A stretch of DNA of 64,000 nucleotides from Halomonas sp. LR3S48. GTDB taxonomy: Bacteria > Pseudomonadota > Gammaproteobacteria > Pseudomonadales > Halomonadaceae. The position numbers and the translations under genes were made by a program. Position 1 is the stretch's first letter. Every line of letters begins with the position of its first letter. The notes under the pieces are model-generated. The model was not told where the DNA came from. It saw nothing but the letters and a program-made list of their open reading frames with translations, and ran no database searches. The stretch lies in contig NZ_CP107009.1 of the NCBI RefSeq assembly GCF_025725665.1, forward strand, positions 2,790,001-2,854,000. The letters run 5' to 3'. Shown in pieces: positions 1 through 64,000 of this stretch.

Positions 1-1
1 G

Positions 2-382
2 GTGGGTGAATATCCGGTGCTCGCCGCCCCGCTGTCGACGGGTGAGGCCGTACGCCGCGACCACCTGGAGATGCGATCGGGAAATCTTGCCGACTTGCCG
101 AACCGCACCTTGCTCGATATCGATGAGATCGTCGGTCAGGTGGCGACACGCCCACTCGCTCCCGGCCAGCCTCTGCAGGCCCACCAGTTTCGCAGCCTGC
201 CGCTGGTGGAGAGAAACCAGCGTGTCGTGGTCGAAGCCAGAGGGTCGTCGTTCCGTGTATCCCGTGAGGGTCAGGCCCTGGAGCCTGGGGCCTTGGGCGA
301 CCGCATAAGGGTTCGCTTCGATAGCCGCGAGGTTGTGACCGCCGAGGTAGTCGGAGAGGGCACCCTTGCCGTAGACTTCTGA
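2..382 (+). CDS. flgA: FlgA, flagellar P-ring chaperone (5' partial)
   Basis: FlgA is a periplasmic chaperone for assembly of the flagellar P-ring (FlgI) around the rod. Only the last 126 residues lie in the window; the frame is open at the left edge, so the N-terminus and signal peptide are missing. The visible part is the SAF-type C-terminal half: a PLxxGEAVRRDHLE-like segment, then RPLAPGQPL, then the family's closing pattern of ALGDRIRVRF followed by VTAEVVGEGTLAVDF. It lies directly upstream of flgM-flgN on the same strand, the usual flagellar order. The call is firm; the true start cannot be seen. Confidence 0.93.
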   Translation: MGEYPVLAAPLSTGEAVRRDHLEMRSGNLADLPNRTLLDIDEIVGQVATRPLAPGQPLQAHQFRSLPLVERNQRVVVEARGSSFRVSREGQALEPGALGDRIRVRFDSREVVTAEVVGEGTLAVDF

Positions 383-461
383 AACCGACCGCAACAAGCT
401 GACGAGTGCGTCCGACAAGCAAAGGCATGTCCGCCCGGGAAACTTATGCCGAAAAAAGGCC

Positions 462-488
462 TAAAGTTATCCAGCGCGTTGCCGATAG
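462..488 (+). promoter_or_regulatory. Sigma-28 (FliA) promoter of flgMN
   Basis: TAAAGTTA, then exactly 11 bases, then GCCGATAG. This matches the FliA consensus (TAAAGTTT-N11-GCCGATAA) at 14 of 16 positions. It lies about 35 bases upstream of the flgM ATG. FlgM being made from a FliA-dependent promoter is the known feedback arrangement in enteric flagellar regulons. Confidence 0.85.
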
Positions 489-521
489 CAGAGGAAAGCA
501 TTCGGTCATGAGGCCATTATC

Positions 522-803
522 GTGAAAATCAACAACCAGAACCCCCTGACTCGCCCGGCCCAGACGACGCCGCGCGAGGAGACTCAGCCAGTCAAGGGCG
601 CCTCTCCTGCGGGACAGCAGGAGCCCGGCCCGTCGGCCGCCACCCATCTCAGCCAGAAGGCTGCCGATACCTCACGTGACGTCGACATGGCGCGGGTCGA
701 GGAGATTCGCGAGGCCATTCGCGATGGGCGGCTGGAAATTCGTGCCGACCGCATCGCCGACGCCCTGATCGAATCCCTGGCAGCGGAGAGCCGCGGGGAA
801 TGA
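522..803 (+). CDS. flgM: FlgM, anti-sigma-28 factor
   Basis: FlgM holds FliA inactive until the hook-basal body is complete and is then exported through it. The 93-residue length is typical. The N-terminal half is low-complexity, rich in Pro, Gln and Thr (disordered, export-competent), and the C-terminal helices at about residues 59-83 (VEEIREAIRDGRLEIRADRI and following) are the conserved FliA-binding region. It starts MKINNQNP, a common FlgM opening. Its stop overlaps the flgN start by 4 bases (ATGA), so the two are translationally coupled. It is preceded by a strong FliA promoter. Confidence 0.95.
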   Translation: MKINNQNPLTRPAQTTPREETQPVKGASPAGQQEPGPSAATHLSQKAADTSRDVDMARVEEIREAIRDGRLEIRADRIADALIESLAAESRGE

Positions 804-1249
804 GCCTGACGAAGCTTCTTCAGGAACAGCAGCAGCGCCTGGGCGGCGTCATTGAACTGCTTCAGCAGGAACGCTCCGTGCTGGCCGAGGCACGAATCGA
901 CGGCAACGCGCTCGGCGAGATCGCCGAACGCAAACAGACGCTGCTGGCGAAGCTCGAGGCCAGCGAAACGCTGCGCCAAGGCGTACAGCAGCGTCTGGGC
1001 TATGCCAATGGGGCGGAAGGCGCTCGCCAGGCGGCAGCCGATGCCGGCTGCGAGCGCGCCTGGACACACACGCTGGAGCTGACCCGTGAAGCCCAGCGCC
1101 TCAATACGCTGAACGGAAAACTGGTGGAACTGCGCATGGAGCAGAACACCCGCCTTCTGACGTTCATGCATCAGGCCGCCGAGAAGACCGTATATCGCGC
1201 CAGTGGGCGTGTTGCCGCCCAATCGGGACGCATCAACGCTTCTGTCTAG
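800..1249 (+). CDS. flgN: FlgN, flagellar export chaperone
   Basis: FlgN is the cytoplasmic export chaperone for the hook-filament junction proteins FlgK and FlgL. The protein has 149 residues, is almost all helical and rich in Gln and Leu, and contains the GNALGEIAERKQTLLAKLE-type central helix seen in FlgN. It is coupled to flgM by the ATGA overlap and is the last gene of the flagellar run. The following 209 bases up to the convergent diguanylate cyclase gene hold no gene or clear terminator. Confidence 0.92.
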   Translation: MSLTKLLQEQQQRLGGVIELLQQERSVLAEARIDGNALGEIAERKQTLLAKLEASETLRQGVQQRLGYANGAEGARQAAADAGCERAWTHTLELTREAQRLNTLNGKLVELRMEQNTRLLTFMHQAAEKTVYRASGRVAAQSGRINASV

Positions 1250-1458
1250 TACCGCCCCCAGCACTCCGCCTCTTCTCTTGTTTTTTCGCTTCCCTGTCTA
1301 TCGGGCGGGAAATCAACGCCTCTGGCCTTTGCACATCGCTGGCGGTAATTTTCACGCCGTGTGCCGATCGCTCAAGCTCCCCTGCTGCAACCAGAAACTC
1401 CTCGTATAGTAGCTTGCCATTCATCTAGGCAAGCGCAATATCGACTGACTGTGAGCCT

Positions 1459-3465
1459 CTACCAGAGGCTGTCGATCAGATCATCGTCGAAGGTTGTAAT
1501 CACCACGGTATTGCGCCCATCTGCCTTGGCTTGGTAGCTCGCCTCGTCGGCGCGGGCAAGCACGACCTCCGCCGATTCATCCCCCTCTTGCAGCGCCGTG
1601 ACCCCCATGCTGAGCGTGATGCTGTAGGTCTTCTCCTCATTGGTCACGGTGACTTCGGATACGGCACGCCGTAAGGACTCTGCAATTTCGCCGGCCTGCT
1701 TGAGCGTACAGCTGGGCAACAGGACGGCGAACTCATCCCCACCCTGACGGGCAACATGGTCGCTGCGTCGCACTTCCCAGGCCACAACCTGGGCGACTCG
1801 CCGCAACATTTCGTCACCCAGGGCGTGTCCACCCTCATCGTTGATCGGCTTGAAGTGGTCGAGGTCGAACAGGATCAGCACCGAGGGAGTGCCGGTCTTG
1901 GAATACTCCGCCAACGCCTCCTCGAGGCGTCGCTCGAAACCACGCCGGTTGAGGAGCCCGGTCAAGGGGTCGTGTTCGGCTTCCCAGCGCTGCAGCGCCT
2001 CCTGCTGCCGTCGCTCGGTGATGTCCTTGACCATGCCCACGAAGCCCAGCGACTGCTCGTTGCCCTGCACCTGACTGGCATGCACCTCGACCCACAGGGT
2101 AGCCCCGTTCGGGTGAAGGAAACGCATTTGACGCACGAAGTCGTTGCCGGTCGCCAGGGTATGGCGCCACATGTCCTCGGCGCCCCGCTGGTCAGCGGGA
2201 TGGATGCGCTCCCACCACTCCTTGTTGCTATGCAGCGCATCGAGTCCGAGCATCTCGAGAAGCGCCGGGTTCAGATAGTTGAGGCGACCGTTCAGATCCG
2301 CCACGAACATGCCAATGGGAGTAGAGCCGAGCACAGCGTCGAGAAACGCCTGGCGATCGCGCAGGTGTTCCAGCGCCGCCAGTCGCTCGTGCTCGAGCCG
2401 GTTGAAGCTACTGGCGACCTGACGCAGCTCATGCATGTTGGTTGAGAGTTCCAGATAGCGCCTCTCGCCCGCCCCGACCTGGGCGATCTGCCGCTCGAGA
2501 CGATGCAAGGGACGCAGCAATCGCCTGACCAGCAAACGCATGGCGACCAGCATCATGCCCGCCAGTATCAGCCAGGCCCACCACAGTCGGCCCAGGAAAT
2601 CGCCCAAGGGTTGTCGCACCTGGGCCTGGGGCACTGCCACCTTGACGACCCAGTTAGCCGGCCAGATCTGGCGATACGACATGAGAGCCGGAGTACCGCT
2701 ACTTCCCTTGGCGACCGTCTCGCCCTGCCAGCCGTCCAGTGCGAGCTGCAGCATGGGCAGATCGCTTGGAACATACCCTTGTTCCGCCGGCGGCTGGCGG
2801 CGCGGATGAAAGAGACGCTCGCCCTCTGCGGTGTATACCGATACGTAGCCATCCTCGCCCAAGCGGATCGTCTCCAGCCGGCGAAACAGTCCACCTTGAG
2901 CAAGGTTGATCATACCGCCGACCACACCGGCAAAGCGCCCTTGCTCATCGAAGCGCGGCACCAGCATGAGCACCAGGGAATCGCCGCTCGCCCGGCCGAT
3001 GAAAGGGCGGCTCACGTAGGGCCATGGTGAATGCCGAACCATGCGGAAATATTCCGTATCGGCGGTTTCAAGCCCCACTCGTCCCGGCACGACGGGCCAA
3101 TCCGCAACGACGCGGCCCTCTGCATCGGTCACCATCAACCCTTCGAACCACTCCATCAGCACCTGACTATTCGTCAACCGGGACGGCAGCTCATCCCCTT
3201 CGGCATCGCGCAGAGCCCGCTCGAGTCGCTGGAGCGCACCCAACCTGCGGTCAACCTGCCGGGTGAGGTCATCGGCAATCAGCCGCGACTCATAGCGCAG
3301 ATGCGAAAGATTGGCGTCGTCGACGAGCCCCTTGCCGAACAGCCAGGCCAGTACCAGAACGACGCCGACGATCACCAGCCAAGTCATGGCCAGTCCAGCA
3401 AGGAGGCGCCCCTGCAGCGAGCAGATCGAGCGAGCCAGGGACGCGATAGGTGCCATCACGTGCAA
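1459..3465 (-). CDS. Membrane diguanylate cyclase (dCache-HAMP-PAS-GGDEF)
   Basis: Predicted to make cyclic di-GMP from two GTP in response to a periplasmic signal. The 668 residues read: TM 21-43; periplasmic dCache-like sensor about 45-285; TM 292-313; HAMP-like stretch to about 365; PAS about 370-487 ending in DITERR; GGDEF domain from about 490. The active site is an intact GGDEF at 575-579, with an inhibitory RxxD site (R566-D569) five residues before it, so product inhibition is likely. The TTG start was preferred over the GTG and ATG just downstream because AAGGGGA is best spaced for it. A sigma-28-like promoter lies about 100 bases upstream, linking it to the flagellar regulon. Confidence 0.9.
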   Translation of the reverse strand: MHVMAPIASLARSICSLQGRLLAGLAMTWLVIVGVVLVLAWLFGKGLVDDANLSHLRYESRLIADDLTRQVDRRLGALQRLERALRDAEGDELPSRLTNSQVLMEWFEGLMVTDAEGRVVADWPVVPGRVGLETADTEYFRMVRHSPWPYVSRPFIGRASGDSLVLMLVPRFDEQGRFAGVVGGMINLAQGGLFRRLETIRLGEDGYVSVYTAEGERLFHPRRQPPAEQGYVPSDLPMLQLALDGWQGETVAKGSSGTPALMSYRQIWPANWVVKVAVPQAQVRQPLGDFLGRLWWAWLILAGMMLVAMRLLVRRLLRPLHRLERQIAQVGAGERRYLELSTNMHELRQVASSFNRLEHERLAALEHLRDRQAFLDAVLGSTPIGMFVADLNGRLNYLNPALLEMLGLDALHSNKEWWERIHPADQRGAEDMWRHTLATGNDFVRQMRFLHPNGATLWVEVHASQVQGNEQSLGFVGMVKDITERRQQEALQRWEAEHDPLTGLLNRRGFERRLEEALAEYSKTGTPSVLILFDLDHFKPINDEGGHALGDEMLRRVAQVVAWEVRRSDHVARQGGDEFAVLLPSCTLKQAGEIAESLRRAVSEVTVTNEEKTYSITLSMGVTALQEGDESAEVVLARADEASYQAKADGRNTVVITTFDDDLIDSLW

Positions 3466-3568
3466 TAAAATCCCCTTGGGTAGAGGTAGAAAATAGCCTG
3501 TCGGCTTCGGTTTGGCAGTTGCATGCTACCTTTCCCTGGCTGTCCCACAGAGGGCGGAACTAACTTCG

Positions 3569-3595
3569 TTATCGGCACGACCGAAGCGAACTTGA
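3569..3595 (-). promoter_or_regulatory. Sigma-28-like promoter for the dCache diguanylate cyclase
   Basis: On the minus strand: TCAAGTTC, 11 bases, GCCGATAA. The -10 matches the FliA consensus at 8 of 8 positions and the -35 at 6 of 8, with exact 11-base spacing. It points at the cyclase gene whose start is at 3465. No other gene on that strand intervenes. Confidence 0.72.
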
Positions 3596-3675
3596 GCCTT
3601 ACAAAGGCATCAAAGCATGTTACCCAACTGAACGCCCTCACTCCTCAACGCAATCAGCCAGTAGGGCGCCGTTGC

Positions 3676-3702
3676 TCAAGTCCTGACGAGACAGGACGAT
3701 AT
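3676..3702 (+). promoter_or_regulatory. Possible sigma-28 promoter for the GGDEF-EAL gene
   Basis: TCAAGTCC, 11 bases, GACGATAT: 5 of 8 and 6 of 8 matches to the FliA boxes with exact spacing. It is about 45 bases upstream of the start at 3746. It is weaker than the two other sites nearby and is proposed mainly because of its spacing and context. Confidence 0.4.
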
Positions 3703-3745
3703 AGACCTGAAGTGATCCGAATTCCACCTTACCGAAGCCGCCCAG

Positions 3746-5491
3746 ATGACCGAAAAAGGTAACCGCCCTCCGGGCAAGCACTTGCATGTCCTGGCCCAGC
3801 ATCCGGCCCGGCTGGTGCAACACGCCTTCGAGCAAAGCCAAACCGGCATGGTCATCACCGATGGCGATGGCATCATCATGCTGGTCAACGATGCCTTCTG
3901 TCGCATCGCGGGCAGCGACGGTGACGAAACGACTGGGTGGCCGATAGAACATTTCTATCTTTCCCGGCGCACGCCTTCACAGCTGCCTGTCACCGCTGAC
4001 ACAGCATCGGGCCTGACGCATTCCTGGCAACAAGAAGTCCTCTGCCGTCGCGCCGACGGTGAGTCGCTGCCGGTCTTGATGACGGTCGACGCCCTGCTCG
4101 ACGAACACCAGCAGCCACGCCACTTTCTGCACACCTTCGTCCAGCTCACCAGCGCCAACGGTGGAATGCTCGACGACCGTCACTGGATACACATCGACCC
4201 CATCACGGGCCTGCCCAACTGGCTGCTGCTGCGAGACCGCCTGAGCCATGCGCTGGCCCAGGCCGAGCGCGCCGACACCACCCTTGCGCTGCTGTTCATC
4301 GATATCGACCGATTCAAGAACCTGAACGATACGATAGGGCATATCGAGGGGGACCGCTTGCTGGGCGAGCTGGCCCAACGCTTGCAGCGTGAGGTGCGCA
4401 ACAAGGATACCCTGGCGCGGCTCGGTAGCGACCAGTTCGTGGTGCTGCTGGAGAAGGATGGAACCGCCGAGTCGGCGCAGTTGGTTGCTGAACGCCTGCA
4501 GGAAGCCCTGGAACCGCCATTCACGTCAGGGGATCGCTACCTGCTGATGACGGCATCGATCGGCATCGCGCTCTACCCTACCGATGCGGAGGATGTCGAG
4601 TCGCTGCTGGCGGCCGCGCGCAGCGCCATGTTCATTGCTCGCAAGAAGGGACCTGGCCGCCTCGCCTTCGTCGACCATCGATTGACGGCGCAACTCAAGG
4701 AAAAGCACCGGCTCGAAAGCCTGCTCAGCGAAGCCGTCCATATGCCGAATCAACACTTCGAGCTGCACTACCAGCCGGAGCTCGATCGGCACAGCCTTCG
4801 CTGTACTGGCATGGAAGCCGTGCTGCACTGGAGACTCCCCAAGCGCTGGCAACATCCACCGGGGCATTATCTGGATATTCTCGCCCGCCTGGGGCTTGGC
4901 GTACGACTCAACCGCTGGATGATCCAGACGGCGATAGCCGATCATCGCCGCTGGCACGACACCGACTCACCTCTGGGAAGGCTGCCGGTTTCCATTCAGC
5001 TGTGTGAATCGCACCTGGCACAGGACACCTTCGACCATCGGCCACTGGACCATTTCCTGCGACATCAGGAAGTGAGCGCCTTCGACTGGCTGACACTGAA
5101 AGTTCCCGCCCAGGGCCTTGGCGGCGACCTCGACAAGGCCACCCATCTGCTGAAGCGGCTCGAGCGGCTCGGTATCCGCCTCGCCGTCGAGGGATTCGGC
5201 AAAGACTCCGTGGATCTTTCGTGGCTGTCTCGCCTGCCCTTTTGCAAAGCCACCATCGATGCCCAGTTGGCCGGTATTCACCATGATGGGCGGCGCCTGG
5301 TGGAAGCATCGTGCCGCATGCTCAATGCCCTCGATATCGAGCCCGTGATCGTCGGTATCGACAATGAAAGCGTGGCAACCAACCTGGAGGCGGTTTCCGC
5401 ACGGCTCGTGCAAGGCAACCTGTATGGCCCGGCCATGACGGCGGAGGCATTGACGTCATGGCTCGAAGAGCATGGACCAGCCGACGCATGA
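3746..5491 (+). CDS. Degenerate PAS-GGDEF-EAL protein
   Basis: Shows the layout of a bifunctional c-di-GMP enzyme: PAS about 20-135, GGDEF domain about 145-310, EAL domain about 320-575. Both active sites are damaged. The GGDEF signature reads GSDQF (227-231), although the upstream RxxD (RNKD) is kept. In the EAL domain the signature is EAV (357-359), the usual NxS of strand 2 reads IQLCES, the DDFG loop reads EGFGKD (482-487), and the late AEGVE is VGIDN. Neither synthesis nor hydrolysis is expected. A role as a c-di-GMP receptor or as a signalling partner of the divergent cyclase is inferred. The ribosome-binding site is weak. Confidence 0.85.
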   Translation: MTEKGNRPPGKHLHVLAQHPARLVQHAFEQSQTGMVITDGDGIIMLVNDAFCRIAGSDGDETTGWPIEHFYLSRRTPSQLPVTADTASGLTHSWQQEVLCRRADGESLPVLMTVDALLDEHQQPRHFLHTFVQLTSANGGMLDDRHWIHIDPITGLPNWLLLRDRLSHALAQAERADTTLALLFIDIDRFKNLNDTIGHIEGDRLLGELAQRLQREVRNKDTLARLGSDQFVVLLEKDGTAESAQLVAERLQEALEPPFTSGDRYLLMTASIGIALYPTDAEDVESLLAAARSAMFIARKKGPGRLAFVDHRLTAQLKEKHRLESLLSEAVHMPNQHFELHYQPELDRHSLRCTGMEAVLHWRLPKRWQHPPGHYLDILARLGLGVRLNRWMIQTAIADHRRWHDTDSPLGRLPVSIQLCESHLAQDTFDHRPLDHFLRHQEVSAFDWLTLKVPAQGLGGDLDKATHLLKRLERLGIRLAVEGFGKDSVDLSWLSRLPFCKATIDAQLAGIHHDGRRLVEASCRMLNALDIEPVIVGIDNESVATNLEAVSARLVQGNLYGPAMTAEALTSWLEEHGPADA

Positions 5492-5528
5492 CAAGACGCG
5501 AGCCGGCCGGGAGTCGTCACTAGACGAC

Positions 5529-6944
5529 CTAGCCACTTCGCGCCAGGTCCAGCTCATCGGGAAAGCGCGGCGGAAAAGCCGAGAGATAAGTGTGACTGAC
5601 CCGCAACACCCTGGCATCGTCATGCTTGCCGCCTGCCAGTTGAAAACCCACGGGTAGGCCATTCGGCGTAAAGCCGCAGGGAACGGATGCCGCTGGCTGC
5701 TGGCTGAGGTTGAAAGGATAGGAGAACGGCGCCCACTCCTCCCAGTCGCGCATGCCGGTATATGGCGGCACGTCGAGATTGAGAGGAAAGGGGCTCACTG
5801 CCACTGAAGGCGTCATGACCAGGTGGTAACGCTGATTAAAGTGTTCGAGCCTCTCCGTCAGACGCGCCCGCTCCTTGAGAGCGTAGAACATGTCCAGCGC
5901 ACTCAGCTGTTCGGCCCGCTTCGCATCGGCCACCAGGCCGGGGTCGAGCAGCCGTCGCTGGCGCTCGCCGTGCTCGCGATACAGCGCAAGTGACGCAGTG
6001 AACCAGAGGGTATTGAAAATACGTATGGGCGATTCGAAGCCGGGGTCCACCTCCTCCACTTCGGCCCCGAGGTCCGCAAGCCGGCAGGCTGCCTTGCGGA
6101 CACATTCGGCCACCTCCGGCTCCACCCGGGCATAGCCCAGCGTGGGCGAATAAGCGATTCGCATGCCCTCGATCCCCCGCCCAAGCTCTTCTCCCCAATC
6201 ATGGGGTTGCCCACGCAAGGCGTAAGGGTCTCGATAGTCGTACCGCCCGATCACGTTCAGCATCCTTGCCGCATCGGCTACGGTTCGAGTCAATGGCCCC
6301 AGGTGGGAGAGCGAGGCCTCCTTGGAACGCGGCCATTCCGGCACCCAGCCAAAGGTGGGCTTGAAGCCGAACACGCCGCAGAATGACGCGGGTATGCGGA
6401 TCGAGCCGCCTGAATCGCCGCCCTGATGCAGCACTCCCATATTGAGCGCCGCCGCGACCGCCGCACCGCCCGACGAACCGCCCGGCGTCAGACCAGTGTC
6501 CCATGGGTTGGCCGTCGCGCCGAAGACTCGATTATCGGTAATGGCCTTCCAGCCGAATTCCGGTGTATTGGTCTTGCCCAGGATTACCGCACCCGCCTCG
6601 CGCAGCATACGCGCCGGTGGGGAGTCCCGCTCACAGGGGGCGTTCGATTCCGTCAGCGATCCCTTGCGCGCCGGCAGGCCGCGAGATTCGGTCAGATCCT
6701 TCAACGAGACGGGAATGCCATCGATGCAGCTGTATGGACGCCCTTCGCGCCAGCGTCGGGTCGAAGCCTCTGCGGCCGCTTCTGCCCCCTCCCTGTCGAC
6801 CACGACGTAGGCATTGACGCTAGCGTTGAAGCGATCGATACGCTCGAGTGCAGCTCGCGTTGCCTCCAAGGGAGAAGCCGCGCCACTTTCGAAAAGCTGG
6901 CGAAGCTGACCTGCATCCATGGTGCCGAGATCGGTATCGCTCAC
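5529..6944 (-). CDS. Amidase signature family protein
   Basis: Amide hydrolase of the amidase-signature family (471 residues). The Ser-Ser-Lys triad is visible: K82 in PVSLKD, the GGSSGG loop at 155-160, and the nucleophile S181 in GDSGGSIRIPA. The GTG start at 6944 was chosen because GGAGG lies seven bases upstream; the open frame continues a further 23 codons but has no ribosome-binding site there. The C-terminus resembles stand-alone amidases rather than GatA, and no gatB or gatC is nearby, so a Glu-tRNA amidotransferase role is unlikely. The substrate cannot be read from sequence. It is convergent with the GGDEF-EAL gene. Confidence 0.85.
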   Translation of the reverse strand: MSDTDLGTMDAGQLRQLFESGAASPLEATRAALERIDRFNASVNAYVVVDREGAEAAAEASTRRWREGRPYSCIDGIPVSLKDLTESRGLPARKGSLTESNAPCERDSPPARMLREAGAVILGKTNTPEFGWKAITDNRVFGATANPWDTGLTPGGSSGGAAVAAALNMGVLHQGGDSGGSIRIPASFCGVFGFKPTFGWVPEWPRSKEASLSHLGPLTRTVADAARMLNVIGRYDYRDPYALRGQPHDWGEELGRGIEGMRIAYSPTLGYARVEPEVAECVRKAACRLADLGAEVEEVDPGFESPIRIFNTLWFTASLALYREHGERQRRLLDPGLVADAKRAEQLSALDMFYALKERARLTERLEHFNQRYHLVMTPSVAVSPFPLNLDVPPYTGMRDWEEWAPFSYPFNLSQQPAASVPCGFTPNGLPVGFQLAGGKHDDARVLRVSHTYLSAFPPRFPDELDLARSG

Positions 6945-7154
6945 AAGAACCTCCGTTTTTCCAGTGAGACCTCCTACCCTGATCACGACTCCCAATCCGG
7001 CAACAGCCAGCACGGAGTCGCGGCATGTCCGTCCGTGCCCATAACGTAGACGACGAAGCGCGAGAATGACGGAGCGAATGCAGCCAACTTTGTATCTTCA
7101 TGTATCAAGGAGCTAACCTTGGTTAATAGATACGAACAATGGCAAGGAAAGGAA

Positions 7155-7397
7155 ATGAACAAGGCATTGGTGGCTGCCGCCTGCGTGGTCAGCATCGGCG
7201 CTGGCATCCATCTGCTCAACGATGCAAGGGATCAGGCGGAAACGGTAAACCCGGATGACCTGACGCCGGACCAGCAGCGCTACTGCGAGAAAGTCGAGCA
7301 GTGGTACCGGGAGGAAATGCTCGATGTCGCGCCCAAGTGGCGTCTCGGCCATCCCGACGAACAGGGCACTTATACGCAATGGTGCACGGGACGCTAG
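7155..7397 (+). CDS. Small single-TM hypothetical protein
   Basis: 80 residues from the ATG: a short basic start, one hydrophobic segment (ALVAAACVVSIGAGIHLL), then a soluble acidic tail with two Cys and several Trp, probably periplasmic. A TTG at 7119, 12 codons upstream in frame, has a perfect AAGGAG six bases before it and could be the real start; the ATG has AAGG seven bases upstream. I do not recognise the family. It is followed by a strong hairpin that also serves the facing tRNA gene. Confidence 0.6.
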   Translation: MNKALVAAACVVSIGAGIHLLNDARDQAETVNPDDLTPDQQRYCEKVEQWYREEMLDVAPKWRLGHPDEQGTYTQWCTGR

Positions 7398-7421
7398 TGC
7401 GACAGTGATGGCACATGAAAA

Positions 7422-7450
7422 AGCCGCTTGGCGCGATGCGCCAAGCGGCT
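7422..7450 (-). terminator. Rho-independent terminator downstream of tRNA-Ala
   Basis: Perfect 13-base-pair stem (AGCCGCTTGGCGC and its complement) with a three-base loop. On the minus strand it is followed by a T run, so it ends the tRNA-Ala transcript; it may also act on the small gene from the other side. Confidence 0.85.
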
Positions 7451-7467
7451 GATTCTTCAAAACTTGT

Positions 7468-7543
7468 TGGTGGAGCCTAGCGGGATCGAACCGCTGACCT
7501 CAACACTGCCAGTGTTGCGCTCTCCCAGCTGAGCTAAGGCCCC
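7468..7543 (-). tRNA. tRNA-Ala (GGC)
   Basis: 76 bases with encoded CCA. The acceptor arm begins GGGGCCT and pairs with AGGCTCC before ACCA; the D arm contains AGCTCAGCTGGGAGAGC and the T loop GGTTCGATCC. The anticodon stem CAACA/TGTTG closes the loop CTGGCAG, giving anticodon GGC (plus-strand complement at 7508-7510). Confidence 0.97.
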
Positions 7544-7573
7544 ACATGTCCTCGACCTGCGAGAACGAGGCGT

Positions 7574-7602
7574 ATCGTACCTATGGCGGCAGGCCTCGTC
7601 AA
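7574..7602 (-). promoter_or_regulatory. Sigma-70 promoter of tRNA-Ala
   Basis: On the minus strand TTGACG, 17 bases, TACGAT, with the -10 about 30 bases before the tRNA 5' end. Position and spacing fit a stable-RNA promoter. Confidence 0.7.
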
Positions 7603-7798
7603 TAGCGCTGTGCGAGAACCTCCTTTTCGTTGATAGAAAGCGGGAAATGGGATGCTCGTTCAATTTCCCTTGCTCCACGAGTATGGCAAGCTTGCACCTA
7701 AATATGCCGAAGGCTCGGCGATCAAGAGCCTAGCCCCGAGTTCAAGCTCCGCCGCGACTGCCTGTTCGTTCGCTGCCAGCTTTCCGCAATGACGAGGA

Positions 7799-8455
7799 AT
7801 GTCAGTCTTGATCAAGGTGCTCATTGTCGACGATCATCATCTGGTTCGCACCAGTCTTGCTCGCTTGCTCGAGAACGAAGAGGACATAGATGTGGTGGGC
7901 GAAGCCGCCAGCGGCGAAGAAGCCATCACGCTATGTCGCGAGCTCGAGCCGGACGTCATTCTGATGGACCTGCGCATGCCGGGCATCGGCGGTCTCGAAG
8001 CGACCCGCAAGATAATGCGCAACAATACAGACGTGCGCATCCTGGCGCTGACCGGCTTCATGGAAGACAATTTCGCACAGCGCATGCTCGACGCCGGCGC
8101 AGGCGGCTTCATCAGCAAGGATACCCACGTACCGGACATGGTCGACGCCATCCGCAGCGTATTTGCCGGGCATCGCTACATCAGCCCCGACATCGCCCAG
8201 CGCCTGGTGCTCTCGCGTTTCGACTCGGAAGAGAATCCCTTCGACAAGCTCTCGCAGCGTGAGCTGCAAGTGGCCATGATGATCGTCAACTGCCAACGGG
8301 TCTCGGAAATTTCCGACCGACTGTTCCTCAGTCCCAAGACCGTCAACACCTATCGCTACCGGATTTTCGAGAAGCTTGGTGTCGAGACCGACGTGGAACT
8401 GACGCACCTGGGATTGAAGCATGGCCTGATCGAAGGTTTCGATACCACCAACTGA
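7799..8455 (+). CDS. uvrY: GacA/UvrY response regulator
   Basis: NarL/LuxR-type response regulator (218 residues), the output partner of the BarA/GacS sensor kinase that in relatives drives the small RNAs titrating CsrA/RsmA. Receiver domain: acidic pair D11-D12, phospho-acceptor D57 in ILMDLRMPG, and the LTG and SKD switch positions. The C-terminal HTH contains ISDRLFLSPKTVNTYRYRIF. The ATG follows GACGAGGA. The position directly upstream of uvrC is the classic gammaproteobacterial arrangement and supports this identity over other NarL-family members. The sensor kinase is not in the window. Confidence 0.94.
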   Translation: MSVLIKVLIVDDHHLVRTSLARLLENEEDIDVVGEAASGEEAITLCRELEPDVILMDLRMPGIGGLEATRKIMRNNTDVRILALTGFMEDNFAQRMLDAGAGGFISKDTHVPDMVDAIRSVFAGHRYISPDIAQRLVLSRFDSEENPFDKLSQRELQVAMMIVNCQRVSEISDRLFLSPKTVNTYRYRIFEKLGVETDVELTHLGLKHGLIEGFDTTN

Positions 8456-8484
8456 ACGAACGCTTCTGGTAATCTGTTGCTTTC

Positions 8485-10320
8485 ATGCAAGACAGCCAGA
8501 GCGCCATGACCTTCGACCCGAGGCAGTTCCTTGCCAACCTCACACAAGCCCCCGGCATTTACCGGATGCTGGACGAGCGCGGCGATACCCTCTATGTAGG
8601 CAAGGCCAAGCGGCTCAAGGCCCGCTTGGCCAGCTATTTTCGTGGTGCGCTCAACACCAAGACCCAGGCCATGGTGTCTCGCATCGCTGACGTCCAGGTT
8701 ACGGTAACACGTAGCGAGATCGAGGCCCTGCTCCTCGAGCAGACCTTGATCAAGGAGCTGCGGCCAACCTACAACATCCTGCTGCGCGACGATAAATCGT
8801 ACCCCTTCGTCTTTGCCAGCGATCGACACCCCTACCCCGCTCTCGAGTACAAGCGTGCCCGCAGGCGTCACGACGATGGACGCTACCTGGGCCCCTACCC
8901 GAGCAGCGGCGCGGTACGGGAAAGCCTCTCGCTGATGCAAAAGATCTTTCGCATTCGCAACTGTGAAGACAGCGTCTTTTCCCATCGCACACGCCCTTGT
9001 CTGCAGTATCAGATTCAGCGCTGCAGCGCTCCCTGCGTGGGATATATCAGTGAAGCCGACTATCGTCGCGACCTGGAGCACGCCGTAATGTGTCTTGAAG
9101 GCCGCAGCGAACAGGTCACTCAGGAACTGACCGACGCCATGGAGGCCGCCAGCCGTGACCTTGCCTTCGAGGATGCAGCCCGCCTGCGCGATCAGATCCA
9201 GCACCTGCGTCAGCTCCAGCAGCGCCAGTTCGTCGACACCGAAGGCGGCGACGCCGATGCCTTTGCCTTGGCCGAGCGCGAAGGCGCCCTGTGCATCTCG
9301 GTCCTGGCAGTACGTCAAGGGCGACTCCTGGGGGCTCGCCATCACTCCCCCGATAACGGCTTGGGCCTCGAGGCTTCCGAGCTGCTGGGGGAGTTCGTCA
9401 GCCAGTATTACATTGGCCAGGAACGCGAAATCCCTCGCGAAGTGATCACCACATTACCGCTCCCAGATTGCGACATTCTGGAAAGCGCATTGAGCAGCCG
9501 TGCCGAGCGGCGCGTGCGCGTTACCCACAAGGTGCGAGGTCACCGCAGCCAATGGCTCGAATTGGCACGTACCAACGCCGAACAGCAGTTAGCCAGCCGC
9601 CTGGCCAGCCAGAACGAACTCGACCGTCGCTTCGACTCGCTGCAGGAAGCCTTGGCGCTGGAAATGCACATCGAGCGGCTAGAATGCTTCGACATCAGTC
9701 ACAGCCATGGTGAGGCGACAGTGGCCTCATGCGTGGTGTTCGATCGCAACGGCCCGCGAAAGTCGGATTACCGGCGCTTCAACATAGAGAGCGTGACTGC
9801 CGGTGACGATTATGCCGCCATGCGCCAGGCGCTGAGTCGACGCTTTCGCCGTCTCGCCGAAGGCGAAGGGATGATGCCGGACATCCTGTTACTGGATGGC
9901 GGCAAGGGACAGCTCAACCTGGCGCGCGATGTTCTCGGCGAGTTGGGGCTCGACACGATCCGACTGCTTGGCGTGGCCAAGGGAACCACACGCAAGGCCG
10001 GTCTCGAGACACTGTTCATCGAAACCGTCGATCGCACCCTCGATCTGCCGACGGCATCGCCAGCCCTGCATCTGATCCAACACGTGCGCGACGAGGCCCA
10101 CCGCTTTGCCATTACCGGACACCGCAACCGTCGCGACAAGGCCCGCCGCAGCTCCGCGCTGGAGGACATCGACGGCATCGGCCCCAAACGTCGCCGGGAG
10201 TTGCTGCGCTTTTTCGGTGGCCTGCAGGGCGTCAAGCAGGCCAGCCGCGAGGAGCTCGCCCGCGTTCCCGGCATCAGCGCCACCCTGGCGGAGACGATTC
10301 ATCGCTCGCTGCATGGATGA
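8485..10320 (+). CDS. uvrC: UvrC, excinuclease ABC subunit C
   Basis: Makes both incisions in nucleotide-excision repair after UvrAB lesion recognition. The 611-residue length is normal. Domains in order: N-terminal GIY-YIG nuclease (PGIYRML then TLYVGKAKRLKARL), Cys-rich middle (CLQYQIQRCSAPCVGYI), UVR motif that binds UvrB (FEDAARLRDQIQHL), RNase H-like 5' nuclease (CFDISHSHGE) and C-terminal helix-hairpin-helix (IDGIGPKRRRELLRFFGG). The start is the first ATG; a second ATG seven codons later is possible, since neither has a strong ribosome-binding site. Confidence 0.98.
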   Translation: MQDSQSAMTFDPRQFLANLTQAPGIYRMLDERGDTLYVGKAKRLKARLASYFRGALNTKTQAMVSRIADVQVTVTRSEIEALLLEQTLIKELRPTYNILLRDDKSYPFVFASDRHPYPALEYKRARRRHDDGRYLGPYPSSGAVRESLSLMQKIFRIRNCEDSVFSHRTRPCLQYQIQRCSAPCVGYISEADYRRDLEHAVMCLEGRSEQVTQELTDAMEAASRDLAFEDAARLRDQIQHLRQLQQRQFVDTEGGDADAFALAEREGALCISVLAVRQGRLLGARHHSPDNGLGLEASELLGEFVSQYYIGQEREIPREVITTLPLPDCDILESALSSRAERRVRVTHKVRGHRSQWLELARTNAEQQLASRLASQNELDRRFDSLQEALALEMHIERLECFDISHSHGEATVASCVVFDRNGPRKSDYRRFNIESVTAGDDYAAMRQALSRRFRRLAEGEGMMPDILLLDGGKGQLNLARDVLGELGLDTIRLLGVAKGTTRKAGLETLFIETVDRTLDLPTASPALHLIQHVRDEAHRFAITGHRNRRDKARRSSALEDIDGIGPKRRRELLRFFGGLQGVKQASREELARVPGISATLAETIHRSLHG

Positions 10321-10389
10321 TGGCGCCCGGTACAGATAGAATAGGGGCTCACTTCGGCTTTCCTGACCAAGGCAAGGACCCCCCGTCAC

Positions 10390-10938
10390 ATGAACATCCC
10401 CAACATCCTGACGCTGGCCAGAATCGCCTTCATTCCGCTGCTGGTGGTGTTCTTCTATCTCCCCTTTTCCTGGAGCATGCCGGTAGCCGCCGGCCTGTTC
10501 GCGCTGGCCTCTGTCACCGATTGGCTAGATGGCTACCTGGCACGGCGCTGGAACCAGTCCACTCCCTTCGGTGCCTTTCTCGACCCGGTAGCGGACAAGT
10601 TGATGGTGGCCGTGGCCCTGGCACTGCTTATCGAGCGCTTCGACAGCATCTGGCTGACACTGCCCGCCCTGGTCATCATCGGGCGCGAAATCGTGATTTC
10701 GGCGCTACGCGAATGGATGGCCGAGATGGGCAAGCGCGGCAGCGTGGCAGTTTCCTGGCTCGGCAAGTTCAAGACCACCCTGCAGATGATTGCCCTGCTG
10801 TTGCTGCTGGCCTTCGCACCGGGCACGCAATTTTCCCTGTTAGGGGTCGCCACCCTGCATATCGCCGCGATAATGACGCTCTGGTCGATGCTGATGTACC
10901 TGCGTGCGGCCTGGCCCCACCTGTCGCGCGCTATGTAG
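10390..10938 (+). CDS. pgsA: PgsA, phosphatidylglycerophosphate synthase
   Basis: Transfers a phosphatidyl group from CDP-diacylglycerol to glycerol-3-phosphate, the committed step to phosphatidylglycerol and cardiolipin at the inner membrane. The 182-residue protein has several membrane segments and the CDP-alcohol phosphotransferase signature: DG at the start, AR two residues on, then G and the two closing Asp residues ([10 protein letters not shown], then FLDPVADKL). It sits between uvrC and a tRNA Gly-Cys-Leu array, the same order as E. coli pgsA-glyW-cysT-leuZ. Confidence 0.97.
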
Positions 10939-10966
10939 CAGCCGTCAACCGAACGCCATCAAGTGA

Positions 10967-10994
10967 TTGACATTAACGAGCTTATCCTTATAAT
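10967..10994 (+). promoter_or_regulatory. Sigma-70 promoter of the tRNA Gly-Cys-Leu operon
   Basis: Perfect TTGACA, 16 bases, perfect TATAAT, ending 15 bases before the tRNA-Gly 5' end. The consensus hexamers fit a highly expressed stable-RNA operon. Confidence 0.85.
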
Positions 10995-11009
10995 TCGCAC
11001 TCGAGTCGA

Positions 11010-11084
11010 GCGGGAATAGCTCAGTGGTAGAGCATCGCCTTGCCAAGGCGAGGGTCGGGAGTTCGAATCTCCTTTCCCGCTCCA
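11010..11084 (+). tRNA. tRNA-Gly (GCC)
   Basis: 75 bases with encoded CCA. GCGGGAA pairs with TTCCCGC; the D arm contains AGCTCAGTGGTAGAGC and the T loop AGTTCGAATCT. The anticodon GCC is at 11042-11044. First of three tRNAs; counterpart of E. coli glyW. Confidence 0.97.
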
Positions 11085-11097
11085 TACGACTCATTGA

Positions 11098-11171
11098 GGC
11101 TGGATGGCAGAGTGGTCATGCAGCGGACTGCAACTCCGTGTACGCCGGTTCGATTCCGACTCCAGCCTCCA
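11098..11171 (+). tRNA. tRNA-Cys (GCA)
   Basis: 74 bases with encoded CCA. GGCTGGA pairs with TCCAGCC; the anticodon loop CTGCAAC gives GCA at 11130-11132; the T loop is GGTTCGATTCC. Counterpart of E. coli cysT. Confidence 0.96.
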
Positions 11172-11210
11172 TTTCTTGACCCCTTTCAGCTGCCTGCTCG
11201 AAACCGTGCC

Positions 11211-11297
11211 GCCCGGATGGCGAAATTGGTAGACGCAAGAGACTTAAAATCTCTCGGTGGCAACACCGTGCCGGTTCGAGCCCGGCTCCGGGCACCA
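11211..11297 (+). tRNA. tRNA-Leu (TAA)
   Basis: 87 bases with encoded CCA and a long variable arm (CGGTGGCAACACCG). The acceptor GCCCGGA pairs with TCCGGGC. The anticodon loop CTTAAAA gives TAA at 11245-11247. Counterpart of E. coli leuZ. Confidence 0.97.
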
Positions 11298-11384
11298 GGC
11301 TCTTCGCTATCCTCTCGCTCCTATCCAGCCGGACAGCTTTGCGGCATGCTGGCTGTCGCATAGTAGGCTTCAGCGAGAACACGC

Positions 11385-12977
11385 ATGGCTCCTAGCACCT
11401 CGACTCGTAGCGAACACGATGTACTGGTGATCGGCGGAGGCGTTGCCGGCCTGACCCTGGCCTTGCACGTTGCCGAGACACGCCACGTCACCCTGGTACG
11501 TCCCGCCAGCGACGATCAAGGCGCCAGCCGCTGGGCCCAAGGCGGTATTGCCGCCGTGCTTTCCCCTCAGGACGACTTCGATGCCCACGTAGCGGATACG
11601 CTGGTGGCCGGCGATGGACTGTGCGACGAACGCGCCGTGCGCTTCACCGTCGAGCAAGGGCCCGCTGCCATCGAGTGGCTATTGTCGCTCGGCGTACCGT
11701 TCACGCGTGACGACAGCCCGAGCGCCAGCTATCCCTATCACCTGACCCGAGAAGGCGGACACGGCGCCCGTCGCATCATTCATGCCGAGGATGCCACCGG
11801 GCGTGCCGTACTCGATACCCTGAAGGCCCACGTCCAGGCAAGCCCGACCATCACCATTCGCGACGACCTCGTTGCCATCGGCTTGTTGGCCGATGGCGAG
11901 AAGCGCTGTCGCGGCGCCCGATGCCTGGACGAAAGAGGCGAACTGCTGGAGCTGCTGGCCGGTGATACGGTACTGGCCACCGGTGGCGCCAGCGGACTCT
12001 ATCGCCACACCACGAGCCCCCATCCAGCCAGCGGCGAGGGCATGATGATGGCCGCCGAGCTGGGGGCCGAACTGATGAATCTGGAGTTCCAGCAGTTCCA
12101 CCCCACCTGTCTCTACGATCCGGACGGCCCGCCCTTCCTGATCAGTGAGGCCGTCCGCGGCGAAGGTGGGCGACTTTACAGCACCGACGGACGTCGCTTC
12201 ATGCTCGAGCTGGACGCGCGTGCCGAACTGGCGCCACGCGATATCGTCGCCCGCGCCATCGACGCAGAAATGCAGCGCACTGGCTCACCCCATGTGTGGC
12301 TGGACGTGACCCACCTCGGTGAAGCGGCCATACGTCACCACTTCCCCACCATTCACGATCACTGTCTTACCCGCGGCCTGGACATCTCCCGCCAGCCGAT
12401 TCCGGTCGTGCCCGCAGCACACTACAGTTGCGGCGGCATTACCACCGACCTCGACGGCAACTCCAGCGTGCCGCACCTGTACGCCATTGGTGAAGTCGCC
12501 TGCACTGGCCTGCACGGCGCCAATCGCATGGCCAGCAACTCGCTACTCGAATGCCTGGTCTACGCGCGCAGCTGTGCCGCCAGGCTGGCACTTGGCCGTG
12601 CACCAGTCACGGCTGCGCTGACGGCGAACAATCGGGGCGAGAAGCCAGTGGAAGCCCAGCACATCCAGCAGTGGCGCACGACAATGCGAGACATCATGAG
12701 CCGCCACGTGGCGATCGTCCGCCGCGATGCCGGCCTAGATACAGCGGCAAGCGAGCTGAACGAGCTGAGCCGGGAGATTGAGGCCGCGCACAAGGACGCC
12801 GCGCCCAGTGCGGCGCTGGCGAGCCTATGGCATGCCATCAGGCTGGCCCGATTGACGGTTCTGGCAGCTCGTCAGCGCCGTGAGTCACGTGGCCTGCACT
12901 TCAATCCGGACTGTCCGCATCGTTTGCCGCCTCAGCCCTCGAGGCTTCATCTGGACGCCCTGTCGTCTTCTGCATGA
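11385..12977 (+). CDS. nadB: NadB, L-aspartate oxidase
   Basis: Flavoenzyme that oxidises L-aspartate to iminoaspartate, the first step of NAD synthesis; NadA uses the product. The 530 residues show the N-terminal FAD-binding GGGVAGLTLALHVAE, then SRWAQGGIAAVL, the ATGGASGLYRHTT loop, the GEVACTGLHGANRMASNSLL block and a helical C-terminal domain. It follows the tRNA array by 87 bases. In many gammaproteobacteria nadB lies next to rpoE or sdhE-type genes; here the sdhE/ygfX pair is convergent with it. Confidence 0.97.
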   Translation: MAPSTSTRSEHDVLVIGGGVAGLTLALHVAETRHVTLVRPASDDQGASRWAQGGIAAVLSPQDDFDAHVADTLVAGDGLCDERAVRFTVEQGPAAIEWLLSLGVPFTRDDSPSASYPYHLTREGGHGARRIIHAEDATGRAVLDTLKAHVQASPTITIRDDLVAIGLLADGEKRCRGARCLDERGELLELLAGDTVLATGGASGLYRHTTSPHPASGEGMMMAAELGAELMNLEFQQFHPTCLYDPDGPPFLISEAVRGEGGRLYSTDGRRFMLELDARAELAPRDIVARAIDAEMQRTGSPHVWLDVTHLGEAAIRHHFPTIHDHCLTRGLDISRQPIPVVPAAHYSCGGITTDLDGNSSVPHLYAIGEVACTGLHGANRMASNSLLECLVYARSCAARLALGRAPVTAALTANNRGEKPVEAQHIQQWRTTMRDIMSRHVAIVRRDAGLDTAASELNELSREIEAAHKDAAPSAALASLWHAIRLARLTVLAARQRRESRGLHFNPDCPHRLPPQPSRLHLDALSSSA

Positions 12978-13019
12978 AATGGCTTTCTGGCTCAACGAAG
13001 CTGAATCAACGAGGCTGGG

Positions 13020-13412
13020 TCAACGAACCAGGATGCGCCGCAACTGCCGCAGCGCAGCAGGCGAAGCGCTATCGGGCCATAGCCAGATCCGACGGCGATC
13101 GATGTCCAGCGCAATCAACCAAGGGCCGAGGTAGGCACAGCGCAGCTCGACCGGAACGGCTTCGGCGGTAGCCAGCGGACGCCATAGCCACCGCCAGCCC
13201 CCTCCGGCTTCCGGGTGCATATGAAGTTCGCCGCGGGCCTGCCCGTGCCAGAGCCACCAGCCCAGAGGCAAGAGCCACGCCAGGGCCGGCATCGCCAGCC
13301 AGCCCGGCACATGGGTTAGCACGCTACCGGTAACTGCCAGCGCCAGCAGCCACTGGCAGCCCCATGCCAGCCTAGACGGGACGATGCGGATCGTTGTCGG
13401 CGTTCTCGGCAT
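13020..13412 (-). CDS. ygfX: YgfX/CptA-like membrane protein
   Basis: 130 residues: a short basic N-terminus, two closely spaced membrane segments (CQWLLALAVTGSVLTHV and WLAMPALAWLLPLGWWLW), then a soluble part with paired Trp and WLIALDIDRRRIWLWPDS. That layout, and overlap with the end of sdhE, is characteristic of YgfX. The E. coli protein has been described as a toxin affecting MreB/FtsZ with SdhE as a proposed antitoxin, but SdhE's main role is flavinylation, so the toxin label is uncertain. It overlaps sdhE by 41 bases and is probably co-translated. Confidence 0.75.
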   Translation of the reverse strand: MPRTPTTIRIVPSRLAWGCQWLLALAVTGSVLTHVPGWLAMPALAWLLPLGWWLWHGQARGELHMHPEAGGGWRWLWRPLATAEAVPVELRCAYLGPWLIALDIDRRRIWLWPDSASPAALRQLRRILVR

Positions 13413-13665
13413 GTGCCTGAATCAGCGCCACGATGCGACGAAACTCGGGGGCTGGCTCATCGCGCTGCATCAGCCAGGCAAACAGATCCTGATCCTCTCC
13501 TTCGATGAAGGCACGATACGCTGCCTGATCATCGGCCCCCAACTGGTCGTAGCAGTGTTCGAGGAAAGGGATAAGCAGCAGATCGAGTTCCCACATCCCA
13601 CGGCGGGAGTGCCAATAGAGCCGCTTGCGCAGGGCAGCGGCATCGGGGGTATTCGCTTCGCTCAA
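13372..13665 (-). CDS. sdhE: SdhE, FAD assembly factor
   Basis: Small helical factor (97 residues) that promotes covalent FAD attachment to SdhA and FrdA. It carries the diagnostic RGMWE (residues 22-26, family RGxxE), then LDLLLIPFLEHCY and the acidic closing helix QDLFAWLMQRDEP. The TTG at 13665 was chosen as start: GAGG lies six bases upstream and it gives the family length. The frame stays open far upstream, but that part is not protein-like for this family. First gene of the sdhE-ygfX pair. Confidence 0.9.
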   Translation of the reverse strand: MSEANTPDAAALRKRLYWHSRRGMWELDLLLIPFLEHCYDQLGADDQAAYRAFIEGEDQDLFAWLMQRDEPAPEFRRIVALIQAHAENADNDPHRPV

Positions 13666-13866
13666 CGTCGACCTCGATGGTAAGGAGAATGAGCCATTCA
13701 GTATACCGGAGCCGTGAAAATGGGGCAGTGCTTCGGCCCGCCTTGTCCACTTTTCTTGACCATGGTCGTAGTGCGTTGTTTTATCTCGGTTTGAGCAGTA
13801 TGCTGACGGAAGAACAAGAATGCCACCCAGGTCCCACCGGACCGGGCAATGCCTGGAGATGACCCG

Positions 13867-14163
13867 ATGACCAAATCCGAGTTGATCGAACAGATCGCCA
13901 TGCGCCAGCCTGAACTTTCGATCAAGGAAGTCGAATCCGCGGTTCGCCTGATTCTCGACGACATCACCGATACGCTGGCCGAGGGTGGGCGAGTCGAGAT
14001 CAGGGGATTCGGCAGTTTTTCCTTGCATTACCGGGAACCGCGGGTGGGCCGCAACCCCAAGACCGGCGATCCTGTCGCACTGGAGGGCAAGTTCGTGCCA
14101 CACTTCAAGCCTGGCAAGGAGCTTCGCGAGCAGGTCAATGCCAGCCGTGCCCTCGGCTACTAA
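13867..14163 (+). CDS. ihfB: IhfB, integration host factor beta subunit
   Basis: DNA-bending subunit of IHF (98 residues) that pairs with IhfA. The HU/IHF signature [17 protein letters not shown] followed by [10 protein letters not shown] includes the beta-arm Pro that intercalates [14 protein letters not shown] is the standard opening, so ATG 13867 was taken rather than the frame start six codons earlier. The usual upstream neighbour rpsA is absent here; the 200 bases before it contain no gene. lapA and lapB follow, as in other gammaproteobacteria. Confidence 0.97.
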
Positions 14164-14190
14164 CTTTCGTCATTCACAAGGGATAGAAAC

Positions 14191-14496
14191 ATGCGTTGGC
14201 TCAAAGGCCTGATCCTGGCCATCATTCTGCTGGCGGTGCTGCTTGTCGGCATACTCTTCGCCGTCAACAACCAGCAGACGGTACCGCTCAACCTGATCTG
14301 GATGGAGCTACCGCCCATATCGCTCTCCGTCTGGCTCCTGGCCGCCCTGGTTTGCGGCGTGGTGCTGGGCATGCTGGCGATGACAGGAGTCTGGCTGAGG
14401 CTGCGCACCGCGCTTTCCCGCGCCCAGCGATTGAATCGCCAGCAACGCAAGGAACTCGACCGGCTTCGCGTTCAGGAGCTCAAGGAACTGCCGTAA
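14191..14496 (+). CDS. lapA: LapA, inner-membrane protein of LPS control
   Basis: LapA (YciS, DUF1049) is a small inner-membrane partner of LapB. The 101 residues hold two membrane segments (GLILAIILLAVLLVGILFAV and LSVWLLAALVCGVVLGMLAM) separated by the conserved NNQQTVPLN loop, then a basic helical tail rich in Arg and Gln. Its TAA is directly followed by the lapB ATG, so the two are coupled. The ihfB-lapA-lapB order is the common one. Confidence 0.92.
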   Translation: MRWLKGLILAIILLAVLLVGILFAVNNQQTVPLNLIWMELPPISLSVWLLAALVCGVVLGMLAMTGVWLRLRTALSRAQRLNRQQRKELDRLRVQELKELP

Positions 14497-15684
14497 ATGC
14501 CTGATGCCCTGCTGCTTGTGCTGCTGGTGGCCGCCGTTGCCATTGGCTGGTGGCTAGGCCGCCGTGAGCGCCAGGGTAGTCACGAACGCCCGCCACCGAA
14601 TACGCTGTCGCGTGACTACTTCGTCGGCCTGAACTACCTGCTCAACGAGCAGCCGGATCGCGCCATCGAGACATTCGTCAGTGCGCTGGAAGTGAACAGC
14701 GAGACCATCGATACCCATATTACCTTGGGTAATCTATTCCGAACTCGGGGAGAAGCCGACCGCGCCGTCAAGATCCATCAGAACCTGTTGGCTCGTCCCA
14801 CCCTGACGATGCTGCAGAGTGAACAGGTGCAGCTTGAACTCGCGCGGGATTTCTTCCAACTGGGTCTGTTCGATCGCAGCGAGCGACTTCTCCAGCAATT
14901 GATACACGACTCCAGCCATGACGACTTTCGTCATGCCGCCAAACGCTTGCTGGCGGACCTCTTCGATCGTGAAGGGGAGTGGCAGGCCGCCTTCGACGTG
15001 GCCTACCCCACCCTGATTCGCCAGCACGAGGACATCCGTCGGGCAGCGGCCCACTGGCTCTGCGAAATGGCCGACCAGGAGCGTCACTCCGCAAGCCCGG
15101 GCCTGGCTCGCAAGCACTTGCGTCGGGCGCTATCCATTGACCCTCGCTGTGTGCGCGCCAACCTGCTGCTGGCAGCCCTGGCTCAGGATACCGGGCACTA
15201 CCGCGAGGCCATCCGCACTCTCATGCGCATCCCCGATCAAGACCTGGACATGATGCCCGTCGTGTTGGAACCGCTGCACCACGCCTATGTCATGCTGGAT
15301 GACGAAGCCGGACTGGTGGATTGCCTGGAGCGACTGCTAGAAAGAGCCCACGTCACCAGCCTGATCATCTTGCTGGCCGAGACCCAGCGCAAGCGACATG
15401 GACTGCAGATGGCCATTGAGCTGGTAAGCGAACAGCTCAATCGAGCACCGAGCCTGGGCGCACTCGACTATCTACTGGACCTCTACCAACACCAGCAGCA
15501 ACAGCAGGGGGCGCCCGACAACCGGCTGCAACTGCTCAAGCAACATACCCACACCCTGCTGACGGCACGACCGAGGCACCGTTGCCAACGCTGCGGGTTC
15601 GCCGGCCAACCGCTCCACTGGCAGTGCCCCAGTTGTCGAAGCTGGGGTACCACCCGCCCCATTACCGGTATCGAAGGAGAATGA
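14497..15684 (+). CDS. lapB: LapB (YciM), LPS assembly regulator
   Basis: LapB recruits LpxC to FtsH for degradation and so sets LPS synthesis rate. In 395 residues there is an N-terminal membrane anchor (ALLLVLLVAAVAIGWWLG), a run of TPR helices from about residue 35 (YFVGLNYLLNEQPDRAIETF onward) to about 350, and a C-terminal rubredoxin-like zinc ribbon with CQRCGF and CPSCRSW. All are known LapB features. The gene ends 4 bases before the stop of the convergent pyrF. Confidence 0.95.
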   Translation: MPDALLLVLLVAAVAIGWWLGRRERQGSHERPPPNTLSRDYFVGLNYLLNEQPDRAIETFVSALEVNSETIDTHITLGNLFRTRGEADRAVKIHQNLLARPTLTMLQSEQVQLELARDFFQLGLFDRSERLLQQLIHDSSHDDFRHAAKRLLADLFDREGEWQAAFDVAYPTLIRQHEDIRRAAAHWLCEMADQERHSASPGLARKHLRRALSIDPRCVRANLLLAALAQDTGHYREAIRTLMRIPDQDLDMMPVVLEPLHHAYVMLDDEAGLVDCLERLLERAHVTSLIILLAETQRKRHGLQMAIELVSEQLNRAPSLGALDYLLDLYQHQQQQQGAPDNRLQLLKQHTHTLLTARPRHRCQRCGFAGQPLHWQCPSCRSWGTTRPITGIEGE

Positions 15685-15688
15685 AGGC

Positions 15689-16390
15689 TCAGCCAGCAGC
15701 CAGTTCCTGCTCGATAGCCGTCAAGGCCGCCATTGGATCGTCCGCCTGGGTCACCGGCCGACCAATCACCAGATGCGTGCTTCCCGCCACTATCGCCTCG
15801 GCCGGCGTCATCACGCGACGCTGATCGCCATGCTCGACAGAGCGGGGCCGGATACCCGGCGTCACTTTGAGGAAGCCGTCACCGCATAGCTCGCGCAGGC
15901 GAGCCGCCTCCTGCGCCGAACACACCACCCCATCCATACCGCATTGGCGCGCCAGAACGGCTAGCCGCTCGACGTGCTGTGCCGGAGTTGCATCGATGCC
16001 CACACCGGCAAGATCGCTCGCCGTCATGCTGGTCAGTACCGTCACGGCGATCAGATGGGTGGCCAGACCGTAGCGATCCAGTCGCTCACGCGCCGCTTCC
16101 ATCATGCGCGCACCACCGCTGGCGTGCACGTTGACCATCCACACGCCCTGCTCAGCGGCCGCCTGTACGGCCCCGGCCACGGTGTTGGGGATATCGTGAA
16201 ACTTGAGATCGAGAAAGACCTGAAAACCGCGCCCATGCAGCGCATCAATCACCTCCGGACCGCTGCGGGTGAACAGTTCCTTGCCCACCTTGACGCGACA
16301 GCGCTCGGGATCGAGCCGGTCGGCCAGGCACAGGGCGGCATCGAGAGAGGGGTGGTCGAGAGCGATGATCAGTGGCGAATCACTAGACAC
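15689..16390 (-). CDS. pyrF: PyrF, orotidine 5'-phosphate decarboxylase
   Basis: Last step of UMP synthesis: OMP to UMP. The catalytic D-x-K-x-x-D is in [13 protein letters not shown], and the phosphate-binding parts are VTPGIRP and [12 protein letters not shown]. The GTG at 16390 was chosen as start (233 residues): GGAGC lies upstream, and a TATAAT promoter element lies within the extra 20 codons that the longer frame would need, so those are unlikely to be translated. Confidence 0.95.
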
Positions 16391-16424
16391 GTTGAGGGCT
16401 CCGGCTGCGTGGTCAGGTAGCTCG

Positions 16425-16430
16425 ATTATA
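16425..16430 (-). promoter_or_regulatory. -10 element of the pyrF promoter
   Basis: Perfect TATAAT on the minus strand, 35 bases before the chosen pyrF GTG. No convincing -35 is seen at 16-18 bases. It supports the shorter start. Confidence 0.5.
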
Positions 16431-16587
16431 CCAGCCACTGACGGTTTCACCGTTCTCTTCAGCCTGAACTATGCTCTTACCTAATATGAGCACGCCATTA
16501 GGCACGCCCGATGTACTCACGCCTTAGGCCAACAATGATCGATAACGGCAGTGCTACGCCCCTGAAGCGATGGACCGGGAGGACTCC

Positions 16588-17739
16588 ATGACAAGCGAAC
16601 AGCGCATAAGTCCCATTGCCTTGCCTGACAGCCGCGCCCAACGAGTGCTGAGTGCGTTGCTTGAGGGGTCCGGAGTGACGCTCAACGGCGAGGCCGCCTG
16701 GGACCCGCAGATCTACCATCCCGACTTCTGCTCGAGAATTCTGCGCCAAGGCTCCCTGGGGCTGGGAGAGTCGTACATGGACGGCTGGTGGGAGTGCGAA
16801 CAGATCGACGAGATGGCCTGCCGCCTGCTCCAGCACGGCCTGGGAGAGCGGGCCCGCCCCCCTGCGGATCGCATCATGTATCGCCTTCAGGCGGGGCTGC
16901 TCAATCTGCAGAGCAAGGCCCGCGCCTATATCGTCGGCGAAGCCCACTACGACCTGGGCAACGATCTTTTCGAGCGCATGCTCGATCCTACCATGTGTTA
17001 CTCCTGCGGATACTGGAAGGAGGCCGGAACGCTCCATGAGGCCCAGCTTGCCAAGCTCGAGCTGGCTTGTCGCAAGCTCGAACTACGCCCCGGCATGCAC
17101 GTGCTGGACATCGGCTGTGGCTGGGGCAGCTTCGCCGAATACGCAGCCCGCCATTACGGTGTCTCGGTCACCGGAATCACCATCTCCCGCGAGCAGGCGG
17201 AGCTGGCCAGGGAACGCTGCGCCGGCCTTCCCGTCGAAATCGAACTCATGGACTATCGCGAACTGACCGGCTGCTTCGATCGTATCGTTTCCATCGGCAT
17301 GTTCGAGCACGTGGGTCATCGCAACTACGAGACCTACTTTCAGACCGTCGAGCGACTCTTGGCCGAAAACGGCCTGTTCCTGCTGCACACCATTGGCTCG
17401 AACAGCTCCGAGATCAGCGTCGACCCGTGGATCGATCGCTACATCTTCCCCAACGGGGTTCTCCCTTCGGCACGACATATCGCCGACGCCAGCGAAGGCC
17501 TGCTACTGATGGAGGATTGGCACAACTTCGGCCCCGACTACGACAGGACCCTGATGGCCTGGCGTGACAACTTCGATGCTCACTGGCACGAGATCGCCGA
17601 CCGCTACAGTCAGCGCATCGAGCGCATGTTCCGCTACTACCTGTCGGTGTGCGCCGGCGCCTTTCGTGCTCGCGACATGCAGCTCTGGCAGGTCGTCTTC
17701 TCTCGCGATAGAAGGGCTCGCTACGACGCCCCGCGGTGA
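16588..17739 (+). CDS. cfa: Cyclopropane-fatty-acyl-phospholipid synthase
   Basis: Adds a methylene from S-adenosylmethionine across double bonds of membrane phospholipid acyl chains, a stress and osmotic membrane adaptation. In 383 residues: lipid-binding N-terminus; AHYDLGNDLFERMLDPTMCY; SAM motif HVLDIGCGWGSFAEYAA; IVSIGMFEHVGHRNYETYF with the bicarbonate/active-site region; WIDRYIFPNGVLPS; and a Trp/Arg-rich end. The ATG at 16588 was chosen because GGGAGG sits five bases before it; the ATG at 16570 has none. Confidence 0.96.
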   Translation: MTSEQRISPIALPDSRAQRVLSALLEGSGVTLNGEAAWDPQIYHPDFCSRILRQGSLGLGESYMDGWWECEQIDEMACRLLQHGLGERARPPADRIMYRLQAGLLNLQSKARAYIVGEAHYDLGNDLFERMLDPTMCYSCGYWKEAGTLHEAQLAKLELACRKLELRPGMHVLDIGCGWGSFAEYAARHYGVSVTGITISREQAELARERCAGLPVEIELMDYRELTGCFDRIVSIGMFEHVGHRNYETYFQTVERLLAENGLFLLHTIGSNSSEISVDPWIDRYIFPNGVLPSARHIADASEGLLLMEDWHNFGPDYDRTLMAWRDNFDAHWHEIADRYSQRIERMFRYYLSVCAGAFRARDMQLWQVVFSRDRRARYDAPR

Positions 17740-17972
17740 GTTCGATCACCGCCTGCGGCTTATGCTTACACGCGACATGGACAATCTCTTACAGCGTTAG
17801 CTAGATGCTTTACGCATCGTTACAACGTATATTAGGCATTCTCTCAACGGCTTCCTTCAGAAGGCAGCTAGCTTCTCGCAGAAGCCACGCATGCCCGTGA
17901 CGTAGCACTGAGCCGTTACATAACAACACCAGGACTCATGCCTGTACGCAGCAGGCCACAAGGGATGCCCGC

Positions 17973-18884
17973 ATGCCTGATGAGAATGCCATGACGGGAG
18001 GGGAGCTGAACGAGCCGATAAGCATGCGTGACTTCACGGAACGCCTGCCTGGCGTCGTCTTTCAGTTTCATCGTGCCCATCACGGACACATGCATTTCCC
18101 CTACCTGGCCGGAAGCGGCACCAGCCTGCCAGGAATCGACCGTGACGCCTTGAGCCAGGACGCTCGTCATATGCTCGACCGCCTGGACGAGGAGGATTAC
18201 CCAAGAGTAATGGCGGCCATAGAGCGCTCGGCTCGCTGGCGCATACCTATCGCCACCAAGTTCCGCATACGTTTGTCGAGCCGTCGCTGTCGCTGGGTGG
18301 CGCTTCGGGCCCAGCCGGAAGACTCCTCGACTGGGGTGCTCTGGTACGGCCTGATGATCGACATCACCGAGCAGATGGCCGAGGAGGCCAGGCTACGCCG
18401 ACTCTCGGATACCGATGACCTGACCGGCCTGGCCAACCGCCGCAGGCTAATGACTCGGCTGGATGAAGAGATCGCCAAGAGCAACCGCCATGGCAGCCCG
18501 CTCTCCTTGATGTTGATCGATCTGGACCATTTCAAGCGTATCAACGATACCTGGGGGCACCTGCAAGGCGATCAGGTTCTCGCCGAGTTCGCCAACCTCT
18601 GCCATCAGTTACTGAGGGAAGAGGACGTCGTAGGCCGGCTCGGCGGCGAAGAGTTTGCCGTGGTGCTTCCATTGACGCCCCAGGTAGCCAGCCACCCGTT
18701 GGCCGAACGGCTACGCCGTGCCATCGCCGAGCACGATTTCGGTATCGATGCCGGCCAGGTCACGGCCAGCATCGGCCTCGCCGAGTATCGCCTGGGCGAG
18801 TCGAGAGACACCTTGATCGACAGAGCCGATCGCAGCCTCTACGCGGCCAAGCATCAAGGGCGCAATCGCGTCATAAGTCGTTAG
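17973..18884 (+). CDS. PAS-GGDEF diguanylate cyclase
   Basis: Soluble, 303 residues. A PAS-like sensor fold spans about 18-135, ends with LMIDITEQMAEE and is followed by a short helix into the GGDEF domain (145-300). The active-site variant GGEEF (224-228) is functional in known cyclases, and an RxxD inhibitory site (R215-D218) lies five residues before it. DLDHFKRINDTWGH is intact. It is a single gene between cfa and the phhB remnant. No sigma-28 site is seen in the 233 bases upstream, unlike the cyclase at 1459. The input signal is unknown. Confidence 0.93.
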   Translation: MPDENAMTGGELNEPISMRDFTERLPGVVFQFHRAHHGHMHFPYLAGSGTSLPGIDRDALSQDARHMLDRLDEEDYPRVMAAIERSARWRIPIATKFRIRLSSRRCRWVALRAQPEDSSTGVLWYGLMIDITEQMAEEARLRRLSDTDDLTGLANRRRLMTRLDEEIAKSNRHGSPLSLMLIDLDHFKRINDTWGHLQGDQVLAEFANLCHQLLREEDVVGRLGGEEFAVVLPLTPQVASHPLAERLRRAIAEHDFGIDAGQVTASIGLAEYRLGESRDTLIDRADRSLYAAKHQGRNRVISR

Positions 18885-18920
18885 CCCATGAGGAAGCCTG
18901 CCTGACAAGGCCCACCATGC

Positions 18921-19236
18921 CAGCCCTGAGCAGCTTGCCACGAGATCACCTGCCGTCACGGAAGCCGAGATCGGACGGTTCGAACCCGCGGTTCCCGAGT
19001 GGCAGATTGTCGAGCGCAATGGCATCATGAGACTTGAGAGGGTCTTTATCTTTCCCGATTTCCGGCAAGCCCTGGCTTTATCAATCCTATGGGTGAAATT
19101 GCCGAAACCGCGGGCCACCAAACCGAGCTGCTGACCGAATGGAACAACGTCACCGTGACTTGGTGGACACAAGATCAAGGGCCTGCATCGCGACGACTTC
19201 ATTCTTGCCGCTAGAACCGACGAGGTAGCGAAATAA
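18921..19236 (+). pseudogene. phhB: phhB remnant (pterin-4a-carbinolamine dehydratase)
   Basis: No intact frame, but three frames read in turn give a PhhB-like protein: [18 protein letters not shown] and PDFRQALA in one frame, then [20 protein letters not shown] and [10 protein letters not shown] after a one-base loss near 19078, then KIKG (as encoded, AAGATCAAGGGC) [17 protein letters not shown] after a two-base loss near 19169, ending at TAA 19234-19236. The N-terminal Cys-rich start is eroded, and the catalytic HHP motif of the family is HQT. PhhB recycles the pterin cofactor of phenylalanine hydroxylase. The stop touches the ATG of the following aminotransferase, as in a phhABC operon; phhA is absent. 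Confidence 0.82.
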
Positions 19237-20424
19237 ATGTTCGAACATATTGAGCGGGTTCCCGGGGATGCCATCCTCGGCCTGATCGAGGCCTTCAAGA
19301 AGGATACCAATCCCGAGAAGGTAGATCTCGGCGTCGGCGTCTACAAGGATGCCCAGGGCAACACCCCGGTGATGCGCGCCGTCAAGGAAGCCGAGGCCCT
19401 GCTGCTCAAGAACGAAACCACCAAGACCTACATCGGCTCCCACGGGGCACCCGAGTATGGCGACGTGGTTCTGCCGATGGTACTGGGTCAAGGTTCCCCT
19501 GTACTCGAGGCCGGTCGCGCCAGCGCAACCCAATCGCCGGGCGGCACCGGTGCGCTGCGCCTGGCTGCCGACTTCATCAGTTCCCAGCTTCCCGGCAAGG
19601 GAATCTGGGTCAGCAACCCCACCTGGCCGAACCATCACGGCATCTTCACTGCCGCCGGGATCGAGCTGCACAAGTATCCCTACGTCGACGCCGAGAACCG
19701 CCTCGACTTCGACGGCATGCTGGCGGCGGTCAAGCAGATTCCCGCCGGCGATGTCATCGTGCTGCACGCCTGCTGCCACAACCCCACCGGCTTCGATCTT
19801 TCCCGTGAGCAGTGGCAGCAAATCCTGGAAGTGGTCCGTGAGCGCAACCTGCTGCCCCTGATCGACTTTGCCTATCAGGGCTTCGGCGAGGGCCTCGACG
19901 AAGACGCCTACGGCGTGCGCCTGTTCGCCGAGAACCTCGACGAGGTCATCATCACCAGCTCCTGCTCGAAGAACTTCGGCATCTACTGCGAGCGCACCGG
20001 CTGCCTGATCATGGTGGCGAAGAACAACGAGCAGATGCAGAACATTCGTTCACAGGTGGCCATCGTCGCCCGCGAGAACTACTCCAACCCGCCGGCTCAT
20101 GGCGGTGCCATCGTCAGCGAGATCCTGCACTCCGCCGAGCTGGCCGCCCTCTGGCGCGAGGAACTCACCGAGATGCGCGATCGCATCAACACCCTGCGTC
20201 GTGATTTCGTCGAGGCCTTGAAACCCTACGGGCTCGATCAGAAGTATGCCTGCGTAGCCGAGCAGCGCGGCATGTTCTCCTATACCGGCCTGCAGCCGGA
20301 GCAGGTCGACCGCCTGCGCGACGAGTTCGGTATCTACATGGTGCGTTCGGGCCGGGCCAACGTGGCCGGCTTCTCCCATGAGAACCTGCCCTACCTGGCC
20401 AAGGCCATTGCCGCAGTCAACTGA
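19237..20424 (+). CDS. tyrB: Aromatic amino acid aminotransferase
   Basis: PLP-dependent class I aminotransferase (395 residues) of the AspC/TyrB/PhhC group, interconverting aromatic or dicarboxylic amino acids with their 2-oxo acids. Markers: YIGSHGAPEY, SNPTWPNH, HACCHNPTGFD with the PLP-contacting Asn, LIDFAYQGFG, and the Schiff-base K245 in SSCSKNFGIYCERTG. The phhB remnant directly upstream makes PhhC, the phenylalanine-operon aminotransferase, the likely ancestry; TyrB and AspC cannot be separated with certainty from sequence alone. The ATG lies immediately after the phhB stop. A palindromic terminator follows. Confidence 0.88.
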   Translation: MFEHIERVPGDAILGLIEAFKKDTNPEKVDLGVGVYKDAQGNTPVMRAVKEAEALLLKNETTKTYIGSHGAPEYGDVVLPMVLGQGSPVLEAGRASATQSPGGTGALRLAADFISSQLPGKGIWVSNPTWPNHHGIFTAAGIELHKYPYVDAENRLDFDGMLAAVKQIPAGDVIVLHACCHNPTGFDLSREQWQQILEVVRERNLLPLIDFAYQGFGEGLDEDAYGVRLFAENLDEVIITSSCSKNFGIYCERTGCLIMVAKNNEQMQNIRSQVAIVARENYSNPPAHGGAIVSEILHSAELAALWREELTEMRDRINTLRRDFVEALKPYGLDQKYACVAEQRGMFSYTGLQPEQVDRLRDEFGIYMVRSGRANVAGFSHENLPYLAKAIAAVN

Positions 20425-20444
20425 TCTCGCTTGTCGGCAAAGTA

Positions 20445-20470
20445 GATGCCCCGGCCATGGCCGGGGCATC
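20445..20470. terminator. Palindromic terminator between tyrB and the Crp/Fnr gene
   Basis: A 26-base perfect palindrome (GATGCCCCGGCCA and its complement) between two convergent genes. There is no strong T run on either side, so the efficiency is uncertain. Confidence 0.6.
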
Positions 20471-20503
20471 GCGTTATGGCTGGCTCGACGGCCGCCATTC
20501 GAC

Positions 20504-21250
20504 TCAAGCTTCCGCGCCATTGAAAAGCGGACGCATGTTCTCGATGAGGTAGCGGTCATCGAACCCGGCCTCCTGCTTCAGGGCTTCCAGATCCGGTATC
20601 GTCACGTTGTAGCGATCGCGGAAAACCAGTCCGTCGTCGCTCAGCGCAGTAAAGGTTCGACTGATGTGCACCGTGCTGAGCCCGAGCAGGTCTGCCAGCA
20701 CCTCCTGTGATAGCGGCAGTCGGAAGTTCTCGCAGCCGTCGCAGTTGGTCTGCTTGATACGCTGGCACATCTCGAGCAGAAAATGAGCCAGCTTCTGACG
20801 CGCGTTGCGGCGCGCCAGGTTGACCAGGCGCTCGGTCAACAGTACCTGCTGTCGGCTGGCGACGGCGAACAGGATAGAGGTGAGGGTAAACGAGCGCCGA
20901 AAGATATTGACGAGATTTCGATGGGGAAAGAAGCAGATTTCCCCGTCCTCGACCATTTGTACCCCGGCCAGGCGCTGCGAGAAGGCGAACTCCCGCAAGC
21001 CGATGATATCGCCAGGCAGATAGATTTCCAGAATCTGACGAGTGCCGTTTTCCAGTTCACGATACGAAAACGCCCAGCCGCGCCTGAGGGTACAGAACTC
21101 AGCAGCCTCATCCTGCTCTTCCCACAGGATGGTGCCCGCCCGTGCACGCGTGGCGCTGTCCTCCAGTTGCGCCAGCAGCTCCTTATCCTCATTCGATACC
21201 GAATGAAAATAGTTGAAGTGGCGAACAATACAGCTCTCCTCTGAGCTCAT
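20504..21250 (-). CDS. Crp/Fnr-family transcriptional regulator
   Basis: 248 residues: cyclic-nucleotide-binding-type beta-roll about 20-125, dimerisation helix about 130-165, winged helix with LSQEVLADLLGLSTVHISRT about 180-199. It lacks the N-terminal Cys cluster of Fnr/Anr, so it is not a classical oxygen sensor of that type. C162, C170 and C173 (CQRIKQTNCDGC) form an unusual cluster just before the HTH. The ATG at 21250 has AGGAG upstream and is preferred to the longer frame. It is divergent from the NCS2 permease gene across 157 bases, so it may regulate it; this is inference only. Confidence 0.88.
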   Translation of the reverse strand: MSSEESCIVRHFNYFHSVSNEDKELLAQLEDSATRARAGTILWEEQDEAAEFCTLRRGWAFSYRELENGTRQILEIYLPGDIIGLREFAFSQRLAGVQMVEDGEICFFPHRNLVNIFRRSFTLTSILFAVASRQQVLLTERLVNLARRNARQKLAHFLLEMCQRIKQTNCDGCENFRLPLSQEVLADLLGLSTVHISRTFTALSDDGLVFRDRYNVTIPDLEALKQEAGFDDRYLIENMRPLFNGAEA

Positions 21251-21407
21251 CGATGCTCTCCTCTCGATGCGGAATGCAAGCCCATGTACACAGCGATACT
21301 TAAATTGACAATGCCAGTATACGACAAAGGCAGGCTTGACCAATCAGTCAGGAAGCGGCCACACTGAGCCTGCCTTGACTACAACCCCAACACACAAGAG
21401 GCTCATC

Positions 21408-22946
21408 ATGGCGGCTTCCCCAGTGCACTACCCGTGGTACAAGAAGGAGGATACCGATGCCTTCTTCGCCCTCTTCCAGAACAATATCGCGAACTTCGTC
21501 ATCATTGCCATCAGCATGCTGGGCATGGGTTTCCCAGCCTCCATCGTATTCGGCCAGGTACTGCCGGGGGCCGCGGTAGCGGTCATGGTGGGCAACTTCT
21601 ACTATGCCTGGAGCGCGGCGCGCCTGGCACGCAAGGAGAACCGCGCCGACGTCACCGCCCTCTCCTATGGTATTTCCACGCCGGTCATGTTCGTCTTCCT
21701 GTTCGGCGTTCTGCTACCCGCAAAGCAGCTTACCGGCGATGCCGAACTGGCTTGGAAGGTAGCTGTCGCCGCCTGTTTCATCAGCGGCGCCATCGAGGCC
21801 GCCGTCAGCCTGATCGGCCGCTGGGTCCAGTATCATCTGCCACGTGCCGCCATGCTGGGTGCCGTAGCCGGCGTGGCACTGACCTTCATCGCCGGCGAGA
21901 TGCTGTTCAAGACCCTCGAGATGCCGGTCATCGGCCTGCTGGTACTCGCCATCATCATCGTCGGCCTGGTGGCTCGGGTCAGCATGCCTTTCCGGCTGCC
22001 CACGTCGCTGTTCGCCATCGTCATCGGTACCGCCATGGCCTACCTGATCGGCGATGCCGGTGGAGAGCGCTTCAGTGACGCCTTCACCCACCTCGGCTTC
22101 TACCCACTGCTGCCCAACCTGGCCTGGCTCGAGGGGCTGGGGCTGCTGTTCACCGGCATGCTGGCGGTACTCACCGTGGTGCTGCCCATCACCCTGTACA
22201 ACGCTATCGAGACCATGAACAACGTCGAGGCGATGGAAGCCGCTGGTGACAAGTATGATGTGCGCGAATGCCAGGCCGTGGATGGCGCCGGCACCATGCT
22301 CGGCGCTTTGTTTGGTGGCGTCTTCCCCACCACGGTGTACATCGCCACCGTAGGCGCCAAGTGGATGGGAGCGGGCCGCGGTTACAGCATTCTCAACGGG
22401 GCGGTCTATGCCTTGGCTACCATGTTCGGCTTGATCGCCGCCCTGGCGGCCATCATCCCGGTCTCTGTCGTTGCCCCCATCCTCGTCTTCGTCGGCATGT
22501 CGATGATCGCTACGGCCTTTCAGAGCAACGACACCCGTTACTACCCTGCTGTGGCGCTGGCCATGCTGCCCTACTTTGCCAACTACGTGATGACTCGCTT
22601 CAATCGTGGCGCCGGTGATGTAGTGGCTGACATCTCGAGCGGCATCGTCGCCATGGGCCAAGGCGCCATGTTCATGGCCATCTTCATCGGTGCCATGACC
22701 GTTTCGGTCATCGACCATCAGTTCCGGCGCGCCGCCATCTTCGCTGCGGTAGCGGCCGCCTTCTCCTTCGTCGGACTGATGCATGCACCGGAACTGGCCC
22801 TGAACGCTGCCTGGGACTTTACCCTCGGCTACCTGGTGATGGGCGCCCTGTTTCTTTATTTTGCCTGGCAGCAGGAAAAGCTGGCAGCACCGCACGTATC
22901 GTCATCGAAGCCTGCTGCGGTCACATCACCGCCAGCCACTGACTGA
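21408..22946 (+). CDS. NCS2-family purine-type permease (AzgA-like)
   Basis: Inner-membrane nucleobase:cation symporter family, 512 residues with about 12-14 hydrophobic segments. The motifs RADVTALSYGISTP near the start and ETMNNVEAMEAAGD plus GGVFPTTVYIATVGAKWMG in the middle fit the NCS2/AzgA branch (hypoxanthine, guanine or related substrates); exact substrate unknown. The ATG at 21408 was taken for its AAGAGG six bases before; the TTG frame start 24 codons earlier has no ribosome-binding site. A strong terminator follows. Divergent Crp/Fnr regulator upstream. Confidence 0.85.
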   Translation: MAASPVHYPWYKKEDTDAFFALFQNNIANFVIIAISMLGMGFPASIVFGQVLPGAAVAVMVGNFYYAWSAARLARKENRADVTALSYGISTPVMFVFLFGVLLPAKQLTGDAELAWKVAVAACFISGAIEAAVSLIGRWVQYHLPRAAMLGAVAGVALTFIAGEMLFKTLEMPVIGLLVLAIIIVGLVARVSMPFRLPTSLFAIVIGTAMAYLIGDAGGERFSDAFTHLGFYPLLPNLAWLEGLGLLFTGMLAVLTVVLPITLYNAIETMNNVEAMEAAGDKYDVRECQAVDGAGTMLGALFGGVFPTTVYIATVGAKWMGAGRGYSILNGAVYALATMFGLIAALAAIIPVSVVAPILVFVGMSMIATAFQSNDTRYYPAVALAMLPYFANYVMTRFNRGAGDVVADISSGIVAMGQGAMFMAIFIGAMTVSVIDHQFRRAAIFAAVAAAFSFVGLMHAPELALNAAWDFTLGYLVMGALFLYFAWQQEKLAAPHVSSSKPAAVTSPPATD

Positions 22947-22957
22947 GCTGACAAGCA

Positions 22958-22983
22958 CCGGGGGGCGCAGCAGCGCCCCCCGG
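22958..22983 (+). terminator. Terminator downstream of the NCS2 permease
   Basis: 11-base-pair GC stem (CCGGGGGGCGC and its complement) with loop AGCA, then TTCCTCGTT. It lies 12 bases after the permease stop. Confidence 0.75.
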
Positions 22984-23022
22984 TTCCTCGTTCTGCAACA
23001 CCCTCGGTTGCCGTATCAGGGC

Positions 23023-23715
23023 TCAGTTGGCGTCGATGGCGCCTTCGGCTTCCGTCTCACTCTCGGCAGTCCCCCTGATACGATCACGATTTGCTTCGAT
23101 CCGATCCTGGGCAGGCTCAGCGGCTCGCTCCATCGCACGGTCCAGCCCCGGGGCTTTCGTACGGCTGTCGGCATCGACCTCGGTCTCCGTCTCTGCGTCG
23201 GCCTCAACCTCTGATTCGACGCCGATGTCCTCCGTGGACTCCGCCTCCACATCGCTCTCGGCATTGGCATCCCCATCAAGGCTACCTTCGGCATCGCCAT
23301 CAAGGTCACCATCGGCGTCGCTATCGACATCGCCTTCGGCATCACCGTCAAGGCCACCCTCGGCACTGCCATCGACGCTGCCCTCGGCACCTCCATCAAG
23401 GCCACCCTCGGCACTGCCATCGACGCCGCCCTCGGCAGCTCCATCAAGGCCACCCTCGGCACTGCCATCGACGCCGCCCTCGGCACCTCCATCAAGGCCA
23501 CCATCGGTACTGCCGTCGACGCCGCCCTCGGCACCTCCATCAAGGCCACCATCGGCATCGCCGGCCTGGGCCAGCAGCATGGTAGAAGACTCACTGGTCA
23601 TACCTACCGCGGACAAATTGCCGCTCTGCCACTCTTCCGTCTCGGCATGAGCGGTCGCGCCGGCCAGACCGGCAAAAATCAGAGCCATACTGGCAGTCAG
23701 TGTCTTGAGCTTCAT
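23023..23715 (-). CDS. Exported acidic octapeptide-repeat protein
   Basis: 230 residues. A Sec signal peptide (cleavage after ATAHA, about residue 24) leads into a short linker, then twelve octapeptides at residues 56-151 of the form GG(L/V)DG(G/S)AE, with Leu and Val alternating at position 3 so that the true unit is 16 residues. After the repeat come an Asp/Glu/Val-rich segment (about 152-184) and a charged helical tail with several Arg. The mature protein is extremely acidic. Regular Gly-Asp spacing suggests calcium binding or a beta-roll-like solenoid, but the period is 8, not the 9 of RTX. I do not recognise a family. Single gene. Confidence 0.75.
   Translation of the reverse strand: MKLKTLTASMALIFAGLAGATAHAETEEWQSGNLSAVGMTSESSTMLLAQAGDADGGLDGGAEGGVDGSTDGGLDGGAEGGVDGSAEGGLDGAAEGGVDGSAEGGLDGGAEGSVDGSAEGGLDGDAEGDVDSDADGDLDGDAEGSLDGDANAESDVEAESTEDIGVESEVEADAETETEVDADSRTKAPGLDRAMERAAEPAQDRIEANRDRIRGTAESETEAEGAIDAN
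23263..23550 (-). repeat. Tandem 24/48-base coding repeat
   Basis: Twelve in-frame 24-base units encoding the GG(L/V)DG(G/S)AE octads of the acidic exported protein. The inner copies are nearly identical in pairs (48-base period); those toward the C-terminus diverge, with Asp replacing Gly. This can expand or contract by recombination. It is a coding repeat, not a CRISPR array: there are no unique spacers. Confidence 0.85.
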
Positions 23716-24226
23716 AGTGCCTCCTTGGCCCGTTTCCTTGGGCTATTCCGGTGAGACTCCTCACGAGCGGCTCAACAGCGATACCGCTCGTCCTTCACCT
23801 AGCGAGAGACATGCCACGAAAAGACAAAGTGTTGAGAAAAGATGCAGTTATAAAAGAACGCCGTTTTATTAATAGCTTTTGCAACTCGCCCTCGCGGCGT
23901 TAACTGTCGCAACGAAGCAACAGCAACCAGAGAGAGATCGCGCAGAATGACGGCTTGACGAAAAATCCCCCTGTCTGCCTTTCACGACACGAATAGGCGG
24001 GAATCATCTTACGACAGGGCCTGTTGCCTCTCCGACGTGACAAGGCCCTACCAGAATTCGGCAGGGCCTTGTCGATGCAAGCCTGGGCGCTATGTCACGC
24101 AGCGTAACGGGATACGTTCAGGCCGTTTGGGTTCGATGGTGGGATAACGCACGAATTTAGGGACGAGAAGCAAAGCGACGGGCAGTACAGCGGCTCCCAG
24201 AAAGGAAGCCGCTGCCGAGACCGAAC
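23716..24226. other. 511-base gap without a gene
   Basis: No convincing frame on either strand. The part next to 23716 is the AT-rich upstream region of the repeat-protein gene. Two inverted repeats are visible: GACAAGGCCCT at 24039-24049 with its complement at 24063-24073, and CAGCGGCT at 24188-24195 with its complement at 24207-24214; the latter is just downstream of the Spy-like gene and may be its terminator, though without a T run. Confidence 0.5.
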
Positions 24227-24697
24227 TTACTGCGCGGGCTGGGCCGGCTGGCCCTCCTGCTGCTGCATCTGATTCTGCAGGTCTTGCATCTGTTGCTGTT
24301 GCTGGGCAATCGCCTCATCCAACTGCTGACGCTGCTCCTCGGTGAACACCGACTCGATGCGAGACTGCAGCAAGACCGTCTCGGCCGTGATCTCGCCAGT
24401 CAAGTCGCCGAGCCGTGACGCATCCTCACGAATGACGTTTTCATCGTAATCGGGTCCGACATAATCGCCGAGACGTGCCTGAAGCGCCTGGGCTTCCTGC
24501 TCCTTGGGTGCCAGCTGACGCTCGGCCTCGTCCAGCAGGCTACGGATCTCCTGCTGCTGGTTCTCGTCCAGGTCGAGCAATTGATCGAGCTGATCCACCT
24601 GATCCCCCTGGGGCGGGGCCTGCATCTGCTGAGCCGACACTACGCCAGCAATACCCAAGGTGAGCGCGATCGTTGCCAGAAACTTGGTGAGCTTCAT
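24227..24697 (-). CDS. Spy/CpxP-like periplasmic protein
   Basis: 156 residues with a Sec signal peptide (MKLTKFLATIALTLGIAGVV, cleavage near VSA) and an all-helical, Gln-rich mature part. Two LTxxQ-like motifs are present: LDLDENQQQEIRSLL (about 41-55) and FTEEQRQQLDE (about 117-127), the hallmark of Spy/CpxP-type envelope-stress chaperones. The C-terminus is an extreme Gln-rich tail (about 128-156). No CpxAR genes are nearby. The function as a chaperone is inferred from the family. Confidence 0.75.
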   Translation of the reverse strand: MKLTKFLATIALTLGIAGVVSAQQMQAPPQGDQVDQLDQLLDLDENQQQEIRSLLDEAERQLAPKEQEAQALQARLGDYVGPDYDENVIREDASRLGDLTGEITAETVLLQSRIESVFTEEQRQQLDEAIAQQQQQMQDLQNQMQQQEGQPAQPAQ

Positions 24698-24780
24698 TAC
24701 TTACTCCATTCCATCAGAGTTGCTTTCATGACTCGACACTGTCGAGTCACTACGTCCTAACCCTGACAGCGGAACAGGCG

Positions 24781-26163
24781 TCAGGTTCGCTCCCCAGGCA
24801 AAAGTTTCGACTCGGAACGGGTATCGGCTTCTCTTCGCGCCAACATACGGCGCATCAGTTGCCAGGCGATCGCTCCGGCCAGCACATTGCCGAGCGCTGC
24901 CCCCATGGCGAGCCCCGACAGGCCGCCAAGCAAAGCCCCCAACCAGAGAAACGGCAGGTAGCAAAGGAAAAGCCTTGCCATGGACATCAGCATGGCACGC
25001 AGCGGCCAACCCAGCGCATTACCAGCGGACACCACCAGCATGCAGACACCCAGCGCTGCGTAACTCGGCAGCAGAAAACGGATCAGCACTGCCAGGTCGT
25101 CACGCACGTCGGGGCTGCCCGCCAGCAGCTCAGCGGCCCAAGGCGACAGCAGCGCCAAGAGGGTGCCCAGCACGAGCTGCCATCCCACCACGATCTTCAG
25201 CGCCAGACGCACCAACTCCCTGATCTGCGCCCAGTCGCCAGCGCCATAGCAACGCCCCAGCCAGGGCGGCAGTGACATGGTCATGGCCAGCACCACGACC
25301 AGAACCAGGGTTTCGAGTCGACTCGCAAGGCCCCATGCCGCCACTGACGACTCCCCCAGGCTCGCTACCACCGAGACGGCGAGCATGGCCGCCAGCGGTG
25401 GCATCAGTTGGCTGACCATGGCCGGCCCGGAAATCGCTACAAAGGGGCGCCACGAAACAGCCAGCTCCCGCCTGAGCCCGCTTCGCGCCAGCCAATCGTT
25501 CTGACGCAGTCGCTTGACGACCAGCAGCAGGCCGCTGGCAAAGGCCACCGCCGTGGCCCACGCCGCTCCCGGGAGACCAAGCCCGGACCAGGGGCCAATG
25601 CCGAAGATGAAAAGCGGATCCAGCAGTAGATTGACGAGACTGGTCATCACCATCAACTTGCCGGGCAGCCGCGTATCGCCATGGGCACGAAACAGGCTGT
25701 AGACGAAGTAGAGAACCGCTCCCAGCCACGCGGCAAGTAGCTGTGGGGCCCAGTAGTCGCGGATCAGTACTCGCGTTGCCGCGTCGGCACCCAGGCGCGA
25801 GAAAATGGGCGCCTGGGCCCACCACAGCACGAACGCGAGCATGGCGATGATGGAACCTCCCGCCATCAGCACCAGCGAGCCAAGACGCCGCGCCCTGCCC
25901 GCTTCGCCGGCACCGAGTGCACGCGAGATCAACGCCGCGATGGCGATGCCAAGCCCTACTTGCACGCCAATGATGAGAAAGGTCAGTGGAAAGGTGAACG
26001 ACTGCGCCGCCAGCGGCGCCGTACCCAGGCGAGCAACGAAGGCACTATCCACCAGTTGGAAGCCGAGCAGTGCCGACACCCCGATGGCCATCGGCCAGGT
26101 CTGACGCCAGAGCGCCGGGCCCAACCGAAATATGGCGGCATCGCGAGAAGCATGCGGTATCAC
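24781..26163 (-). CDS. MATE-family multidrug exporter
   Basis: 460 residues and about 12 membrane segments. Typical MATE features are QLVDSAFVARLGTAPLAAQSF in the first helix pair, QVGLGIAIAALISRALGAG, and the repeated pattern in the second half (LVDSAFVARLGT / VVASLGESSVAAWGLASRLE). It exports drugs or metabolites by Na+ or H+ antiport. The GTG start overlaps the TAG stop of the PAS gene upstream by one base, so translation is coupled to it. Substrate unknown. Confidence 0.9.
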   Translation of the reverse strand: MIPHASRDAAIFRLGPALWRQTWPMAIGVSALLGFQLVDSAFVARLGTAPLAAQSFTFPLTFLIIGVQVGLGIAIAALISRALGAGEAGRARRLGSLVLMAGGSIIAMLAFVLWWAQAPIFSRLGADAATRVLIRDYWAPQLLAAWLGAVLYFVYSLFRAHGDTRLPGKLMVMTSLVNLLLDPLFIFGIGPWSGLGLPGAAWATAVAFASGLLLVVKRLRQNDWLARSGLRRELAVSWRPFVAISGPAMVSQLMPPLAAMLAVSVVASLGESSVAAWGLASRLETLVLVVVLAMTMSLPPWLGRCYGAGDWAQIRELVRLALKIVVGWQLVLGTLLALLSPWAAELLAGSPDVRDDLAVLIRFLLPSYAALGVCMLVVSAGNALGWPLRAMLMSMARLFLCYLPFLWLGALLGGLSGLAMGAALGNVLAGAIAWQLMRRMLARREADTRSESKLLPGERT

Positions 26164-26618
26164 TATGACACTGTCTCCAGATCCGTATCGAGACGGACAT
26201 CGACACAGAACATGACGGGATCTTCAGAAAATTCGTCGAGCATCACATGATAGGAGTAGACCGGCACCGGATTCCCTTGTTTGTCCCGCAGTACCAGGCG
26301 CCCTGGTGGTATTGCCTTACCCTCACGCAACCATGCCGAGTGATCTCGTATCACCTGCGCTTGCATGGACTCGGGAATGATGAGCTCTTCGAGGTAGCGA
26401 CCGGCTGCCTCTCCGGCCTGATAGCCGTACAGTCGAACACTCTCCTCATTCCAGTAAATCACCCGCCGCTTGCGGTCATAGCCTTGGACCGCGACATTCG
26501 GCAGGCTTTCCAGCAGCAGCCTGAAACGCGAATCACCTTGGCAAGCCTTGCTGCCTGAGCGTAGCCGGCGCCGTGATGATGGCCACAGGCAACGAAGAGA
26601 TCTGAATAAATAGCGCAC
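26163..26618 (-). CDS. Stand-alone PAS-domain protein
   Basis: 151 residues. After an Arg-rich start (about 1-30) comes one PAS fold: FRLLLESLPNVAVQGYDRKR, then VIYWNEESVRLYGYQAGEA, LRDKQGNPVPVYSYHVM, and FCVDVRLDTDLE at the end. There is no output domain. It overlaps the MATE exporter by one base (TAGTG) and is the first gene of that pair. A signalling input for export control is conceivable but not shown by the sequence. Confidence 0.75.
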   Translation of the reverse strand: MRYLFRSLRCLWPSSRRRLRSGSKACQGDSRFRLLLESLPNVAVQGYDRKRRVIYWNEESVRLYGYQAGEAAGRYLEELIIPESMQAQVIRDHSAWLREGKAIPPGRLVLRDKQGNPVPVYSYHVMLDEFSEDPVMFCVDVRLDTDLETVS

Positions 26619-26693
26619 CGGCAGACTCCAAGACCGAGTTAAGCCTGCATGGTACTGGAATTCAGTTACAGCACCTTAACGACTTGCTTAACG

Positions 26694-26720
26694 GACACCC
26701 TCGGCTGCGCCGAGGGTGTC
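26694..26720. terminator. Hairpin downstream of yceI
   Basis: Perfect 11-base-pair stem (GACACCCTCGG and its complement) with loop CTGCG, 20 bases after the yceI stop. No T run is present, so termination is possible but weak. Confidence 0.5.
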
Positions 26721-26739
26721 AACACGCCAAAGAGCGCTG

Positions 26740-27324
26740 CTACTGACGTACGCCCTCGAAGGTAACGTAGAGTTCGAGTTCATGCATCGCTTCGGGGAAG
26801 TCGCTCATGTCGATACCGAAGTCGGCCAAGGTCAGCATGGTGCTGCCCTCGAAGCCGGCGCGATAGCCGCCCCAGGGGTCCTCGCCTTCACCCATCAGAG
26901 TTACCGGCATCTCGATCTCACGGGTCTCGCCATGCAGGGTCAGCTCACCGGTCAACACGCCCTCATCGTCACCGTTGGGCGTGAAGCCGGTGGAGACGAA
27001 GGTGGCGGTCGGATACTCGCTTGCATCCAGGAAATCGCTGCTGGTGAAGTGCTTGTCACGCTCGGCATTATTGGTGTTCAGGCTACCCACCTGAACCTCC
27101 ATTTCCACGCTCGACGCTTCGAGGTCTTCAGGGTCGTAGTGGAAGCGACCTTCGAATTCTTCGAAGTTGCCAAGGATATAAGAGAAGCCGAGGTGGTTGA
27201 TCTTGAACTGGATGAAGGCGTGCTGCCCCTCGGTATCCACCACGTAGTCGTCGGCCAGGGCCAGGCCGGTGGCGGCCAGGGAAACGGCACCGAGGGCAGT
27301 GGCGAGTACGGCTTTCTTGAACAT
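26740..27324 (-). CDS. YceI-family periplasmic protein
   Basis: YceI proteins are secreted lipocalin-like beta barrels that bind isoprenoid or quinone-like lipids. The 194 residues begin with a Sec signal peptide (cleaved after LALA, about residue 24) and continue with DDYVVDTEGQHAFIQFKINH, FHYDPEDLEASSVEMEVQ and a RDKHFTSSDFLDASEYPTA motif, all family marks. Directly upstream, same strand, is a cytochrome b561, a pairing often seen for yceI, suggesting quinone-linked redox work at the membrane. Confidence 0.93.
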   Translation of the reverse strand: MFKKAVLATALGAVSLAATGLALADDYVVDTEGQHAFIQFKINHLGFSYILGNFEEFEGRFHYDPEDLEASSVEMEVQVGSLNTNNAERDKHFTSSDFLDASEYPTATFVSTGFTPNGDDEGVLTGELTLHGETREIEMPVTLMGEGEDPWGGYRAGFEGSTMLTLADFGIDMSDFPEAMHELELYVTFEGVRQ

Positions 27325-27364
27325 GAGTCTCTCCTTAGATTGAAGCGCCCGCAGGCGCTGGCGT

Positions 27365-27919
27365 TCAACGGCGACGCGTACGTGCCGGGTTCAACATGCG
27401 AGTGACGGTATCATGGCGATCGAGAAAATGGTGCTTCAGCGCCGCCAGTGTGTGCCCTGCCGCCAGCAACAGCAGGGCCACAGCGCTGTACCAGTGAATC
27501 TCTCCGGCAATACTGGCCTGGTCGGGCAAGTGGCTGAGGAGCGCGGGCACCTCGAACCAGTCGAAGACGCTGATGCCACGCCCGCGGGCAGTGGAAATCA
27601 GATAGCCGCTGATCATGACGGTGAGCATCAGCACGTAAAGGGCAATATGGCCAAGGTGAGCCGCGACACGTTCCAGGCGGCTACCGTGGCTGACTGGCGT
27701 GGGCTGGAACAGACGCCAGAGCACGCGCAGCAGTGTGGCGAAAAGCAGCAGCATGCCAATGGAACGATGCCACCATGGAGCACGGTTGTACCAGGGGTCG
27801 TAATAGCCCAGGTCCGTCATCCACCAACCGAGAATGAACAAGCCCACGATTGCCGCGGCACTGATCCAATGAAGCATAATGCTGACCAGGCCCCAGCCTG
27901 AGCGGGTGTTGCACCACAT
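27365..27919 (-). CDS. Cytochrome b561 (CybB-like)
   Basis: Four-helix diheme b-type cytochrome (184 residues) moving electrons from quinol. The heme-ligand His residues appear in SIMLHWISA, WWHRSIGML, AHLGHIALY and GEIHWYSA, followed by AAGHTLAALKHHFLDRHDT. The ATG at 27919 was chosen because GGGAG lies six bases before it; the frame start 14 codons earlier gives a hydrophilic extension not seen in the family. Probably co-transcribed with the yceI gene 40 bases downstream. Confidence 0.9.
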   Translation of the reverse strand: MWCNTRSGWGLVSIMLHWISAAAIVGLFILGWWMTDLGYYDPWYNRAPWWHRSIGMLLLFATLLRVLWRLFQPTPVSHGSRLERVAAHLGHIALYVLMLTVMISGYLISTARGRGISVFDWFEVPALLSHLPDQASIAGEIHWYSAVALLLLAAGHTLAALKHHFLDRHDTVTRMLNPARTRRR

Positions 27920-27995
27920 TTCTCGCTCCCGTTGAGCTTCGTTCTCGATGGGAGGCAGCATACCGTAACGAATGCTCAGGATGCGCTGAAAAAAC

Positions 27996-28010
27996 CGAAC
28001 GTCACGTTCG
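27996..28010 (-). terminator. Terminator of the metZ-end transcript
   Basis: On the minus strand CGAACG-TGA-CGTTCG followed by G and a run of six Ts, about 20 bases after the metZ stop. Short stem but a good T run; it would end the purF-metZ transcript. Confidence 0.65.
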
Positions 28011-28030
28011 TAAAAATTCCCGAATCGGGA

Positions 28031-29227
28031 TCAGGCCAACGCATCGAGCCCACGCGCCAGATCGGCGCGTATGTCCTCCAATGCCTCGAGCCCCACCGCA
28101 ACGCGGACCAGCCCCTCGCCAATGCCGGCCGCCTCCTTCTGTGCATCGGAAAGGCGCCCGTGGGTGGTGGTACCGGGATGGGTGATGGTGGTCTTGACGT
28201 CACCCAGGTTGCCGGTGATCGACAGCATACGGGTGGCATCAATGACCGACCAGGCTGACTCGCGCCCTCCTTTCACCTCGAAACCCAACACCGCCCCATA
28301 ACCGCCCTGCTGACGGCTGGCCAGCTCATGCTGCGGGTGGTCCGGCAGGCCGCTATAGTGAACCTTCGTCACCGCCGGATGCGCCTGCAACCACAGGGCT
28401 AGTGCCTGGGCGTTCTCGCAGTGGGCGCGCATGCGCAGGTTGAGCGTCTCCAGCCCCTTGGTGAAGATCCAGGCGTTGAACGGGCTCAGGCAAGGCCCAC
28501 AGGTGCGTACCACGCCGAATACCTCCTCGAGCTCCTTGTCACGCCCCACCACGGCGCCACCGACCGCTCGTCCCTGCCCATCCAGATATTTGGTGGCGGA
28601 GTGAATCACCAGGTCCGCCCCCAGCGCCAGCGGCTTTTGCAGCGCCGGAGTCAGAAAGCAATTGTCGATGGCAAGCAGTGCGTCGGTGCGATGGGCGATC
28701 TCAGCGAGCGCCGCGATATCGACGACTTCAGAGAGCGGGTTGGAGGGCGTCTCGGCGAACAGCAGGCGCGTCCGGGACGTAATTGCCGCCTCCCAGGCCG
28801 CCAGGTCGGAGAGTTCCACATAGCGTGTGGTGATGCCCAACTTGCCGAAGTACTTGTCGAACAGGCTGACGGTGGAGCCGAACAGCGAGCGCGAGGCAAC
28901 GATCTCGTCGCCGGCCTGCAGCAGGGCGAGTACCGTCGAGAGAATTGCCGCCATGCCGGAACTCGTCGCCACACAGCGCTCTCCCCCTTCGAGGGCCGCC
29001 AGTCGACGCTCGAAGGTATGCACCGTGGGGTTGGTGAAGCGCGAATAGACGTTGCCCGGCTCCTCTCCCTTGAACTTGCGCGCCGCTTCGGCGGCGCTGC
29101 CATAGACGAAGCTCGAGGTGGGGAAGATCGGCTCGCCATGCTCCTGCTCGTGGGTGCGGAGGTGGCCGGCGCGAATCGCCAGGGTCTCCAGCGCCCAGCT
29201 GTCGTCGGGGGGTGTCTCGTCATGCAT
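28031..29227 (-). CDS. metZ: MetZ, O-succinylhomoserine sulfhydrylase
   Basis: Makes homocysteine from O-succinylhomoserine and sulfide, by-passing cystathionine. The 398-residue PLP enzyme of the Cys/Met-metabolism family has YSRFTNPT, TSSGMAAI, IDNCFLTPALQKPL and the PLP Lys213 in IHSATKYLDGQGR. The purF neighbour 12 bases upstream and the local order (cvpA-purF-metZ) is the one seen in Pseudomonas, which favours MetZ over MetB or MetY. It ends in a T-rich hairpin. Confidence 0.93.
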   Translation of the reverse strand: MHDETPPDDSWALETLAIRAGHLRTHEQEHGEPIFPTSSFVYGSAAEAARKFKGEEPGNVYSRFTNPTVHTFERRLAALEGGERCVATSSGMAAILSTVLALLQAGDEIVASRSLFGSTVSLFDKYFGKLGITTRYVELSDLAAWEAAITSRTRLLFAETPSNPLSEVVDIAALAEIAHRTDALLAIDNCFLTPALQKPLALGADLVIHSATKYLDGQGRAVGGAVVGRDKELEEVFGVVRTCGPCLSPFNAWIFTKGLETLNLRMRAHCENAQALALWLQAHPAVTKVHYSGLPDHPQHELASRQQGGYGAVLGFEVKGGRESAWSVIDATRMLSITGNLGDVKTTITHPGTTTHGRLSDAQKEAAGIGEGLVRVAVGLEALEDIRADLARGLDALA

Positions 29228-29238
29228 GCTCGGCCACC

Positions 29239-30762
29239 TCAGTCGTCGATGTCGTCGTCTTGATTATGCATGCCCACCAGTGCGTGAGCGCCGACACTTT
29301 GCTGCTCCTTGGCGGCATCGTTGCGCGAAGCCTCCAGCGCTGACAGGTAGCCGGCATCGATATCCCCGGTCACATAGCGACCGTCGAAGACTGAGCAGTC
29401 GAACTGCTCGAGCTCGGGGTTCACCTCGCGACAGGCAGCCTTCAAGTCGTCCAGGTCCTGGTAGAAGATGCGGTCGGCGCCGATCAGCTCACCGACCTCC
29501 GCCTCGCTGCGGCCATGAGCAATCAGTTCTGCGGCCGCCGGCATGTCGATACCATAGACGTTAGGGTAGCGCACCGGCGGTGCCGCCGAGGCGAAGTAGA
29601 CCTTGTTGGCACCGGCCTCACGTGCCATCTGTATGATCTGCTTGCAGGTGGTGCCGCGCACGATGGAATCGTCTACCAGCAACACGTTCTTGTCCTTGAA
29701 CTCGACGCCTATGGCGTTGAGTTTCTGGCGTACCGATTTCTTGCGCTGGGTCTGCCCCGGCATGATGAAGGTCCGACCGATATAGCGGTTCTTCATGAAG
29801 CCTTCGCGATAGGTCACCCCCAGGTGTTGGGCGAGCTCCAATGCCGAAGTACGCGAGGTATCGGGAATCGGAATCACCACGTCGATGTCGTGTTCTGGCC
29901 ATTCGCTGCTAATACGGTCGCCAAGCTTGCGCCCCATCTGCATGCGCGTGCCGTAGACGTAGGCACCATCGAGAATGGAATCGGGTCGTGCGAGGTAGAC
30001 ATGCTCGAAGATGCAGGGTGACAGCGTGGGCGTATCGGCGCACTGCTGGGTGTGGAACTCCCCCTCCATGTCGACGAAGATCGCCTCGCCTGGCGCCAGG
30101 TCGCGGTGCAACTCGAAGCCACCCACATCGAGCGCCACGGATTCCGAGGCGATCATCACCTCCTGCCCCTTGCCCTCGTCGCGAGTGCCGAACACTACCG
30201 GGCGAATACCGTTGGGGTCGCGGAACGCGACCAGGCCGACGCCGTTGATGATCGCCACCGCGGCGTAGCCGCCGCGGCAACGACGGTGCACCCGTCGCAC
30301 CGCGTCGAAAATATCGCCGGGAGAAAGGTGCAGCCCCTGCTTGCCCAGTTCATGCGCGAACACGTTGAGCAGCACTTCTGAATCCGAACTGGTATTGATA
30401 TGGCGCAGGTCGGAAGAGAAAAGCTCCTGCTTGAGCTGGTCCGAATTGGTCAGGTTGCCGTTGTGGGCCAGCGCGATGCCATAAGGGGAGTTCACATAGA
30501 ACGGCTGCGACTCCGCTTCGCTGGACGAGCCCGCAGTGGGGTAGCGTACATGACCGATCCCCAGGTTACCCTGCAGCCGCGCCATGTGACGGGTGTGGAA
30601 CACATCACGGACCAGGCCGTTGCTCTTGCGCAGCAGAAAGCGCCCTTCGCTCCATGTCATCATGCCCGCGGCATCCTGGCCGCGATGCTGAAGCACCGTC
30701 AGGGCGTCATAGATCGCCTGGTTCACGGTCTGCTTGGCCACAAGGCCTACGATACCGCACAT
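29239..30762 (-). CDS. purF: PurF, amidophosphoribosyltransferase
   Basis: First committed step of purine synthesis: PRPP and glutamine to phosphoribosylamine. The 507 residues start MCGIVGLV, with C2 as glutaminase nucleophile, show [14 protein letters not shown] and the NHNG-type AHNGNLTN, and carry the PRPP loop [16 protein letters not shown] about residue 360. The C-terminal region is a little longer than E. coli's and ends Asp-rich. Transcribed after cvpA, before metZ. Confidence 0.97.
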
Positions 30763-30822
30763 TCCACCTTACCTCGCTTGCAGGGGCGCCGACCGAGGCC
30801 GGCTTGATAATGGCAATTGGAC

Positions 30823-31386
30823 TTACAGCGCACCGGGCTCAGGGGTCCCGCCGTCGCGACGTTCGGGTAATGGAAGGTTCCGCCACGCTTCGGGGGCCTC
30901 AGGCACGCGGCCTTCCCAGGCTTCGAGTTGGTTCACGGCCCAGTCGCGCAGTTGCTCGAAGCTCGGCCGCAGCTCGGCGTCCTGCCATGCTTGCAACTGC
31001 GACAGCGGCGTCAGGCTGATCAGGATGGTCGCCACCACCAGCACGGCCGCACCACGCGCGACACCGAAGCAGGCACCGGCGACGCGGTTGAAGAAGCCCA
31101 TGCCGACCCACTCCACGGCGGCATGCACCATGCGTATGATTATGCCGCAAAGCAGCACCACACCGAGAATCACCAGCACGAAGGCCAGCACCAACCGGCC
31201 GTCGGGGCTGTCGATCAGCCCGGAAAGCAGATCGGCCACCGGCTCTGCCAGCAGCCGTGCCGCCAGCAGCGCGATGATCCAGGCCGCCAACCCCAGTCCT
31301 TCACGGATCAGCCCACGCATGAAGCCAGCCAGGGTCGAAATGGCCAGCACGGCGAGAAAGCCCCAGTCGAGCCAGGTCAGCGTCAT
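30823..31386 (-). CDS. cvpA: CvpA family membrane protein
   Basis: 187 residues with four membrane segments: DWGFLAVLAISTLAGFMRGLI, AAWIIALLAARLLAEPV, LVLAFVLVILGVVLLCGIII and GVARGAAVLVVATILISL. It closely fits CvpA, needed for colicin V production and envelope tolerance to bile or DNA-damaging conditions in enterics. It is placed between dedD and purF as in many gammaproteobacteria. The C-terminal 40 residues are a soluble Pro/Glu/Arg tail. Confidence 0.92.
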   Translation of the reverse strand: MTLTWLDWGFLAVLAISTLAGFMRGLIREGLGLAAWIIALLAARLLAEPVADLLSGLIDSPDGRLVLAFVLVILGVVLLCGIIIRMVHAAVEWVGMGFFNRVAGACFGVARGAAVLVVATILISLTPLSQLQAWQDAELRPSFEQLRDWAVNQLEAWEGRVPEAPEAWRNLPLPERRDGGTPEPGAL

Positions 31387-31390
31387 AACC

Positions 31391-32077
31391 TCATTCTCTC
31401 ACTCTGACCAGCAGTCCTTGCAGGTTGATCTTTTCCTTCACTGCGCTCATGGCGCGCTCACCGGAATCCGAGGATTCGAAGGGCCCCACGTAGACCGTGG
31501 TCATGTTGTTGTCACGCCGCCGGCTGTAGACGGGGAAACCCTGCTCCTGCAGTTGCGCCTGGAGGCGTTCGGCATTTCCCGGCTCGCCAAAGCTACCCAC
31601 TTGCACGGCCCATTCCCCGCTCGGCGATGAACCCTCCGTCGAGGCTTGACGATCGGCCTCGGGGCTCGGCGTCGTGGGCGAGCTGTTCTCGGTCCGCTCG
31701 GAAGCCGCCTGGGCGAGATCCGCAATGGGGTCCTGTCGAGGCGCGGCGCTATCTGCCTCGCCCTGTTGCACCGCCACGGCTGGTGCGGCTTCCACTTGGG
31801 CCGCCTCACCGGGTGAGGGCTCGACGTCTTCCAACGGCGGCTGCGGTTCCACCAGTGCGGGGCTCGCTTCGGGTGAGCGGATCTGACCCAGGCTTTCCGG
31901 TGGCTGCGGGTCGGGCACGTTGCGGCGCTCCACCGGTACCGGTTGCTCAATGGTCAGCATCGGCTGGGGGCGTTCGTCACGCGGCGCCGGCTCATCGAAA
32001 AGCATCGGCACAAAGATCACTGCCAGGGCAATCAGAATGATCGCACCGCTGATTCGTTCTCGCATTCCGTACTTCAT
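31391..32077 (-). CDS. dedD: DedD-like SPOR-domain protein
   Basis: 228 residues: cytoplasmic start (MKYGMRERIS), one membrane segment (GAIILIALAVIFVPMLF), a long Pro/Glu/Gln/Ala-rich linker of about 120 residues, then a C-terminal SPOR domain (EWAVQVGSFGEPGNAERLQA to VRVRE) that binds denuded peptidoglycan at the division septum. The ATG at 32077 was chosen because AGGAGG lies just upstream; the frame start 40 codons earlier overlaps folC without a ribosome-binding site. The cvpA start is 4 bases after the stop. Confidence 0.9.
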   Translation of the reverse strand: MKYGMRERISGAIILIALAVIFVPMLFDEPAPRDERPQPMLTIEQPVPVERRNVPDPQPPESLGQIRSPEASPALVEPQPPLEDVEPSPGEAAQVEAAPAVAVQQGEADSAAPRQDPIADLAQAASERTENSSPTTPSPEADRQASTEGSSPSGEWAVQVGSFGEPGNAERLQAQLQEQGFPVYSRRRDNNMTTVYVGPFESSDSGERAMSAVKEKINLQGLLVRVRE

Positions 32078-32094
32078 CATCCCTCCTGCCCCCG

Positions 32095-33384
32095 CTAAGC
32101 CGCCTGCGCCTGCTTCCACGTCAGTATGGCCGCAACCGTGAAGAAGGAGCCGCATGCCAACACGCGATCGTCGGGCGCCAGCCGCCCGGACAACCATGCT
32201 GCACCGTCCTCGGGCGTCGGAGCCTGGTAAGCGACATGCCCCCCATACGCTTCTATGCGTCCCGCCAGATCCTCGGCATTACGTGCGCGACCACCTTCCA
32301 GGGTCACGGCGACCCAGCCATCTGCCACACCGGCCAGCGCCCCGATGACACCATCGGCGTCCTTGTCACCCAGCATGCCGAGCAGCACCCAGGTACGACC
32401 GCGGCATGGCTGCTCAGCGAGTCTTCCCGCCAGGTAAGCGGCGGCATGCGGATTGTGGCCCACATCGAGGCACCACTGTCCCAGCCACTGCATACGGCCG
32501 GGCACCTGCAACTCGCGCAAGGCCAGCCGGCAACTCACTTCATCGAGCGCAACACCGGCCGCAATCAGGGCCTGCAGTGCCGTAGCAGCATTGTCCAGCG
32601 GCAGCCCAGGATCAGGCAAGCCTTCGAGTCTGGAGGAAGTCCCATCGACAGCGGTTCCCCGCCAGTGGAAGCGACCGGTGCCGGCGGGCTCCCAGCGAAA
32701 GTCATGTACCAGCCGCATGGTCGTTGCTCCCTGCTCCTCGGCGCACTGGTGCACGCTCGCCGGCAGCTCGCCACTGCCCAGGATGACGGGACGGCCGGCA
32801 CGCATGATACCGGCCTTTTCACGGCCGATGCCTTCGAGATCGGTGCCGAGGAAATCGGCATGATCGAGTGCAATGGTCGTGATGACGGCAACGTCGGCAT
32901 CGATCACGTTGACCGCATCGAGCCTGCCACCCAAGCCGACCTCGAGCACGGCGAGGTCGGGCCGGTGACGAAAGATGGCCCACAGTGCCGCCAGGGTGCC
33001 GGCCTCAAAGTAGGTCAGGCTCACGGGCTCGTCAGCCAGGCGCGCCGCCTCCACGGCCTCGAAGCCGGCGACGAGCGTGGCATCATCCGCTTCACTGCCG
33101 TCGAATCGCAGCCTTTCGTTGTAACGCAACAGGTGGGGCGACGTATAAGCCGCAGTGGCAAGACCGTGCGCACGGGCCAGCGCCTCGATCATGGCAACTG
33201 TCGAGCCCTTGCCGTTGGTACCGGCCACGGTGATGATACGCGGCGCCAGGCGGCTCTCTAGCAGCCCCATGCGGTGAGCGACCTCGGCCACCCGCTCGAG
33301 GCCAAGATCGATGCCCACCGGGTGGACCTGCTCCAGATAGCTGAGCCAGTCGTCCAGCGTGCGTGATGGCGTCGAAGGCATCAC
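32095..33384 (-). CDS. folC: FolC, folylpolyglutamate/dihydrofolate synthase
   Basis: Adds glutamate to dihydropteroate and to folates using ATP. In 429 residues there are the Mur-ligase P-loop VAGTNGKGSTVAMIEALAR, the early TSPHLLRYNER, the LEVGLGGRLDAVNV motif and ALDHADFLGTD, and the C-terminal LLGMLGDKDADGV. The accD gene is just upstream (6 bases) and dedD just downstream. The order accD-folC-dedD-cvpA is typical of the group. Confidence 0.96.
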   Translation of the reverse strand: MMPSTPSRTLDDWLSYLEQVHPVGIDLGLERVAEVAHRMGLLESRLAPRIITVAGTNGKGSTVAMIEALARAHGLATAAYTSPHLLRYNERLRFDGSEADDATLVAGFEAVEAARLADEPVSLTYFEAGTLAALWAIFRHRPDLAVLEVGLGGRLDAVNVIDADVAVITTIALDHADFLGTDLEGIGREKAGIMRAGRPVILGSGELPASVHQCAEEQGATTMRLVHDFRWEPAGTGRFHWRGTAVDGTSSRLEGLPDPGLPLDNAATALQALIAAGVALDEVSCRLALRELQVPGRMQWLGQWCLDVGHNPHAAAYLAGRLAEQPCRGRTWVLLGMLGDKDADGVIGALAGVADGWVAVTLEGGRARNAEDLAGRIEAYGGHVAYQAPTPEDGAAWLSGRLAPDDRVLACGSFFTVAAILTWKQAQAA

Positions 33385-33390
33385 GAGCGA

Positions 33391-34416
33391 TCAGCGCGCC
33401 GAATCAAAGCGATCGGTCTCCTCGGATGATCCCGAGGGCGAAAATCTCTCCGGCGCTTCGGGCTCGACGGCGTCGATGTATTCGCCCTCCTCCGCTACCG
33501 CACGCTCGGCCTCGTCGACCAGGTCCGGCTCGTGGACCATATCCTCATCGAGGCCGCTTGGCGGTTGGTGAGTCAGCTTGCGCAGCACGGCACCCAGGCG
33601 GTCGCGCATTTCGCCACGGGCGACGATCATGTCCACCGTGCCGTGGTCTAGCAGGAACTCACTGCGCTGGAAGCCCTCAGGCAGCTTCTCGCGCACGGTT
33701 TGCTCGATGACCCTAGGTCCGGCGAAACCGATCAAGGCGTTGGGCTCGGCCACATTGAGATCGCCGAGCATGGCCAGCGACGCCGAGACGCCACCGAAAA
33801 CGGGGTCTGTCAGTACCGAGATATAGGGCACACCGGCTTCGCGCAAACGCTCAAGCGCAGCCGAAGTCTTGGCCATCTGCATCAACGAGAACAGCGCTTC
33901 CTGCATTCGCGCCCCACCCGAAGCGGAGAAGCAAATGAGCGGAATGCCCTCCTCGAGCGCCAAGGCAGCGGCACGTACGAATTTCTCGCCCACCACGGCG
34001 CCCATGGACCCGCCCATGAAGGTGAACTCGAAGGCCACCACGACTACCGGCAAGCCGTCCAGAGTGCCGCGCATGGCCACCAGGGCATCCTTTTCGCCGG
34101 TCTCCTTCTGTGCCGCATTGAGGCGGTCCTTGTACTTCTTTGAGTCACGAAACTTGAGACGATCCACCGGCTCCAGGTCGGCCGAGATCTCACTCCGCCC
34201 TTCCTTGTCGAGAAACCAGTCGAGCCGCTTGCGTGCGGTCAGACGCATGTGGTGATCGCACTTGGGGCAGACGTTGTGAAGTTTTTCCAGTTCGGGCAGA
34301 TAGAGTACTGCCTCGCACTTCGGGCACTTGCGCCACAGGCCGTCGGGCACGCTGGCCCGCCGGTCCTTGCGCTGAATCCGCCCCATGGAGGGAACAATCT
34401 TGTCGAGCCAGCTCAT
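33391..34416 (-). CDS. accD: AccD, acetyl-CoA carboxylase carboxyltransferase beta
   Basis: Beta subunit of the carboxyltransferase that makes malonyl-CoA, the start of fatty-acid synthesis; pairs with AccA (not here). The 341 residues have an N-terminal zinc ribbon with two CxxC pairs (CPKCEAVLY and CPKCDHHM), then the crotonase-like core ([15 protein letters not shown]). The C-terminus has an acidic extension of about 50 residues (from [15 protein letters not shown]), which is longer than the E. coli protein; its role is unknown. Confidence 0.97.
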
Positions 34417-34491
34417 GTCAGAAAGGCTTCCGTATGCTGTTGCACCCGGCTACGCAGGGTGTCATGAATCGAAACTTGAACGAGGGCAAGC

Positions 34492-35309
34492 TCAGCGAGC
34501 CGGCAACGCATCCAGGGCCTGACGCATCTCGCTGAGTATCGCTTTGAGCTCGCCGGCAATCACATCGGGCTGCTCGGCGTTGTCGGCGATACGGCTGACC
34601 AGGGCGCTACCGACGATGACGCCATCGGCCACCTTGCCGACCTCGGCCGCCGAGGCCCCGTCGCGAATACCGAAACCGACGCACAGCGGCAGCTCGGTCA
34701 GTTCCCGCAGTGGCGCCAGATGTTCTGCCACGTCGTCGGCATTGAGCGTGGCGGCCCCGGTCACGCCCTTGAGCGCAACATAATAGAGGTAGCCCTCGCC
34801 ATGGGCACATATTGTAGCGGCCCGCTCCCGCGAAGTGGTAGGGGCGACGAGAAAGATCGAGGCCAGGCCGTGCTGCTTGAGCAGCGGGCCGAACTCGTCG
34901 GCTTCCTCGGGAGGCATGTCGACGGTCAGCACGCCGTCGACCCCGGCCGCGGCAGCCTGCTCGGCGAAAGCGGCAAGACCGATGCGCTCGACGGGGTTGA
35001 GATAGCCCATCAGCACGATCGGCGTCTCGTGGTCGCGACTGCGGAACTCGCGCACCATCTCGAACAGGTGGCTCAAGCGCACGTTGTGCTTGAGCGCACG
35101 TTCACAGGCCTTCTGGATCACCGGGCCGTCGGCCATCGGATCGGAGAATGGCACGCCCAGCTCGAGCACGTCGGCGCCCGCTTCCACCAGGGCGTGCATG
35201 AAACCGACAGTATGCTGCGGCGCCGGATCGCCGGCTGTGATGTAGGGAATCAGCGCCCGGCGGCCCTGGGCCTTGAGTTCGGCGAAGCGTTTATCGATTC
35301 GATTCATCA

Positions 35310-35310
<1 letters not shown>
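34492..35310 (-). CDS. trpA: TrpA, tryptophan synthase alpha
   Basis: Cleaves indole-3-glycerol phosphate to indole and glyceraldehyde-3-phosphate and feeds indole to TrpB. The 272 residues show the catalytic Glu in [20 protein letters not shown] and the catalytic Asp in [14 protein letters not shown]. The ATG overlaps the trpB TGA by one base. The array trpF-trpB-trpA within this block gives the last steps of tryptophan synthesis; trpE, trpG, trpD and trpC are not in the window. Confidence 0.97.
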
Positions 35311-36524
<1,214 letters not shown>

Positions 36525-36585
36525 TAAAGACACCTCATAGGGTCGCCATAAGGGACAGGGAATGAATCGGGCTTGGGTAAAGCAA

Positions 36586-37233
36586 TCAGCTCAGGCGCCT
36601 GCGATCGGCCTGGGCCACCGCCGCGGCGAAAGCCAACAGCAGGCGGGGATCCTTGCAACCGGGTTCGGCTTCCACACCGCCGGAAACGTCCACCGCAAAG
36701 GGGCGCACACGCTCGATGGCGCCGGCCACATTCTCCGCGCTCAGCCCACCCGCGAGGATAACAGGTTTTTCCAGACTTGCGGGGATTCGCGACCAGTCGA
36801 AAGTCTCCCCGGTGCCACCCGGAACCCCCGGGCGGTAGGCGTCCAGCAGCAACGCCTGGGCACCAGCGTAGGCCGCTGCCGCAGCGTGCAGGTCGAGGTC
36901 GTCGCGCATACGTAGTGCCTTGATCCATGGTCGGTCGAACTGAGCGCAGAAAGACGGCGTCTCGTCGCCATGGAATTGCAGCAGGTCGAGGTAACGGCTG
37001 GCCTTCTGGACGAGCTCTGGCGAAGCATCGACGAACAGGCCCACCCGGGTGACGAAGGCCGGCACGCCGGCACTCAGCGCTGCAAGACGATCCGCGTCGA
37101 CGTGGCGCCGGCTGCCGGGCCAGAGCACGAAGCCGAGCGCATCGGCTCCCGCCGCCACGGCGTCGGCCACGTCCCGCTCACGGGTCAGGCCGCAGAACTT
37201 GATGCGGGTACGCATTGGCTTCGACGGTGTCAT
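36586..37233 (-). CDS. trpF: TrpF, phosphoribosylanthranilate isomerase
   Basis: Amadori rearrangement of phosphoribosylanthranilate, third step of tryptophan synthesis. The 215-residue TIM barrel includes the catalytic Cys in [28 protein letters not shown], and the closing [15 protein letters not shown]. The start overlaps the truA stop by 4 bases (ATGA), so trpF is translationally coupled to truA. Confidence 0.96.
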
Positions 37234-38174
37234 GACTCACCTTCCTTCACCATGGAATCGCCACTCGTTGCTTCGGACACTGGCCGGCCTCGGCGAAATT
37301 CGACCATGGGGCATGCCGGTAGTTCGCGCTCGCCGGTCCACTCGCCCAGGAAAGCCAGCAGATTCGGCCCCAGCGGCTCCTGAGGCAGCCCCCAGGAGCC
37401 ATCGTAGAGCGAATCGACGAAATGCAGGCCACAGGCCGGCGCCGTGACGTCGGAAAGGGTGCGATCCTTCAGCGCCAGCAGTTCGGCCAGGTAGGCATCA
37501 CCCTGTTCACCACGCCCCACGCTGACCAGCGCACCAACGATGTTGCGGATCATGTGGTGCAGGAAGGCGTTGCCCTGCACGTCGATCACTACCAGCGGCC
37601 CGTGGCGACGCACCTCGATGAAGTGCAGATGGCGCCAAGGGGTCTTCGACTGACAGCCCGCAGCACGAAAGCTTGAGAAATCGTGCTCACCCACCAGCGC
37701 TTGTGCCGCACGGTGCATGGCGTCGGCATCCAGCGGGTCGCGGCACCAGGTCACGTTGTGCCGCTCCAGCACCGGCCGGCTCATCTGGTTGAGGATGATG
37801 TAGCGATAGCGTCGCGCCAGCGCCTTGAAGCGCGCATGAAACTCGTCGGGCACCTCGCGCACCCAGCTCACCGCGATGTCGCGAGCCAGGTTGGCGTTGA
37901 CCCCGAACACCCAGGCCTTCTGCGAACGCGGCGCGGGTGCATCGAAGTGCACGATCTGGCGGGTGGCGTGCACGCCGGAGTCGGTTCGGCCGCTGGCATG
38001 CACCGTTATCGGCTGACTCGCCACCTTGGAGAGCGCCCGCTCCAGTTCGGCCTGCACCGACGGGGCATGCTTGAGCCGTTGCCAACCACAGTAGGCGCTG
38101 CCGTCATATTCCACCCCCAGCGCCAAGCGGCCGCTCAGTGGTTGACGATCATCGAGAAGTCGAAACAGGGTCAT
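37230..38174 (-). CDS. truA: TruA, tRNA pseudouridine(38-40) synthase
   Basis: Isomerises U38-U40 in the anticodon arm of many tRNAs. In 314 residues the catalytic Asp lies in [34 protein letters not shown] is near the N-terminus and [19 protein letters not shown] in the second half. The ATG at 38174 was taken: it is seven bases after the fimV stop and gives a normal family start, while the longer frame lies inside fimV. It overlaps trpF by 4 bases. Confidence 0.94.
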
Positions 38175-38181
38175 GCCGCCA

Positions 38182-40764
38182 TCAGAGCCGATAGTGAGTG
38201 AATAGATCCCGGGCCTCATCGTGCACCTGCGGATCGCTGGAATCCTCCAGCAGCCGCCGCAACAGCGGACGAGCCCGCTCCACGTCGCCGCTCTCGAGTA
38301 GTTGGCGAGCTCGTTCCAGATCGTTGCGCTTGGAGGAGTCCAAAACAGCGCCATTATCGCGATCCAGCGGTGGGAAGGCTACCTCCTCCACCTCCCACTC
38401 GGCTTCCTCCTCCCGCTCGGCCGGGCGAGCGCCCGAATGCTCAGGGCCCTGCTTGGCATCCTGGATATCATCCATTAGCGGGAATTCGACGCTGGGCTGC
38501 ATGGGCGTCTCTTCGCGTGGCCGTGGTTCCGGCTCCAGAGCAGGAGGTTGGTAATCGATCGTGCGCCACTCTGTCGTCTCGCTACGCTCGGCGAGCGGGG
38601 CCTGCCTCGGAACCTCGGTTGGCGGCTCCTCGTCGTCAAGCTCATTCGACGCTTCGTCCCGTCGCGGCTCCTCCTGGGACGTCACTTTGTCCGACAGCGT
38701 GTCCTCGCGATCGACTGCATCAATGCGGGGGAAGTCGACCTGTGGCTGCTCGGTCGGAGCCGAAGGCGCCCCCTGCTCCGCAGCGTCCCCCTTCGGTTCA
38801 ACGACCTCCCGTCCCGTTGGCTGGACGCCACCTTGTAGCGGCCCATCACTGCTCGCAAGGGAGCCATTGCTGGGCGGCATGGGCTTATGCTTGGCCATTA
38901 GCCGACCTGCTTCGGCCACCAGCGTGGAGTCGCCTGTCTCGGCCAGCAATTGCGCTTCATGCTCTGCCGCCTGCTGGTTGCCTTGCTCCACGTGTACGTT
39001 GAGCAGCTTGAGGCGCAGATCGTGCCGCTCGGGGTTCCGGGCCAGGCCCGCCTCCAACAGCTCCCTGGCCTGATCGAAACGACCATAGGCCATGAAGATG
39101 TCTGCTTCGCTGATCGCTTCGGCCTGCGGCATGGTGGTACGCGGCACTTCTTCCTGATGGAAGCCTTCACTGACGGTCATGCCTGCGGCGATGGGCGGAA
39201 TCGGAGCAGTGGGAGCTCCTGGTGGCGGCGCCGTGTCGCCGACAGGAGGCGTGCCGTGAACCATGTTGGGCATGGTTCCACCTCCCATTGACGGCGCGAC
39301 ATCCTCGCGCCGACGGCGGCGAAGCCATAACCAGAGGCCCAGCAGAGCAGCCAGTCCTGCGCTGCCCAGGATGAGATTGCGATCAATGGACGCCGGGTAG
39401 ACCGCCCCCCACCAGGGCGCATCGGCAGGCGGCTCGCCCCCGCCTTGCACCACCGCGTTGCCAGGTGCGACACCCTCGGTGCCGGCACCATCTGCCAGCA
39501 GCGCGGTCAGTTGCTCGCGCATGGCCTCGACTTCCTCACGCAGCCCGCCAATCTCCTGCTGCAGGGCATCGCGTTCGGCCTGGACCTCTTCCAGCGCGGC
39601 ACGGCTCTCCTGCCAGCGCCGCTCGAACAACGCGAAGCGTGGATCGCTCTCCCCAAGGGCCAGCTCACCGGCACCAAACGTTGCCAACACGTCGGCATCG
39701 AGCGCTCCGGCGGTGCGACCATTCTCTTCCCCGACCGACGCGGCCACCTGACTACTCGCCTCGGTAACCAGGTCTTCGTCGCTGAGCAGCATGAGCCGTG
39801 GCGTCGCATCGGAATCATCACCGGGGAGGTTAGCCTCGGCATTGGCCCCGAACTCGGCTCGATCAGCCAGTTCTACCAGGGAAGACGAGGATTGAGCAGC
39901 CTCGCCAGCGGCGGATATCGCTGCCATGTCGACAGGCGTGGAAGGCCCCAACGGAACACGAGCGGGGGTGCCACTGCCACGACTGGCCCAGGCCTGATTC
40001 ATGGCCTGAACGATGCGCTCGGCCTCGGCGGCCGAGCGCGCGGCGATGGCCTCCCGAGCCGGCACGACCAGGGCATGGCCGGCGCGCATGGCGTTGATGT
40101 TACCCGAGGGAAAGACATCCGGATTGGCCTCGACCAGCGCCACCATCATCTGATTCATGCCGATACCGCTGTCGGGCCGCAGCCGCCCGGCTACCGACCA
40201 TAGGGTGTCGCCGCTGCCTACCCAGGCACGGTTATCCGCTTGCGCGCCGCTCGTGCGCGTGACGACTGGCCTGGAGGCGGCTTGGGATACAGGCTCAGGT
40301 GACGTAGCCGAGGGCCGCACTGTGGACTCGGCTTGGCGACTCGAGCCGTTGACCAGCACCGGCATGCTGTCGTAATCGGGTGGATCCAGCAGCAGCGTCA
40401 CCTCACGCAGTTGGCGGCCGGAGGGCCAATCGAAGCGTAGCAGCAGGTCCATCCAGGGCTCGCGTACAGGCCGCTCGCTGGCAAGTGTCACCACCCATTG
40501 CCCTTGGCGCACTTCCACTTCGGCCTTCACACTGGCCGCCAATGGCGTGCGAACGAGTCCCGCCGAATCAAATTCGCGAGACCCGGCCACGCTGACACGC
40601 AGCAGCTCGGGCTCGAGCCCGGCTGTATCGGTAAGCGGAATGACGGCGCGCAGCGGTGCATTGAGCGTAGAGCGCACATCAGCCTCTCCAACCCCTAGCG
40701 CCAGCGTTTGCGGACTCGCGGCCGACAGTGCCAACAGCAGGGCAAATGACAATTCACGTCTCAT
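38182..40764 (-). CDS. fimV: FimV/HubP-like polar landmark protein
   Basis: 860 residues: a signal peptide (RELSFALLLALSAASPQTLA), a FimV N-terminal beta domain (VRSTLNAPLRAVIPLTDTAG), a periplasmic LysM domain (about 180-255, GDTLWSVAGRLRPD), a coiled coil (about 378-420), one membrane segment (LILGSAGLAALLGLWLWLRR), TPR-like repeats in the cytoplasmic part and a FimV C-terminal motif (RARQLLESGDVERARPLLRR). HubP/FimV proteins organise cell-pole machinery including flagella, chemoreceptors and type IV pili. Its place between asd and truA is conserved. Confidence 0.92.
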   Translation of the reverse strand: MRRELSFALLLALSAASPQTLALGVGEADVRSTLNAPLRAVIPLTDTAGLEPELLRVSVAGSREFDSAGLVRTPLAASVKAEVEVRQGQWVVTLASERPVREPWMDLLLRFDWPSGRQLREVTLLLDPPDYDSMPVLVNGSSRQAESTVRPSATSPEPVSQAASRPVVTRTSGAQADNRAWVGSGDTLWSVAGRLRPDSGIGMNQMMVALVEANPDVFPSGNINAMRAGHALVVPAREAIAARSAAEAERIVQAMNQAWASRGSGTPARVPLGPSTPVDMAAISAAGEAAQSSSSLVELADRAEFGANAEANLPGDDSDATPRLMLLSDEDLVTEASSQVAASVGEENGRTAGALDADVLATFGAGELALGESDPRFALFERRWQESRAALEEVQAERDALQQEIGGLREEVEAMREQLTALLADGAGTEGVAPGNAVVQGGGEPPADAPWWGAVYPASIDRNLILGSAGLAALLGLWLWLRRRRREDVAPSMGGGTMPNMVHGTPPVGDTAPPPGAPTAPIPPIAAGMTVSEGFHQEEVPRTTMPQAEAISEADIFMAYGRFDQARELLEAGLARNPERHDLRLKLLNVHVEQGNQQAAEHEAQLLAETGDSTLVAEAGRLMAKHKPMPPSNGSLASSDGPLQGGVQPTGREVVEPKGDAAEQGAPSAPTEQPQVDFPRIDAVDREDTLSDKVTSQEEPRRDEASNELDDEEPPTEVPRQAPLAERSETTEWRTIDYQPPALEPEPRPREETPMQPSVEFPLMDDIQDAKQGPEHSGARPAEREEEAEWEVEEVAFPPLDRDNGAVLDSSKRNDLERARQLLESGDVERARPLLRRLLEDSSDPQVHDEARDLFTHYRL

Positions 40765-40933
40765 CGACTTCCCTTGCTTTTCCGCTTTCTTGTTGAAGCG
40801 TCCGTTTCTTAAGTGCTGGATTCAGAACATGATCAAATATGTAACATATCCTCGCGTGAACTGCCCGATGCCGTAGCAGCCATTTGGCTCAGCACCCGCC
40901 TCAGCCTTGCTGTCGCCAGGCCTAAAATGCAAA

Positions 40934-40963
40934 ACGGGACACCCCCCGCAGGAGATGCCCCGT
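40934..40963 (-). terminator. Terminator after asd
   Basis: On the minus strand an outer stem ACGGGGCA/TGTCCCGT (one G-U pair) with inner pairs, followed by TTTTGC, 21 bases after the asd stop. Confidence 0.7.
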
Positions 40964-40983
40964 CAATGGCAACTGCGAGAGGA

Positions 40984-42096
40984 TCACTGCTCGCGCAGGA
41001 TCTTCAGCATGCGCTTGAGTGGCTCGGCCGCCCCCCACAACAGTTGGTCGCCGGCCGTGAAGGCGGAGAGATACTCACCACCCATGTTCATTTTGCGCAG
41101 GCGACCCACCGGAACGCTCAAGGTGCCTGTAACGACCGAAGGCGTCAGCCCGGCAATGGTCGCTTCCTTGTCGTTGGGGATCACCTTGACCCACTCGTTG
41201 TGCTTGGCGATGCGCTCCTCGATTTCATCTATCGGCACATCTTTCTTCAACTTGATGGTAAAGGCCTGGCTGTGCGAGCGCATCGCACCGATGCGGACAC
41301 AGATGCCATCGATAGGAACCGGATTACCCTGGATCCCCAGGATCTTGTTGGTTTCGACGCTGCCCTTCCACTCCTCGCGGCTCTGGCCGTTATCCAGCTT
41401 GGTGTCGATCCAGGGCAACAGGCTGCCGGCCAACGGGGCGGTGAAGTTGTCGACCGGGAAGTCACCGCTACGCATGGCCTGCGTGACCTTGCGGTCGATA
41501 TCGAGAATGGCGCTAGCGGGATCGTCCAACTCGCTGGCGACGCTATCGCGCAGCGCCCCCATCTGGTTGAGCAGTTCACGCATGTGCTTGGCGCCGGAGC
41601 CCGAGGCGGCCTGATAGGTCATGGAGGTCATCCACTCGATCAGGTCGGCTTCGAACAGGCCACCCAGGCCCATCAGCATCAAGCTGACGGTACAGTTGCC
41701 GCCGACGAAGGTCTTGGCACCGCGCGCCAGTTGATCGTCGATCACCTTGCGGTTGACCGGATCGAGCACGATGGTCGCCTCGTCCTCCATGCGCAGGGTG
41801 CTGGCGGCATCGATCCAGTAACCCTTCCAGCCGCCGCCGCGCAGGTCACCGTAGACCTGCTTGGTATAGTCGCCGCCCTGGCAGGTGATCACCACATCCA
41901 GCGCCTTGAGCTCGTCGATGTCGGTGGCATCCTTGAGCGGAGGTACGTCCACGCCGATGTCGGGACCGGGTTTGCCGACCTGGGAGGTGGTGAAGAAGAT
42001 CGGCTCGATGCCGTCGAAGTCTCCATCCTCCTGCATGCGCTGCATGAGTACCGAGCCCACCATGCCACGCCATCCGACGAAACCGACTTTCAACAT
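40984..42096 (-). CDS. asd: Asd, aspartate-semialdehyde dehydrogenase
   Basis: Reduces aspartyl phosphate to the semialdehyde, the branch to lysine/diaminopimelate, threonine and methionine. The 370 residues show the NADP-binding [13 protein letters not shown], catalytic Cys in [17 protein letters not shown] and the substrate site [13 protein letters not shown]. The ATG at 42096 has AGGAGG upstream. Placement between leuB and fimV matches Pseudomonas. A good terminator follows, so fimV is likely transcribed separately. Confidence 0.97.
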
Positions 42097-42199
42097 GTGA
42101 AGTCCTCCTGGAAAGAATGAGGCCAATAGTATACATGACCCGGGCCCACCTCGCAGGCGGGCCCGGGCCCAGGGCAACGACAGCGGTCTGTTATCGCGT

Positions 42200-43279
<1,080 letters not shown>

Positions 43280-43332
43280 GTGTTGTTCAATCCTTGTGCT
43301 TGCCTTTCTCGAGCGATGGCGGCGGGCTGTAC

Positions 43333-43423
43333 GGCGACAGGCCTGCGAGGAGGCGCTGTGAACCCATCCCTGGGCGCTACTTTTGCCATCCATGGCAAAA
43401 GACCTCCTCTCCGACCTGTCCCC
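43333..43423. repeat. REP-like palindromic intergenic element, copy 1
   Basis: Between leuD and leuB. The outer arms are GGCGACAGG (43333) and CCTGTCCCC (43415-43423), the inner arms GAGGAGG and CCTCCTC, with an extra internal palindrome TTTTGCCATCCATGGCAAAA. The core GAGGAGGCGCTGTGAA is shared with the second copy at 45677. It is likely a dispersed Halomonas intergenic element of the REP/BIME kind; this last statement is inference. Confidence 0.7.
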
Positions 43424-43499
43424 TACGCCCTTCAATTCACGGTTGGTCAATCCGTTCCCGGATCAGCCCCTCCAGTGACAGATGCAAAGTTAAGAGCGG

Positions 43500-44153
43500 T
43501 CAGACCTGAGCGCTATCGCGGAACAGCCACGGCCGCTCGGCGCGATGGCGCTGTTCGAAGGCACGAATGGCATCTTCATCCTGCAGAGTGATGCCAATGT
43601 CGTCGAGCCCCTCGAGCAGGCAGTGCTTGCGGAAACCATCGACCTCGAACTCGAGGATCTCACCCGAGGGCGTGATCACCCGCTGGTTCTCGAGATCCAC
43701 ATCCAGGCGATAGCCTTCGTTGGCGTCCACTTCGCGGAACAGCCGATCGATTGTCTCCTCGGGCAAGGTGATCAGCAGCAGGCCGTTCTTGAAGGCGTTA
43801 TTGTAGAAGATGTCGGCGAAGCTCGGCGCGATCACCACGCGGAAGCCGAAGTCTTCCAGCGCCCAGGGCGCGTGCTCACGAGAGCTGCCGCAGCCGAAGT
43901 TACGGCGCGTCAGCAGCACGCTGGCACCCTGGTAGCGCGACTGGTTGAGCACGAAATCGGGATTGAGTGGGCGCTGCGAGCAGTCCTGCCCCGGCTGCCC
44001 TTCGTCGAGATAGCGCAGCTCGTCGAACAGGTTGACGCCGAAGCCGGTGCGCTTGATCGATTTCAAGAACTGCTTGGGGATGATCAGGTCGGTATCGACG
44101 TTGGCCCGGTCGAGTGGTGCAACGATGCCTTGGGTGCGTTCGAACTTTCTCAT
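43500..44153 (-). CDS. leuD: LeuD, isopropylmalate isomerase small subunit
   Basis: Small subunit of the 2-/3-isopropylmalate isomerase. The 217 residues show [18 protein letters not shown] at the N-terminus and the swivel-domain motif [20 protein letters not shown]. The start is 3 bases after the leuC stop (44157), so leuC and leuD are coupled. The gap to leuB (220 bases) holds the REP-like element. Confidence 0.97.
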
Positions 44154-44156
44154 GGC

Positions 44157-45602
44157 TCAAGCCTCCTCTGCGACGGGCTGGGCGCCGAAACTACGTACAT
44201 CAACGAAGTGACCGGCAATGGCGGCGGCGGCGGCCATGGCCGGGCTGACCAGGTGGGTACGCCCGCCGTAGCCCTGTCGCCCCTCGAAGTTGCGGTTCGA
44301 GGTGGAGGCGCAGTGCTCGCCGGCGCCGAGCTTGTCGGCGTTCATCGCCAGGCACATGGAACAGCCCGGCTCGCGCCACTCGAAGCCCGCTTCGACGAAA
44401 ATCTTGTCGAGCCCTTCAGCCTCGGCTTGCCGCTTCACCAGGCCGGAGCCTGGTACCACCATGGCGAGCTTGATGGAGTCGGCCACCTTCTTGCCGCGCG
44501 CCACCTTGGCCGCCTCGCGTAGGTCCTCGATGCGCGAGTTGGTGCACGAGCCAATGAACACCTTGTCGAGCCTGATGTCGGTGATCTTCTGCTTGGGCGC
44601 GAGGCCCATGTACTCCAGTGCACGGGTGTAGCCGCGCTTGACGGTGTCATCGTCCTGCTCGGCGGGGTCGGGCACTGCGCCGGAGATACCGGTGACCATC
44701 TCGGGGCTGGTGCCCCAGCTCACCTGGGGTTCGATCTCGGCGGCGTCCAGCGTCACCACCTTGTCGAACTGCGCATCGGGGTCGGACACCAGGTTGCGCC
44801 AGTCGGCCACGGCGGCCTGCCACTGTTCGCCCTTCGGAGCGAAGGGGCGCTCGGCGAGATACTCGATGGTGGTATCGTCCACCGCGATCAGGCCGACTCG
44901 GGCGCCGGCTTCGATGGCCATGTTGCACACCGTCATGCGCCCCTCCATGGAGAGGTCACGAATGGCGCTGCCGGCGAACTCGATGGCATAGCCGGTACCG
45001 CCGGCGGTGCCGATGCGGCCGATGATGGCCAGCACGACATCCTTGGCGGTGACGCCGGTGCCGAGCTTGCCCTCGACACGCACCTGCATGTTCTTCATCT
45101 TCTGGGCCAGCAGGCACTGGGTGGCGAGCACGTGCTCGACCTCGGAGGTGCCGATACCGTGGGCCAGCGCGGCGAAGGCACCATGGGTGGCGGTGTGGGA
45201 GTCACCGCAGACCACGGTCATGCCCGGAAGAGTGGCGCCCTGCTCCGGCCCTACCACGTGGACGATGCCCTGGCGCGGGTCGTTGATCTTGAACTCCTCG
45301 ATGCCGAACTCGACGCAGTTGTCGTCGAGCGTCTGCACCTGGATCAGCGACACCGGGTCCTTGATGCCGGCGTTGCCCTCAGCACGTTCCTTCACGGTGG
45401 TCGGCACGTTGTGATCCGGCGTGGCCAGGTTGGCGTCGAGCCGCCAGGGCTTGCGACCGGCCAGGCGCAGCCCCTCGAAAGCCTGCGGCGAGGTCACTTC
45501 GTGCAGCAGTTGCCGGTCGATGTAGATCAGTGCGGTGCCGTCGTCGCGCTCCTTCACAAGGTGCTGCGACCACAGCTTGTCGTAAAGTGTCTGGCCTGCC
45601 AT
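44157..45602 (-). CDS. leuC: LeuC, isopropylmalate isomerase large subunit
   Basis: Large, [4Fe-4S] subunit. In 481 residues the three cluster Cys are in [12 protein letters not shown] and GCSMCLAMN, with the aconitase-family blocks [20 protein letters not shown] and [15 protein letters not shown]. First gene of a leuC-leuD-leuB order. A LysR regulator is divergent 299 bases upstream and is the probable activator; a REP-like element lies between them. Confidence 0.97.
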
Positions 45603-45676
45603 ATCGTTCTCCCGGGCTCTGTGGCCCTTTTCCTCATGCGGTCGGTCCGAGCTGCCCCCAATGCCACGGCTGTTCC

Positions 45677-45749
45677 GGCGACAGGCCCCGAAGTGTCAGA
45701 CCATCGAGGAGGCGCTGTGAATACTGGACCTCCTCTGTGGCCTGTCCCC
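45677..45749. repeat. REP-like palindromic intergenic element, copy 2
   Basis: In the leuC-lysR gap. The arms GGCGACAGG (45677-45685) and CCTGTCCCC (45741-45749) with inner GAGGAGG and CCTCCTC match copy 1 at 43333, as does the core GAGGAGGCGCTGTGAA. The central part is shorter and lacks the TTTTGCC palindrome. Confidence 0.7.
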
Positions 45750-45900
45750 GACGCCGCTCACGCTGCAGCAACCGCCAAGCTCTCGGTACTGGTTGTTCTC
45801 ACTGACTCTCTTGAGTGTCATCAAGTCTTGCGCGGCTCGCCCATAAAAGCAATTCATGTTATTTATTCATTGGATTCCACAAAGGAATACAAGAGAGACG

Positions 45901-46791
45901 ATGGATACCCAAAGCCTGCAGGCCTTCCTCGCCGTGGCCGACAGCGCCAGCTTCTCGCGCGCCGCGGAGCAGCTGCACCTGACCCAGCCGGCGGTCTCCA
46001 AGCGCATCGCCACGTTGGAGGATCAGATCGGCGCCCGTCTGTTCGACCGCATCGGCCGCCGCGTCACGTTGACCGAGGCCGGCCAGGTACTGCTGCCCCG
46101 GGCGCGGCAGATTCTGGTCATGGTGGATGACAGTCGCCGTGCGCTGGTCAACCTGACGGGTGATGTTGGTGGTAGCCTGACCCTCGCCACCAGCCACCAT
46201 ATCGGCTTGCATCGCCTGCCGCCGCTGCTCAAGGCTTACACCCGCACCCATCCCGAGGTGCGCATGGACCTGCGCTTCCTCGACTCCGAACAGGCCTATC
46301 AAGGCGTGCTTGACGGAGAACTGGAAATCGCCGTAGTCACGCTGGCGCCACACCCGGACCCTCAGCTCGAGGTGGTACCCGTATGGGACGATCGCATGTG
46401 CTTCGTCTGCTCCCACGACCACCCCCTGGCCGAACGGGAGCGGCTATCGTTGCATGAGCTATGCACCTTCGATGCGGTGCTGCCCGGCCCCATGACCTTC
46501 ACTCGTACCTTGATCGAGTCGCGCTTCGCGGCCGCCGGCCTTACGCTACCCGTGGCGCTGGCCACCAACTATCTCGAAACCCTGAAGATGATGACTTCCA
46601 TTGGCCTGGGCTGGAGTCTGCTGCCAGAGCGGCTGGTGGCTGGCGAACTGCACGAGCTAGAGGTGGAACATCCGCCCATCCATCGCTCCTTGGGCTATCT
46701 GGTGCACCGAAGTCGCACCCTCTCCAATGCCGCACGGGCAATGCTGGCACTGTTGGAAGAGGCGCGTGATACAGCGAGTCGCCGAACATGA
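45901..46791 (+). CDS. LysR-family regulator, divergent from leuCDB
   Basis: 296 residues: N-terminal winged HTH (SFSRAAEQLHLTQPAVSKRIATLE, with 18-42 as the recognition unit) and a periplasmic-binding-like effector domain from about 90. The ATG at 45901 follows AAGAGAGACG. Its divergent position from leuC with a 299-base gap is the standard LysR arrangement, so leucine-operon control with 2-isopropylmalate as inducer, as in related bacteria, is likely but inferred. It also runs toward the unrelated membrane-protein gene at 46851. Confidence 0.9.
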   Translation: MDTQSLQAFLAVADSASFSRAAEQLHLTQPAVSKRIATLEDQIGARLFDRIGRRVTLTEAGQVLLPRARQILVMVDDSRRALVNLTGDVGGSLTLATSHHIGLHRLPPLLKAYTRTHPEVRMDLRFLDSEQAYQGVLDGELEIAVVTLAPHPDPQLEVVPVWDDRMCFVCSHDHPLAERERLSLHELCTFDAVLPGPMTFTRTLIESRFAAAGLTLPVALATNYLETLKMMTSIGLGWSLLPERLVAGELHELEVEHPPIHRSLGYLVHRSRTLSNAARAMLALLEEARDTASRRT

Positions 46792-46850
46792 GGAAACATT
46801 GTTAGACTGCTCACAATAATTTTCGACTCCACCTGGAGCCTTACACCATC

Positions 46851-48182
46851 GTGTCCTCTCCCGACTCTCCCGCCACATCGACACGCCATGCCCTGGCGGG
46901 CGTGCTGATTCTGCTTGGGTTGGTGCAGCAGATCCTCGGTTTTGCCGGGGCGTTACCTCTTCCGCACGGGGTCGGCTACGCCCTGTGGCTGGCGACTCTG
47001 CTGCTATGGCGGGACATTCCACACCGCACCCGCTGGCAAGCCGGAGCGCTGGCCGTCATCGGACTGGGACTGCTGGTGATTGCACGCTGGCACTATGGCG
47101 CGCAAATCGCCTGGCCCGCAGTCACCAGCGGTAACACCTATGTGGTGGCGATGCTGGTAGGGGTCAGTTTCATCGGACTGATCGGCAACCGCAGCGGCTC
47201 GTCGCGCCCGCTCGGTCGGCCGATAACGGGGCGCCGGGGCACCCTGGGCACCTGGCTCGGGGTCCATCTGCTCGGCACCATTCTCAATCTGTCGACGGTG
47301 TTCATGATCGGCGACCGCCTCGCCCGGCGCGGCCCATTGACGACGCCTCAGTTGCTGGCACTCAACAGGGGGCTTTCCAGCGCTGCGCTTTGGTCGCCCT
47401 TCTTCGCTTCCATGGGTGTGGTGATGACCCTGGCGCCGGGCATGGAGTACTCGCGCATTCTCGCAGTGGGGCTGCCGCTGGCGCTTGTCAGCGGCGTTCT
47501 CACCACGCTGGAACTGTCGCACCGCTTCGACCTCGCCGATGTGGCGGGCTTTTCGCTTTCGCCGCGCAGCCTGCTGATGCCGGTCGCCATGGCGGCTTTA
47601 GTGATGCTGTTCCATTACCAGCTCACGCCTGCGCTTGGCATCGTCAGCATCATCACTTTCCTGCTGCCGGCGGTGGCCTTGGCCAGCAACCTGCCAGCGG
47701 GAGCCCGCTGGACACTGCGACGCGTGCGCCAGCATACGCTGATACGCCTGCCGGCCATGCGCGGCGAGATCGCCCTGTTTCTCTCCGCCGGACTGCTGAC
47801 TCTGGGGCTTTCGACCCTGGTGGGCGCCGCCACGGGCAGTGAGTGGAAGCTGTTCGCCCGCTTCGGCCCCGCTCAGGCAGTCATCAGCTTCCTCGCGATC
47901 GTGGCCAGTGCCGTGGCGGGGCTGCATCCGATCATCGGCGTCTCGGTACTCGCTTCGACACTCGACCTGAGCGGCAACGAGCAGACCCTGTTCGCCTTCA
48001 CTGCCCTCGCCTCGTGGGCGGTGGGCACCTCGGTGGGGCCACTGTCGGGCATCAACCTGTCACTGCAGGGCCGCTACGGCGTCAGCGGTTACCGCATGAT
48101 GCGCCATAACCTTGGCTATGCTCTCGCTATCAGTACTCTGGTGGTGATCGTCATCATGATCATGGGCGGCATATCGGCATGA
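46851..48182 (+). CDS. Polytopic membrane protein of unknown family
   Basis: 443 residues with about 11-12 hydrophobic segments spread over the whole length, few charges between them, and two Gly/Ser-rich loops (GNRSGSSRPLGRP, and WAVGTSVGPLSGINLSL near the C-terminus, which resembles transporter substrate loops). The GTG start has GGAG 14 bases upstream, so the start is uncertain. I do not recognise a specific family; a permease is the best guess. It lies after the LysR gene and may be its second target. Confidence 0.75.
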   Translation: MSSPDSPATSTRHALAGVLILLGLVQQILGFAGALPLPHGVGYALWLATLLLWRDIPHRTRWQAGALAVIGLGLLVIARWHYGAQIAWPAVTSGNTYVVAMLVGVSFIGLIGNRSGSSRPLGRPITGRRGTLGTWLGVHLLGTILNLSTVFMIGDRLARRGPLTTPQLLALNRGLSSAALWSPFFASMGVVMTLAPGMEYSRILAVGLPLALVSGVLTTLELSHRFDLADVAGFSLSPRSLLMPVAMAALVMLFHYQLTPALGIVSIITFLLPAVALASNLPAGARWTLRRVRQHTLIRLPAMRGEIALFLSAGLLTLGLSTLVGAATGSEWKLFARFGPAQAVISFLAIVASAVAGLHPIIGVSVLASTLDLSGNEQTLFAFTALASWAVGTSVGPLSGINLSLQGRYGVSGYRMMRHNLGYALAISTLVVIVIMIMGGISA

Positions 48183-48249
48183 GCTGAACCGGTATCATAA
48201 GGTCGAACAGCGACCGAAGTTTTTCCCGAATGAAACAAACCATGGGCAT

Positions 48250-49380
48250 TCAGGCGTAATCTTCGACAACATCCTTTACGCTTCGATAACTTGGGAAAAA
48301 ATGGGGGTTGAGGGCCATGCCTCGTTCATTTGCGACAGCCGCAGCATATTTCTCCAACTTTTCGTAAGCGCCAGGGTCGATGATGATCTGCGCAACTTTA
48401 TAAGGTAACTTCAACGGTGAAAAACCTGTTTTGAAATACATCAATTCGTCGTTGCATCCTCCCACCCCCCCCCCCAGCATGAGCCACTCGGCACCCTGCT
48501 CAGTGGCATATATGCGCACCTTGTCATGAAGTAGTTTACTAGGGGCAAAACGGTAAAATCCTGGCAAGGTTCCTCCCAGATGATACTGGACGAACTTGCC
48601 GGTATGCATAAAGATGCCAGCACAAACCATGCGATTCTCAATAAAGACCCCGTACATTCTTGCACTAAAGTCCTTGGCGGAAAAAAGCGCCTCGCAATAC
48701 TCCCTTCCGAAGAAGTAATATTCTTTCGCTCCTCGATGGCTCATGGTCTCTTTATAAATCGCCATAAATTCATCGAGATATGATTCCGAATCCACCTCCC
48801 TGCACTCCGCCCCCATTTTTTCCAGCTTCTTTATTCCTCTTTTCAAGCTGTTTCTGTAATTCAACCTCTGTCCTTCCATAGACTCGCGAAGATCAATAGG
48901 AACGGTATCGCCGAGCGTTCTTATTTCACCAAGACCAGCCAGTACCGAAGCAGTATCCAGAAAAGGGTTCAACCGTGCAAAGATAGAAACAATGCCGTGC
49001 TCGCCACACCACATCTCGATACAACGTGACCATATTTTTTTATCAAAATCACTAACACCTCCCTTTGTTAGTGGCCCCGGATAACCGTACGTAGAAGTTA
49101 AATCTTTCCACTGTCTACCGTTTGCCTTAAAAGAACGCAGCAGTAACGGCCAGACAATAACGCCACCGCGCCCCTTATACGTAAACAGCAAAGGGCTTCC
49201 TTCTCTATTTTTTCGGCTGAGCTCATGAAAATCCCATGTATGATAACAATCATATTCTCCGACATCCTGAAGCGCCCTCCTCCACCCATCTTCTTCAGTA
49301 CTTACTTGAAAAGAATACTTATCGCGCTGAAGAAACTGGTCTTTATTATCGCCCATGTAAAGATCACAATGAGACATCAT
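48250..49380 (-). CDS. FemAB/GNAT-like transferase with poly-G tracts
   Basis: 376 residues. The middle and C-terminal part read as a GNAT/FemAB fold: RLNYRNSLKRGIKKLEKMGA (about 170-190), DEFMAIYKETMSHRGAKEYYF, GIFMHTGKFVQYHLGGTLPG, FAPSKLLHDKVRIYATEQGA and the conserved LGGG with WLML before it. Such enzymes move aminoacyl groups or amino sugars onto cell-wall or polysaccharide precursors. A G11 run (48465-48475) codes the LGGG, and a G9 run sits against the double ATG start (49381-49389). Loss or gain of one G in the G11 run ends the protein after about 10 or 20 codons. AT-richer than the flanks. Last gene of a three-gene cassette. Confidence 0.72.
   Translation of the reverse strand: MMSHCDLYMGDNKDQFLQRDKYSFQVSTEEDGWRRALQDVGEYDCYHTWDFHELSRKNREGSPLLFTYKGRGGVIVWPLLLRSFKANGRQWKDLTSTYGYPGPLTKGGVSDFDKKIWSRCIEMWCGEHGIVSIFARLNPFLDTASVLAGLGEIRTLGDTVPIDLRESMEGQRLNYRNSLKRGIKKLEKMGAECREVDSESYLDEFMAIYKETMSHRGAKEYYFFGREYCEALFSAKDFSARMYGVFIENRMVCAGIFMHTGKFVQYHLGGTLPGFYRFAPSKLLHDKVRIYATEQGAEWLMLGGGVGGCNDELMYFKTGFSPLKLPYKVAQIIIDPGAYEKLEKYAAAVANERGMALNPHFFPSYRSVKDVVEDYA
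48465..48475 (-). repeat. Intragenic poly-G tract (G11)
   Basis: Eleven consecutive C on the plus strand, so G11 in the coding strand of the FemAB-like gene, read as CTG GGG GGG GGG GTG. The frame is intact in this assembly. With 10 G the frame reads WEDATTN and stops. Confidence 0.9.
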
Positions 49381-49389
49381 CCCCCCCCC
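49381..49389 (-). repeat. Poly-G tract at the start codon (G9)
   Basis: Nine consecutive C on the plus strand, G9 in the coding strand, directly against the ATGATG start of the FemAB-like gene. It occupies the ribosome-binding-site position, so length changes would alter start spacing. Confidence 0.88.
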
Positions 49390-49442
49390 AGGGCCGGCAA
49401 TTCAAACGCAAAGCCACTCAACTTAAAACCTCAATAATGCTC

Positions 49443-50033
49443 TCAGCTGCCATTGAAATCCTCCATCGTTACGCAGGTTTCGCTTGTGACTCCGCGACGA
49501 TTTAAAATTTGCCTTATGGTCAAAAAAAGAATCTTGATGTCCAATAGAACGGTTCCGTTATCCACATACCAGACGTCCAACTCGAATTTTTTTTCCCAAG
49601 TTATGCTGTTGCGCCCATTAACCTGAGCCCACCCTGTTATTCCCGGCCGAACGCAATGGCGCCTTGCCTGCTCTTCGTTATAGAGTGGCAGGTACTCCAT
49701 ACACAGAGGACGCGGACCGACCAGGCTCATGTCTCCCTTGAGCACGTTCCATAACTCTGGCAATTCGTCCAGACTGGTGGACCGAAGCATGGTACCAAAC
49801 CTTCCCAATCTCTCTTCATCCGGTAATGGTTGGCCCTCTTCGTCATAAGCCTCACGCATGCTTCTAAATTTAATTATTTCAAAAGGCCTTCCATGCAGAC
49901 CCGGGCGTAGCTGTCGGAACAGAACAGGAGGACCAATAAATAAATAGACAAGTAGCGATACAATAACCAGTATGGGAGCAAACAGGACGATCCCAAGAGC
50001 AGCCAAGACCAAATCCATACACCTCTTGACCAT
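49443..50033 (-). CDS. Small phosphoglycosyl transferase (sugar transferase)
   Basis: 196 residues, the short PglC/WcaJ-core type that loads a sugar-1-phosphate onto undecaprenyl phosphate to start a polysaccharide or glycan unit. It shows a membrane re-entrant helix (LVLAALGIVLFAPILVIVSL), the FEIIKFRSMREAYDEEGQPL motif, the catalytic Asp-Glu of TSLDELPELWNVLKGDMS, VGPRPLCMEYLPLY and RPGITGWAQVNGRN. GGAGG lies seven bases before the ATG. It sits between the ATP-grasp gene and the FemAB-like gene, all on the minus strand. Confidence 0.93.
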   Translation of the reverse strand: MVKRCMDLVLAALGIVLFAPILVIVSLLVYLFIGPPVLFRQLRPGLHGRPFEIIKFRSMREAYDEEGQPLPDEERLGRFGTMLRSTSLDELPELWNVLKGDMSLVGPRPLCMEYLPLYNEEQARRHCVRPGITGWAQVNGRNSITWEKKFELDVWYVDNGTVLLDIKILFLTIRQILNRRGVTSETCVTMEDFNGS

Positions 50034-50080
50034 GCCTATTCCTCCACATTATCCTTAAAGGAACTATAACTATTCGGCTC

Positions 50081-51307
50081 TCATTCAATGACAGTGCCAT
50101 CGGCAGATCGAGCCGTGGACACGCCCTGCAAGGGAGTCGTCTCGATGGCAAGATGCTCAGGCATCCTCGATAACATATTGTGCATTTCTTCGCTGCTGTC
50201 GAAGCGCAGTATCAGAATACCTAAAGGAGCACTGACGGGCTCACCGGGTCGCACCCACATGTGGCGGCTGATAATTTTGGACTCAAGTTGACGTGACATT
50301 TCAATATGGACGAGTCGGCAATTCTCCTTGGCCCGAATGATATAATTAGACCAGAATCCGCTGGGTGCGACTTGCTGGAGAGTGGCACACTCCAGGCCAA
50401 GAGCAGCATCGACGGTATACTTGACCAGATCCACCCCGGTGGCATGCTTTATGACATCGGGTATTCCATCACCGCCATTTCTTGGGCCCACTTCAAGGAA
50501 CCATATTTCCCCCTTGGCATCGACCAGATACTCAACATTGAAAGGGCCGATGCGGCAATCCAGCAGACGCAAAAGCCGCTCTAGCTCACCTGCAGCCTTA
50601 AGGCCAATATTCGAGTCCAGAAGTGTAGGGTAGCTATTGGCAGCGGGAGCAGGCGGCATCCAGGCGGGATCGAAGTGGGCATCGGCCCAGAGCCAGAATT
50701 TGAGCTTGCCGTCGAGCATGAAAACATCGCTATCGATCTGGTAGCCGACCTTCTCAATGCGTTCTTCGAGGACTACTTTCTTTATTCTTGAGAAACTCAA
50801 CGCATAGCCAAATGCCGCATCGAGCTGATCAACAGCATCGATGAAAGAAATCCCACGATTACCTGAAGCATCGACCGGTTTGACAAACACTGGCAGCTTC
50901 AACTGTTCCAACCAGACCCTGGCGTCGTTGATATCCTCGAAAGAGTTTGATTTGGGAGTATTGAATCCATTATCGGCCAAGAAAGCTCGAAACTTGTCTT
51001 TGCGTGTCAACGTCAGTGCAGCCTGATACGGGTTGCCTGGCAGTCCCATCTGCTCGGCGACATAGGCAGCGGTAGGGGCAGCAGAGTCAGCTGCGTAAGC
51101 TACGATACCGTCGATATTCAGATGCCGAGACAAGGCCAAGATGCCTTCTCTGTCGGTGGTGGAAACTGGGTATGCCTCATGGGCCAGTTCATGGCCAAGC
51201 TTGGTCATATCCATATCACAGGTAATCACATGATGCTGCTGCTCCAAGGCATAGAGAATGGGAGGCAGCTGATGGGCTCCTGCACCCAGAAAAAGTATTT
51301 TCTTCAT
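50081..51307 (-). CDS. ATP-grasp enzyme (carboxylate-amine ligase type)
   Basis: 408 residues: Rossmann-like start (KKILFLGAGAHQLPPILYAL), the early LNIDGIVAYAADSAAPTAAY, the ATP-grasp core with the P-loop-like PVFVKPVDASGNRGIS, VVLEERIEKVGYQIDSDVF and the metal-binding EVGPRNGGDGIPDVIK. These are typical of ATP-grasp ligases joining a carboxylate to an amine; some such enzymes sit in polysaccharide loci and make aminoacyl or amide sugars. The substrate is unknown. The ATG at 51307 was preferred to the GTG at 51391 because it gives a normal Rossmann start. First gene of the three-gene cassette. Confidence 0.8.
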   Translation of the reverse strand: MKKILFLGAGAHQLPPILYALEQQHHVITCDMDMTKLGHELAHEAYPVSTTDREGILALSRHLNIDGIVAYAADSAAPTAAYVAEQMGLPGNPYQAALTLTRKDKFRAFLADNGFNTPKSNSFEDINDARVWLEQLKLPVFVKPVDASGNRGISFIDAVDQLDAAFGYALSFSRIKKVVLEERIEKVGYQIDSDVFMLDGKLKFWLWADAHFDPAWMPPAPAANSYPTLLDSNIGLKAAGELERLLRLLDCRIGPFNVEYLVDAKGEIWFLEVGPRNGGDGIPDVIKHATGVDLVKYTVDAALGLECATLQQVAPSGFWSNYIIRAKENCRLVHIEMSRQLESKIISRHMWVRPGEPVSAPLGILILRFDSSEEMHNMLSRMPEHLAIETTPLQGVSTARSADGTVIE

Positions 51308-51805
51308 CGCATTATCTCTGTCAGCACCGACGACGTTGGCGGCAGGATGGAAAGCGTTCTTTAGGTTAGTAATTGTTACGATATTTATCACGGAATAAAA
51401 AGGCTGAAAAATCTAATGGAAGGTAATGACGCTGGAGATTAAATTAATACTTATTAACCAACCTTTTCTCATCACGATAAGGGATTTTGTCACACCATCC
51501 TCGACAATATTCTATAGGCTTATGGTTGTTAAGGCGGGAAGCTCATGCACAAGCAAAACGTTTAACTACAGCCAACAAAAATCATGTTACAGAAAAATAC
51601 TTTCTGAAACTTAAACTTAGAAACACCCTTATATCCAGTCGGCCACTTCAGGCGAAATCTCGAAGTTGTGAAAAGGAGATGCCGTAGAGGATTGCGCCAA
51701 GGATAGACGCTCCTTTATCGAGCGGTAGAGCGGTGATCTTGCTGTCAGGAGCTTCGCATCAAGGAAAATACGAAGCTCCTGTGGCAGGATAACGGGATAG
51801 AGCCG
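51308..51805. other. About 500-base AT-rich gap before the cassette
   Basis: No recognisable gene. The cassette promoter should lie at its left end. A 62-codon frame at 51426-51614 has no protein-family look. An inverted repeat AGGAGCTTCG (51747-51756) / CGAAGCTCCT (51771-51780) lies 26 bases downstream of the ybeL-type gene's stop and may be its terminator, though no T run is seen. The base composition marks the right edge of the accessory region. Confidence 0.45.
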
Positions 51806-55110
<3,305 letters not shown>

Positions 55111-55132
55111 CGCAGATCGAACGGGAGCACAC

Positions 55133-55630
55133 ATGCAGCGACGCAGATTCCTCAATCTCGCCATGACGGCCGGTGCCGCACTGGCACTGGCTGGCTGCGG
55201 CTTTCGCCTGCGCGGCCTGGATACGCCGGGGCTGGCCATCGACGAACTCGCCCTGGCGGGCGACGACAGCGAGCTGGCCCGACTGGTGAGCGAGCGCCTG
55301 ACCTCGGTCGGCACTCGGGTACACGACAATGCCCCACTGGTGCTCAACCTCGGACCGGAGACGTTCCAAGATCGTCAGTTGAGCGTTCTCGACAGCGGCC
55401 CGCAAGAGCGGGAAATGGCACTTTCGGTGCCCTTCTCGGTTCAGCGCCGCAGCGATGGCGCTTATCGCCTGTCCGAGCAGCGCCTTGAGGTAGCGACGCG
55501 TTTCACCGTAAGCGATGACAATCTGCTGGCCCAGGATGAGCTGCGCGAGGAAGCGCGCCAGGAGCTGCGCCAGGAGGCCATGCGCCGCCTGTTCGACCGT
55601 CTGCGCACGTTGAATGACGCTCAGCCATGA
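55133..55630 (+). CDS. lptE: LptE, LPS-assembly lipoprotein
   Basis: Plug of the LptD LPS translocon in the outer membrane. The 165 residues begin MQRRRFLNLAMTAGAALALAG, with the lipobox Cys in LAGCGFRLRG, and continue as a short beta-rich domain, ending in a helical Arg-rich tail (QDELREEARQELRQEAMRRL). The position between leuS and holA is diagnostic, since LptE sequence is poorly conserved. Confidence 0.92.
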   Translation: MQRRRFLNLAMTAGAALALAGCGFRLRGLDTPGLAIDELALAGDDSELARLVSERLTSVGTRVHDNAPLVLNLGPETFQDRQLSVLDSGPQEREMALSVPFSVQRRSDGAYRLSEQRLEVATRFTVSDDNLLAQDELREEARQELRQEAMRRLFDRLRTLNDAQP

Positions 55631-55654
55631 GGGTGATCCCGTGAAGGTGCGTCT

Positions 55655-56713
55655 GTGAAGGTCTTTGCCGACAAACTGCCCGAAGCGCTGGCCAAGAGGC
55701 TGCCACCTGTCGTGATCGTGGCCGGCGAGGAACCGCTACAGCACATGGAAGCCTGCGATGCCGTGCGCACGGCAGCCCGTGAGCGCGGTATCGAGGAGCG
55801 CGACATACTCCACATAGAGGCCAACTTTGCCTGGGGGCGGCTTCGCGAGGCCGCGGCCAGCCTGTCGCTATTCGCCTCGTGCAAGCTGATCGAACTGCGC
55901 CTGGGCGGGCAGAGCCTGGGGCAGGAAGGAGCCAAGGCGCTGAAGGAATATGCCGATGCGCCGGGAACCGGGGACAACGTCCTGCTCATCAGTATGGGCA
56001 AGCTCGACTTCCGCCAGCAGAAGAGCGCCTGGTTCCAGGCGCTTGACAAGCTCGGGCTGTTTGTCCCCGTGTGGCCGGTCGATGTCTCGCGGCTGGGCTT
56101 CTGGCTGCGCGATCGCGCCGAACGTCATGGCCTCTCGCTCGACCTCGATGCCGCCCGCCTGCTGGGCGAGCGCACCGAGGGCAACCTGCTCGCAGCAGAC
56201 CAGGAGCTGCAGAAACTCGCCCTGCTGCTACCACCCGGCACCCGTATCGGCCCAACCCAGATCGCCGGCGGCGTCGAGGACAGCGCCCGCTACGATGTCT
56301 TCACCCTGGCCGACGCCTGCCTCAAGGGTGAACGCGAGCGAGTCTCGCGTATCGTTCGCGGCCTGCGCGGCGAGGGAGTCGAGGCCCCCATCGTGCTGTG
56401 GGCCCTGACCCGCGAGCTGCGCACTCTGCTCTCCCTGCACCAGCACCTCGACCAGGGGCAGAGCTTCGAGCACGCCTGCAAGGCACAGAAGCCGGCCATC
56501 TTCGACAAGCGCCGCCCCGCCTACCAGCAAGCCATTGCGCGCTTGCCAAGGAAACGCCTGCACAAGCTGCTGCTGTTTTCCCAGCGCCTCGATCTTTCGG
56601 TCAAGGGCGCGGCCCCCCTGCCGCTCTGGGAAGGCCTTCATGATCTGGCACTGACGCTGGCAGGTGGCCGTGGCCTGCTGGCCGAACTGCCATCTTCCTA
56701 CCGCGTGGGGTAG
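55655..56713 (+). CDS. holA: HolA, DNA polymerase III delta subunit
   Basis: Clamp-loader subunit that opens the beta clamp. The 352 residues start at GTG (MKVFADKLPEALAKRLPPVV) and show GEEPLQHMEACDAVR, LIELRLGGQSLGQEGAKAL and FTLADACLKGERERVSRIVR, all delta-subunit marks. The region just upstream has two near-identical GTGAAGGT steps; the second is the start chosen because it gives the family N-terminus. It follows lptE by 24 bases. Confidence 0.95.
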   Translation: MKVFADKLPEALAKRLPPVVIVAGEEPLQHMEACDAVRTAARERGIEERDILHIEANFAWGRLREAAASLSLFASCKLIELRLGGQSLGQEGAKALKEYADAPGTGDNVLLISMGKLDFRQQKSAWFQALDKLGLFVPVWPVDVSRLGFWLRDRAERHGLSLDLDAARLLGERTEGNLLAADQELQKLALLLPPGTRIGPTQIAGGVEDSARYDVFTLADACLKGERERVSRIVRGLRGEGVEAPIVLWALTRELRTLLSLHQHLDQGQSFEHACKAQKPAIFDKRRPAYQQAIARLPRKRLHKLLLFSQRLDLSVKGAAPLPLWEGLHDLALTLAGGRGLLAELPSSYRVG

Positions 56714-56894
56714 GGTCGCAGCCGCCACTGGGAGTTCCGCCGTATCAATTGTGCAAGGGCATGAAATTTCACACGCTTTCTGCTTATACTTATACAGCAT
56801 CGTTGGAGCAAGTGGACGACTGCGCTCACCTACCCGGGAGCGTTCGATCATTCAAGAGCCGGAAGCCTTTCCCCAAGAAGAAGGAACACTGATC

Positions 56895-57287
56895 ATGAAA
56901 ACACTCCGCCGCTTTCTCAACCCCCTGCTGATCCTGGCCCTGGTGCTCGGCAGCGTCTCGGTTTCGGCCGCCCCGCTGCCTGCCAGCGAGCTGGTCTCCA
57001 CCCAGGCGGCTCTCTCGGCCGAACGTGCCGATGCCGACCGCGAGCGCATCAACGAGATTCTCTCCCGAGAGGACGTTCAGAAGCAGCTCGTCGCCCAGGG
57101 CGTCGATCTTGCCGAAGTCGAGGCCCGTGTGGCGGCGCTATCCGACGAGGAGGCACGCCAGATGGCCGAGCAGTTGGATCAGATGCCCGCCGGTGCCAGT
57201 GTCGTCGGCGCACTGGTACTCATCTTCCTCGTCCTGCTGGTCACCGATATCCTGGGTCTGACCAACGTCTTCCCCTTCACGCGCTGA
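56895..57287 (+). CDS. PA2779-family small membrane protein
   Basis: 130 residues: a signal-like segment (FLNPLLILALVLGSVSVSAA), a helical soluble middle (about 25-95, with SREDVQKQLVAQGVDLAEVE) and a C-terminal membrane segment (GALVLIFLVLLVTDILGL) followed by NVFPFTR. The ending and the pairing with the next gene match the PA2779/PA2778 pair of Pseudomonas. The stop TGA overlaps the next ATG by one base. The ATG at 56895 has AAGGA upstream. Function unknown. Confidence 0.85.
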   Translation: MKTLRRFLNPLLILALVLGSVSVSAAPLPASELVSTQAALSAERADADRERINEILSREDVQKQLVAQGVDLAEVEARVAALSDEEARQMAEQLDQMPAGASVVGALVLIFLVLLVTDILGLTNVFPFTR

Positions 57288-58246
57288 TGAGAAACGTCAT
57301 GCAAAGCCGTTTCAAACCAGCCCTAAAGGACGCCCGCTTAGCGGGCGTTCTGCTGTTGGGCCTTTGCCTGCTGATACTGACGGGCTGTGCCTCCACGCCA
57401 CGCCTGGCCGAAAGCACCCAACAGACGTTACCACGCCAAGCCTCGATAGACGGCGTCCCCTTCCATGCCCAGCGCGATTATCAGTGTGGCCCCGCCTCAC
57501 TGGCCATGGTACTCAACCACGGGGACGTAGACGTGGCCATGGAGAGCCTGATTCCCCAGGTGTTCATCCCGGAACGCGAAGGTAGCGTACAGCCCGAGAT
57601 GCTTGCCACAGTGAGGCGCCACGGACGCATTCCGTTCGTACTGGACAACAACTTCGATGCGCTGCTGACCGAGATCGCTGCCGGCCATCCGGTTGTCGTC
57701 ATGCAAAATCTTTCACTGCCGGCGTGGCCGATGTGGCATTACGCCGTGGCCATCGGCTACGATCTGGGTGCCGAGGAGATGACCTTGCACAGCGGGGAGG
57801 AAGCGGAACGCATCGAGTCCTTTCGACGCTTCGACGCCACCTGGGCGCGCAGCGAACGCTGGGCCTTCGTAGCCTTGCCCCCCGGTGAGCTGCCGAGCGG
57901 TGTCGGCGAACAAAGCGCATTGCAGGCGATCGCTGCTTTCGAGCAGGTCCAGGGTGCCGAAATAACCCTACCCGCCTGGGAGGCTTTCGTCGAACGCTTC
58001 CCCGGCTCCGGCATGGGTTACTTTGCCCTGGGCAATGCCCGTTATACGGCGGGAAATGCAGCGGGTGCCATCGAGGCGTTGCGGAACGCTGTGAGGCAAC
58101 GCGACGACTTGGGGGCGGCTTGGTTGAACCTGGGCCTGCTGCTGCAAGCACAAGGGGAGGATGGCGAAGCCCGGCGGGCACTGTCACGTGCCGCCGAGCT
58201 GCCGGGGCCATGGCAGAAACGCGCACAGGATGCGCTGGAAACGTAG
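57287..58246 (+). CDS. PA2778-family lipoprotein, C39-like peptidase
   Basis: 319 residues: lipobox LTGC with Cys34, then a papain-like C39 fold: RDYQCGPASLAMVLN with the putative nucleophile C67, and PMWHYAVAIGYD with H151, followed by TPR-like repeats (about 220-319). Coupled to the PA2779-type gene by a TGATG overlap. The family role is not established; a peptidase or deacylase acting in the envelope is inferred. Ends 10 bases before the stop of the convergent asparagine-synthetase-like gene. Confidence 0.85.
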   Translation: MRNVMQSRFKPALKDARLAGVLLLGLCLLILTGCASTPRLAESTQQTLPRQASIDGVPFHAQRDYQCGPASLAMVLNHGDVDVAMESLIPQVFIPEREGSVQPEMLATVRRHGRIPFVLDNNFDALLTEIAAGHPVVVMQNLSLPAWPMWHYAVAIGYDLGAEEMTLHSGEEAERIESFRRFDATWARSERWAFVALPPGELPSGVGEQSALQAIAAFEQVQGAEITLPAWEAFVERFPGSGMGYFALGNARYTAGNAAGAIEALRNAVRQRDDLGAAWLNLGLLLQAQGEDGEARRALSRAAELPGPWQKRAQDALET

Positions 58247-58256
58247 CGCGACGATT

Positions 58257-60071
58257 TCAGCACACCCGGACGGAGGTGTCCCGCCATTTCTCTTGTCGAC
58301 GCAGGCCCGACTTGCTGACCTGATGGCAGGTCTGCAGGAGATTGATTCGCTGAATGTTATTGAGCCCTTTCTCCCGCAGAGCATCTGAGGTTATTGCGGC
58401 TCTCAACGCCTGGAGCCGTACATGCTCAGGCCTCACACCGTCCCTTGCCATAGCCCACTCCTGGCTGGCCATTAGCGTCTTCCAATCGGCCCAGGAACCT
58501 TGATAGTGCGTCTGCACCCCCAAGCGTCTTGCCAGCTCCCGCGCGCTCCACAGAATGGTATGCACGGGAAAGTTCACCCACCAAGGGAAGGCCGGCAGCC
58601 GACCGTCCGCATGGAACAGGAAGCGGGTCCGCTTCAGGTACGGTCCGAACGCGGCTAGGAACAATCGTCGATTCAGCTTCCAGCGCGTAGGACAAGCAGC
58701 ACTGACCTTCACCGCCTCCTTGGCCATGAACACCTCGTAGCTCCTGAATAGGCGACGATTACTGTAGAGGTTGGAAATCCCAAGCCGCATCGTCATCGGC
58801 CATAGCGAAAACCACTCATGAGCGCTTTGCGGTCGCATGGCTCTCACACGGTGAAAATGCTCGCGACGCCGACGCGTCACCTCCTGCAGCATTTGGTCGG
58901 GGAACAGGGAATTCTTTACCGCCTGGGTCCGTGTCTCACCCGATAGTTGCCACTGCGGCAGGAAGCTGAAGAAACTGGACAGCGGAAGCTTTCGCGCGGA
59001 GCGTGACTTCAGCAGGGAATCGCTGACGTAGCCTCCAAAAACGGCATCGTAATCCGCAAGCCCGTGGCGCCGGTGGAAACCCAAGGCATGAGCATGAATG
59101 TATTGGTGTCCACTACCTACTAGACACGAAGCTTCCGGCAAGATGTCCAAGTAATGGAGTTCGTCTCGATAATCGGGAAGGAAGCGAGCCCCTGAAGCGG
59201 ATGCCACCTTCTCGGCAATGTGGCCCTCCCGGGTCATGCTATTGAGAAAGATGAAGCTGTCCCGCTCCAGCCACGGCGGCAACATAGCTGCCAGTACCCG
59301 TGAGTCCTCTCCACCACTGATGAACTGAGCCACCCGCCGCATCGGGCCTGTAACCCGCTCGATGTAGCCATTGAGCCCTTCCTTCAAGACCTCGGCCGCC
59401 TCCTTGAGATTGCGGAAAGGCGCCGTTTCATCGGGCAGCCAGTAGGCCATACGTTCCAAGCAAGGAGCCTCTTCATGCCGCAGCCTAAAGACATGTTTCG
59501 TGGCTGGATGGCATTGACGAATATGTTGATAAGCACTGTATGGAAAGGTAACTACATCGTGAAGGATGAAATCGACGAGTGAAGCCTCATCGAAATCCAC
59601 CTCCGGGCCGCATGCTCCCGCTAGAGCATCAACATGGGTCCCCAATACCAGCCAGGACTCCCGCTGGTATCGATAGACGGGAATGAACATCATGAGATCG
59701 GTGATGCACATGACACGACGCGAGGCCTTGTCGATGATCAAGATTACGAAGGGACCACTGAGATCTTCGCTCCAGTCCACCTGCCCCCCTTCAAAGTGAG
59801 CGAGTATGGCCCTCGTCCCTGCCTGGTCATCGTTGCCTGTCAGGAAGTGGTTGTCATGGAAATACAGCACCGGCCCCCCGATGATCACACAGAAATGGGT
59901 TCCGTTCTCGACTGGAGCGAAACCGGAATAACGAGATGGGGTTACGGCCAAGGACCCCCAGTCGCCATGAAACTCCCGGGCAGAAACGGGATCCTCGAGA
60001 TAAATCGATTCCAGCTCCTTGGCGAGGCGGCCTGGGGGAAGGCGCCTGGAGCTGAACAGGAAATCGCTCAT
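58257..60071 (-). CDS. Asparagine-synthetase-like protein lacking Cys nucleophile
   Basis: 604 residues in two parts. The N-terminal half (1-195) resembles the class II glutaminase fold (GPFVILIIDKASRRVMCITD, and PVYRYQRESWLVLGTHVD), but starts MSDFLF, so the Cys2 nucleophile is missing. The C-terminal part has the PP-loop SGGEDSR (252-258) of adenylating asparagine synthetases. It probably activates a carboxylate with ATP and takes ammonia or another amine from elsewhere, as in several amide-forming enzymes of polysaccharide or peptide pathways. Lies next to DUF488, O-antigen ligase and PTP genes. Confidence 0.8.
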   Translation of the reverse strand: MSDFLFSSRRLPPGRLAKELESIYLEDPVSAREFHGDWGSLAVTPSRYSGFAPVENGTHFCVIIGGPVLYFHDNHFLTGNDDQAGTRAILAHFEGGQVDWSEDLSGPFVILIIDKASRRVMCITDLMMFIPVYRYQRESWLVLGTHVDALAGACGPEVDFDEASLVDFILHDVVTFPYSAYQHIRQCHPATKHVFRLRHEEAPCLERMAYWLPDETAPFRNLKEAAEVLKEGLNGYIERVTGPMRRVAQFISGGEDSRVLAAMLPPWLERDSFIFLNSMTREGHIAEKVASASGARFLPDYRDELHYLDILPEASCLVGSGHQYIHAHALGFHRRHGLADYDAVFGGYVSDSLLKSRSARKLPLSSFFSFLPQWQLSGETRTQAVKNSLFPDQMLQEVTRRRREHFHRVRAMRPQSAHEWFSLWPMTMRLGISNLYSNRRLFRSYEVFMAKEAVKVSAACPTRWKLNRRLFLAAFGPYLKRTRFLFHADGRLPAFPWWVNFPVHTILWSARELARRLGVQTHYQGSWADWKTLMASQEWAMARDGVRPEHVRLQALRAAITSDALREKGLNNIQRINLLQTCHQVSKSGLRRQEKWRDTSVRVC

Positions 60072-60352
60072 ACAATCCCTCGCATTGATGGCGGACCCGA
60101 CTATGCTCCAAGGATTGGGTTCGTCGATGCCCGAGCCTAACGAAATCCATGTCAGTACACCTCACCAGCATCGCGGCGTCCAACTCCGCCTTGCTACCGC
60201 CCGAGCGGCGACATCGGGAACGAACAGGGCAAGCGCCCAGACAAATTCATGCGACGTGACGACAGGCCAAAAAGACAACCAATCAGGTATGAGTTGCTTC
60301 CAGTCGGTGTAATGACGAAACTAGTCACCCCGGACAAGGACTGGAGGTGCCC

Positions 60353-60796
60353 ATGTCATACGACATTGCACTGAAGAGAATCTATGCCGAGCCCGACGCC
60401 AACGATGGCGCCCGTATCCTGGTGGACAGGCTCTGGCCACGCGGTATGCCAAGGGAGCGGTTGGAACTGACTGACTGGTATCGTGATGCCTCGCCATCCC
60501 TCGCCCTGAGCCGGCAGCTCCGAAGGGGAGAAATTAGCAGTGCGGTGTTTGCCGTTCGTTACCGGGGGGAGCTACGTGATGCCCCCGACAACCTGCTTCC
60601 TCTCATGCGTCATGCCCGGCGGAACAAGCTTACGCTGCTTTCTGCGATGCGCAATCTGGAAGCGTCGCACCTGCCCCTCCTGCGCCAGATGATTCTAGAC
60701 GCGCTGCAGCAGGAAGACGCCGAGGATGCCTCGCCCTCTTCTCCTCCCTGTTATTTGGGGTTACAGAACCGGAATGGGAAGAATGGTCATGACTAA
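60353..60796 (+). CDS. DUF488-family protein
   Basis: 147 residues. The N-terminal block (SYDIALKRIYAEPDANDGAR) and VDRLWPRGMPRERLELTDWY are the standard DUF488 signature. GGAGG lies five bases before the chosen ATG at 60353, so the GTG two codons earlier was not used. The C-terminal 30 residues are Asp/Ser/Pro-rich and differ from the family core. Function unknown; it is the only plus-strand gene in this stretch. It faces the small membrane-protein gene at 60799. Confidence 0.9.
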   Translation: MSYDIALKRIYAEPDANDGARILVDRLWPRGMPRERLELTDWYRDASPSLALSRQLRRGEISSAVFAVRYRGELRDAPDNLLPLMRHARRNKLTLLSAMRNLEASHLPLLRQMILDALQQEDAEDASPSSPPCYLGLQNRNGKNGHD

Positions 60797-60798
60797 GG

Positions 60799-61149
60799 TC
60801 AGGTTCGATGCCGCTCACGGATGACATCGCGCAAGGCGACGCCATGCAGCCAGGCCAGCCTTACCACTTCGGCACGGCTCTCAATCGCAGCGAGCCGCTG
60901 GATCGCTAAGCGACGCGGAAGGAAGCATAGCTCGACTGCTCCCCAGGCCAGCATGAAGGCGGAGAATGGCCACCACCAATTCCAGCCACTGACTGTCAAC
61001 AGCGCGAACACAAAGAGAATAACGGGGGTTAGCACCAACCCCCACCATGCTTGGTGTTTCCCCAGGAACCGATTGGCCCGCAACATTTCCCTGCGCAATT
61101 CCTTGGATGTTCTAGCGATGGGGAGGCGTACAGTATTCATCTTGTTCAT
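60799..61149 (-). CDS. Small two-TM hypothetical protein
   Basis: 116 residues: a basic N-terminus (about 1-30), two hydrophobic segments (WWGLVLTPVILFVFALLTVSG and WWPFSAFMLAWGAVELCFL) and a basic helical C-terminal tail. Residues 45-65 are Trp-rich. GAGG lies seven bases before ATG 61149. Convergent with the DUF488 gene by 2 bases. I do not recognise the family. Confidence 0.65.
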   Translation of the reverse strand: MNKMNTVRLPIARTSKELRREMLRANRFLGKHQAWWGLVLTPVILFVFALLTVSGWNWWWPFSAFMLAWGAVELCFLPRRLAIQRLAAIESRAEVVRLAWLHGVALRDVIRERHRT

Positions 61150-61500
61150 TTAAGCACCTCATCAGAAAAACGGGTTCTTGATGAGTTGCTTTCAGCAGCA
61201 TCAGCAGTGAAAAAATGCGTAGTAACGATCATCAAAACCACCAGATCTAAAGAAGCATTTTGTCATACCAAACTTCCTTTACCTGAGGGATCTCGTACTC
61301 GTTCATGGCACATTTTAATGCTGGTACACTGCTGTCAGCAGCCATTGTCATGAATGAGATAGCCACAAGCATTTTATCCCGATTCGGCTATGCCATTGTC
61401 CGTCAGCTTCGACCATCTCAATACGCAATATAACACAGATACAGAAAGTAACACACATCCCTTATACCGCAACTCATTTGAACTCTTCATCGAGGTTATC
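61150..61500. other. 350-base gap, possible remnant
   Basis: AT-rich, no full gene. A 27-codon frame at 61350-61433 encodes MNEIATSILSRFGYAIVRQL and so on, with the basic-amphipathic look of the start of a FkbM-type methyltransferase, then stops. No ribosome-binding site. It could be a gene relic; weak. The rest lies downstream of the O-antigen ligase gene, and no clear terminator is seen. Confidence 0.3.
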
Positions 61501-62844
61501 TTATAGAGCCGCACCGGTTCCCACGTTTGGCGTTCTTCCCAGCTCAGCCAGGCGTGCCTTGAGTAGCACCCAGCAAGTCATTGACAATCCCAGGTAGCCG
61601 CTCAGCCCTCTCACGTCTCTCAGCATCGACTGCGTCAGTCCGAATCCTATGAAGGCGGTGACAATCAGGAGGCCTGACAACGCTAAAACTCTCGCATGAA
61701 TGTCGCGAGAGCAGCGGAGGTGACGCGCGAACAACACCGCCGGCACCCCATAAAATGCCAGCAATGCCAGGACTCCCAGCAGGCCGCGTCGTGCTGCGGT
61801 ATCCACCAAGTCACTGTGCAATTGATCGTGGCGTATCGCCCCGGGGTGCAACAAACCGAGATTCACCATCATATCGCGTGCCTCCTTGAGCCCCTCATCT
61901 CCCCATCCCAGCAGCGGCTTCTCCATGAACATACGTCCTCCGGCCTGCCACATCTCAAACCGCAGTCCCACGGAGCTACCACCATCCCCCTCAATCACAT
62001 AGCCCCGAACATCATCTATGGCGCGTTCTACCCGCTGGGTTACGCCGTAGCCCGTGATAGTAGTCATTGCTACCAATGCCACCACCAGAAGCCAGCCCCC
62101 TCCGGCCGTCTGGAGTAACCGGTGCCGAGGGAGAAAGGGGTAAAAGGCTCCGTAGCTCATCCAGGCAAGCAGGGGTACGGCTACCCAGCCGCCGCGGGTG
62201 CCGGACAGGAAGGAGGCAGCAAGACCGGCCACCGCAGAGAGCCCCAGTGCAGGAGTGAGCCAGGACCAGGAGGAAAACGGACGGTCAAGGCGACCCAGCA
62301 TGGCCACTAGCGCCAGCACGCCAAGCAGCAGTGAGAGATTACCGAAAGGGATGGCATTCATACCGTTGTCCGCGCGATAAGCACCGAGCACGAAGCGCTC
62401 GTACAAGGCAATGACACCGACTCCCACCCCTCCTACAACCAAGCCTAGCCACAAGCCCACCCGTGAGGGTGGGTATCGACGCCACCACATCATCAACCCT
62501 GCCGCCAACAGAGACCATAACGGCATCATTTCGTCATCTGGCTTCACGCTAGCGAATACGCCGCTGCGAGCTGCGTCCATGCACCACAGCCCAGAGAAAG
62601 CAATAAGAGACAACAGCCAGAGCCGATCCTCCCTATCCATCCTTTGCCGCGCCCCCTTTATCGGGTCACGGCGCAGCATCGCCCCCGCCAGAGCCAGCAT
62701 CAGTGCCACTAGCGATACCGCCTTGTATCCGCAGGGAACTAGAAGCAATAGAGACACGAAGGCCCCCAGCAGGATCGTATGCACCCATCGCCAAGAGCTG
62801 TCGCCTTGCTCGACGATCCTTGATCCCGACGTGGCTTGGGACAT
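61501..62844 (-). CDS. O-antigen ligase family protein
   Basis: 447 residues with about 11-12 membrane segments and one long periplasmic loop (about 265-350) containing EMWQAGGRMFMEKPLLGWGD, the Wzy_C/WaaL-type motif, with HPGAIRHDQLHSDLVDTAAR following. Joins O-antigen or exopolysaccharide units at the periplasmic side (WaaL) or polymerises them (Wzy); the sequence does not decide between these. Downstream of the PTP gene on the minus strand, probably co-transcribed. Confidence 0.82.
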   Translation of the reverse strand: MSQATSGSRIVEQGDSSWRWVHTILLGAFVSLLLLVPCGYKAVSLVALMLALAGAMLRRDPIKGARQRMDREDRLWLLSLIAFSGLWCMDAARSGVFASVKPDDEMMPLWSLLAAGLMMWWRRYPPSRVGLWLGLVVGGVGVGVIALYERFVLGAYRADNGMNAIPFGNLSLLLGVLALVAMLGRLDRPFSSWSWLTPALGLSAVAGLAASFLSGTRGGWVAVPLLAWMSYGAFYPFLPRHRLLQTAGGGWLLVVALVAMTTITGYGVTQRVERAIDDVRGYVIEGDGGSSVGLRFEMWQAGGRMFMEKPLLGWGDEGLKEARDMMVNLGLLHPGAIRHDQLHSDLVDTAARRGLLGVLALLAFYGVPAVLFARHLRCSRDIHARVLALSGLLIVTAFIGFGLTQSMLRDVRGLSGYLGLSMTCWVLLKARLAELGRTPNVGTGAAL

Positions 62845-62917
62845 TAGCTACCCTCCGGACCATTCATTCACCGGCATGCTCTGACGCGAGCCAACCACGT
62901 CAGAGCCCAGGCTCGCT

Positions 62918-63355
62918 TCACAACTTGCCGACCCAGCTATCGGCTGCCTCGCGGAGCAGCTGGTGTACTTGCCGAAAAGCTTCGTCGCTCTTGCGGTAGG
63001 GATCGGGAATTTCGCGCCCCTGACCGCCATCCAGCCAGCGTCCGAAGAGCATTGTCTTACCCAGCACGGAGGGAGCCATCTGGCCAACAGCAAGGCGCTG
63101 GCCATCGGACATCACCAGCACCAGGTCGGCCTTGAACAGGGTCTCCAAGCTGACTTGCCGCGCTTGGTGAGCACTGACGTTCAAACCTTCGGCCTCGGCC
63201 AATAATCGGGCCGTAGGTTCTACCCCCTGACCTTCCAGCGCGTTCAAGCCCGCTGACTCGATCTGCTTGCCGGGTAGTCGAGCTTCCAGCATCGCCGCAG
63301 CGACAGGGCTACGGCAGATATTGCCGGTGCAAAGTATTAGGATTCGTTGAAACAT
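62918..63355 (-). CDS. Low-molecular-weight protein tyrosine phosphatase
   Basis: 145 residues with the CX5R active-site loop ILCTGNICRSP (C9, R15) and the catalytic Asp in IPDPYRKS (D118). This is the Wzb/Etp type that controls capsule and exopolysaccharide synthesis by dephosphorylating a BY-kinase (Wzc-like). No such kinase is in this window; it may lie beyond the edge. Precedes the O-antigen ligase gene. Divergent from the CapD-type gene. Confidence 0.93.
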   Translation of the reverse strand: MFQRILILCTGNICRSPVAAAMLEARLPGKQIESAGLNALEGQGVEPTARLLAEAEGLNVSAHQARQVSLETLFKADLVLVMSDGQRLAVGQMAPSVLGKTMLFGRWLDGGQGREIPDPYRKSDEAFRQVHQLLREAADSWVGKL

Positions 63356-63877
63356 AGCGCCTCGATGATGACATTGGCAGGATTAGCCAGGTTTAGGTCT
63401 GCTACGCACACAGCATCCCTCAAGGGATGAGCCTGAACAATGACTCCACGGTATCACGCCGCATTACCAAAAATAGATTGGAGAAATTTTCTCCTGAGAA
63501 GAATGTTACTATTTTTTTCCTCACTCGAATTGCGATTTTTCACAAACCGAGCATTAGAACAGTCCCTCTTCGCTCCTAGTTATCAAACAGAGAAGTGTAC
63601 TTAACCATTTATTTCTACACAGATAATTAGTTCCCTACTCGCCCCTGGAGTATTACAGATCTCGTTATGTCTGTTTTATACTTTACTCTTTTTTCTTTGT
63701 AACTAAACGTATCCATATCGAGCTCCTGCTTAGGAAAATCAACTTGGGCATTCCCTTTTCCTTTCATATGCTTCGTAACATTGATTAACAAAAGGGATTG
63801 CTTGCAAAGAATCATGTTGGTCTGTCAGCCATTCCTTTTCAAGATATTTTAGATATCACTTGCAGAAAGGACTCGAC
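63356..63877. other. 522-base AT-rich intergenic region
   Basis: Between the divergent PTP and CapD-type genes; AT-rich and without a recognisable gene. It should hold promoters of both. A 62-codon minus-strand frame (63627-63815) has Lys-rich composition and no family look. No ops/JUMPstart element (GGCGGTAGC) was seen. Confidence 0.45.
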
Positions 63878-64000
63878 ATGTTGATGATTCTCTATCGTCT
63901 CTTTCGCTTGCCTCGCCATTACAAGCGAATGATACAAATTTTCATCGATGCCATTTTGCTGACCCTTAGCTTCGTCACGGCCATCTGGCTGCGCCTCGAG
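63878..64000 (+). CDS. CapD/WbpM-type polysaccharide protein (3' partial)
   Basis: The first 41 codons only. MLMILYRLFRLPRHYKRMIQ is followed by the first membrane helix (IFIDAILLTLSFVTAIWLRL), the standard opening of the WbpM/CapD family of membrane-bound NDP-sugar 4,6-dehydratases. GAAAGG lies seven bases before the ATG. The gene runs off the right end. It marks the start of a surface-polysaccharide locus beyond the window. Confidence 0.8.
   Translation, partial: MLMILYRLFRLPRHYKRMIQIFIDAILLTLSFVTAIWLRLE

Follow-up and report, generated by a model that had tools for sequence, protein, structure and literature searches.

The eleven-G tract in a FemAB/GNAT-like gene of Halomonas sp. LR3S48 is probably a composition-derived run rather than a selected switch

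Introduction

Poly-G contingency loci are known from Neisseria, in its glycosylation genes pgl and lgt, and from Campylobacter. Screens for poly-G phase variation take a tract of at least 9 Gs as their cut-off, and Neisseria genomes hold means of 5-19 poly-G tracts each (PMC5953494, in excerpt). Tracts of more than 7 Gs are placed in a hypermutable class and a definite phase-variable assignment is said to require switching that is correlated with a change of the tract; the rates given for Campylobacter jejuni, which is without mismatch repair, reach up to 100-fold the values of Neisseria meningitidis (PMC4235727, in excerpt). Loss of MutS or MutL was tied to higher switching (PMC5084427, in excerpt). 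Our literature search turned up no description of phase variation in Halomonas in the listed titles or the opening lines of their abstracts, and among the papers listed there was nothing on FemAB together with phase variation or on poly-G contingency loci in environmental bacteria.

Here we analysed one stretch of 64,000 nucleotides (hereafter the window), which covers bases 2,790,001-2,854,000 of the single-contig genome of Halomonas sp. LR3S48 (4,689,245 bases). A sequence-only reading of this DNA had proposed that two poly-G tracts make a FemAB/GNAT-like gene phase-variable, through its reading frame and through the spacing of its start site. We compared this locus with the rest of the genome, with related genes and with the described systems.

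Results

The gene and its neighbours

The three genes in Table 1 form a row on the minus strand in the order ATP-grasp, PglC-type, FemAB/GNAT-like. The product of the last gene matched PF13480 (E 6.6e-11, 43 bits, cut-off 22) and PF02388 (E 1.9e-9, 37.3 bits, cut-off 24), and FemX crystal structures were matched (E 6e-16) by a family profile made from 23 relatives; this match spans the C-terminal half and brings the LGG and FK motifs into register. The GC content of the gene is 46%, compared to the 63% of 400 kb sampled from the genome. No Pfam match was obtained for the window gene 46851-48182, and a search of positions 46000-53000 against Rfam gave nothing at gathering score.

Table 1. Features of the locus and the remaining long G tracts of the genome (positions are those of the window unless marked as genome positions)
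Feature	Position	Strand	Remarks
FemAB/GNAT-like acyl- or aminoacyl-transferase gene (putative)	48250-49380	minus	376 codons; PF13480, PF02388
PglC-type sugar phosphotransferase (Bac_transf)	49443-50033	minus	PF02397, E 2.5e-62; 62 bp upstream of the FemAB/GNAT-like gene
ATP-grasp protein	50081-51391	minus	PF02786 and PF07478 above cut-off; next gene upstream of the PglC-type gene
G11 tract	48465-48475	minus (C11 on plus)	no longer G run exists in the 4.69-Mb genome
G9 tract	49381-49389	minus (C9 on plus)	directly before ATG-ATG; Shine-Dalgarno-like
G11-T-GGG, potential G-quadruplex with 1-nt loops	48461-48475	minus, mRNA-sense	only GGGNGGGNGGGNGGG in the genome
G9 in group 1 glycosyltransferase gene	genome 2576109-2576117		only other glycan gene among the ten tracts of at least 9 Gs; further slippage candidate
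Other eight tracts of at least 9 Gs			in or beside genes for PEP carboxylase, DsbD, FAD oxidoreductase, flavodoxin-fold protein and group 1 glycosyltransferase (the G9 of the row above)
Other eight tracts, rest			410-aa ORF without Pfam match; 3' end of FliK-like ORF (G10); one inter-ORF gap

Of 80 relative loci (the best 80 of 257), 54 had a PglC homologue in the flanks that were fetched. In two relatives (proteins P0015 and P0023) a single protein combines the FemAB-like domain with domains that we take to be of the PglD/NeuD sugar acyltransferase type, a hint that the two work in one glycan pathway. Our best inference is that the FemAB/GNAT-like protein has a putative role in modifying a PglC-initiated surface glycan. 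The ATP-grasp gene had no tblastn match at the locus of H. cerina (L019) or of H. maura (L020). In three Halomonas species the cassette of PglC and FemAB has leuS/DUF1451 on one side and, on the other, a gene for a conserved membrane protein, after which come LysR and leuCD (most of these names were given by eye), and in H. maura the cassette is inverted relative to its flanks.

The G11 tract and its frame effects

The sequence-only reading placed the longer tract inside the conserved LGGG codons, and our count of the sequence agrees: G11 covers codons 302-306 (L-G-G-G-V), being made up of the last G of CTG (L302), the three GGG codons of G303-305 and the first G of GTG (V306). Among 23 aligned proteins, L302, G303 and G305 are invariant and G304 is nearly so; a G-rich stretch is thus forced by the motif itself. 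We also confirmed that the window holds no further G or C run of at least 8, since G11 and G9 are the only runs of at least 7 within the 64 kb. Both tracts reach the published cut-off of at least 9 for poly-G phase variation.

Translation in silico bore out the predicted frame logic. Loss of one G from G11 gives LGGGWEDATTN followed by a stop, a product of 312 aa compared to the full length of 376, and gain of one G gives 22 new codons before a stop, that is 327 aa, close to the approximately 20 codons proposed earlier. A change in the length of G11 would therefore cut the protein short within a motif that is among its best conserved, a predicted effect that rests on the alignment of the relatives' proteins and on the alignment to FemX. 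A frame switch by a one-unit change applies to G11 only, as G9 lies outside the coding frame.

Comparison with relatives

The reading had proposed that related genomes be compared for the length of the tracts. Relatives were found by an alignment-based scan of genome contigs (a protein-pattern scan from the single sequence matched none), and the best 80 of 257, all from named genomes, were retained; the motif could be parsed in 76 of them. None of these 80 has a G run of at least 7 at the motif, the longest being 6 in the 76 parsed loci and 4 within 240 nt in the other four. Within the genus, the FemAB/GNAT-like gene was found in three of 90 genomes, namely our own, H. cerina (63%) and H. maura (56%), and in the last two its neighbours are leuS (named by eye) on one side and, on the other, a homologue of the window gene 46851-48182. 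The motif is written CTG GGG GGA GGT GTA (CTGGGGGGAGGTGTA) in H. cerina and CTG GGA GGC GGG CTC (CTGGGAGGCGGGCTC) in H. maura, and neither species has a G tract before the start codon. At seven further loci from the order, out of 29 loci other than our own, no run of at least 7 was seen anywhere in the stretch, the motif being parsed in four of them. As far as seen, the G11 tract is confined to this species.

The single other near-identical copy that we found, protein P0001, is encoded on a 4,762,915-bp contig of another assembly, which we took to be a second strain. Compared as protein, it is identical at 364 of 368 residues and runs at full length through the motif, a result that fits a stable tract or an ON state alike.

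We also considered a tract conserved upstream in the relatives and rejected it: a run of at least 7 in the open frame occurs in only three of the 76 parsed loci, and on the coding strand all three are of C, not G. These are a C7 in Pseudomonas sagittaria and in Pseudomonas sp. A-1 and a C14 in Stutzerimonas stutzeri K1 (L027, 3933-3946), all before the likely start codon. The C14 of K1 is possibly an artefact because the K1 assembly also contains at least 86 consecutive Cs.

Long G tracts in the genome

The genome has 26 G tracts of at least 8 (16 G8, seven G9, two G10 and one G11), ten of which are of at least 9. Markov models of orders 1 to 5, trained on 400 kb of the same genome, gave expectations of 72, 10.6, 11.7, 7.8 and 3.9 tracts of at least 9, compared to the observed 10, and of 5.5, 0.46, 0.52, 0.29 and 0.10 tracts of at least 11, compared to the observed one. 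Eight genomes simulated at order 3 had 6-16 tracts of at least 9, and a run of 11 was present in two of the eight; at order 5 the corresponding eight genomes had 0-6 such tracts and none had a run of 11. The number of tracts agrees with orders 2-4 and lies somewhat above what order 5 gives. Long runs are, at order 5, somewhat commoner than the short runs predict, an excess that slippage itself would produce. Overlapping G9 matches number 14 in this genome, which is the genus median (of 90 genomes, 43 have fewer, six the same, our own included, and 41 more).

Within the gene, shuffling of synonymous codons gave a run of at least 11 in 0.36% and of at least 9 in 3.4% of cases; with the codon usage of the genome the values were 0.27% and 2.4%. 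A pair at most 916 bp apart among ten randomly placed tracts has p ~0.018 (by arithmetic and post hoc), and a pair within 1 kb was seen in none of 16 simulated genomes, so that a pair as close as this one is a mildly unusual feature (~0.02, post hoc). The remaining tracts (Table 1) show, by their presence in genes such as those of PEP carboxylase and DsbD, that this length is tolerated in core metabolic genes.

Several other genomes of the genus have very many or very long G runs (G101, G098, G107, G058 and G051; for example, a run of at least 58 is present in G098 and one of 16 in G101), and assembly artefacts are a possible source of the very long ones. In 12 stretches of the tract-rich G101 inspected by eye no surface-gene pattern was seen; the tracts are located between genes as well as within or next to them, on a chromosome that is mostly GC-rich.

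Selection for the tract, which the phase-variation reading implied, was not supported by these comparisons: the 80 relatives examined (best 80 of 257) are without it at the motif, the counts fit orders 2-4 and tracts of 9-10 stand in core metabolic genes. The genome has open frames that code for MutS and MutL domains, and this speaks against slippage of the Campylobacter kind, as Campylobacter jejuni is without mismatch repair (PMC4235727, in excerpt).

The G9 tract and the start codon

The shorter tract does touch the start codons as had been described, the open reading frame opening with ATG ATG right after G9. The proposal that the gene is switched by start-site spacing was not supported by the calculation of pairing with the anti-Shine-Dalgarno sequence of 16S rRNA. 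Runs of 6 to 12 Gs give -8.9 to -10.9 kcal/mol, and the best energy of -10.9 is unchanged from G8 to G12, on which ground we reject the spacing switch in its stated form; a G run that slides along the anti-Shine-Dalgarno sequence buffers the spacing, so a switch of this kind is unlikely. The hexamers of -8.9 kcal/mol within G9 end 0-3 nt before the first ATG and thus 3-6 nt before the second, which is a usable distance for a Shine-Dalgarno element. An alternative ATG at codon 9 is without comparable pairing. When tract lengths from G6 to G13 were tried, an upstream GTG or TTG came into frame through the tract only at G7, G8, G10, G11 and G13, not at G9; a length-dependent N-terminal extension is possible on this basis, without other support.

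Evidence on the start itself is mixed. The near-identical P0001 was called from the later ATG at codon 9, and P0002 aligns gap-free to the N-terminus of the window protein from the second ATG (by eye). Start-like ATGs in the 400-kb sample amounted to 1 of 4 after 5 Gs, 1 of 50 after 4 Gs, 6 of 109 after 3 Gs and 355 of 7065 after none, with no trend, so that start-site statistics in this sample, with only four ATGs after 5 Gs, do not support a Shine-Dalgarno reading of G9. The pattern H-G7-ATG occurs 493 times in the 90 genus genomes compared to 134 for the reversed pattern (above this control in 82 genomes and below it in five), the control being a poor one as it contains TAG. By its pairing energies, G9 looks more like a Shine-Dalgarno-like leader than a spacing switch. 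The same layout as G9-ATG is seen elsewhere in the genome, where a G10 (genome 2740062-2740071) stands immediately before the ATG of a small ORF, and this ORF overlaps the FliK-like gene at the 3' end of the latter.

Discussion

We consider it likely that G11 is a composition-derived and mutable run that comes from a conserved motif, and not a selected switch. This reading is favoured because the tract counts fit orders 2-4, the genome stands at the genus median, comparable tracts lie in metabolic genes, the relatives examined (best 80 of 257) show no run above 6 at the motif, and MutS and MutL are encoded; also because the near-identical P0001 is of full length and the pairing of G9 is equal for 8 to 12 Gs. 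We counted against it that two of the ten tracts lie within 1 kb, the longest in a gene of glycan type and a third in a glycosyltransferase gene, and that order 5 falls short (3.9 vs. 10), none of its eight simulations reaching 10 tracts or holding a G11. Also counted against it were the AT-richness of the gene, the low share of codon shuffles (0.36%) that reach a run of at least 11, the hypermutable class to which more than 7 Gs are assigned (PMC4235727, in excerpt), the missing support from start-site statistics for G9 as a Shine-Dalgarno sequence, and the later ATG at which P0001 starts. An alternative is that the locus is an evolved contingency locus, in which slippage of G11 reversibly turns a glycan-modifying enzyme on and off and yields surface variants, for instance against phages. 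Its tract length and frame logic, the second tract beside the gene with the longest tract of the genome, the excess of tracts of at least 9 over the order-5 prediction, the glycan-type cassette, the PglC homologues of 54 among the 80 relative loci (best 80 of 257) and the G9 in a glycosyltransferase gene elsewhere all agree with it. We nonetheless hold it to be unlikely, given the 80 relatives examined (best 80 of 257), none of which has a tract at the motif, the tract number that composition predicts at orders 2-4, the mismatch repair genes, the nearly as long tracts in metabolic genes and the full-length P0001. Phase-variable tracts may be species-specific, so their absence from other species is not fatal to a switch.

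Less likely still is a wider proposal, which we rate as improbable, that a free-living halophile switches the FemAB-type modification of a PglC-initiated surface glycan on and off by poly-G slippage, with a tract that is also the only G-quadruplex motif of 1-nt loops in the genome, so that its length could affect both frame and translation, and with G9 modulating initiation. That G11-T-GGG acts as a G-quadruplex in mRNA or DNA, slowing translation or replication so that length works via folding and not via frame, is very improbable: the motif is the only one of its kind in the genome and lies on the mRNA-sense strand, but 16 simulated genomes had 0-3 each, which puts a single occurrence at about the chance level, at least one such motif occurs in 46 of 90 genus genomes, and neither H. 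cerina nor H. maura has kept the stretch. Homopolymers are error-prone in sequencing. Implausibly long G or C runs were present in other genomes that we searched, and one or both tract lengths could in principle be sequencing or assembly errors; we give this hardly any credence, as G11 keeps the frame open and P0001 from another assembly agrees with it, although this bears on G11 only, G9 being outside the frame.

On the favoured reading, that of a composition-derived run, the FemAB/GNAT-superfamily transferase would work with the PglC-type sugar phosphotransferase in the synthesis of a surface glycan, and the conserved Leu-Gly-Gly-Gly, written in this species as CTG GGG GGG GGG GTG, would yield the G11. 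The tract very probably slips sometimes, as its length suggests, and probably produces rare null variants; these truncated alleles would be revertible, and their rate would be held down by mismatch repair. The G9 before ATG-ATG would then be a loose Shine-Dalgarno-like leader that, judging by the pairing energies, tolerates changes in length. From the sequence-only reading we thus retain the length of the tract, the frame logic and, as the probable function, a gene of the surface-modifying kind; selection for the tract, the spacing switch and slippage of the Campylobacter kind were not upheld. Should the tract switch, poly-G contingency loci would be extended to free-living halophiles. If it does not, the locus makes a useful control case, one that passes the length screen and concerns the right kind of gene, yet gives little sign of selection once the genome and the relatives are counted.

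Among described systems, the FemX/FemAB family (UDP-MurNAc-pentapeptide alanyltransferase FemX, PDB 4ii9 and 1ne9) resembles the encoded protein in the profile match over the C-terminal half, including LGG and FK, and in the Pfam FemAB and GNAT assignments, whereas the neighbour here is a PglC-type sugar phosphotransferase and not a peptidoglycan gene. In Pseudomonas aeruginosa, intergenic homopolymer indels directly upstream of probable envelope genes recall the position of G9; these were seen in evolved hypermutator lines, and it was argued that selection had favoured them (PMC8115180, in excerpt), whereas our tract is known from sequence only. Finally, the locus differs from the poly-G contingency loci of Neisseria and Campylobacter in that its relatives are without a tract at the motif, mismatch repair genes are present and the tract comes from assembled sequence alone; it is like them in having a poly-G tract of at least 9 in a gene for probable surface-glycan work, in which a change of one base truncates the predicted product.
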